Assembly (NCBI GenBank): GCA_039961735.1 | Contig: JABRVX010000069.1 | Location: 1-32,479, forward strand | Direction: 5' to 3' | Length of the DNA stretch: 32,479 bases | From: Fimbriimonadia bacterium | GTDB taxonomy: Bacteria; Armatimonadota; Fimbriimonadia; Fimbriimonadales; JABRVX01 | In this document: one piece after another, positions 1 to 32,479 of the stretch | Layout of the letters: the number at the start of each line of letters is the position of its first letter | Numbering within the stretch: position 1 is the first letter of the stretch | Notes under the pieces: generated by a model | Told to the model about the DNA's origin: nothing | Databases searched by the model: none | The model's input: only the letters and a program-made list of their open reading frames with translations | Translations under genes and position numbers: made by a program

Positions 1-135
1 CGTCCCGGCGATGAGCTTGGAACCGTGGCATCCCCATCCCGGCGATGAGCTTGGAACCGTGGCATCGCCGTCCCGGCGATGAGCTTGGAACCGTGGCATC
101 GCCGTCCCGGCGATGAGTATCGGAACCGGCGAGGC
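1..135. repeat. 34-bp tandem direct repeats, three units plus a decayed fourth
   Basis: Units lie at 1-34, 35-68 and 69-102, with a diverged fourth copy from 103. They abut without spacers. The unit begins CGTCCCGGCGATGAGCTTGG. The junctions at 63-81 and 97-115 read CATCGCCGTCCCGGCGATG, a perfect 8-bp palindrome with a 3-nt loop, so each junction can fold into a tight hairpin. The sequence just after the array (GAGCCACGGCTAC around 137-150) resembles an inverted, decayed piece of the unit. The array runs off the window at position 1, so its true size is unknown. Confidence 0.9.
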
Positions 136-569
136 GCCGGAGCCACGGCTACCTCCATACTGTCCGACGGAATGCCACCTTCGCTCACCAAGGCATCTCG
201 CAGTTGCCAGATACGTGACGTCGTCGAAGAGGACTTCGTGCGCCCACTGCATCTGCGACGTGACAGCAGTGTGGGTAAGGAACAGCCACTGTTACGAGGA
301 ACAGTTCCATCCATCCTTGTGGCATCAGGGACGGGGGCTGCCAGAGCCCGTCGCGCCTTCGATCCCTTGCATATTGGCAACCCAGAGGTTGACCGCCGGT
401 GCGTGGGGGATGGAACATCCGCCGCTTGCGGTGGGGGCATCGAATCCTCCAAGCGGGCCGTTGACGGAAAGGGCTCCCTCGCCAAGCTCGGGACGACATG
501 GCAGCGACCCGACAGGTCCCTACCCTGCCATCCCGAGCATTCTCGAGCGATTTAGCCTCCTCGAGTGAC
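136..569. other. Gene-poor stretch downstream of serA
   Basis: No convincing gene is seen here. Frames in it are arginine-rich shadows or lack a start and ribosome binding site. On the minus strand one frame is stop-free from an ATG at 252 to the window edge, running through the repeat array. A second start-less frame covers roughly 330-510. These could be gene remnants or chance openness in GC-rich DNA. No obvious terminator for serA was recognised. Confidence 0.5.
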
Positions 570-1772
570 TCAGAGCTCGCGGACAACGAGACTTAGGATG
601 TTCTCGTTGCCATAGCGGATTCGGTCCAAGACCTCCGAGGGCGGCTTTGTCGTGACACTGAGATAGCAGATTGCGCCGCCGGCTTCCTCCAACACGATGT
701 TCTCCATCTCTTGCACGTTGATGGATGCCTTTTGCAGTTCGCCTAGTACGTGAGCAATGACCCCCACGCGGTCGCGATGCCGCACCGCAATGAGGTGGCT
801 TGCAGGCGACTCGGAGCGGATGTTGACCGCGTTCGGCGGCTGTCCCGAGCGCGCGAATTCGCGGATGATACGTACAGTCTCTTCGGCGACTGCCTCTTGA
901 GCCTGATCCGTAGAGGCGCCGATGTGATGGGTGACATACACATTGGGCATTGTCATCAGCTCGCTGTTTACCTCGCCCTCGGCGACCGAAGGCTCTTCGT
1001 CGAACACATCGAGCCCGATACGCAGATTGCGCTCCTTGGCGTACTTCAGCAGCGCCTTTTGGTCAACGACCTTCGCCCGCGAGGTATTGACTAGGATCGT
1101 GCCTGGCTTCAGCCGAGACAGAACCTGCTCTCCGATGATTCCCTGCGTCTCCGGGGTGAGCGCAAGGTGGATCGTCAGCACATCGCTATCTTCGGCAACT
1201 TCTTCGATCGTGGGTCTGTAACCGACGCCCATGTCGTCGGCAATCTCGGGAGTGATCCATCGAGACCATCCGACCACCTTCATACCGAAGGCCTTTCCGC
1301 GGTGCACTACTTCCTGGCCGATGTTGCCCAATCCGAGCACCCCGAGCGTCCGGCCGTAGAGGCCGCGAGCCTTGGAGAACTCTTTCTTGTTCCACTTCCC
1401 TTCCCGGAACTGGATGACGTTGTCAGGAATGCGGCGGTCGAGGGCGAGTATAAGGCCGAAAGCTAACTCCGCGACTGCGACAGAGTTTTTCCCGGGGCAG
1501 TTAGACACATAGATTCCGCTGCGGGACGCGGCCTCCACGTCTATCGTGTTGTAGCCTGCACCTGCGCGCACGACGAGGGACAGGGACGAATCCCGTAGCA
1601 TCTCCTCGGTCACGACGGTCGAGCGAACGACGAGCACGTCGGGTCGGTGCTCCCGGATCGCTGCGACCAGCGCCTCCTCTTTGAGGCTCGGATCACTCAC
1701 AACGTCAAAGCCGCTGGCGGTCAGAGCATCCAGTCCGGACTGCTCGAACTTGTCGGCAACCAACACTTTCAT
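570..1772 (-). CDS. serA: D-3-phosphoglycerate dehydrogenase-type 2-hydroxyacid dehydrogenase with C-terminal ACT domain
   Basis: This 400-residue protein is a D-isomer-specific 2-hydroxyacid dehydrogenase, most likely oxidising 3-phosphoglycerate in the first step of serine synthesis in the cytoplasm. The Rossmann motif GLGNIG is at about 147-152. The catalytic Arg lies in NTSRAKVVD (about 232), Glu in FDEEPS (about 259-260) and His in THHIGAST (about 283). Residues 326-400 form an ACT domain, usually a serine-sensing site. There is no extra ASB domain, so it is the short form of about 400 residues. The ATG at 1772 was chosen because AAAGGAGGA precedes it; an upstream in-frame start at 1805 has no such site. 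The gene lies 63 nt after a DUF1015 gene on the same strand. Oddly, the cofactor-binding loop after beta-2 reads GWSRW and lacks the acidic residue typical of NAD-specific SerA. Substrate is inferred; another 2-hydroxyacid is possible. Confidence 0.9.
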   Translation of the reverse strand: MKVLVADKFEQSGLDALTASGFDVVSDPSLKEEALVAAIREHRPDVLVVRSTVVTEEMLRDSSLSLVVRAGAGYNTIDVEAASRSGIYVSNCPGKNSVAVAELAFGLILALDRRIPDNVIQFREGKWNKKEFSKARGLYGRTLGVLGLGNIGQEVVHRGKAFGMKVVGWSRWITPEIADDMGVGYRPTIEEVAEDSDVLTIHLALTPETQGIIGEQVLSRLKPGTILVNTSRAKVVDQKALLKYAKERNLRIGLDVFDEEPSVAEGEVNSELMTMPNVYVTHHIGASTDQAQEAVAEETVRIIREFARSGQPPNAVNIRSESPASHLIAVRHRDRVGVIAHVLGELQKASINVQEMENIVLEEAGGAICYLSVTTKPPSEVLDRIRYGNENILSLVVREL

Positions 1773-1835
1773 TGTGTTCTTCCTCCTTTGGTCGCGGGCG
1801 GTCATTGCCCGCCACTATGTACGAACTGTGTACGA

Positions 1836-3056
1836 TCAGATTGGATTCACGAACATGCCGGAGCGAAGCTTCGGCTCGAACCACGTGGACTTCGGCGGCA
1901 TTACGCCACCGGCGTCCGACACACGAAGCACATCCTCGATACGGGTCGGGTGAAGCAGGAGCGCGGCGCCTCCGCCAGCGTCTGCCTTCGCCTGCAACTC
2001 GGAAGCATCGCGAATGCCCCCCACGAACTCGATGTTTTTGTCTGTCCGAGGGTCTCCGATTCCGAAAACGGGCTCGAGCAGTTCGCGCTGAACGATGCTC
2101 ACGTCCAGGCTCTCGATCGGGTCGTCCGGCGGTGCACTCTTCGGTCGAATGCCATACCAGTGGCCGGCGAAGTAGAGTGTCACACTGCCGCGAGGAGGCG
2201 GCGTCGGCCGCGGCAGTTCTTCGACCTCGAAGCGCTCGCGCACTTTCGCCATCACGTCGCCGGGCGGAGCCTTTAGCACCACGCGATTGTACGGCAGTAT
2301 CTGAAGCTGCCCTGCAGGGAACATAACGCCGAGAAAGCGATTGTAAGGCTCGTCGCCGGTGTGATTTGGGTTCGCGGCCCTCAGCTCATCCCGAGCCCGC
2401 GAAGCGCTCTTCGCGCGATGGTGCCCATCGGCTATGTAGAGCGCGGGCACCTGCTCGAACTCCCTGCGGATCTCGGTGCAGATCGGGTCGCTCTCGTCCA
2501 CGCGCCAGACAGTGTGGCGAACTGCGCGATCGTCGTCGAAGTCGTAGAGCACCTCACGCTGCATGACCGTTTCCATCAGCTCGGTGATGCGGGGCCTGTC
2601 CCGGTAGGTGAGGAACACCGGACCCGTCTGGCACCGGGTACGCACGATGTGCCGAGTGCGGTCGTCTTCCTTGTCCTGCCTGGTTTTCTCGTGCTTCTTG
2701 ATGCGATCATCGTCGTACTCGTCCACCGAGCAGAGTGCCACCACACCGGCCTGCGTATGCTCACCCATTCGCTGGCGATACACATAAATAGCAGCGGACT
2801 GGTCGGGCACCAAGACGCCCTGCCGTTTGAACTCGGCCAGGTTCTCTGCTGCTTTGTCGTAGATGGCGGGCGAATAGGGGTCTACGCCGGGTGGAAAGTC
2901 CACTTCGGCGCGTGAGATGCGGAGGAAGCAGAATGGTTTTCCGGCTGCGAAGGCACGGGCTTCGGCTTCGTTCACGACGTCGTACGGGGGAGCAGCCACT
3001 TGGGCAACCATCTCGACGGGCGGGCGAAGTGCTTTGAGGGGGTGGATCGTCGCCAT
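1836..3056 (-). CDS. DUF1015 (COG4198) family protein, possible serine-metabolism partner of SerA
   Basis: This 406-residue protein matches the DUF1015 family. It starts MATIHPLKALRPP, has PPYDV (about 23-27), a charged IKKHEKTR segment (about 119-126) and the hallmark ALYIADGHHR (about 205-214). Full length seems present. The DGHHR motif recalls the nucleotide-binding signature of ParB/SerK-type kinases; that link is my inference. The gene is upstream of serA on the same strand with a 63-nt gap, so they are probably cotranscribed, and serA proximity is something I recall for this family elsewhere. The start at 3056 gives the usual family N-terminus; the longer frame from 3098 adds an atypical 14 residues. 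No Shine-Dalgarno is seen before 3056. No signal peptide or membrane segment is visible, so it is expected to be cytoplasmic. Confidence 0.85.
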   Translation of the reverse strand: MATIHPLKALRPPVEMVAQVAAPPYDVVNEAEARAFAAGKPFCFLRISRAEVDFPPGVDPYSPAIYDKAAENLAEFKRQGVLVPDQSAAIYVYRQRMGEHTQAGVVALCSVDEYDDDRIKKHEKTRQDKEDDRTRHIVRTRCQTGPVFLTYRDRPRITELMETVMQREVLYDFDDDRAVRHTVWRVDESDPICTEIRREFEQVPALYIADGHHRAKSASRARDELRAANPNHTGDEPYNRFLGVMFPAGQLQILPYNRVVLKAPPGDVMAKVRERFEVEELPRPTPPPRGSVTLYFAGHWYGIRPKSAPPDDPIESLDVSIVQRELLEPVFGIGDPRTDKNIEFVGGIRDASELQAKADAGGGAALLLHPTRIEDVLRVSDAGGVMPPKSTWFEPKLRSGMFVNPI

Positions 3057-3067
3057 ATCGACCCGAA

Positions 3068-3073
3068 AGAATA
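3068..3073 (-). promoter_or_regulatory. Possible -10 element (TATTCT) for the DUF1015-serA operon
   Basis: TATTCT reads on the minus strand 11 nt before the DUF1015 ATG, which has no ribosome binding site. Transcription would begin only a few bases before the start codon. No good -35 was found. Confidence 0.3.
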
Positions 3074-3141
3074 CCCCAGCGGAGCCGGACGTACGCACAC
3101 TACTCGCAGGGTAGAGAGGCTATCTGACGAATGGTGGGAGC

Positions 3142-4905
3142 ATGGTGAGATGGAGAGTGGAGGAAGCGGATGCGGGGGCGGTGCGGAACCTATCGGATAG
3201 CCTCGACCTTTCAGAACTGACGGCAAGGCTCTTGGTGAACAGGGGCATCAGAAATCCGGAGCAGGCGCAGGCGTTCCTCTCGCCTCAGATGTCGGACCTT
3301 CACGACCCGATGCTCCTGCCCGACTGCGGCGAGGCGGTGAGGCAGATCGCCTCGGCACTCGAGAACAAAGAGACGATCTTCGTCCACGGAGACTACGACG
3401 TGGACGGAATCACCTCTGCGGCGATCTGGACACGTTGCCTGCGTCGGCTCGGGGGTGTGGTGGAACCCCATCTTCCTCATCGGCAGAAGGACGGCTACGG
3501 CTTCCATCGTGCGGGGGTAGAGCGAGCGAAGGAACTGGGAGCGTCGCTGATCCTCACTTGCGACTGCGGTATCTCGGCTGTGGAGGTTGTGGAGTATGCT
3601 CACGAGCTGGGCATGCGGGTAGTAGTGACCGACCACCATGAGCCCGGCGCTCGGGTGCCCAAGGCGGAGGCTGTGGTAAATCCCCTTCTGCCGGGGAGCC
3701 AATATCCGTTCCAGTACCTCGCCGGTGTCGGGGTTACGTTCAAGGTGGCGCGGGCTCTAGTGGCGGAGTTGGGTTACCCGCCTGAGGCGTTCGACAGGGC
3801 TTACCTGGATTTCGCTGCGTTAGGCACCGTGTGCGACATCGTGCCTCTGCTGGGCGAGAACCGTGTGCTCGCGAGGCACGGGATCGCGCGGATCGCGGAA
3901 TCGAAGAAGCTAGGCCTTCGGGCGCTGATGGAGGTGGCGGGGCTCGCGCGCACGTCCGAAGAGATGACGGCACGCGACGTCGGCTTCGTGATCGGGCCGC
4001 GGCTGAATGCGGCGGGGCGGATGGATGACGCGACGGACGCACTTCGGCTGCTGCTGACCGAAGACGTCAAAGAGGCGAACGAGATAGCGAAACGGCTGGA
4101 CCGGCACAACCGCGAGCGGCAGCGCGAACAGCAGCGTATCTTCGAGGAGGCATGTCACTTGGTAGAGAGCCAAGGCTTGGCCCGCCACAAGCTGTTGTTA
4201 GTCGCCAACGAGGGCTGGAACGCGGGCGTGGTGGGGATTGTGGCATCCAAGCTTGTGGACACCTACTGGCGACCGACGCTCGTGGGCACTAGGGTGGACG
4301 GAATCGTGCGGGGCTCAGCGCGCAGCATCCCTCGCTACGACATGTTCGAAGCCTTGTCGGAACTCGGAGACCTGTTCCTCACCTACGGTGGGCATACGAT
4401 GGCTGCGGGATTCTCCTTCGAGGCCGAGCGCCTAGAGGAGGTGCGGCGCGCCCTCTCGGAGCACGCCGACCGTCACCTGACCGATGAGGACCTGATACCA
4501 GAGCAAGTCGCCGATGCCGAAGTCACGCCGCAGGAGGTGACGGAGCGGTTCGTCGAGGACCTAGAAGATTTCCGGCCATTCGGCCTGGGTAACCCGGAGC
4601 CGCTGCTTCTCGGACGTAAGGTAACGTTGCTTAAGGTAGAGCCGACTCGCAACCCGCTGCACCCCCGCGTGACGCTGCGGGGCGAGGGCACTAACCCCAT
4701 CTTCGGCATGGCATTCGGCCTGGGCGAGCGCCTCGGCGAGTTCGAGCCTGGCGAGGAAGTGGAGATGATGTTCGAGCCTACCTACGATTCGTGGCAAGGG
4801 CGACGCCGTCTTCGCTGGTTCGTTCGGGACATCCGAAGACCAGGGGAAAGCACGGTGGATATCCGCCTCGACAGCCATTCTGAATCGAGCGTGTTGTCAC
4901 CTTGA
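3142..4905 (+). CDS. recJ: Single-stranded-DNA-specific 5'-3' exonuclease RecJ
   Basis: RecJ degrades 5' single-stranded DNA in recombinational and mismatch repair. The 587-residue length is normal. The DHH phosphoesterase motifs are present in order: DYDVDG (84-89), TCDCG (139-143) and TDHHE (163-167). The DHHA1 motif GGHTMAAGFS is at about 416-425, and the C-terminal OB-like region follows from about 450. These residues bind the catalytic metal ions, so the enzyme looks intact. The ATG at 3142 follows GGGAG. Its stop overlaps the TTG start of rel, and it heads a four-gene operon recJ-rel-dtd-TPR. The 85-nt gap to the divergent DUF1015 gene must hold its promoter. Confidence 0.96.
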   Translation: MVRWRVEEADAGAVRNLSDSLDLSELTARLLVNRGIRNPEQAQAFLSPQMSDLHDPMLLPDCGEAVRQIASALENKETIFVHGDYDVDGITSAAIWTRCLRRLGGVVEPHLPHRQKDGYGFHRAGVERAKELGASLILTCDCGISAVEVVEYAHELGMRVVVTDHHEPGARVPKAEAVVNPLLPGSQYPFQYLAGVGVTFKVARALVAELGYPPEAFDRAYLDFAALGTVCDIVPLLGENRVLARHGIARIAESKKLGLRALMEVAGLARTSEEMTARDVGFVIGPRLNAAGRMDDATDALRLLLTEDVKEANEIAKRLDRHNRERQREQQRIFEEACHLVESQGLARHKLLLVANEGWNAGVVGIVASKLVDTYWRPTLVGTRVDGIVRGSARSIPRYDMFEALSELGDLFLTYGGHTMAAGFSFEAERLEEVRRALSEHADRHLTDEDLIPEQVADAEVTPQEVTERFVEDLEDFRPFGLGNPEPLLLGRKVTLLKVEPTRNPLHPRVTLRGEGTNPIFGMAFGLGERLGEFEPGEEVEMMFEPTYDSWQGRRRLRWFVRDIRRPGESTVDIRLDSHSESSVLSP

Positions 4906-7130
4906 GCTCAGGTTCCAGTCAGCAATTGAGCCAGGAATGGGAGGACCCAGAGCCGCTTCAGAAGATTCTGGAGACGGTTGCAGAGCATTACGTCCAACCG
5001 CAGGCCGCGCTGATCAGGAAGGCCTACTACTTCGCCGAGCGCTGCCACAGCGGCCAGGTACGTGACAGCGGTGACCCCTATATAACACACCCACTCGCCG
5101 TGGCCCAGATTCTGGCCGAGTTGGAACTGGACCCCGAGACGGTTATCGCGGGGCTCTTGCATGACACCCTGGAAGACTGCCCAGAGGACGCCACGATGGA
5201 ACTGATCGAGCAGCAGTTCGGGCCCTCGGTTGCGAAACTGGTGCAAGGTGTGACCAAGCTGCGGTTCGCGCATCGCAATGAGCCACTGGGGCCTGCTGCG
5301 AAGAAGCAGGAGGAGATTCGCCGAGCCGCGGAGAGCCTTCGCAAAGTGCTGCTGGCGATGGCATCGGACCTGAGAGTGATGGTCATCAAGCTGGCGGACC
5401 GCCTGCATAACATGCGCACGATCGACGCCCTCACCGACATCAAGCGCAAGCGCATAGCCACGGAGACGATGCACGTATATGCACCGCTAGCGGCCCGGCT
5501 CGGCATCTGGCAGATCAAGTGGCAGTTGGAGGACCTGGCATTCCGGGAACTCGAGCCCGAGGAGTATGGGCGCATAGCCAAGCTGATTGATAAAACACGA
5601 GCGGAACGCGAAGAAGAGCTGCTCGAAGCGATGGTGGCACTGAAAGAGCACCTAGAACGAGCGGGCATAGCTGCCGAGGTGACTGGGCGGCCCAAGCACA
5701 TCTATAGCATCTATAGTAAGATCGTGAAGCAGGGCCTTACCTTCGACCAAGTGTACGACCTGCTGGCAATACGTATCATTGTCGACAAGGAGTCGGAGTG
5801 CTACCATGCGCTCGGCATCGTGCACGAGATGTGGAAGCCGATTCCGGGCATGTTCTACGACTACATCGCGAAGCCCAAGCCGAACCTCTACCGCTCACTA
5901 CACACGAAGGTGGTAGGACCCAACGGTGAGCCGCTAGAGATTCAGATACGCACGCGCGAGATGCACCGCTTGGCCGAGTTCGGCGTGGCCGCGCATTGGG
6001 CCTATAAGGAGGGTGCGGAAGCCCCCGCGGAGCGTCTCCCGCGTCTGCGCCAACAGCTCTTCGACTGGTCACGCGAGTCCGAGACATCCAGCGACTTCCT
6101 GCGTAACGTATCGGAAGACCTTTTCACCGATCAGGTGTTCGTGTTCACTCCGAAGGGTGACGTGATTGACCTACCGGCTGGTTCGACGCCCATCGACTTC
6201 GCTTATCGAATCCACACTCGACTCGGCGAGCAGTTGGTAGGTGCGAAGGTAAACACCCGCATCGTGCCCCTGAGCTATCAGTTGAAGAACGGCGACATCT
6301 GTGAAGTGCTGACACGCCCGAAGGCGCAGCCGAGCCTCGACTGGTTGCAGTTCGTAAAGACGACCTCTGCGCGAAGCAAGATACGAGCCTACCTGCGCAA
6401 GAGGGACATCGAGGAGAATGCGATCCGGGGTCGCGATGCGCTGGAGAAGCATATCAAGTTCCTCGGAAGGGACCCACGGGAGTTCCTAGGCGAGGACAAC
6501 CTAACGGAGATCGCGCCGCACTTCAATGCTACCACCGCAGAAGAGGTGCTGGCCAAGGTTGGCGCAGGACTTGTCACGGTGAATGCCGTGATGATCAGGC
6601 TGAAGGCACTGCTACCACAGGAGCAGGTTCAGCCCGCCGACAGCGTCGAGGGGCGAACCTTCGAGCAACCGATCCGGATTGCCGCTGGCGGCGTGGACAA
6701 CGTGATGACCAGGCGTGCACGCTGTTGCCAGCCGCTGCCAGGCGACAGCGTTGTCGGGTACGTGACACGGGGGCGCGGGATCGTGATTCATCGGGTGATA
6801 TGTCCCAACGCGCAGCAGTTTAGCGAGACGGATCCGGGACGCGTTCAGCCCATCGAGTGGGAGAGCGACGGTGTTAGCGTTTACGGCGTCAACCTGCACA
6901 TAGACGTTCTCAACCGCATCGGTCTGTTGGCGGACGTCAGCCACATCTTCGGTGAGGCGAAGACGAATATCACCGCCGCGCGCGTGAGGTCGGACAAGAA
7001 CCAGATGGCATACATAGACCTATCCATCGAAGTGCGTGACACGGATCACCTGCGCGAGATCATGGCCAAGATCGAGAACTTCTCGGATGTCGTGGCAATC
7101 CGAAGAGTGATGGGGAAAAAGCTGGGATGA
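4902..7130 (+). CDS. rel: Bifunctional (p)ppGpp synthetase/hydrolase Rel (RelA/SpoT family)
   Basis: This 742-residue protein makes and degrades the stringent-response alarmone (p)ppGpp. Domains in order: HD hydrolase (about 40-190), synthetase (about 240-360), TGS (about 410-470) and C-terminal ACT (about 660-742). Hydrolase ligands are visible as H63 (YITHPLAV), H87-D88 (LLHDTLED) and D166 (LADRLHN). The synthetase motif EIQIRT gives the catalytic Glu at about 346. Both active sites appear intact, so it is a bifunctional Rel rather than a monofunctional RelA. The start is TTG at 4902, forming a TTGA overlap with the recJ stop. A stop at 4881 in this frame rules out any longer form, and a second TTG at 4926 is possible. 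No Shine-Dalgarno is evident, suggesting translational coupling. The rel stop overlaps the dtd start (ATGA), an arrangement common for rel-dtd pairs. Confidence 0.96.
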   Translation: MSSGSSQQLSQEWEDPEPLQKILETVAEHYVQPQAALIRKAYYFAERCHSGQVRDSGDPYITHPLAVAQILAELELDPETVIAGLLHDTLEDCPEDATMELIEQQFGPSVAKLVQGVTKLRFAHRNEPLGPAAKKQEEIRRAAESLRKVLLAMASDLRVMVIKLADRLHNMRTIDALTDIKRKRIATETMHVYAPLAARLGIWQIKWQLEDLAFRELEPEEYGRIAKLIDKTRAEREEELLEAMVALKEHLERAGIAAEVTGRPKHIYSIYSKIVKQGLTFDQVYDLLAIRIIVDKESECYHALGIVHEMWKPIPGMFYDYIAKPKPNLYRSLHTKVVGPNGEPLEIQIRTREMHRLAEFGVAAHWAYKEGAEAPAERLPRLRQQLFDWSRESETSSDFLRNVSEDLFTDQVFVFTPKGDVIDLPAGSTPIDFAYRIHTRLGEQLVGAKVNTRIVPLSYQLKNGDICEVLTRPKAQPSLDWLQFVKTTSARSKIRAYLRKRDIEENAIRGRDALEKHIKFLGRDPREFLGEDNLTEIAPHFNATTAEEVLAKVGAGLVTVNAVMIRLKALLPQEQVQPADSVEGRTFEQPIRIAAGGVDNVMTRRARCCQPLPGDSVVGYVTRGRGIVIHRVICPNAQQFSETDPGRVQPIEWESDGVSVYGVNLHIDVLNRIGLLADVSHIFGEAKTNITAARVRSDKNQMAYIDLSIEVRDTDHLREIMAKIENFSDVVAIRRVMGKKLG

Positions 7131-7594
7131 GAGCGGTGGTGCAACGGGTTACGTCGGGTAGTGTAGAGGTGGATCGTTTCCGCGTTGCTGGAATCGGCAA
7201 GGGCATTGTCGTGCTTCTCGGCATCTGTCGCTCGGATACCGTGCCGGACGCGGACTGGATGGCACGCAAGTTGGCGGAACTGCGCATCTTCGACGACGAA
7301 GAAGGAAAGCTGAACCTGTCCCTGTCGGACATCGGAGGAGAGGCGCTCGTGGTTCCCAACTTCACGCTGTACGGCGATGCGCGAAAAGGCCGACGCCCCA
7401 GCTACACCGAGGCTGCCGGTTTCGATCAGGGGCGCACCCTATTCGACCTGTGCTGCGAAAGGCTCGAATCGCACGGCATATCGGTCAAACGCGGTGTCTA
7501 CGGCGCCACAATGGCCGTATCCTTAACTAACGACGGCCCGGTGACTCTGATACTGGAGCACCCGGACAGCCGTGCCGACGATCCGAGTGGCTGA
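7127..7594 (+). CDS. dtd: D-aminoacyl-tRNA deacylase (Dtd)
   Basis: Dtd is a cytoplasmic homodimer that removes D-amino acids and glycine mischarged on tRNA. The 155-residue protein begins MRAVVQRV as in the family and has KGRRPSY (about 87-93), GVYGATM (123-129) and NDGPVT (135-140); the last holds the cross-subunit Gly-cisPro motif that excludes L-amino acids. The segment usually written SQFTLYGD reads PNFTLYGD at 77-84, so Ser and Gln are both replaced. The gene overlaps the rel stop (ATGA), implying translational coupling. Confidence 0.95.
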   Translation: MRAVVQRVTSGSVEVDRFRVAGIGKGIVVLLGICRSDTVPDADWMARKLAELRIFDDEEGKLNLSLSDIGGEALVVPNFTLYGDARKGRRPSYTEAAGFDQGRTLFDLCCERLESHGISVKRGVYGATMAVSLTNDGPVTLILEHPDSRADDPSG

Positions 7595-8426
7595 AGGGAT
7601 GGAAGTAGAGCGACAAGAGCAAACCGAAGAGACACTGACCGGAGCGGCCCGTCACCGCGCCGATGGCGACCGCTCGGTTGCGGAGGGCAACGTCAGCGAG
7701 GCGCTCGACCACTACCGGAAGGCTGTGCGGAAGGAGTCGGACGACCCTGCAAGCCGCGTGTCGCTTGCGGACTGCTATGCCCTCTCCGACGAAGGCCCAC
7801 AGGCCGTAGACCAGTACCGCAAAGCACTGAAGAAGCACCCTAGACAGGCTGCACCACACGTCGGGCTGGCCGAGGTCTACCGCCGCTACGGGCAGCACAA
7901 GGCGGCGATCTTGCGCTTCCAGAAGGCGCTCGAAATTGAGCCCAACAACGGGTTCATCTGGTTCAAGCTGGCGGATGCTCTTCTGACATCCGAAGGGCCC
8001 GAAGAGGCACTCGAGCCGGGGATGAAGGCCGTGGAGATCGATCCTCAGAACGCCTTCTACCGCTATTGGGTCGGCGAAGTGCTGATGGACCTGGATCGGC
8101 CGGAGGACGCCTTGGTCCGTTATGCAGAAGCCGTGGAGCTATCGCCGGATGATGCAGGCCTGCATGCGCGGTTGGCCATCGCCTACGCTGCGGCGGGCAG
8201 GTACCGGAGGTCGGCTGCGTGGTTTGCCCGTGCGGTCCAGATCGAGAACGACAACCGGGCCTACATCACGCTACTGGGTGATCTGTACCGTGTGTGCGGT
8301 AGCCAGGATCTGGCCGACGAGGCGCACGAGCGGGCAGGCGAGTTGGACGCCTATGACACCGAGATTGTGCGGAGAGCGCGCGAGCGCATGAAGCTGCCGT
8401 CTTCGCCTGTCACCGACTCCGGCTAG
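7572..8426 (+). CDS. Tetratricopeptide repeat protein
   Basis: A 284-residue protein built largely of TPR units (about six or seven across residues 25-270) with the pattern A...Y.KAL...P. No signal peptide or membrane segment is visible, so it is probably a cytoplasmic scaffold or adaptor. The partner is unknown. It is the last gene of the recJ-rel-dtd operon. The start is uncertain: GTG at 7572 overlaps dtd by 23 nt, while ATG at 7599 has GAAGGG only 0-2 nt upstream. Either way the TPR region is unaffected. Confidence 0.8.
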   Translation: MPTIRVAEGMEVERQEQTEETLTGAARHRADGDRSVAEGNVSEALDHYRKAVRKESDDPASRVSLADCYALSDEGPQAVDQYRKALKKHPRQAAPHVGLAEVYRRYGQHKAAILRFQKALEIEPNNGFIWFKLADALLTSEGPEEALEPGMKAVEIDPQNAFYRYWVGEVLMDLDRPEDALVRYAEAVELSPDDAGLHARLAIAYAAAGRYRRSAAWFARAVQIENDNRAYITLLGDLYRVCGSQDLADEAHERAGELDAYDTEIVRRARERMKLPSSPVTDSG

Positions 8427-8748
8427 TCTCACCACCCGGAATATCCGCACAGACTGTTCCTAACCGCGAAGATGCGGACGGCTAGCGTGCACAAGCGCAT
8501 GGAGTGTGCCCGCTCACCGTGACCGGCAGGTGGAATCATGCGCCATGCACACGAGGGGGCTTCCGCATGGACATCGAGCATACGATGGAGCCTCGACGTT
8601 CGGCTGCTGGAGTCGATGGTGACTTAAAAGCATCAGTGCTTGGCAGCCGAAACGCATAGTCATGGCTCGCCTCTATGTCCTGTCCTGCATCACGGTCGCC
8701 TGTAGCGAAGCTCTCCGGTGCTCTCCAAGTAAGTATCTCGGCACGCCC
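8427..8748. other. Convergent intergenic region between the TPR gene and uvrB
   Basis: These 322 nt hold no ORF that I would call a gene. The notable element is the inverted repeat at 8597-8654, described separately. Both flanking genes point into this region, so terminators are expected here, but no classic GC-stem plus T-run was found. Confidence 0.5.
8597..8654. other. Inverted repeat with nested hairpin
   Basis: TTCGGCTGC (8599-8607) pairs perfectly with GCAGCCGAA (8643-8651), extendable by CG past one bulged base. Inside the loop, AAGCA/TGCTT (8628-8641) forms a second 5-bp stem with loop TCAG. It lies between the convergent ends of the TPR gene and uvrB. It may be a factor-dependent bidirectional terminator or mRNA-end structure, or a small structured RNA. 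No T-run follows. Confidence 0.4.
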
Positions 8749-10773
8749 CTACTTTCTAGCCTTACGTGCCCGAGCACCGACAGAGGGTAGGCCGCCGGAC
8801 TCCAGCAGCCGGCGGAGTTCCATCATCTCGTCCCGCACACGCGCCGCCTTTTCGAACTCCATCTGCTTCGCCAGGTCCTTCATCTCTGCTTCCAGCCGGG
8901 CGATCTCCGCGGGCAAGTCCTCCAGGGACATGGAGCCGATCTCTTCCGCCCGTCGCCTGCCGTATGGCGACTTGGTCTCCTTCACCTCGTAGGCTCGTAC
9001 GGTCTCCCGCACCATTTTCGCCACCGTGTGTGGAGTGATGTTATGCTTGCGGTTGTATTCGTCCTGGATGCGACGCCGCTCCACCGTCTCGTCAATCGCT
9101 CGTTGCATGGAGCCGGTGATGGTGTCAGCGTACATGATCACCTTTCCGTCCACGTGACGGGCAGCTCGCCCGATGGTTTGCACCAGCGAAGTCTCGCTGC
9201 GCAGAAACCCCTCCTTGTCAGCGTCCAGAATCGCCACCAGACTCACCTCTGGTAGGTCCAAACCCTCACGTAACAGATTGACACCTACCACCACATCGTA
9301 CACACCCAACCGAAGGTCCCGTAGGATCTCCGGCCGATCGAGGCTGTGGATATCGGAGTGGATGTAGTTGACTTTGATCCCGACGTCCTTCAGGTACTCG
9401 CTAAGGTCCTCGGCCATACGCTTGGTCAGTGTGGTGATCAGCGCTCGTTGACCAGCCGCAACCCGCTTCTGCACTTCGCCCAGCAGGTCGTCTATCTGGC
9501 CCTCGGTCGGTCGAACCTCTACGTCGGGATCCACTATGCCCGTCGGACGGATTACCTGCCGCACGATCTGGGCACTGTTTTCTTGCTCGAACGGGCCAGG
9601 CGTGGCGGATGTGAAGATTACCTGTCCTACGCGTGCCAGGAACTCCTCCCACTGCAGCGGACGGTTGTCGAGTGCAGACGGCAGGCGGAAACCGTACTCC
9701 ACCAAGGTGCTCTTCCGCTGATAGTCTCCGTTGTACATCGCGCGAAGTTGTGGTATGGTCTGGTGCGACTCGTCCACGAAGGTGATGAAGTCCTTCGGGA
9801 AGAAGTCTATCAGTGTGTACGGTGGGGTGCCCGGAGCACGATTTTCGAAGTAGCGCGAGTAGTTCTCGATGCCGTTGCAGTATCCGAGCTCAGCGATCAT
9901 CTCCAGGTCAAACTCGGTGCGCTGTTGAATGCGTTGCGCCTCCAGCAGTTTGCCCTCCGCTTTGAACTTGGCTATCTGCTCCTCCATCTCCTGGCGGATC
10001 GCCAAGACCACCTCGTCCAGTCGCTCCCATGGTGTTACGTAGTGCGTGGCCGGAAAGACGGTTATTCGCTGAGGCTCGTCCAGCACCTCGCGCGTGAGTG
10101 GATCCACGATGCGAATGCGCTCCACCTCGTCACCATAGAACTCCACGCGTGTGATGATCTCTTCGTCCTTGGGCTGCAGCTCCAGCGTATCGCCCTGCAC
10201 GCGAAAGGTACCACGCTCCAGTACTACCTGGTTGCGTGTGAACTGCATCTCCACCAGTCTGCGCATGGTCTGCGCGAGGTCTAGCGGCTCACCGACGCAG
10301 AAGGTGACAACGCTCTGCGCATACTCGTCCGGCGAACCGAGTCCGTAGATGCAGCTTACGGAGGCGATGACGATGGTGTCCTTGCGCTCCAGCACCGATT
10401 TGGTAGCAGCGTGGCGAAGGCGATCGATCTCGTCGTTCACGCTGGCGTCCTTTTCGATATACATGTCGCTCTGAGGGACGTAGGCCTCCGGTTGGTAGTA
10501 GTCATAGTAGCTGATGAAGTATTGGACGGCGTTCTCCGGGAAGAATGCGCGGAACTCCTGGCAGAGCTGTGCCGCCAGCGTCTTGTTGTGCGCGATGACC
10601 AACGCTGGACGCTGCACCTCCTGAATAATGGAGGCCATCGTGAAGGTCTTGCCCGTACCCGTAGCACCTTTTAGCGTCTGAAAGCGGTATCCGCTCTCTA
10701 GCCCCTCGACAAGCGCTGCGATGGCTTCGGGCTGGTCCCCCATCGGCTTATAGGTGTCAGTCAGCTTGAACAC
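8749..10773 (-). CDS. uvrB: Excinuclease ABC subunit B (UvrB)
   Basis: UvrB is the DNA-damage verification helicase of nucleotide excision repair, loaded by UvrA and recruiting UvrC. The 674-residue protein carries Walker A GATGTGKT (36-43), the beta-hairpin YYDYYQPEAYVPQ (about 89-101), Walker B DESH (334-337), helicase motifs such as TIGRAAR, and a C-terminal UVR coiled coil (about 625-660) that binds UvrC. It is complete. The start is GTG at 10773. No clear Shine-Dalgarno is seen at the right distance, but TAGACT lies 6 nt upstream, suggesting a leaderless mRNA. uvrA and uvrC are not in this window. Confidence 0.97.
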   Translation of the reverse strand: MFKLTDTYKPMGDQPEAIAALVEGLESGYRFQTLKGATGTGKTFTMASIIQEVQRPALVIAHNKTLAAQLCQEFRAFFPENAVQYFISYYDYYQPEAYVPQSDMYIEKDASVNDEIDRLRHAATKSVLERKDTIVIASVSCIYGLGSPDEYAQSVVTFCVGEPLDLAQTMRRLVEMQFTRNQVVLERGTFRVQGDTLELQPKDEEIITRVEFYGDEVERIRIVDPLTREVLDEPQRITVFPATHYVTPWERLDEVVLAIRQEMEEQIAKFKAEGKLLEAQRIQQRTEFDLEMIAELGYCNGIENYSRYFENRAPGTPPYTLIDFFPKDFITFVDESHQTIPQLRAMYNGDYQRKSTLVEYGFRLPSALDNRPLQWEEFLARVGQVIFTSATPGPFEQENSAQIVRQVIRPTGIVDPDVEVRPTEGQIDDLLGEVQKRVAAGQRALITTLTKRMAEDLSEYLKDVGIKVNYIHSDIHSLDRPEILRDLRLGVYDVVVGVNLLREGLDLPEVSLVAILDADKEGFLRSETSLVQTIGRAARHVDGKVIMYADTITGSMQRAIDETVERRRIQDEYNRKHNITPHTVAKMVRETVRAYEVKETKSPYGRRRAEEIGSMSLEDLPAEIARLEAEMKDLAKQMEFEKAARVRDEMMELRRLLESGGLPSVGARARKARK

Positions 10774-10779
10774 GACGCT

Positions 10780-10785
10780 AGTCTA
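10780..10785 (-). promoter_or_regulatory. uvrB: Putative -10 element for leaderless uvrB mRNA
   Basis: TAGACT on the minus strand is separated from the uvrB GTG by 6 nt (AGCGTC). A TANNNT box at this distance places the transcription start at or next to the start codon, the known leaderless arrangement. No strong -35 is visible. Confidence 0.4.
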
Positions 10786-10934
10786 CCTGTATTGGGCCTC
10801 AGCCTGTCTCGGGGTGCCGGGCTGTCGAGCCTCACGCATGCCCGGCGCGGTTCTCTTGGACCGATGGCGCGCGCAGACGGCAGCCGAGACGACAAGGCAT
10901 CGCCTCATAGCTCGCTTTTTGGTGCGTGCGGCAG

Positions 10935-13900
10935 CTAGAACCGTAGCGTGTAGTCCACCTTACCTACCAGATAGTTCCTACCACGCCCGTTCGGGATGTC
11001 ATGCTCGTACTGGGTGTGGGATACGGAGAAGCTGAGCGCGTTCAGCGGGTTCAGCGTGTGCGAGTAGCCGAGCGTAAAGGTGTGGCCGATGGTGGACCGG
11101 CCGTTCAGCGTGCTGGCCTCCACCCCATAGCCCACGTTCCACAGTGGCAGTCCCCCACGGGTCTTCCTCGTTAGTGTCAGCCCGCCCTTGCGCGCTATCT
11201 GACCCTTCGTCGCATCGTAGGTCGTCAGGTAAGACCCCGCCAAATCGTAGCAGTCGCTCATCTTGTAGTCGAGCCGCCAGTCGGCCGTACCGGTAGGATT
11301 GATGATTGTGCCGAAGGGCACATCCTTGTGCTCGCGCTCGGGGTTCGCTTTTAGGTCGTGGACGAGCGTAAGCCGATCAGCGATCTTGTAGTCGAGGTGG
11401 TAGTTGCGGATGATCTGCTGCGTACCACCGGGCAGGGTGCGGATCTTGTAGCTCAAGTTCAGGTGGAAGGGCAGCTTCGGCTCGGGGTCGGTTGCGAACT
11501 GGAAGGTGCGGTCCACGGCGCGAATCCCAGTAGGTGTCATGATCCCGGAGTAGGTCCAGCCGAGCTTGTTCTTGCCCCAATCGGCAGTGATGGTACCGGC
11601 TTTGTTCTCCATCTTCAACACTGTCGCCTCGGCGAGGTTCTGGTAGCCGAAGGAGAAGTTGATGTTGCTGAGTGGTCCGAATGAGAAAGGTGTTACGTTC
11701 TTGAGACCGAAGGTGCCCTGCGCCTTCGTGCTGGTTAGGTCCAAGCGGTCCTCGACGTATCCACCCTGGAACTCGAGGTTCCACAACAGGGTCTTCGTTA
11801 GGCTGAGGTTCTGAACGGCCTTGCCGTTCCCCTTGCTGTTGAGTGCCCGGGTATACGCCCATGTCACTTGCGAGCCTTTCCCGAAATCGTATTGTAGGCT
11901 GTAGGTCCTATGTACTTCGTCTGCACGTTGCTCGTCGCGCTCGATGGTCTTCTCAGTGACTCCGAACTTTGCACGAGGGGTGAGGGCGCCGGATATGCTG
12001 CGGACACTCACGTGCTCCGTGTTGCCCGCGGTGTCCGATGTGCGCAGGTCCTCGGCGAGGAGCGCGAAGCCGCGGTAGGGCGAACCCTCGTATCGCCAGT
12101 GGTCCACCTGCTTCTCGACCGGTGCGGCGAGCGAGCCGCCTCGCACTTCGCGTTCCGTGAAGCCGCTGAACTTGCCCAGGCTGCCGAAGTCCCTAGCATA
12201 GGTGGTCTTCTCATGAAGGTAATCGTTCAGGCTGGCGATGGGACTGTCTGCCCGAACCCGGTCGTTGAAATGCGATAGGTCCGTTCGCTTGTCCGGCTTC
12301 CACGTTAGGAAGCTCTTCGTCTGGCCCTTGTGAATCTGCGCGGTCGGGTTGTCTGCGTTGAACTGGAACAGCTCCAGGCGCAGTCCGCGGACTAGGTCCA
12401 CTTTGGCCGACAGATCGTATTGCGAGAAGCCTCTCAGCTCCTCGAACAGCTTTCGCTCGGGGTCGGCGACGGCACCCGCGCCGAGAAACGCATCGTCCAC
12501 CTGCCTTAGGTTGGCCGTAACCTCGTAGAGCCCGCTCTTCAGGTATAGGCTCTGCCGCTCGAGGCCACCTAGCTCGCCGGCGATATTCAGACTCTGGAAG
12601 CTGAGCTTTCCTCCGCGTGGCAAGCCGAAACCGAGTGCCCACTGTGTTCGGTGCATACCGACCTCGCCGCCATAGAGCGCCTGCTCCATCTCGAACAGGT
12701 CCCCCATGCGTCGGAAACCGCGGTCTATGCGCTGGTCCAGATAGCTGAAGGTCATCGAGCCGGAGCTGAAGCCCAGGCGAACCCGATCAATGCCGCCGCT
12801 CCGGTCGTCCAGGTGGAGGGTGTCGAACGAAAACTTGCCGAAGGGGCGATCCAGGCTAAAGCTCTTGTAGTCGCGCGAAAGGCCTCCCTGGCGAAGCAGG
12901 AACTGCGGGTCTTTCTCGGCGATCTTGTCGTCACCGGGAACGTAGCCCTGCCGAGCCTCTCGGATCATTTGCTGCTGCTCGTCCGGGCGCAGGCTGGCCA
13001 GGCCGGTGAAGTCGGCATCGGTCTCGGTAGAGGTCCACTTTGCCTGCCAGCCCTGACCACTCAGATCGAGTGCCTGCCGGTGAAGATCGCCGGTCGGCGT
13101 GTCTACGGTGTCCTGGCGATAGGTGTTCCACACGTCCTTTCGCCCTGCGAAGTCCGCCACGCTCACGGAGAAACCGGATCGTCCCCACCCGCGCTCCTTG
13201 GCCCACTGCCCTCGCTCCCCCTCGGCCAGATCGTTGAAGCGACTGAACCCAGCGTCCACGTTCTGCTCGTAGTGGCTGAGCTTCACCTTCTCGCTCTCGA
13301 AGCCGAGGGTTAGGCGGTCAATCGAACCACCAGCATCCGTGATCTCGCTCTTATCGAACTTCAGGCCCCCTCCTGCGAAACCGAGTGCTCCTCCGAAGTT
13401 CTCCCGAGTGATGCCACGCTCCTTAGCCCATTGCTCGGCGTCCTTCTCGGCCAAGTCCTTGAACCTGGTGAAGGCGGATCCGATGGAGCGGGAGTTCCAG
13501 TACAGAGACCCTTCACCCAGCTTGAGGGTCACGGAGCGGCGCTCTATGGTGCCCTTACCGTCCGAGATGCTGCTGAAGTCGGTGTCGAGGTCGCCTCCCT
13601 CCTGCCCGAACCCGAGGGTGTAGCCGAAGCGCTTGATGCCACGCTCCTTCTGCCAGGCGTTCACTTGCTCGGCGGCTATCCCCTCTTCGCGGAGCGCCTG
13701 GAACCCGTTGAACTTCGAACCCACGTCCTGATAGCTGAAGCCTGCGCGGAAGCCTCCCTCCTTCACGGTGAGGTCTTGTACGAGCAGGTGATCTAACACG
13801 TCTGCCTGCTTGCGCGTCTGCTTGCGCTCCGGGGACGCAGGATCGGCAAAGGCCTGCATCGAGCGCTGGTTCGACACGAAGAAGTAACCGCTGAGGCCAG

Positions 13901-14429
13901 TGCCAGTCGCGAGTTTGAAGTTCGTCGCGAGCCCGTACGACATGCGCTGTACGATGGAGCCGTCCGTGCCGCGCTCGGCAGGTTGGAGGCTGAAAACGCC
14001 CTTCATGCCTCCGGCTTGGCCAAAACTGAGCGACATCAAGTTGAGGTTCAGGGCCTTAGCTTCCCCAACGAGTTTGTCGCTGTGACGATAGGTGATCTGC
14101 ACGGACTGGTGCTGCTTGACAGCGCTGTAGAAGGTCAGAGTGCCGGATGGGTAGTCGAGGGTGTAGTCGGTCCCTCGCTTCAGGGTGCGACCGTCCACGC
14201 TCACGCTCTCCGAGCCTGGCACGATGCCGGCATAGCGGAGCGCGTAGCCGAAGCCAGTTCCGTTGCCCGGGAGTAGGTCGCACGCGGCTTCGCCGGCAAC
14301 TTGCGGGAGAGCCTGCGAGGGGGCCGTACCTGAGTTCAGGGACCCCGTGTAGCCGGTCTGGCACGCAGCACGCACCGCCACGAATGCGACGCATGTCACG
14401 AGCAGCACACTCCGGGCAAACAGGCTCAC
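10935..14429 (-). CDS. Secreted outer-membrane-type protein with six imperfect repeats of about 75-98 residues
   Basis: I do not recognise this 1164-residue protein. The N-terminus MSLFARSVLLVTCVAFVAVRAA looks like a Sec signal peptide; Cys23 is not in a good lipobox. Residues about 59-115 form a small beta domain with DYTLDYPSGTLTF, a motif seen in several secreted or outer-membrane proteins. From about 237 to 690 a module recurs six times, starting at F240, F320, F395, F474, F572 and F648. It has an amphipathic helix, typically DxxFxRFxDLxE then QWxKERG, followed by alternating strands (LGF..GGLxF, GxIxRxxLxF). Residues 700-1164 show alternating polar/aromatic strand patterns, and the protein ends in TLRF with a terminal aromatic residue, as many beta-barrel outer-membrane proteins do. 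Start is GTG at 14429 with GAGGAGGA upstream. It follows an anti-sigma-like gene by 44 nt, so both are likely one operon. Function unknown. Confidence 0.85.
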   Translation of the reverse strand: MSLFARSVLLVTCVAFVAVRAACQTGYTGSLNSGTAPSQALPQVAGEAACDLLPGNGTGFGYALRYAGIVPGSESVSVDGRTLKRGTDYTLDYPSGTLTFYSAVKQHQSVQITYRHSDKLVGEAKALNLNLMSLSFGQAGGMKGVFSLQPAERGTDGSIVQRMSYGLATNFKLATGTGLSGYFFVSNQRSMQAFADPASPERKQTRKQADVLDHLLVQDLTVKEGGFRAGFSYQDVGSKFNGFQALREEGIAAEQVNAWQKERGIKRFGYTLGFGQEGGDLDTDFSSISDGKGTIERRSVTLKLGEGSLYWNSRSIGSAFTRFKDLAEKDAEQWAKERGITRENFGGALGFAGGGLKFDKSEITDAGGSIDRLTLGFESEKVKLSHYEQNVDAGFSRFNDLAEGERGQWAKERGWGRSGFSVSVADFAGRKDVWNTYRQDTVDTPTGDLHRQALDLSGQGWQAKWTSTETDADFTGLASLRPDEQQQMIREARQGYVPGDDKIAEKDPQFLLRQGGLSRDYKSFSLDRPFGKFSFDTLHLDDRSGGIDRVRLGFSSGSMTFSYLDQRIDRGFRRMGDLFEMEQALYGGEVGMHRTQWALGFGLPRGGKLSFQSLNIAGELGGLERQSLYLKSGLYEVTANLRQVDDAFLGAGAVADPERKLFEELRGFSQYDLSAKVDLVRGLRLELFQFNADNPTAQIHKGQTKSFLTWKPDKRTDLSHFNDRVRADSPIASLNDYLHEKTTYARDFGSLGKFSGFTEREVRGGSLAAPVEKQVDHWRYEGSPYRGFALLAEDLRTSDTAGNTEHVSVRSISGALTPRAKFGVTEKTIERDEQRADEVHRTYSLQYDFGKGSQVTWAYTRALNSKGNGKAVQNLSLTKTLLWNLEFQGGYVEDRLDLTSTKAQGTFGLKNVTPFSFGPLSNINFSFGYQNLAEATVLKMENKAGTITADWGKNKLGWTYSGIMTPTGIRAVDRTFQFATDPEPKLPFHLNLSYKIRTLPGGTQQIIRNYHLDYKIADRLTLVHDLKANPEREHKDVPFGTIINPTGTADWRLDYKMSDCYDLAGSYLTTYDATKGQIARKGGLTLTRKTRGGLPLWNVGYGVEASTLNGRSTIGHTFTLGYSHTLNPLNALSFSVSHTQYEHDIPNGRGRNYLVGKVDYTLRF
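12360..13721 (-). repeat. Six-copy protein-level repeat inside the outer-membrane-type protein
   Basis: Repeat starts (conserved Phe) fall at residues 240, 320, 395, 474, 572 and 648, giving spacings of 80, 75, 79, 98 and 76. Copies 1-3 are most alike, sharing a W-x-K-E-R-G helix end. Copies 4-6 keep the helix-then-strands pattern and the GG(I/L)xR turn but lose the KERG signature. The repeats are not obvious at DNA level, so they are old. Confidence 0.75.
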
Positions 14430-14473
14430 CTAGTTCTCAATCCTCCTCGTGGATTTCCCATCGGCGTGTGTGC

Positions 14474-15412
14474 TTAGAACCGTCCTCGGACGAGTGTCAA
14501 TCCGTCGCTCTTGGAGGCGCGATAGGACGGTTGGTCAATCTTAGGTAGCGCATCGCCCTCGGCCAGCGAGATGCGAATGCGGGACTTGTTCTCCTCAGTC
14601 AGAAGCGTGGACTCGGGACGTTGAGGCGCGGCCTCGGCGGTCTTGGCAGCCACCGTCGGCGAGTTCTTGGCCCTCTCGAGATTGATGACGGCCCCGCTAT
14701 CGTCTACGGACACGATGATGTCGGGCTCGGATGGCTGCGTGGATTCGAGTTCGATGGCCTTGAACCGCGCGGGCTGATCCGTCGGATCGAAGGGCAGCGC
14801 GGCCAGCATCCTGGGCGAGCCGATGTGCCCTGGCCGGGCGGCGGATGCGACCATGATCGGCGACGCTTCCAGCTCATGAGCAGCAGCCTTCCCGCGAACG
14901 ACCACTCTGCGGGCCGACCGTGTCGGGAAAGCGGTCGATGCGACGTCTTGCACCAACGCACCCTCGGCAACCGGTCGATCGGGAGCCTTCAGGATGTCGC
15001 CGGCGCTCATCTCGGCGACCTCGCGCTCGCCCGTGACTGAGGGCGGAGCCGGAGGTAGGTGGGCCGGCCGTAATGCTACGTACGCGAGGGCAATCGCGGA
15101 TGCCGCCGCCGCAAAGCCGAGCGGACGCGCCGTGAGAGCCGAGCGCACCCTGTCCGCGAAGGTTGGCCGTCGCGTCGTAGCATAGAGGATGGCCGACCGC
15201 AGCCGAGCGGGGGCTTCCACAGCCTCGATCGCGGCCATCTCACCTAGCGAATGATCGAGTAGCGCGAATTCCCGAGCACATGCCGCACAGGTATCTAGGT
15301 GGGCGAGAAGCTCGCTCGCCTCAGCCTCCGATGCCTCGCCATCGGCGAAGGCGGACATAATCTCCCAGTACTTCTCTGTGCAGTTGTCGGGATTCTTAGG
15401 ACTTTGGGACAT
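14474..15412 (-). CDS. Anti-sigma factor-like protein with N-terminal zinc finger and one membrane segment
   Basis: The 312-residue protein starts with a ZAS-type zinc finger: C11 and then H38-x3-C42-x2-C45 in AHLDTCAAC. Such domains bind ECF sigma factors. A membrane segment lies at about 98-115 (GFAAAASAIALAYVALRP), with a long, low-complexity, probably extracytoplasmic tail to 312. The ATG at 15412 was chosen over the frame extending to 15487 because GAGGTG sits 4 nt before it and the zinc finger then begins normally. No sigma factor gene is adjacent, so its partner must be elsewhere or absent. The outer-membrane-type gene starts 44 nt downstream. Three dyads lie upstream at 15422-15504. 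Its role as an anti-sigma factor is inferred from the domain only. Confidence 0.8.
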   Translation of the reverse strand: MSQSPKNPDNCTEKYWEIMSAFADGEASEAEASELLAHLDTCAACAREFALLDHSLGEMAAIEAVEAPARLRSAILYATTRRPTFADRVRSALTARPLGFAAAASAIALAYVALRPAHLPPAPPSVTGEREVAEMSAGDILKAPDRPVAEGALVQDVASTAFPTRSARRVVVRGKAAAHELEASPIMVASAARPGHIGSPRMLAALPFDPTDQPARFKAIELESTQPSEPDIIVSVDDSGAVINLERAKNSPTVAAKTAEAAPQRPESTLLTEENKSRIRISLAEGDALPKIDQPSYRASKSDGLTLVRGRF

Positions 15413-15421
15413 AAGACACCT

Positions 15422-15436
15422 CGGAACACAATTCCG
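15422..15436. promoter_or_regulatory. Dyad CGGAA-N5-TTCCG next to the anti-sigma ribosome binding site
   Basis: Perfect 5-bp arms (15422-15426 and 15432-15436) flank CACAA. On the anti-sigma mRNA the hairpin would abut the GAGGTG ribosome binding site, so it could be an operator or a translational control element. Confidence 0.35.
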
Positions 15437-15457
15437 CCTTTTTTGACCGTCTCGAAG

Positions 15458-15472
15458 CCCGACTGTGTCGGG
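15458..15472. promoter_or_regulatory. Dyad CCCGAC-TGT-GTCGGG
   Basis: Perfect 6-bp arms with a 3-nt centre in the divergent intergenic region between the anti-sigma gene and the small gene at 15656. A candidate operator; no regulator is identified. Confidence 0.35.
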
Positions 15473-15486
15473 AATTGTCGTGGACA

Positions 15487-15504
15487 TTCACACGGGTCTG
15501 TGAA
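15487..15504. promoter_or_regulatory. Dyad TTCACA-N6-TGTGAA
   Basis: Perfect 6-bp arms with a 6-nt centre (CGGGTC). The half-sites are those of CRP-type sites but in the opposite order (TCACA-N6-TGTGA), so this is probably an operator for some other dimeric regulator. Confidence 0.4.
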
Positions 15505-15655
15505 CCAAGCGCAGGTCCCGTGCGTAGTTGTGGGGTGAGGCTTGCGGCTGAGGAACCCAGCCGCCTTCGCCGATGAATGTGAGGGTTTGCCGCCCGACCG
15601 GAATGAGGCGACCCGTCGAGCGACGCCACGCTGCACAGTAGGGACGGAGGACCGG

Positions 15656-15907
15656 ATGAGCTACGACGAAGGCATTGGCCCGACACGACCCAGGGAAGGC
15701 GCGCCAGCGCCTCTTCGCATCACCCGCGACGAGGCGATGGCACTACTGTCCTTATGCATGCTTGCGCCGGATTCCGTGGACCCCGCGGCAGAGCGCGGTC
15801 TTATGAAGCTAGCTAACGCTTGCAGGTCCGTTCTTAGCGACGGGTCCGACTCGATTGCCCTCGACCTCATGCCTCGGTCGGGGGAGAACCGAGAACCCGC
15901 CGACTAG
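15656..15907 (+). CDS. Small hypothetical protein, 83 residues
   Basis: The ATG at 15656 follows a good GGAGG (15646-15650). The protein is unrecognised. It has a predicted helical central part (DEAMALLSLCMLAPDSV and AERGLMKLANACRSVL, about 24-60) and a polar tail, with no signal peptide or membrane span. The GNAT gene starts 43 nt downstream on the same strand, so the two may be cotranscribed. Upstream in-frame codons back to 15542 look non-coding. It could be spurious, but the ribosome binding site and operon-like spacing favour a real gene. Confidence 0.55.
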   Translation: MSYDEGIGPTRPREGAPAPLRITRDEAMALLSLCMLAPDSVDPAAERGLMKLANACRSVLSDGSDSIALDLMPRSGENREPAD

Positions 15908-15950
15908 CCGTCTAGCGAATCCGGTACGATTGCGGACCGGAGGCTTCTCG

Positions 15951-16937
15951 GTGAACACTGACTTCGACTTTTCCGCCCTGAATTCGGCGGGGCTCACGTT
16001 CCGCGAGGCGACGCTCGACGACATCCCACCCTACGTTGCCCTGAGCAACAGCATCTGGTCACGAGCGCACTGGGAGACGGTGGAGGAGGCTAGTTCGGGG
16101 TTCCATCGGAAGGATCCCGGCGTTCACTATATGCGTGCCGTGGCCTATGTGGGTGACCAACTTGCGGTGTGGGCGAGTGCCCGCGCGCACATCTCGGGGC
16201 GCGACACGGACGGCGGGTACATCCACATCATCGTCGCGGAGCCCTACAGGCGCAAAGGGATTGCGACGCACGTGTTCGGGCCGTTTCAGGAGTTGCACCG
16301 GCGATGGGGCTCGAAGGTGTTGTGGTCTTGGGCCTCGGACGACATTCCGTACGCGGAGCCGTTCTGCCTCAAGCTTGGCTACACGTTGGTCAATCGCGGC
16401 TCGGAAAGCGAGCTCGTCTTGGCGGAGGCCGACCTGGAGCCTTTTCGGGAGCGATACGAACGGCTCTGTCGCGACGGCTACGAGTTCTTCACCCTGGACG
16501 AGCGGGACACCCCGGAGATGCGCCGTGCGGTGTACGAGCTGGACCAGGCGATGTTGAAGATGATGCCGACTGCGGGCGCACCACCCCCGCGAGCTTCTTT
16601 CGAGGCCTGGCAGTTCAACGCGTTGGAGTCGCCGGGCTGCTCACCACGGCAGATCGTGCTAGCGACCCAGGGCGCTGGGCCTATCGGGCTTTCCTACCTC
16701 TGGTACGGGTCGTACGGAATTGCCGGCACCTACACCACGGGCGTCATGCCCGAGCATCGGGGGCGAGGGGTGGCGGGTGCGCTGAAATACCTGTCGCTGA
16801 AGCGAGCGATGGAGGACGGCATTGACACCGTTGTCACCGAGAATGCCGTCCAGAACGCCCCCATGCTATCCATCAACCGCAGACTCGGTTTTCGACACGT
16901 ACGGAACACGGCAGAGTTGGAGAAGCGGCTCGGCTAG
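15951..16937 (+). CDS. GNAT acetyltransferase with two tandem GNAT domains
   Basis: A 328-residue protein with an N-terminal GNAT fold (about 15-165, acetyl-CoA loop VAEPYRRKGIA) and a second one (about 175-325, loop VMPEHRGRGVAGAL). Both keep the Q/RxxGxG/A-type pyrophosphate-binding motif, so both halves could bind acetyl-CoA. Double-GNAT architecture occurs in mycothiol synthase MshD and other small-molecule acetyltransferases; the substrate here is unknown. GTG at 15951 was chosen because GGAGG lies 7 nt upstream; the longer frame from 15855 would overlap the preceding gene. Its stop overlaps the convergent gene on the minus strand by 4 nt. Confidence 0.85.
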   Translation: MNTDFDFSALNSAGLTFREATLDDIPPYVALSNSIWSRAHWETVEEASSGFHRKDPGVHYMRAVAYVGDQLAVWASARAHISGRDTDGGYIHIIVAEPYRRKGIATHVFGPFQELHRRWGSKVLWSWASDDIPYAEPFCLKLGYTLVNRGSESELVLAEADLEPFRERYERLCRDGYEFFTLDERDTPEMRRAVYELDQAMLKMMPTAGAPPPRASFEAWQFNALESPGCSPRQIVLATQGAGPIGLSYLWYGSYGIAGTYTTGVMPEHRGRGVAGALKYLSLKRAMEDGIDTVVTENAVQNAPMLSINRRLGFRHVRNTAELEKRLG

Positions 16938-17491
16938 GCGCGGGCCTTTGGGGTGACAGCGCCTTTCTTGCGGGCTTGCTGGCAGCGGGGACAGAGTGCC
17001 TCCCGGAAGGCTGCCATGCTGAGCTGCGTTTGGCTGAGTGTAAGCGCCTTGCCGCAGTCCCCGCATACGCCGGCCGCCCTCGGGATCTGCGGTGCGGGTT
17101 CGGCGGGCAGGGAGAGCATTTCGCCGTCAGTCTCGACAAGCGACCGCTCGGTGGGACCGGTGTCGGGTAGCTCCTCGAGTGCGGCCATACCCATGTTCAC
17201 GGCATCACGGAGTGCGCGAGCCTTTGCCCGCGTCTCGGCCATTCGGATTAGGCAGGTCACGAACTCTGGCGGGACGTTGTCGGGGGCTGCGTCTCCGAGA
17301 CCGTAGAAGGTGCCTTTCGAAGTAACGACCTTTGCTCGGCAGATGGCGACTTCCCCGTTCATCGGACCAGGAACCTGAACGAGCTCGGTTTCAACCGAGC
17401 TCAAGCCCTGCGCGTGTGCTTCGTCCAAGAGCCCCGCATACAGCACAAAGCTGCGTCCGCCCCGGTCCACGATGAACTGCTTCTTGACCAT
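16934..17491 (-). CDS. Zinc-ribbon protein resembling Rad52/DdrA-type single-strand annealing or ssDNA-binding proteins
   Basis: A 185-residue protein. The N-terminal part (about 5-110) contains FVLYAGLLDEAHAQGL, GDAAPDNV and the basic helix RMAETRAKARALRDAVNMGM (83-102). That helix recalls the TRAxARALR stretch seen in Rad52/22, DdrA and related annealing proteins. A variable linker follows, then a zinc ribbon with C143-x2-C146 and C167-x2-C170. The assignment is by pattern recall and is tentative. The ATG at 17491 is favoured, with AGGTGGGA upstream; a GTG at 17500 is possible. It lies 43 nt after hrcA and is probably cotranscribed. Confidence 0.6.
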   Translation of the reverse strand: MVKKQFIVDRGGRSFVLYAGLLDEAHAQGLSSVETELVQVPGPMNGEVAICRAKVVTSKGTFYGLGDAAPDNVPPEFVTCLIRMAETRAKARALRDAVNMGMAALEELPDTGPTERSLVETDGEMLSLPAEPAPQIPRAAGVCGDCGKALTLSQTQLSMAAFREALCPRCQQARKKGAVTPKARA

Positions 17492-17534
17492 CTGTCCCAC
17501 CTAGTAGACGTCAGTATACCACATTCGGGCGGCA

Positions 17535-18596
17535 CTAGCCGCGGAACATTTTCGTCAGCGTGTCGCTGAGCACCTGCGAGGTGTAGCGCACCAGCGAGAC
17601 AGCCGCGGCGTACCGCATCCGGGTCGGCCCCAGAACTCCGATGGTGCCCGCCTCCTCGTCTCCGATGTAGAAGCGACTCGCCACGATGCTAACCTGAGAC
17701 AGCGATTGCTGGCCGGATTCCGACCCGATCACCACGGCACTTTCGCCGGTGGAGGACCAGTCCACCACGTCTTCCAGTACCGAGCCGCTTTCGAGGAGGG
17801 CGAGGACTTCCTCGAGTGACGCGACATCACGGCGGAACTCGGGCTGTGCGAGGAGGTTCGCGATCCCGTCGTGGATGGTGGCGCCGCGGGACAGCGAACG
17901 GGCTGTTGCCTTGAGCTCTCGAAAGGCGTCTTGGGCCAGTTCGGCCGCCTGTGGCGGGAGGTTGGACGTATCCGGCAGCCTCGCTCTGGCAAGCTGCCTA
18001 AGCGACCTACCGGCGGCCGCGCCCGTAATCGCCTCGTTGGCCTTTCCCAGTTCGGTGATGCTGAGTGTGCCTGGCGCCTCCAACGTTCGGTTCTCCACGC
18101 GGCCGTTGCTTAGTACGAGCACCAGCAACACGCGCTCGGACCCTACGGGCGAGAGGATCACCTGCTTGAGGAAGACCGAGTCGCCTGAGGCGGTGCCGGC
18201 AAGCGCAATGTAGCGGCTCATTCGGGCGAGCAGCCGGCAGGATTCGGCCAGGAGCGCCACCAGATCGTCGCCGGAGCGGCCGAGCTCCCTCAGCCGGGCC
18301 CGAGCATCGGGTTCTGGGGCTGCGGGCATCTCGGAGTGGTCCACGAAGTAGCGGTAGCCGCTGTCCGAGGGGATTCGCCCGGCGGAGGTGTGCGGCTGCT
18401 TCAGATAGCCGAGATCGCTCATCTCGGCCATTTCGTTGCGAACGGTGGCGGGTCGGACATCGAGCCGGTAGCGGTGAACGAGCGCCTCGGAACCGACCGG
18501 TTCCGCGGTCTCCACATAGTCCTGGACAACCGCCCGGAGGATTGCCCACTTCCGCGCGCCCAGTTCGATTTTAGAAGTGTCCTTCGGTTCGCTCAT
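17535..18596 (-). CDS. hrcA: Heat-inducible transcription repressor HrcA
   Basis: HrcA represses heat-shock operons by binding the CIRCE operator and is stabilised by GroEL. The 353-residue protein has the family N-terminal winged helix (about 14-85) with ILRAVVQDYVETAEPVGSEAL and VRPATVRNEMAEMSDLGYLKQPHTSAGRIPSDSGYR (each cited in part), then the GAF-like dimerisation/ligand domain to the C-terminus. Usually it heads hrcA-grpE-dnaK-dnaJ; here it is followed instead by a zinc-ribbon protein. I saw no CIRCE (TTAGCACTC-N9-GAGTGCTAA) in the upstream region. The start is uncertain: ATG at 18596 fits the family length, while a GTG at 18638 would sit 11 nt after a TATAAT box. Confidence 0.93.
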   Translation of the reverse strand: MSEPKDTSKIELGARKWAILRAVVQDYVETAEPVGSEALVHRYRLDVRPATVRNEMAEMSDLGYLKQPHTSAGRIPSDSGYRYFVDHSEMPAAPEPDARARLRELGRSGDDLVALLAESCRLLARMSRYIALAGTASGDSVFLKQVILSPVGSERVLLVLVLSNGRVENRTLEAPGTLSITELGKANEAITGAAAGRSLRQLARARLPDTSNLPPQAAELAQDAFRELKATARSLSRGATIHDGIANLLAQPEFRRDVASLEEVLALLESGSVLEDVVDWSSTGESAVVIGSESGQQSLSQVSIVASRFYIGDEEAGTIGVLGPTRMRYAAAVSLVRYTSQVLSDTLTKMFRG

Positions 18597-18613
18597 CTCA
18601 TGCGATGCCAACT

Positions 18614-18631
18614 CGCCACCGATAGGTGGCG
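18614..18631 (-). promoter_or_regulatory. Hairpin/dyad in the hrcA leader
   Basis: CGCCACC (18614-18620) and GGTGGCG (18625-18631) form a perfect 7-bp stem with a GATA loop. It sits just inside the predicted transcript start and before the ATG at 18596. It may be an operator or an mRNA 5' structure. It is not CIRCE. Confidence 0.4.
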
Positions 18632-18649
18632 GCAGCACAGGCTCAACTC

Positions 18650-18678
18650 ATTATACGTTGCTCTGAGGCGGCTTGGAA
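18650..18678 (-). promoter_or_regulatory. Putative sigma70-type promoter of hrcA
   Basis: A consensus TATAAT (18655-18650, minus strand) with a 17-bp spacer to a weak -35, TTCCAA (18678-18673). Transcription would start near 18643. Confidence 0.55.
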
Positions 18679-18801
18679 GGGTGGGACTAGTCGGACGGGC
18701 CGACAGGTCCAACGCGTCCAAAGCGCAACCCAATCGGCCTGGGGAGTGTAGGATCAGCAGGGCCGACGACCCATGGGGGCGTCAGGACGAAGGGGGTCCC
18801 G

Positions 18802-19074
18802 ATGTTCATTCAGATCGCTCAGACCGGAGTGCTCGCGGTGCTCTGGTATCTGTGGTGGAAGTGGCCTGGGAAGGGGATGGTCCGGTCGTCCTTCACCGGG
18901 GTCACGGTGCGACAACGCACCTCGAGCGGAGTGGGAGTGCTAGCTTGGAATACAGCGTTCTTCTTGCTTCTGCTCTCGGTTTGGGGAGTGCCGACTTGGA
19001 TCACCCTGCCGCTGATGATCATCGCGGCGACAGTCGCACTGGTGGTCTCGATCTGGGCGCGGAATCCGGAGTAG
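18802..19074 (+). CDS. Small membrane protein, 90 residues
   Basis: The ATG at 18802 follows AAGGGGG with a good spacing. The protein is hydrophobic: a short first segment (about 5-20, TGVLAVLWYLWWKW) and one or two membrane spans in about 47-85 (AFFLLLLSVWGVPTW, LPLMIIAATVALVVSIW), ending RNPE. A basic stretch (about 21-42) lies between them. Function unknown. It is divergent from hrcA and just before a tRNA gene on the other strand. Confidence 0.7.
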   Translation: MFIQIAQTGVLAVLWYLWWKWPGKGMVRSSFTGVTVRQRTSSGVGVLAWNTAFFLLLLSVWGVPTWITLPLMIIAATVALVVSIWARNPE

Positions 19075-19086
19075 GCAGCGATTAAC

Positions 19087-19162
19087 TGGCGCGCTCGAGA
19101 GGACTCGAACCTCCGACCTCCAGGTCCGCAACCTGATGCTCTATCCACTGAGCTACGAGCGC
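19087..19162 (-). tRNA. tRNA-Arg, anticodon GCG
   Basis: A full 76-nt cloverleaf. The acceptor stem GCGCTCG pairs with CGAGCGC. The D arm contains GCTCAGTGGATAGAGC, the anticodon stem TCAGG/CCTGG flanks loop TTGCGGA (19131-19125), and the T arm has TTCGAGT. Discriminator G73 and an encoded CCA end at 19087. The anticodon is GCG (19129-19127), reading arginine CGC and CGU. Most bacteria use ACG (inosine-modified) for these codons. Confidence 0.93.
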
Positions 19163-19284
19163 GCGCCTCACCGATCTTACCGCATCGGCTGAGACCCGTT
19201 CAATCGAGAACCTGGAGTGTTGCCGCCTTCACGGGCGCACCTTCTTCCGAGCCACGATCTTCCGAGCACGGAAGGGTCGCGAAG

Positions 19285-19290
19285 TATAAT
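19285..19290 (+). promoter_or_regulatory. Putative -10 (TATAAT) for the TPR-nadK operon
   Basis: A perfect TATAAT lies 27 nt before the ATG at 19318; GGGAGG gives the ribosome binding site in between. The -35 region has no good match. Confidence 0.5.
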
Positions 19291-19317
19291 CGGTCGTTCG
19301 GTTGACGGGAGGCTTCC

Positions 19318-20769
19318 ATGTATCGGATCATGCTCTTCGCGGCTCTCGCGTTCCCTCTTGCTCTTCTTGCTCAGGGTCCGACGCCGGAATCACGCCTTAA
19401 GTTGCAGCAAGCCGTTGCCGCGTTCAAGGCAGGCGACATCCAGAAGGCGCTCGCCGGCGTGGAAGCGGTGTACAAGGAGACCCCAGACGACCTGTCTGCG
19501 ATGACGTGGTACGGGTACCTGCTTCTGCAAGCCAACCGTGCGGCGGATGCCATCGAGCCGCTGTCGCGCGCCGTGGAGCGAGACCCCGAGAACGCCGAGC
19601 TGCGAAGCAACCTCGGCAACGCATATCTCTATTCGAACGCGGCGGACAAGGCGTTGGAAGAGTACAAGAAGGCCGTCGCTCTGGACGCGAAGCACGCGGA
19701 CGCTTGGTACAACCTCGGGAACACCTACATGCGGCTGAAGGACCACTCGAATGCCGTGCCCGCTCTCCGAAAGGCGGCCGAGCTGCGCCCCCAGGACCCA
19801 CACTGCCTGAACAACCTGGGCTTCGCGCTCCAGCACACGGGGGACATCAGCGGTGCCATTCAACAGTACCGCAAGGCATCCGACCTCTCGCCCAAGATTC
19901 CCATCTTTGCGGCCAACGCCGGCGTGTTGTTGGCACAACAGGGTCAGTGGCAAGACGCAGCGACGTACCTTGGTCGCGCCGCAGCGCAGGACCCGAACGA
20001 CTACAACGTGCGCGTTACCCTCGGTCAATGCTACGCGAAGCTCGGCAAGCGTCAGGAGGCCGCGGAGCAGTATCGAGCTGCGGCACGGCTGCGACCCCAA
20101 GAGCCGGTGCCCCACTACAACCTCGGGTACCTCTATCAGGAAGAGAAGAACTGGGCGCAGGCTGCCGCGGCCTACGAGAAAGCGTTGGAGCTGAGGCACG
20201 ACGACCTCGACGCGCTAGGCAACTACGGTGTGGTGCTCTTCCGCTTGCAGCGATTCCGCGAATCGGCGGCGGCGTTCGAGCGCCTGTTGGGTCTCAACCC
20301 TAACAGCATAGATGCGCGCATCAACCTCGCGGCCGCGAAGAAGCAAATGGGCGACCGCAAGGGAGCTATCGAGCTATGGAAAGAGGTCATCCACCGGGAA
20401 CCTCAGCGAGTGGACGTGCGAATGGCGCTGGCGAACGCCCAGTACGCGGAGGGTCTTCTCGAAGATGCGGGCTACCATTACAGGCAGGTGCTCTTGGCGA
20501 AACCGACCTCTGCCGGCGCTCACAACGGTCTCGGTCTGATCCTGTATCGTAGCAACGACATGGACGGTGCACTAAAGCACTTGCAGGAGGCAATCCGGCT
20601 GGATGCGCGATTCGCCGATGCACATAACAACCTGGGCGTGGTGTTGGAGAGGTTGGGCAAGCGCAAGGAAGCGGAAGCCGCATACAAGCAAGCGCTAGCC
20701 CTGCGTCCCGACTACCCCGAGGCTGCAGAGAACCTGAAGCGCATTCGAGAGGCGAGCGGAAGTAGGTGA
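19318..20769 (+). CDS. Secreted tetratricopeptide repeat protein
   Basis: A 483-residue protein with signal peptide MYRIMLFAALAFPLALLAQG (cleavage near residue 19) followed by about 13 consecutive TPR units of 34 residues from about 27 to 477. Most show the consensus (A.A.YNLG..Y......A...Y.KAL.L.P). It is likely periplasmic or attached to the envelope and acts as a protein-interaction scaffold; the partner is unknown. GGGAGG precedes the ATG. Its stop overlaps the NAD kinase GTG (GTGA), so the two are translationally coupled. Confidence 0.88.
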   Translation: MYRIMLFAALAFPLALLAQGPTPESRLKLQQAVAAFKAGDIQKALAGVEAVYKETPDDLSAMTWYGYLLLQANRAADAIEPLSRAVERDPENAELRSNLGNAYLYSNAADKALEEYKKAVALDAKHADAWYNLGNTYMRLKDHSNAVPALRKAAELRPQDPHCLNNLGFALQHTGDISGAIQQYRKASDLSPKIPIFAANAGVLLAQQGQWQDAATYLGRAAAQDPNDYNVRVTLGQCYAKLGKRQEAAEQYRAAARLRPQEPVPHYNLGYLYQEEKNWAQAAAAYEKALELRHDDLDALGNYGVVLFRLQRFRESAAAFERLLGLNPNSIDARINLAAAKKQMGDRKGAIELWKEVIHREPQRVDVRMALANAQYAEGLLEDAGYHYRQVLLAKPTSAGAHNGLGLILYRSNDMDGALKHLQEAIRLDARFADAHNNLGVVLERLGKRKEAEAAYKQALALRPDYPEAAENLKRIREASGSR

Positions 20770-21638
20770 AGAACGCCCAGGTTTTCGCGGTAGCACACCG
20801 GCGCGAAGCACCGATGCTGGCGTTGCACGTTGCCGGGATCCTGCGTGACGCTGGTGTCGCAGTAGCACTGGAGCCGACGCTCGCCGAACACGAGGGTGCC
20901 GTCGGGTTTGCCGTCATCCCCCCGGATCGCCTCGGCGAAGCCGACATGGCGCTCGCCTTCGGCGGGGATGGCACCGTGCTACGAGTGGTCAGCTATGCAG
21001 CGAGACATGGCACCCCCGTGCTGGGTGTCAACATGGGACAGTTCGGCTTCATCACCTACTGCCGTCCCGCTGAGGTAGAGACGGCTATCGCCAACGTGCT
21101 CTCTGGAAACTACCACGTAGAAGAGCGGTTGATGCTACGTGCCGAGGTGATGCGTGCAGGAGCCTGTGCGGCAACGGCTTACAGCCTGAACGAGATCGTG
21201 ATGCAGCGTGGCACGCACGGTAAGATGATGACGATTGACATCTCCATCAACGACATCCCCGTGGTGGACTACCCATCGGATGGCGTGATGGTGGCCACTC
21301 CGACCGGCTCCACAGCGTACAACCTATCAGCGGGCGGTCCGGTGGCGTCACCGACCCTGGATGCGATGTTGCTAACACCTCTAACCGCACACACACTCGG
21401 CGCGAGACCGCTGGTGCTGGAGGCAGGAAACGTGGTACGCATTCGGATTGCGACGCGTGGCGAGGCGGTGTTAGTAGCGGATGGCGACTCCCTCTTTTTC
21501 CTGGAGGACTCGGACGAGATCGTAATCCGCAAGGCCGAGTATCCAGCGAAGCTGCTGCTGACTTCTCGTAACGACTTCTACGAGCGGCTGAGAAAGCGTC
21601 TGCTATTCGGTGTGCGGCGGGCGGAGCGGCACGATTGA
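20766..21638 (+). CDS. nadK: NAD kinase
   Basis: NAD kinase phosphorylates NAD to NADP in the cytoplasm. The 290-residue protein has GGDGT (66-70), the NE motif (N142-E143) and the glycine-rich TPTGSTAYNLSAGGP (178-192), all diagnostic of the family. Length is typical. The start is GTG at 20766, overlapping the TPR stop by 4 nt, with GGAAG just upstream. A long perfect palindrome follows at 21745. The only small deviation is GVNMGQFGF where GINTGRLGF is common. Confidence 0.95.
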   Translation: MKNAQVFAVAHRREAPMLALHVAGILRDAGVAVALEPTLAEHEGAVGFAVIPPDRLGEADMALAFGGDGTVLRVVSYAARHGTPVLGVNMGQFGFITYCRPAEVETAIANVLSGNYHVEERLMLRAEVMRAGACAATAYSLNEIVMQRGTHGKMMTIDISINDIPVVDYPSDGVMVATPTGSTAYNLSAGGPVASPTLDAMLLTPLTAHTLGARPLVLEAGNVVRIRIATRGEAVLVADGDSLFFLEDSDEIVIRKAEYPAKLLLTSRNDFYERLRKRLLFGVRRAERHD

Positions 21639-21744
21639 GAAGTTCTGGCAATCGTGTGCCTCGGGGCAGTCCTCGGGACGGATGGGACCGGTGAGTTAGT
21701 GCCAAGCGGCGGACGCGGGCGAGAGCATGGAAACGTCAGATATG

Positions 21745-21786
21745 CGATGCAGCCCCCCGATCCGACCGGATCGGGGGGCTGCATCG
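21745..21786. terminator. Bidirectional terminator-like 19-bp palindrome between nadK and pgk
   Basis: Arms 21745-21763 and 21768-21786 are perfectly complementary (19 bp, very GC-rich) with loop GACC. The position between convergent genes suggests a shared bidirectional transcript end. Neither side has a real T-run (TAAGAG on the plus side), so it may rely on other factors. Confidence 0.75.
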
Positions 21787-21801
21787 TAAGAGAGAGGGGT
21801 G

Positions 21802-22974
21802 TTATAAGTCCTGAAGCGCGGCGACACCAGGTAGAACCTTACCCTCCAGGAACTCCAACGACGCGCCGCCACCGGTGCTGACGTGCGTCACCTTGTCAGC
21901 AAAGCCGAACTGCTCGATGGCAGCCGCACTGTCGCCACCACCCACGATGGTAGTACCTGGGCACTGGGCCATCGCCTCGCACAGCGCGCGCGTGCCCGCT
22001 GCGAACGCCGGGTTCTCGAACACACCCATCGGCCCGTTCCAGACCACGGTACCTGCGGCACGAACGGCATCTGCAAACGCACGCGTCGTTTCGGGGCCGA
22101 TATCCACACCCATCGCGTCACTCGGCATCGAGGAGCACGGGACGATCGTGCCCTCGGGGCTCTCGATGGAGGAGGCCACTACCACGTCGGTCGGCAGAAG
22201 CAGTTTGGGGCCGGCGTCTCGCACGACCGCTCGTGCAAAGTCGAGCCTTTCGGCATCTAGAAGCGACTTGCCGATTTCGTGATCCCAGCCGGCCTTGAGG
22301 AACGTGAACGCCATACCTCCACCGATGACGAGCTTATCCACCTTCGGCAGCAGGTTCTCGATGACGGCGATCTTGTCTTCGACCTTGGCCCCACCGAGAA
22401 CAGCGACGAAGGGGCGAGCCGGATTCGCGAGCGCATCGCCCAGGAATTTCAGCTCCTTCTCCATCAACAGGCCCGCAACGCCGGGTAGGTGATGTGCTAC
22501 GCCTTCCGTGCTGGCGTGAGCACGGTGGGCTGACCCGAAGGCATCGTTCACGTACACGTCCGCCAGCTTTGCCATCCGTGCGGCCAGATCCGGGTCGTTC
22601 TTCGTTTCGCCTTTTTGGAAGCGTACGTTCTCCAGCATCAGTACGTCACCGGGCTGGAGCGCGGCGGCCATCGCCTCTACCTCGGGACCGGCGCAGTCCG
22701 GCGCTAGCCGCACTTCCCTGCCCAGTAGTTCGCTCAGACGGCGAGCCACGGGACCCAGGCTGAACTGAGGATCGGGGCCTTCTTTGGGGCGCCCGAGGTG
22801 CGACATCAGCACCAGGGAGGCCCCTCCGTCCAGCAGGAACTGAAGTGTAGGGAGGGCGGCTCGGATGCGTCGGTCATCTTTGATTACGCCCTCTTTGATG
22901 GGCACGTTGAAGTCCACGCGAACGAGCACCCGCTTGCCGCGGACGTCTATGTCTCGGACCGTCTTCTTGGCCAT
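21802..22974 (-). CDS. pgk: Phosphoglycerate kinase
   Basis: Phosphoglycerate kinase makes ATP from 1,3-bisphosphoglycerate in glycolysis, or runs in reverse in gluconeogenesis. The 390-residue protein shows RVDFNVP (about 18-24), SHLGRP (about 58-63), [42 protein letters not shown] and GGGDSAA, spanning both lobes; it is complete. It follows gap by 10 nt on the same strand, a common bacterial operon. The ribosome binding site is weak, so translation may be coupled to gap. Confidence 0.97.
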
Positions 22975-22984
22975 CGCCGGGTCT

Positions 22985-23998
22985 CTACAGGCCCTTCTCG
23001 GCCATGTACTTGCAGAAGTCGGCCACTCGGCAGCTATAGCCCCACTCGTTGTCGTACCAGGAGACCACCTTGGCCATGGTGCCGTCCAGCACCATGGTCA
23101 GCGGAGCATCCACGATGGACGAAAAGGAATTGCCGACGAAGTCCTTGGACACGAGCGGCTCGTAGGTAACGTCCAAGATGCCCTTCATCCGGCCCTTGGC
23201 TGCCTCCTCGAAAGCGGCGTTGAGTTGTTCGGCAGTAGCCTCTTTGGAGAGCTGCACGGTGAGGTCCACGCAGGAGACGGTCGCGGTGGGCACCCGGAGC
23301 GCATAGCCGTGCATCTTGCCCTTCAGCTCGGGCATGACTAGGCCGATGGCCTTTGCCGCACCGGTGGAGGTCGGAATGATGCTCTCGGCGGCGGCGCGGG
23401 CCCTCCGCAGGTCCTTGTGCGCCTGATCCGCCACGCGTTGGTCGTTGGTGTATGCATGGATGGTGACCATCAGCCCCTTCTCGATGCCCCAGCCGTCTTG
23501 GATGACCTTGGCGAAGGGAGCGAGGCAGTTGGTAGTGCAGGATGCGTTCGAGACCACGTGGTGGTTCGCCGGATCGTAGTCCTGTTCGTTAACCCCCATC
23601 ACGACGGTGATGTCCTCGTTCTTAGCGGGGGCGGTAATCAGGGCCTTCTTCACGGTGCCTCGGAGGTGGGCGGCAACCTTTTCCTTGTCGCGGAACACGC
23701 CCGTGCCCTCGATCACGATCTGGACGCCATGGTCCGCCCAGGGAATGTTCGCGGGGTCCTTCTCTGCGTAGACGCGAATCTCTCGACCGTTGACCTTCAG
23801 GCCCTTTTCGGTCGGCTCGACGTCGCCCTTGAAGCGACCGTAGTTAGAGTCCCACTTGAACAGGTGGGTGTTGGTGATAGGATCGTAGAGGTCGTTGACT
23901 GCGACGACTTCGAGATCGCCAGGGTACTTCTCCAGGATGGCCCGCAACGACAGCCTGCCGATCCTGCCAAATCCGTTAATGCCGATCTTTGTAGCCAT
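22985..23998 (-). CDS. gap: Type I glyceraldehyde-3-phosphate dehydrogenase
   Basis: GAPDH forms 1,3-bisphosphoglycerate from glyceraldehyde 3-phosphate. The 337-residue protein has [10 protein letters not shown] (6-15), D36 in VNDL (NAD-specific pattern) and the catalytic C154 in [12 protein letters not shown]. It is full length. ATG at 23998 was chosen because GGGAGTG precedes it and it gives the family N-terminus; the upstream start at 24046 adds 16 atypical residues. It leads the gap-pgk operon. Confidence 0.97.
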
Positions 23999-24184
23999 GG
24001 TCACTCCCAAAGTGCGGTTGAGATGGTCGATTCTACCCAGCGGCACTGTGCTTGGCGGTTACTTCAGGACCTCTGCGCCGCGGCTATTCCTGAACCTAGT
24101 CGGTATGCGGAACCTTCGTAGGCTGGATCAGGTTGTAGAATCAGTTGGGGGGTCCGCTCGGATCGGGCCCGATAGGAGAAGCCA

Positions 24185-26185
24185 TTGCTGCCGACACTCG
24201 CACTCGCGCTAGCTGCCCTGCTCGCACCGCCGAAGGGCGTGATTCTCGACCACCAGCCTGCGTTCACAGAGATCACCCGTACTCTCGCGGCACCGAACCG
24301 AGCGATCGTGCGATTCGCCTCGCCCGCTCACCGGCTTGCGGCCGCGGCCGAAGGCTACAAGCTGCTACGAAACATCCCGCAGCTCGGTTACAGCGTGGTG
24401 CTGGTGCCTTACGGACGAGTAGACACTTCGATTCAGCGACTGAAGTCACTGGGTTACGTGACGGAGGCCTTCCCGGACCGCGTGTACCACCCGGCCTACA
24501 CTCCGAACGACCCGGTGTTCCCCGACCAGTGGAACCTGGTAGACCAAAGGATACCGCAGGTATGGGACGTAGAAAAGGGCAATCCGAGCGTCGTGATCGC
24601 CGTCCTGGACACCGGGGTGGACTACAATCACTCCGACCTGAACGCCAACATCCGACGTAACACCGCCGATCCGATAAACGGTGCAGACGACGACGGCAAT
24701 GGCTACGTGGATGATTACTGGGGATGGGACTTCGCCTACAACGATCGCAACCCGATGGACGACCATGGTCACGGCACTGCCTGTGCGGGCATCAACGCTG
24801 CCATCCAGGATAACAATTACCAGATCAGCGGAGTAGCTCCGCGGTGCCGCATTATGTGCGTGAAGATCGGTCAGTCCGATGGCTACAGTTACGATTCGAT
24901 GTTCGCGCCCGGGGTCGTGTACGCAGCCGACAACGGGGCGAAGGTGCTCAGCATCAGCTACTTCAGCGACGACCTCACACCGCTACTTCGCGCTGCTTGT
25001 GACTATGCGTATGGCAAGGGTGCACTGCTCTCGGTAGCGGCAGGCAACTTCGACGAGGTGTTCCCGGTGTATCCTGCGGGATACGACCGCGCCATCGGGG
25101 TTGCCGCCCACGGCCAGGGCGGCACGAAAGCGTATTTCAGCAATTTCGGTACATGGGTGGATGTTTCGGCGCCTGGAATCGGCGTACCAGCAAGCACGTT
25201 AGGGGGTGGATACACCACAGGCTTTGCCGGCACGTCGGCGGCTGCCCCTAATGCCGCTGGGGTACTCGGGCTGCTTTTCAGCCACTTCCCAGGCGAGTCG
25301 AACGAGCAGATACGGCGCAGGCTGGAGTACACGGCGGCACCGATCGCATCCACGCAGGAAGGCGAGGTCTGCAACTACGGCCGGGTGGACGCACTGGCCG
25401 CGCTGGGCTTCGGCGATAGCGACCCGAACAACGGGCTTGCGGGTCTGCGTGGCAAGCCACCGGAGGTCCGCTACGTCTCGCCCATGGTTCTTCCCGCCGA
25501 GGGGGGGCGCATCACCATTCGTGGCCGCTACTTCGATCCGGGCGTCAAGGGCGTCTGGTTGCGTGTCGGCAACACGCGAATCCGCACCACTTACTGGTCC
25601 GACGAGGTGGTGGAGGCCGAGGTGCCACCTGGCACCCCTAGCGGCGTGCTCGTCGTCGATGCTCTGGGCGCATCCAACGGCATCCCGATCACGATCGCTG
25701 GGCCGGGCGTAAGGTTCCAAGCGGTGCCTTCCGATTTCAGCAACGCGATTATCCCGGTCGGGGGCGGCTTGTCTCCTTTTGGCACAGCCAGAGACCTGTG
25801 GTTCGCAGACGGGCAGGTGGCCCGGTTCGCCGCGGACTACGCGGGGCAAGATTTCGATATGCGGATCCTGGTCCGGGGCTTGGATAAGAACTCGATCAGC
25901 CAACTGTCTGCGTCGATCACCCGCACGCTCGGCCCGGTGGGTGCGAATGCTGGGGGCGCGCTGCAGCTCTATGACTTCTCGACTGGCAGCTATCCCTATG
26001 GCAGTTGGGCCACCGTGCTTACCGAGAACTTTACCATGCAGACGGGAACGGTAACGGCCGAGGTGGGTGGTGACGTGTCGCGGTTCGTGTCGTACGAAGG
26101 CGACCTCTTCGTGCGCTATCGCGGCAACCTAAAGAATTCGATGGGCTATGTGGACGTGGACCGGTTGTGGTTCGAGTGGAAGTGA
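24185..26185 (+). CDS. Secreted subtilisin-like serine protease (S8) with IPT/TIG-like and C-terminal beta domains
   Basis: The 666-residue protein starts with a signal peptide (MLPTLALALAALLAPPKG). Residues about 35-105 resemble an inhibitor-type propeptide. The S8 catalytic domain (about 113-410) has D142 (AVLDTGVD), H196 (HGHGTACAG), oxyanion N288 (VAAGN) and S351 (GTSAAAP), so the triad is complete. An IPT/TIG-like beta domain follows (about 427-505). The last domain (about 508-666), ending VDVDRLWFEWK, is unrecognised and beta-rich. The start is TTG at 24185 with AGGAGA upstream. It converges with the response regulator gene 8 nt away. Confidence 0.9.
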   Translation: MLPTLALALAALLAPPKGVILDHQPAFTEITRTLAAPNRAIVRFASPAHRLAAAAEGYKLLRNIPQLGYSVVLVPYGRVDTSIQRLKSLGYVTEAFPDRVYHPAYTPNDPVFPDQWNLVDQRIPQVWDVEKGNPSVVIAVLDTGVDYNHSDLNANIRRNTADPINGADDDGNGYVDDYWGWDFAYNDRNPMDDHGHGTACAGINAAIQDNNYQISGVAPRCRIMCVKIGQSDGYSYDSMFAPGVVYAADNGAKVLSISYFSDDLTPLLRAACDYAYGKGALLSVAAGNFDEVFPVYPAGYDRAIGVAAHGQGGTKAYFSNFGTWVDVSAPGIGVPASTLGGGYTTGFAGTSAAAPNAAGVLGLLFSHFPGESNEQIRRRLEYTAAPIASTQEGEVCNYGRVDALAALGFGDSDPNNGLAGLRGKPPEVRYVSPMVLPAEGGRITIRGRYFDPGVKGVWLRVGNTRIRTTYWSDEVVEAEVPPGTPSGVLVVDALGASNGIPITIAGPGVRFQAVPSDFSNAIIPVGGGLSPFGTARDLWFADGQVARFAADYAGQDFDMRILVRGLDKNSISQLSASITRTLGPVGANAGGALQLYDFSTGSYPYGSWATVLTENFTMQTGTVTAEVGGDVSRFVSYEGDLFVRYRGNLKNSMGYVDVDRLWFEWK

Positions 26186-26193
26186 CAGCCTAG

Positions 26194-27390
26194 CTAAGCT
26201 GCCTTCGTCGCGGGTGAAGGACGCCTCTCTCGCGCAACGCCTGGGAAGCGGAGGATTACCCGATTGCGCTGCCCGGGCTCGCTCACACAGATCATACGGC
26301 CGCCGTGATCCTCCACGATGCTCTTTGCGGCTGCTAAACTCAGTCGCATCTGCTCGGTGGTGGCTTCGAGCGGGTTTATGGCGTCACCGTTCGAGCAGCC
26401 GTTTTGAAGGCCCGCGTCTGCTATCTCGATGACCGCTCGAGGGGGTCTTCCCTCCTCGCGCCGTGTGGACACCATGACTGCGCCTCCGGGCTCAGTCCAC
26501 TCGATAGCGCTCATCACGAGCGTCACGAAGACCTGCTGCAACCGGCTTGGAATCGCGATCACGTCAGGCACGTCTTGATTCAGGTTCGTCTTCACGGTAA
26601 GCCGCGACTGAACCAATTCGCTTTCCAACAGCAGCAACGCGTCGCCGAGAACCGCATTCACCCCGACTTGCACGGGCACGGATTGCTCGGGAGAGGTGTA
26701 CCGGATCAGCGCCTCCAGAACCCTTTTGGAATGGCGAGCGGCCGTCTCCAGCCGTTGCAGTCCGAGGATGAGATGTTGCTTGTCAGCCTCTGCCGCCGGG
26801 TCAGTGGACAGCGCCTGCGCCTTCTCCGTCGCATACTCGGCCAGATACTGAACGGCTTCGAGAGGGGTGCTGATGCCGCGGACCACTGTCTCGGCCAGCT
26901 TGCCGACCCCAGCCTGCCGCCCTGCTGCGATCAACTCATCGGCACCCTCCTGTAGGCGCTGCACGGCAGCCTCCAAGTGGGCTTCCAGCTGACGGTTCTG
27001 AACGTGCAGCTGGCGGGTGCGTACGGCCCGCTCTACGACTACGGACAGCTCGCGGATGTCATCAAGGGGCTTCGTAAGGTAATCGTAGAGGTTCCCAGCA
27101 CGGACAGCCTCCAACACGTTCTCGAGGGAGCCGTAGGCGGTGAGGATAATGACCTCGCATAGCGGCCACCTGTGCTTTGCGGCGCGCATGACCTCCAGGC
27201 CGTTTGCCTTAGGCATTCGCATGTCGGTCACCACCACCGAGTACTCGTTGGCCTCGAGGTAGGAAATAGCCTCGTGCCCATCGGCGGCTCGGTCTACGGC
27301 AAACCCAGAGAGTTCGAGCTGTTTGCTGAGGACCTGCCGAAGGCCTTCCTCATCCTCCGCCACTAGAACGCGCTGATCGTGATAGGACAT
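26194..27390 (-). CDS. Response regulator fused to a degenerate histidine-kinase-like module
   Basis: The 398-residue protein has an intact REC domain (about 5-125): D13, phospho-acceptor D56 (VVTDMRMP), T84 and K107. A coiled coil (about 125-160) leads to a HisKA/HATPase-like part (about 155-385), but its key residues are gone. The H-box reads VVRGISTPL (R171 where His is expected), the N-box is RLQQVFVTLVMSAIEW with T290 and S294 in place of Asn, and the G1 box is DAGLQNG instead of DTGxG. It is probably a phospho-dependent regulator or adaptor with a pseudo-kinase output rather than a working kinase. No DNA-binding domain is seen. The ATG at 27390 follows AAAGGG. No partner kinase is adjacent. 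Confidence 0.85.
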   Translation of the reverse strand: MSYHDQRVLVAEDEEGLRQVLSKQLELSGFAVDRAADGHEAISYLEANEYSVVVTDMRMPKANGLEVMRAAKHRWPLCEVIILTAYGSLENVLEAVRAGNLYDYLTKPLDDIRELSVVVERAVRTRQLHVQNRQLEAHLEAAVQRLQEGADELIAAGRQAGVGKLAETVVRGISTPLEAVQYLAEYATEKAQALSTDPAAEADKQHLILGLQRLETAARHSKRVLEALIRYTSPEQSVPVQVGVNAVLGDALLLLESELVQSRLTVKTNLNQDVPDVIAIPSRLQQVFVTLVMSAIEWTEPGGAVMVSTRREEGRPPRAVIEIADAGLQNGCSNGDAINPLEATTEQMRLSLAAAKSIVEDHGGRMICVSEPGQRNRVILRFPGVARERRPSPATKAA

Positions 27391-27490
27391 TGTGCCCTTT
27401 CGCTACCTACGAGGAGATTATCGGCAGTACGCGAGACGGAGCGGACTGAGCGGAATCCGTGACCCCGGTCGGTCGGGCCGTGGGGCGTGC

Positions 27491-27496
27491 TACACT
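27491..27496 (+). promoter_or_regulatory. Putative -10 element for leaderless Nudix gene
   Basis: TACACT lies 8 nt before the ATG at 27505, and no ribosome binding site is present. This TANNNT spacing is the standard leaderless pattern, with transcription starting at or near the A of ATG. Confidence 0.5.
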
Positions 27497-27504
27497 CCCG
27501 AACC

Positions 27505-28164
27505 ATGGAACAACTGAACTCGCGGGTTCTACGCTGGTCGGAGAGGTTGCGTGCTATTGCACAGACGGGCCTGGCTTTCGGCCCTCACACGTACGACGAA
27601 GAGCGCTACTCGGAAGCGCTGCGGCTAGCCGCCGAGATGCAGGCCTTTGCGCTCGCCGAGGACGCCACGGAACTCGAGGACGAGTGGCGGGCCAATATCG
27701 GCGAAGGACCACGAGGGTATGTCACGCCGCAGGTTAGCGTGATTGCCGCCATCCTGAACGACAGCCGCGAGTTGCTGTTGATCCATCGCCCAGACACCCG
27801 CTGCTGGTTTCCACCATCGGGATGGGCAGACGTGGGCCGAACGGCTGCTGAGGTCATGGCCAAAGAGGTGCGAGAGGAAACCGGCTACCGGGTCCGTCCC
27901 GTTAACCTGCTTGGCTGTTTCGACAGCATCGCACGAGGTCTCTCTAGCTTTCACTTCTACTGTTTGTTCTTCGGGTGCCGACTGGAGGGTGGAGAGCTGC
28001 GCAAGAACGACTTAGAGGCACTCGACATCGGATGGTTCCCCCAAGATGGGTTGCCCGCGCCACTGCACGGTGGGGACTGGTGGGTTCCCGTATGCTTCGG
28101 CCGGGCAGATGGGCCTGGGTTCGACCCCGTGCCTGAGAGCATCTTCGAGGAGGTCTGGAAGTGA
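27505..28164 (+). CDS. Nudix hydrolase with N-terminal helical domain
   Basis: The 219-residue protein has a helical N-terminal domain (about 1-70) as in the Nudix_N_2 subfamily, then a Nudix fold. The Nudix box at about 106-128 reads GWADVGR...KEVREETGY: the REUxEExGU core is kept as KEVREETGY, but the first Glu (Gx5E) is R112. Likely substrate is a nucleoside diphosphate linked to another group, such as ADP-sugars, but this is uncertain. The start is ATG at 27505 (a GTG at 27487 is possible), with a leaderless-type promoter. Its stop overlaps the OsmC GTG (GTGA), so they form a coupled pair. Confidence 0.88.
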   Translation: MEQLNSRVLRWSERLRAIAQTGLAFGPHTYDEERYSEALRLAAEMQAFALAEDATELEDEWRANIGEGPRGYVTPQVSVIAAILNDSRELLLIHRPDTRCWFPPSGWADVGRTAAEVMAKEVREETGYRVRPVNLLGCFDSIARGLSSFHFYCLFFGCRLEGGELRKNDLEALDIGWFPQDGLPAPLHGGDWWVPVCFGRADGPGFDPVPESIFEEVWK

Positions 28165-28580
28165 GCGACACGATGACGGTCCGCTGGACAGGCGGTATGA
28201 GCTTCAGCGCCACCAGCAAGTTTGGGATGGAGATGCGGGCGGACGCATCCAAGCAGGTGGGTGGCGAGGAGTCGGCGCCGACACCTGGCGAGTACCTCTA
28301 TTTCGCTGCAGCCGGCTGCACGGGCATGGACGTGATTAGCATCCTGAACAAGATGAAGCAGGAGGTCTCGTCCTACACGATCACGCTCGAGGTCGAGCGG
28401 CACATGGGCGACTACCCGAGGCCGATCACCAAGTTGAAGGTCATCCACACGCTTTCTGGCCCCCATCTAGACCCTGAGGCGGTCGAGAAAGCGGTGAAGC
28501 TCTCGGATGAGAAGTACTGCTTCGTAGCGGCGAGCTTGAGGCAGCATGTAGAGGTGTCGGCGGAGTACCGAATCGAGTGA
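28161..28580 (+). CDS. OsmC/Ohr-family peroxiredoxin-like protein (YhfA-type)
   Basis: OsmC-family proteins reduce organic peroxides with two cysteines. The 139-residue protein has E44, C53 in FAAAGCTGMD and C120 in DEKYCFVAASL, the usual redox pair, and lacks the longer N-terminus of Ohr. It belongs to the YhfA-like branch, whose substrate is less clear. The start is GTG at 28161, overlapping the Nudix stop, so the two are cotranslated. A terminator follows at 28591. Confidence 0.9.
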   Translation: MSDTMTVRWTGGMSFSATSKFGMEMRADASKQVGGEESAPTPGEYLYFAAAGCTGMDVISILNKMKQEVSSYTITLEVERHMGDYPRPITKLKVIHTLSGPHLDPEAVEKAVKLSDEKYCFVAASLRQHVEVSAEYRIE

Positions 28581-28590
28581 GGAGAGAATG

Positions 28591-28630
28591 AAATCGGGCG
28601 GTGCAGTCGCACCGCCCTGATTTCTCCTCT
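28591..28630 (+). terminator. Rho-independent terminator after the Nudix-OsmC operon
   Basis: GGGCGGTGC (28596-28604) pairs perfectly with GCACCGCCC (28609-28617) around loop AGTC. AAATC and GATTT extend the stem past one bulged T, to 28591-28595 and 28619-28623. The T-rich TTTCTCCTCT follows. It may also serve the minus-strand lipoprotein gene. Confidence 0.85.
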
Positions 28631-28643
28631 GACGAGTAACGGG

Positions 28644-28778
28644 CTACTCGCCTGGAGTCTCGGTCCCAGTGCCAGGCTCAGGGGCTGCAGGCTCCTCCTT
28701 GGCGCCGCAACCGGCGATCAGAGCGACCGACGACGCCAGAACCAGAACGGCCAAAAGCTGAGCGATAAGCTTCTTCAT
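28644..28778 (-). CDS. Small lipoprotein, 44 residues
   Basis: The ATG at 28778 follows GGAGGG. The N-terminus MKKLIAQLLAVLVLASSVAL is a signal peptide ending in a lipobox IAGC, with Cys24 as the lipidation site. The mature part is only about 21 residues, rich in Pro, Glu and Thr, so it is likely a small lipid-anchored envelope protein or spacer. No homology recognised. Very short genes like this are often missed by gene callers. Confidence 0.8.
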   Translation of the reverse strand: MKKLIAQLLAVLVLASSVALIAGCGAKEEPAAPEPGTGTETPGE

Positions 28779-28855
28779 TCTTCCCTCCATAGTTCAGCGT
28801 GGCCGCTCTGTGCGGCAGCCCGCTGATGAGATCTCACGTGCTCTTTCCAGATCGC

Positions 28856-28901
28856 CTTTCGCGCCGGGCTGGAGTTCTCCTGCTTTGCCGGCGCCGGAAA
28901 G
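28856..28901. terminator. Possible terminator hairpin after the M20 peptidase gene
   Basis: CTTTC plus GCGCCGG (28856-28867) pair with CCGGCGC and GAAAG (28888-28894, 28897-28901) across a 2-nt bulge. It starts 4 nt beyond the M20 stop on the minus strand. There is no T-run. Confidence 0.4.
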
Positions 28902-28904
28902 TCC

Positions 28905-30434
28905 CTAGGGCTCGAGTGCCGCGAGCAGAACGTCCACAGTGAGGTGAATCGAGTCCATCTCGACACGCTCCGTGACGCCGTGCGCATCTTTACCCCAAGG
29001 CCCGATGTTGGCGACTGGGCAGCCGAGCCCCGAGAGGCCGACTTCTGGCACAGTATAACCCAATCTGCTCGCTTTCCACTGGGGCGTGTTCGATGCGAGT
29101 TCGGCGACGTGTTCAGGCTGAGTCGCTCCCCCGATGTAACTGACGTCGCTGATGTACGGGTAGAAGTCCCGGACGCACATGCCGAAGCGCCGGCCGAGGG
29201 ATTGCATCCTCGCGCGAAAGGCCATGTCTCGAACGTGAACGTGCGGATAGTACGGTGGGGCTAGCAGGATGAGGACGAAGGGCCACTCGATGCGCGAACG
29301 CTCTACGGCGGCTCGCGCGACAGCCAAACTGATGTCTCTGTGGTCGGGCTCGCCTTCGGCGTGCGCCATGACGGCAGCCATCGCGGCTTCCCTAGCCTCG
29401 GCAGGCAGATCCTGGTATAGCAGCACCTTGGGCCTGAGCTCGGGCGGGGTTTCCCGCTCCGCTTCGCTCGAGTGGCGAGCCAGGCTCTCACTACGGCGTT
29501 CCAGTACGCGCTGCACTGCCTCCTCGGCAACGGCCTTGAGCGCAGCGAGGGCGTCTCCAGGGCCACGGGAGTAGGTCATTAGATTGCAATAGGCATAGGC
29601 CTCGAACGCTGTCTGCACGTCGTAAGTGGGCTTGAGGTCCCTTAGGCAGAGGGTGACGGGGGGGACGGAGATCTCGTCGCCAACCTTATCACACAGGTCT
29701 GGGTTGAGGTCAATCAGGGACACCAACTCCGCTGCAATCGCGCAGGCATCCAGACCGCGATACGGTTCGCCGACGTGCGTCTCGATGCCGCCGATAAGGA
29801 ACATGGGAAGCAGCTTGCCTACCGAACCCAAGTATAAATACTTGTTCTCGTCGCCGGGGAAGCGCGGCGCCGTGTAGTCAGAGTTGAGCACTCCGCACAA
29901 ACTGAGGCCCTCTGCATCGGCGAGCGCCTTGACCTGCGGCAGAGCGCTCAGGATGCCCGCCGACGCGGCCTCTTCGTCCGGGCAGGAGAGAAACAGCACG
30001 TTCGCCCCCGGCCGGGATGCCAGCGCCGCGATCTGGGCCGCTATTCCCGACTTCATGTCCAGGCCGCCCCGGCCGAACAGGTAGCGGCCAGACTTCGCGT
30101 CGTCGGCCACTTCCCGACCGTAGCGCCCGGTTGCGAAGGGCTCGACGAGGGTATCCGGGTGGAAGGCGTCGCCGCCGGGAATGCCCGCGTAGTCGCCGAT
30201 GCCCACGGTGTCGAAGTGGCTCGTGAGAACCCAAAGTTCCTTCCCTGCACCGCCCCGATGCAACGCCCATACGCTCTTCCGACCGTCTGCCGTGGGCCAG
30301 AATCCGGGTTCGAGCCCGATGGTGGCCAGTTCCTCGGCGATCAGGTCGGCCATGCGGTTCTCGCTGGCGGAATCGCCCGTGACACTGGGCTGGGCCACGA
30401 GCCGTTGGGCAAGCAGAACAGGGTCGAGTTTCAT
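28905..30434 (-). CDS. RocB-like M20 family peptidase/deacylase
   Basis: The 509-residue protein is an M20 zinc metallopeptidase. It shows H73-x-D75 (SHFDTVG), D126 (GRGGLDMKSG), PDEE (about 152-155) and the C-terminal NIGPWGKDAHGVTERV. Length and the APPYYPHV segment match the RocB type, which is linked to arginine degradation in Bacillus but whose reaction is not established; amide or acyl substrates are possible. The ATG at 30434 is chosen because GGAGAGG precedes it; ATGs at 30449 and 30491 are in frame but less supported. It is divergent from the cDPGS-like gene. Confidence 0.85.
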   Translation of the reverse strand: MKLDPVLLAQRLVAQPSVTGDSASENRMADLIAEELATIGLEPGFWPTADGRKSVWALHRGGAGKELWVLTSHFDTVGIGDYAGIPGGDAFHPDTLVEPFATGRYGREVADDAKSGRYLFGRGGLDMKSGIAAQIAALASRPGANVLFLSCPDEEAASAGILSALPQVKALADAEGLSLCGVLNSDYTAPRFPGDENKYLYLGSVGKLLPMFLIGGIETHVGEPYRGLDACAIAAELVSLIDLNPDLCDKVGDEISVPPVTLCLRDLKPTYDVQTAFEAYAYCNLMTYSRGPGDALAALKAVAEEAVQRVLERRSESLARHSSEAERETPPELRPKVLLYQDLPAEAREAAMAAVMAHAEGEPDHRDISLAVARAAVERSRIEWPFVLILLAPPYYPHVHVRDMAFRARMQSLGRRFGMCVRDFYPYISDVSYIGGATQPEHVAELASNTPQWKASRLGYTVPEVGLSGLGCPVANIGPWGKDAHGVTERVEMDSIHLTVDVLLAALEP

Positions 30435-30501
30435 TCGGCGCCTCTCCATCGAGTCGCGCTTCGCTGCGCGTTGACCGAAAGATACCTCCATGGACCCAGC
30501 T

Positions 30502-30531
30502 TTGCGGGTCAGGCGTGTCCGAGCGGATAAT
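30502..30531 (+). promoter_or_regulatory. Putative promoter of the cDPGS-like gene
   Basis: TTGCGG (30502-30507), an 18-bp spacer and GATAAT (30526-30531). Transcription would give a leader of about 50 nt before the ATG at 30590, with AAGGAG as ribosome binding site. Confidence 0.4.
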
Positions 30532-30589
30532 CTATAGGGGGTGGGGAGCAGCGTGGCTTCCCAATCTTTACCGAAGGAGTTGAGACAAG

Positions 30590-31948
30590 ATGAGTTCGAG
30601 AGTGAGGCGCCGAGTCGTGATCATGGGCGCCGCGGGGCGAGACTTTCACGTGTTCAACATGTTCTTCCGTGGGAACGAAGCATACGAGGTGGTGGCATTC
30701 ACCGCAACACAGATACCCAACATCGAGGGCCGCGTGTACCCTGCCGAGTTGGCGGGCGACCTGTATCCGAACGGGATCCCGATCCACCCCGAGGAAGAAC
30801 TACCCGAACTCGTGCGAAGGCACCAGGTGGACGAGGTGGTCTTTGCCTATAGCGACATTCCGCATCTGGAGGTCATGCACAAGGCCTCGCTCGCACTCTC
30901 GCTCGGTCCCGACTTTCGATTGTGCGGGGCGGATTCCACCATGCTGCGCTCCAGCAGACCGGTGATTGCGGTTTGCGCCGTTCGCACCGGCTGCGGGAAG
31001 AGCCAAGTGACTCGCGCTCTGGCAACCGCCCTGAAGGAGATGGGCCTGCGGACCGTTGCGGTACGCCACCCGATGCCCTATGGCGATCTCCGAAAGCAGG
31101 TATGCCAGCGGTTCGAGAGCATCGAAGACCTGAAGGCGCACGACTGCACCATCGAGGAGATGGAGGAGTACGAACCACACATCGCCGCGGGCCACGTGGT
31201 GTATGCCGGAGTGGACTACGAGGAGATCCTGCGCAACGCCGAGCAGGAAGCAGACGTGATTCTGTGGGACGGTGGCAACAATGATGTTCCCTTCTTCCGA
31301 CCCTCCTTGATGATCGTGGTAGCCGATCCACACCGACCCGGCCATGAAATGCAGTATCACCCCGGCGAGACGAACCTGCGTATGGCGGACGTGGTCGTGG
31401 TAAGCAAGACCGACACTGCTCCCCTTTCGGGTGTGGAACAGGTGGAAGCCAACGTGCGCGCGGTCAACCCGAAGGCCCGTATCCTACGCGCCAAGTCACC
31501 TGTTAGCGTTCCCGACCCATCCGCAATTCGAGACAAGAGCGTACTGCTTATCGAGGACGGTCCGACGGTCACTCATGGCGAGATGTCCTACGGTGCTGCG
31601 TATGTCGCGGCGAAGAAGTGGGGCGCCGGAGAGCCCGTGGATCCACGGCCATATGCAGTGGGCACCATCAAGGCGACATTCGAGAAGTACCCCCACTTGG
31701 AGAAGGTGCTGCCTGCGATGGGATACGGCGAGCGCCAGATTGCCGACTTGGAGCAGACGATCGCCGCTGTGCCTTGTGAGTTGGTGCTGATCGGGACGCC
31801 GATCGACCTATCACGCGTGGTCCGTATCGAGAAGCCTGCGATGCGAGTGAAGTACGAACTGGATGCCGAGACGGTGTCCGCCCTTCGCACCGATCTGGAG
31901 CGGACGGTACAGGAGAGCCGCATGCCGCAGCCGGGCGTGAGGACGTAA
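30590..31948 (+). CDS. Cyclic 2,3-diphosphoglycerate synthetase-like P-loop protein (COG2403)
   Basis: The 452-residue protein matches COG2403, named after archaeal cyclic 2,3-diphosphoglycerate synthetase. Residues 8-115 form a Rossmann-like N-terminal domain (VVIMGAAGRDFHVFN). The P-loop VRTGCGKSQ is at about 131-139, followed by WDGGNNDVPF, a Walker-B-like strand, and VVSKTD near 280, a G4-like base-binding motif. It should bind ATP or GTP. The function of bacterial members is not known, and the archaeal reaction cannot be assumed. The ATG follows AAGGAG with a 10-nt spacing. Its divergent neighbour is a RocB-like peptidase. Confidence 0.8.
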   Translation: MSSRVRRRVVIMGAAGRDFHVFNMFFRGNEAYEVVAFTATQIPNIEGRVYPAELAGDLYPNGIPIHPEEELPELVRRHQVDEVVFAYSDIPHLEVMHKASLALSLGPDFRLCGADSTMLRSSRPVIAVCAVRTGCGKSQVTRALATALKEMGLRTVAVRHPMPYGDLRKQVCQRFESIEDLKAHDCTIEEMEEYEPHIAAGHVVYAGVDYEEILRNAEQEADVILWDGGNNDVPFFRPSLMIVVADPHRPGHEMQYHPGETNLRMADVVVVSKTDTAPLSGVEQVEANVRAVNPKARILRAKSPVSVPDPSAIRDKSVLLIEDGPTVTHGEMSYGAAYVAAKKWGAGEPVDPRPYAVGTIKATFEKYPHLEKVLPAMGYGERQIADLEQTIAAVPCELVLIGTPIDLSRVVRIEKPAMRVKYELDAETVSALRTDLERTVQESRMPQPGVRT

Positions 31949-31982
31949 GAGGCTCCTCACTCTCTATTCCCCATTACTCCGA

Positions 31983-32025
31983 GTCCCCCATCCCTCACCA
32001 CTCCGAGTGGCGAGGGATGGGGGAC
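31983..32025. terminator. Long perfect-stem palindrome after the cDPGS-like gene
   Basis: GTCCCCCATCCCTC (31983-31996) pairs with GAGGGATGGGGGAC (32012-32025), and the loop itself holds CCACT/AGTGG. It could be a transcription terminator or a repetitive extragenic palindrome. No T-run follows it. Confidence 0.5.
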
Positions 32026-32167
32026 CACGCCTCAGGGCTCCAACGGCGCGACGGCGAGCCCGTCGCACAAGGTCTGGACGGTTACGCAGTCAGTAAGGGG
32101 CAACGACGAGACCCAACGTCCATCATGCCGGGCCAGATAACTACGTCATGCCGAGCCCAACAAATAC

Positions 32168-32194
32168 GTCATGCTGAGCCCGTCGAAGCATGAC
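32168..32194. repeat. Inverted-orientation copy of the right-end repeat, hairpin-forming
   Basis: GTCATGCT and AGCATGAC (32168-32175, 32187-32194) are perfect 8-bp arms around an 11-nt loop (GAGCCCGTCGA). The sequence is the reverse complement type of the tandem array unit. Confidence 0.8.
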
Positions 32195-32250
32195 CCCGCA
32201 TACCGCACGCCAACATGTAGATACCCAGTCCGCGCGGCAGGTGACCGCAT

Positions 32251-32479
32251 GCTTCGACAGGCTCAGCATGACGGGTGCTTCGACAGGCTCAGCATGACGG
32301 GTGCTTCGACAATCTCAGCATGACGGGTGCTTCGACAATCTCAGCATGACGGGTGCTTCGACGGGTTCAGCATAACGGGTGCTTCGACAGGCTCAGCATG
32401 ACGTTTGCTTCGACAGGCTCAGCATGACGTTTGCTTCGACAGGCTCAGCATGACGTTTGCTTCGACAGGCTCAGCATGA
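32251..32479. repeat. 26-bp tandem repeat array, nine units to the window end
   Basis: Units begin at 32251, 32277, 32303, 32329, 32355, 32381, 32407, 32433 and 32459; the last is cut off at 21 nt. Units start GCTTCGACAGGCTCAGCATG and end CGGGT in the first five and CGTTT in 6-8. Units 3 and 4 share AATCTC, and unit 5 has GGGTTC. There are no spacers. The array runs off the window. Confidence 0.95.

Follow-up and report, generated by a model that had tools for sequence, protein, structure and literature searches.

The window analysed here, a stretch of 32,479 nucleotides from a Fimbriimonadia bacterium (contig JABRVX010000069.1), encodes a large protein, hereafter the barrel protein, which we read, at slightly better than even confidence, as an outer-membrane beta-barrel exported by Sec and inserted by BAM. 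Its wall would consist of one antiparallel meander of about 54 strands, its size would be set by modules, and its state would be read by a partner protein. Judging from the structural model, this may be the largest single-chain membrane barrel proposed so far: the largest solved one that we found cited in the literature, SprA, has 36 strands, and the barrel, if closed, would exceed SprA and the predicted Deinococcus barrels (38 strands) by about half.

The gene and its N-terminal part

An earlier reading, made from the sequence alone, had proposed a feature spanning exactly this open reading frame (Table 1); the frame is there, and its strand, which that reading left out, is the minus strand. 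Full-length homologues are found across the order, the class and the phylum. Apparently conserved open reading frames opposite the gene were dismissed as shadow frames of GC-rich sequence. The predicted signal peptide is followed, directly behind the predicted cut, by a residue that is nearly invariant in the homologue alignment (Q24), and then by a small beta module with the pattern GSExVxVDGxxLxRGxDYxxDYxxGxLxF. This module is common to two other outer-membrane-type families and is weakly recognisable in SprA and in a pilus protein. The uvrB gene downstream does not belong to the clusters that other genomes retain and is therefore left out of the proposed system.

Table 1. Features of the barrel gene and its upstream partner, in window positions
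Feature	Positions	Strand	Residues and remarks	Basis
Giant barrel-type protein gene	10935..14429	minus	1164 aa; GTG start codon at 14429; stop codon 10935-10937	open reading frame, full-length homologues
Ribosome-binding-like AGGAGG	14442..14447	minus	12 nt 5' of the GTG	sequence
Signal peptide, predicted cleavable	14361..14429	minus	1-23	sequence, alignment
N-terminal small beta module	14082..14291	minus	47-116	strands by DSSP of AlphaFold2 model
Module R1	13521..13757	minus	~225-303 (to about 308)	profile-profile comparison
Module R2	13293..13520	minus	~304-379 (to about 383)	profile-profile comparison
Module R3	13056..13292	minus	~380-458 (to about 460)	profile-profile comparison
Module R4	12762..13055	minus	~459-556 (to about 560); longest helical insert	DSSP
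Module R5	12537..12761	minus	~557-631 (to about 634)	profile-profile comparison
Module R6	12282..12536	minus	~632-716	profile-profile comparison
C-terminal part without helix modules	10938..12281	minus	717-1164	AlphaFold2 DSSP
Last strand, outer-membrane beta-signal-like end	10938..10976	minus	1152-1164, VDYTLRF
Partner gene	14474..15487	minus	337 aa; directly upstream of barrel gene, 44 nt apart	Pfam, phylum-wide pairing
Partner zf-HC2 domain	15275..15376	minus		Pfam
Partner transmembrane segment	15071..15127	minus	121-139	hydropathy maximum
Partner C-terminal tail	14477..14503	minus	GLTLVRGRF	tail class kept across families

Six modules and a C-terminal part of near-constant length

The proposal that the protein is built on a six-fold helix-plus-strands module is borne out by profile-profile comparison: all 15 pairs among R1-R6 score at probabilities of 94.5-99.8 (E 8e-8 to 9e-29), whereas non-repeat segments compared with the repeat stay at or below 33 throughout. 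In three control comparisons, C-terminal segments matched each other at 66-82. The helix motif claimed earlier (DxxFxRFxDLxE, KERG) likewise holds and is kept among 33 homologues as FxRFxDLxExD...KERGxxR. Invariant positions in these homologues are F240/G264/R267, F320/G339/R342, F395/G414/R417 and G516/R519. The turn described as GG(I/L)xR is present but better written G-x-(I/L)-x-R; R2, R4 and R5 match this form exactly, whereas R1 (GKGTIER) and R3 (PTGDLHR) depart from it.

The part behind the modules comprises the final ~25 strands, or about 28 if the count starts where the R6 helix stops, and its length is nearly constant between lineages (406-440 aa). As had been read from the sequence, this half is strand-rich and ends in an aromatic residue; the residue is Phe and is kept in nearly every homologue, a few ending in Leu or Tyr, or in Phe/Leu followed by one to few residues. 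A C-terminal beta-signal with a final aromatic residue is a feature that the protein shares with outer-membrane barrels.

A predicted continuous meander with a hydrophobic belt

Two AlphaFold2 runs gave an identical strand order with mean pLDDT of 90.3 and 93.1. The earlier reading had named such modelling as a check on the repeated fold, and a repeated fold is what it shows: one antiparallel meander of about 54 strands runs continuously to the C-terminus, with a helix inserted behind every fourth strand in the first ~24. The count of 54 follows turn parity, and a short additional strand at 131-136 could make it 55, where an even number would be expected of a closed outer-membrane wall. Because pTM reached only 0.56-0.62, the global shape is uncertain.

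Coevolution agrees with the predicted order. For 39 of the 53 neighbouring strand pairs, the signal exceeds the 95th percentile of non-neighbours, and these pairs include the junction between the repeat half and the C-terminal half as well as most pairs flanking a helix; no coevolution signal was found for the closing pair of first and last strands. Hydrophobic residues alternate along the strands (face contrast 1.01 against a null of 0.44 +/- 0.04) and form a belt (score 1.13 against 0.23 +/- 0.10) at the short-turn end of the strands. Inward-facing hydrophobic residues opposite the short turns occur in the repeat half only. An antiparallel meander of neighbouring strands and a belt of alternating, outward-facing hydrophobic residues are both features of outer-membrane barrels, and together the coevolution and the belt support a continuous membrane-type sheet. 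The sequence-only reading had left the choice between a barrel with regularly inserted helices and an elongated envelope protein; regular helix inserts, meander, strand faces and C-terminal signal give the barrel the better support; its closure and its outer-membrane site are what we infer. New with respect to that reading are the very high strand number (~54), the variation of module number between lineages, the occurrence throughout the phylum and the conserved partner gene upstream.

The same sheet could instead stay open, either as a periplasm-spanning lipid groove of the TamB/AsmA/VPS13 kind or as an ApoB-like belt lying on the membrane. A groove would also be compatible with a meander that has one hydrophobic face, the moderate pTM leaves room for it, and the freely varying module number would suit a rod. 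In two Foldseek runs the best matches were SprA, LptD, FimD and SlpA/SDBC. The ApoB100 belt also ranked among them, and its amphipathic sheet keeps a non-barrel sheet in consideration; TM-scores against the nearest known barrels, normalised to the query, are at most 0.24. The belt is also only about 5 residues deep in the repeat half, thin for an outer membrane, as compared with about 8 in the C-terminal half. Against an open sheet, however, hydrophobic positions stop about 5-8 residues in from the short-turn end and do not run along the whole strand, the beta-signal-like terminal Phe is kept phylum-wide, and neither Pfam nor NCBIfam finds AsmA/TamB domains in the protein, which has a typical signal peptide in place of an N-terminal membrane anchor. 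We consider the open sheet unlikely.

Since helices and belt depth distinguish one half from the other, a single chain might also fold into two barrels in the manner of GfcD, for example a helix-bearing repeat barrel followed by a plain one; multi-barrel chains are known (PMC11494523). This arrangement appears improbable: strands 24/25 at the border of the halves coevolve like other neighbours (5.6), no linker domain separates the halves, and superpositions on LptD, FimD and VDAC, in a crude simulation, fit a wide ring over rings of 26-28 strands.

Membership in known families

The earlier statement that the protein has no known family is upheld for Pfam and NCBIfam. Pfam gave no family above cut-off (DUF2460/FIST_C matches are local and below it) and no match to the plug domain or barrel family of TonB-dependent receptors; a PDB sequence search, with the single protein and with an 86-row profile, returned nothing; and the open-access literature yielded neither an earlier description nor a functional test of this gene or its partner. 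By these sequence comparisons, the barrel protein belongs to none of the tested families.

The sole NCBIfam match, SprA TIGR04189, lies far under its cut-off (25.3 bits over 52 residues, 62-113, against 200 over ~2300 positions). Together with the rank of SprA as top Foldseek match of the first model, it could place the protein, whole or as a fragment, in the family of the T9SS translocon SprA. We dropped this assignment as highly improbable, given that the matching beta module of ~50 residues is not specific to SprA, since porin-like paralogues carry it and the pilus protein shows it weakly, and that the TM-score is 0.14-0.16.

The protein might further stand in for LptD as the LPS exporter of the outer membrane that these bacteria seem to lack. 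Relatives have LpxC, LptF/LptG and BamA, with no match to LptD (PF04453) in the barrel protein or in 21 genomes, and the nearest folds include LptD chains. The absence of LptD is nevertheless weak evidence because the LptD model misses divergent members, detecting only 2 of 14 controls. Moreover, the barrel protein has no LptD_N domain, no Lpt gene was seen adjoining, and other large conserved barrel-type families of the same genomes would be equally good candidates (e.g. an 855-aa family, G000:C2). We give this role a small chance.

Distribution, descent and module number

The barrel gene is single-copy and nearly universal among sampled Fimbriimonadales, and is also present in many other Armatimonadota. 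Its protein tree follows the families, which indicates vertical descent. A single-protein query against named genomes found no relatives; an alignment of four sequences of the largest genus found matches in named records. Lineages carry 4, 5, 6 or 7 modules, and protein length moves in step (medians 1011, 1086, 1166 and 1220 aa), corresponding to about 46-58 strands across the phylum at four strands per module. With these relatives, the way in which barrels gain strands can be put to a direct test. The order and its phylum are little studied, and a single-copy gene that is nearly universal in the order is a candidate for a core part of their poorly known outer membrane. BamA/Omp85 is present in 21 of 21 relatives.

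A zf-HC2 gene recurs upstream

The partner gene encodes a zf-HC2 domain (38.2 bits against a curated cut-off of 22.2), one transmembrane segment, a long Pro-rich periplasmic part and a beta-strand-like tail ending in F. Of 67 places counted, 45 have it immediately upstream of the barrel gene; the gap measures -1 to 128 nt, with a single exception of 613, and in one family stop and start overlap. The tail ends in Phe in most families, compared with none of 12 other zf-HC2 matches of the same genome. In one genome (G003) the partner gene is present and the barrel gene not detectable. Family f5 and some members of f13 no longer have the zf-HC2 Cys residues. The partner is missing from Fimbriimonadaceae, with the pairing recurring outside that family, and has lost its tail in f5, which indicates that the barrel does not depend on the partner to work.

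The recurrent pair and the beta-signal-like C-terminus suggest a trans-envelope partner. Compatible with the barrel itself is a second account, in which the upstream gene simply encodes an anti-sigma protein of the usual sort; the gene would be co-transcribed with that of the barrel, and its product would make no physical contact with it. That is the usual role of zf-HC2, the pairing might be purely regulatory, and the gene's absence from Fimbriimonadaceae fits. On the other hand, no sigma gene was recognised by eye beside the window copy or among the other listed upstream neighbours, whereas a sigma-like gene stands alongside several of the genome's other zf-HC2 genes (also by eye); the tail, kept in most families, looks like the end of the barrel protein itself; and the pair is retained across the phylum, with one exception at short spacing. 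We take co-transcription alone to be less likely than not.

Proposed mechanism

In the preferred reading of a closed barrel, the protein would be exported by Sec and inserted into the outer membrane by BAM, where the meander would close into one giant barrel. Its size would change through tandem gain or loss of a double hairpin with its helical loop. The helices are placed outside the cell, folded inward as a cap, because they lie opposite the short turns and the inward-facing hydrophobic residues there are confined to the repeat half; the small N-terminal module would sit in the periplasm. The whole would act as a large capped pore or translocon, with the partner sensing its state across the envelope. 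The cytoplasmic zf-HC2 end of the partner is anti-sigma-like, and its Pro-rich periplasmic arm has the length needed to span the distance to the outer membrane. There, during assembly of the barrel or as long as it stays intact, the tail would pair with the barrel's edge or with BAM. Such a tail offers a concrete hypothesis, open to testing, of how outer-membrane assembly could be sensed directly by a regulator in the cytoplasm. The combined proposal, that this is the largest single-chain transmembrane beta-barrel so far recognised (about 46-58 strands), set in size by modules and monitored by a membrane-anchored zf-HC2 protein that docks at the barrel seam or at BAM by contributing a beta-signal-like strand, is tentative, and we hold it as rather doubtful in its entirety.

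Comparison with known systems

RseA and FecR-type proteins are transmembrane anti-sigma proteins with a cytoplasmic anti-sigma-like domain, one transmembrane segment and a periplasmic sensor part. The partner has the same layout, but its sensor is a Pro-rich arm with a barrel-like end strand, and no adjoining sigma gene was recognised by eye.

SprA, the T9SS translocon (PDB 6H3I), is also a very large single-chain outer-membrane barrel and has the ~50-residue N-terminal-side beta module in common with the barrel protein. It differs in length (2400 versus 1164 aa), shows no homology over the barrel and lacks the six-fold helix module. LptD (26 strands) likewise forms its barrel from a long meander and matches at a Foldseek E of about 1e-6; the barrel protein has no Pfam LptD domains and about double the strand number. 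SlpA/OmpM of Deinococcus-Thermus and other Terrabacteria have 28-30 strands (PMC9388160) and are, like the barrel protein, large barrels of deep-branching diderms (Foldseek TM 0.21-0.26, 7zgx), whereas the barrel protein has more strands and neither a coiled coil nor an SLH domain (Pfam). Deinococcus proteins with 38 predicted strands (PMC9388160), compared here by strand number alone, have fewer than the ~54 proposed.

A further close relation is the double-hairpin repeat scheme of outer-membrane barrels, published for 8-26 strands (PMC6340704), which shares with the barrel protein the tandem duplication of a four-strand unit; in the barrel protein, by contrast, the unit carries a helix, is recognisable in sequence and varies in number among living relatives.

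The repeat module and its gene

The barrel gene starts at a GTG preceded, 12 nt ahead, by AGGAGG, and its 1164-aa product has a signal peptide at the start and VDYTLRF at the C-terminus. A Pfam scan of this protein found nothing above cut-off, PDB sequence searches gave no match, and the sole NCBIfam match, to the T9SS protein SprA, covers 52 residues at 25 bits against a cut-off of 200 bits. Frames of up to 1161 aa, open antisense to the barrel gene and overlapping it in L043 and elsewhere, appear to be shadow ORFs due to GC-rich codon use.

The sequence-only reading had proposed a six-fold module made of a helix plus strands, and both parts of this claim are borne out. In profile-profile comparison, all 15 pairs among the six module segments match with probabilities of 94.5-99.8, and control comparisons of N- and C-terminal segments with the repeats reach at most 33. 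Invariant columns stand in register across modules (for example F240/G264/R267, F320/G339/R342 and F395/G414/R417), and AlphaFold2 places one helix in each module. The repeat is real. When C-terminal segments are compared with one another, three pairs score 66-82, so the C-terminal half may have a weak internal similarity of its own.

Module number varies among relatives: profile counts give four modules in 5 proteins (median length 1011 aa), five in 20 (1086), six in 105 (1166) and seven in 4 (1220); a few of these counts suffer from truncated ORFs or missed copies. Whatever the module number, 406-440 aa follow the last module. With doubtful rows masked, the tree needs at least about nine changes; in family f33, one module and 74 aa separate sister genera. 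This variation is consistent with double hairpins being gained and lost in tandem. Earlier work has put forward that unit for outer-membrane barrels (PMC6340704); here, in contrast to that scheme, a helix marks it.

Coordinates of the genes discussed, in the window and at loci of relatives
Feature	Sequence	Position	Strand	Remark
Barrel ORF	window	10935-14429	minus	GTG start, 1164 aa
Partner gene (zf-HC2)	window	14474-15487	minus	44 nt upstream of barrel gene
Secreted subtilase	window	24185-26185	plus	
Receiver-HATPase_c fusion	window	26194-27390	minus	
Antisense open frame	L043	7439-10924	plus	
Second barrel-type family	L081	2411-4978	minus	
Second barrel-type family	G000:C2	about 74 kb		
Porin-like protein, f19	L109	8183-10186	minus	667 aa
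Partner, f19	L109	7118-8023	minus	
Giant barrel, f19	L109	3624-7118	minus	
Locus of partner without detectable barrel, G003	L239	2625-4986		

Predicted structure

AlphaFold2 modelling of the whole protein (86 sequences; mean pLDDT 90.3, pTM 0.56) and of residues 120-1164 (118 sequences; 93.1 and 0.62) gave the same strand order. The model has 54 strands of about 10-14 residues, a number made uncertain by one by the short strand 131-136. Counting residues 142-148 as strand 0, helices come after strands 4, 8, 12, 16, 20 and 24; beyond the last helix lie about 28 strands with no such inserts.

In mean-field coevolution on 134 sequences (effective number 99), 39 of the 53 pairs of neighbouring strands score above the 95th percentile of pairs that are not neighbours. 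Most helix-flanking pairs are among them, as is the pair linking the repeat half with the C-terminal half, which makes the sheet continuous and two separate barrels in one chain improbable. The closing strand pair received no support in the same analysis. According to a crude geometric simulation, the rmsd values reported with the Foldseek matches agree more closely with a ring of about 46-54 strands than with 26-36, a preference that alignment errors could mimic.

A strong two-face pattern marks odd and even strands (contrast 1.01 versus a null of 0.44 +/- 0.04), and the hydrophobic face gathers at the end that has the two-residue turns (1.13 versus 0.23 +/- 0.10). In depth, the hydrophobic belt measures about five residues in the repeat half against eight in the C-terminal half. 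Close to the helix end of the repeat half, the residues that point inward are hydrophobic, which would suit inward packing of the helices. In outer-membrane barrels, short turns and the C-terminus are usually periplasmic; by this rule the module helices would be extracellular.

Distribution and descent

A barrel match is found in 58 of 61 genomes of the order, nearly always full-length, single-copy and about 1160-1210 aa, with end-to-end identities of 24-37%. Matches occur in 110/113 genomes of the class and 262/291 of the phylum, where many consist of the small N-terminal module alone, so that true full-length carriers are fewer; the set collected has 134 distinct sequences of at least 980 aa. 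Near-universal otherwise, the barrel is absent from two small Fimbriimonadaceae genomes (G054 and G055, 1.5 Mb each). Every listed family stays one group in a tree of the C-terminal part, as expected of vertical descent.

Named records among the relatives are Fimbriimonadaceae or Armatimonadetes, and the family may extend outside Armatimonadota. One record with a Fimbriimonadales barrel gene (L152, JADZEW010000008.1) is titled 'Methanoregulaceae archaeon isolate SJ84'; probably this title is an error or the bin is a mixture.

Most genomes of the class also match a second conserved barrel-type family, whose members carry two copies of the N-terminal beta module, mostly end in F and, in those read, are 849-955 aa long. 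Elsewhere in the window, the subtilase (Peptidase_S8) has a TIG domain and a C-terminal remainder without Pfam match, and a response regulator receiver is fused to HATPase_c with no histidine-kinase dimerisation domain in Pfam.

The zf-HC2 partner

The partner comprises a zf-HC2 domain (38.2 bits against a Pfam cut-off of 22.2), a single TM segment and a long Pro-rich part, and its tail reads GLTLVRGRF. Upstream sequence was long enough at 67 places, made up of 61 distinct proteins and six repeat entries for loci already counted; at 45 of these the partner lies directly upstream on the same strand, at gaps from -1 (a stop/start overlap in f19) to 128 nt, with one of 613. The 22 places that lack it belong almost entirely to Fimbriimonadaceae (f3), the exceptions being a single f2 genome and a single f35 genus. 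Within the order, a full-length or near-full-length partner was found only in families f1, f2, f4 and f5, and not in f3.

Partner tails are F-terminated in most families (VDVITVRF, VDVIRGSF, ISLVKTTF, ISILRSRF and others), vary in f2 and are lost in f5. Of the 12 further zf-HC2 matches in the same genome, none gives an F-ending protein; several adjoin sigma-like genes, recognised by eye. In G003 (f4), a partner with the tail IDVAVFKVKL and without detectable barrel faces an ECF sigma and zf-HC2 gene pair. In f19, a porin-like protein (Porin_4) carrying the N-terminal module stands in a row with the partner, which overlaps the barrel start, and the giant barrel.

Proposed mechanism and known systems

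The best supported mechanism is a very large outer-membrane barrel that would be assembled by BAM, capped outside by the inward-packed helices and read by the partner, which would sense its state through the strand-like tail. Computation gives the anatomy; its location in the membrane, the closure of the barrel, the helix cap, the docking and the signalling are deduced. BamA is present in 21/21 relatives.

A role in LPS export is an open rival, since the same 21 genomes of the order have LpxC and LptF/LptG and no LptD was recognised in them, a weak test given that its model detected LptD in no more than two control genomes. LptD_N matches fall in proteins of about 200-530 aa. The barrel protein itself lacks the tested defining features of LptD, as it does those of SprA, SlpA/OmpM, TonB-dependent receptors and TamB/AsmA.

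The best Foldseek matches over two runs include SprA, LptD, FimD and SDBC/SlpA, and also ApoB100, at query-normalised TM-scores of at most 0.24. In its workings the protein would resemble an outer-membrane barrel, and it fits best as a variant within that class. Within it, GfcD has two barrels (PMC11494523) and up to 38 strands are predicted in Deinococcus (PMC9388160); the approximately 54 strands predicted here compare with 36 in SprA (PMC10994853), 30 in SlpA (PMC9388160) and 26 in LptD.
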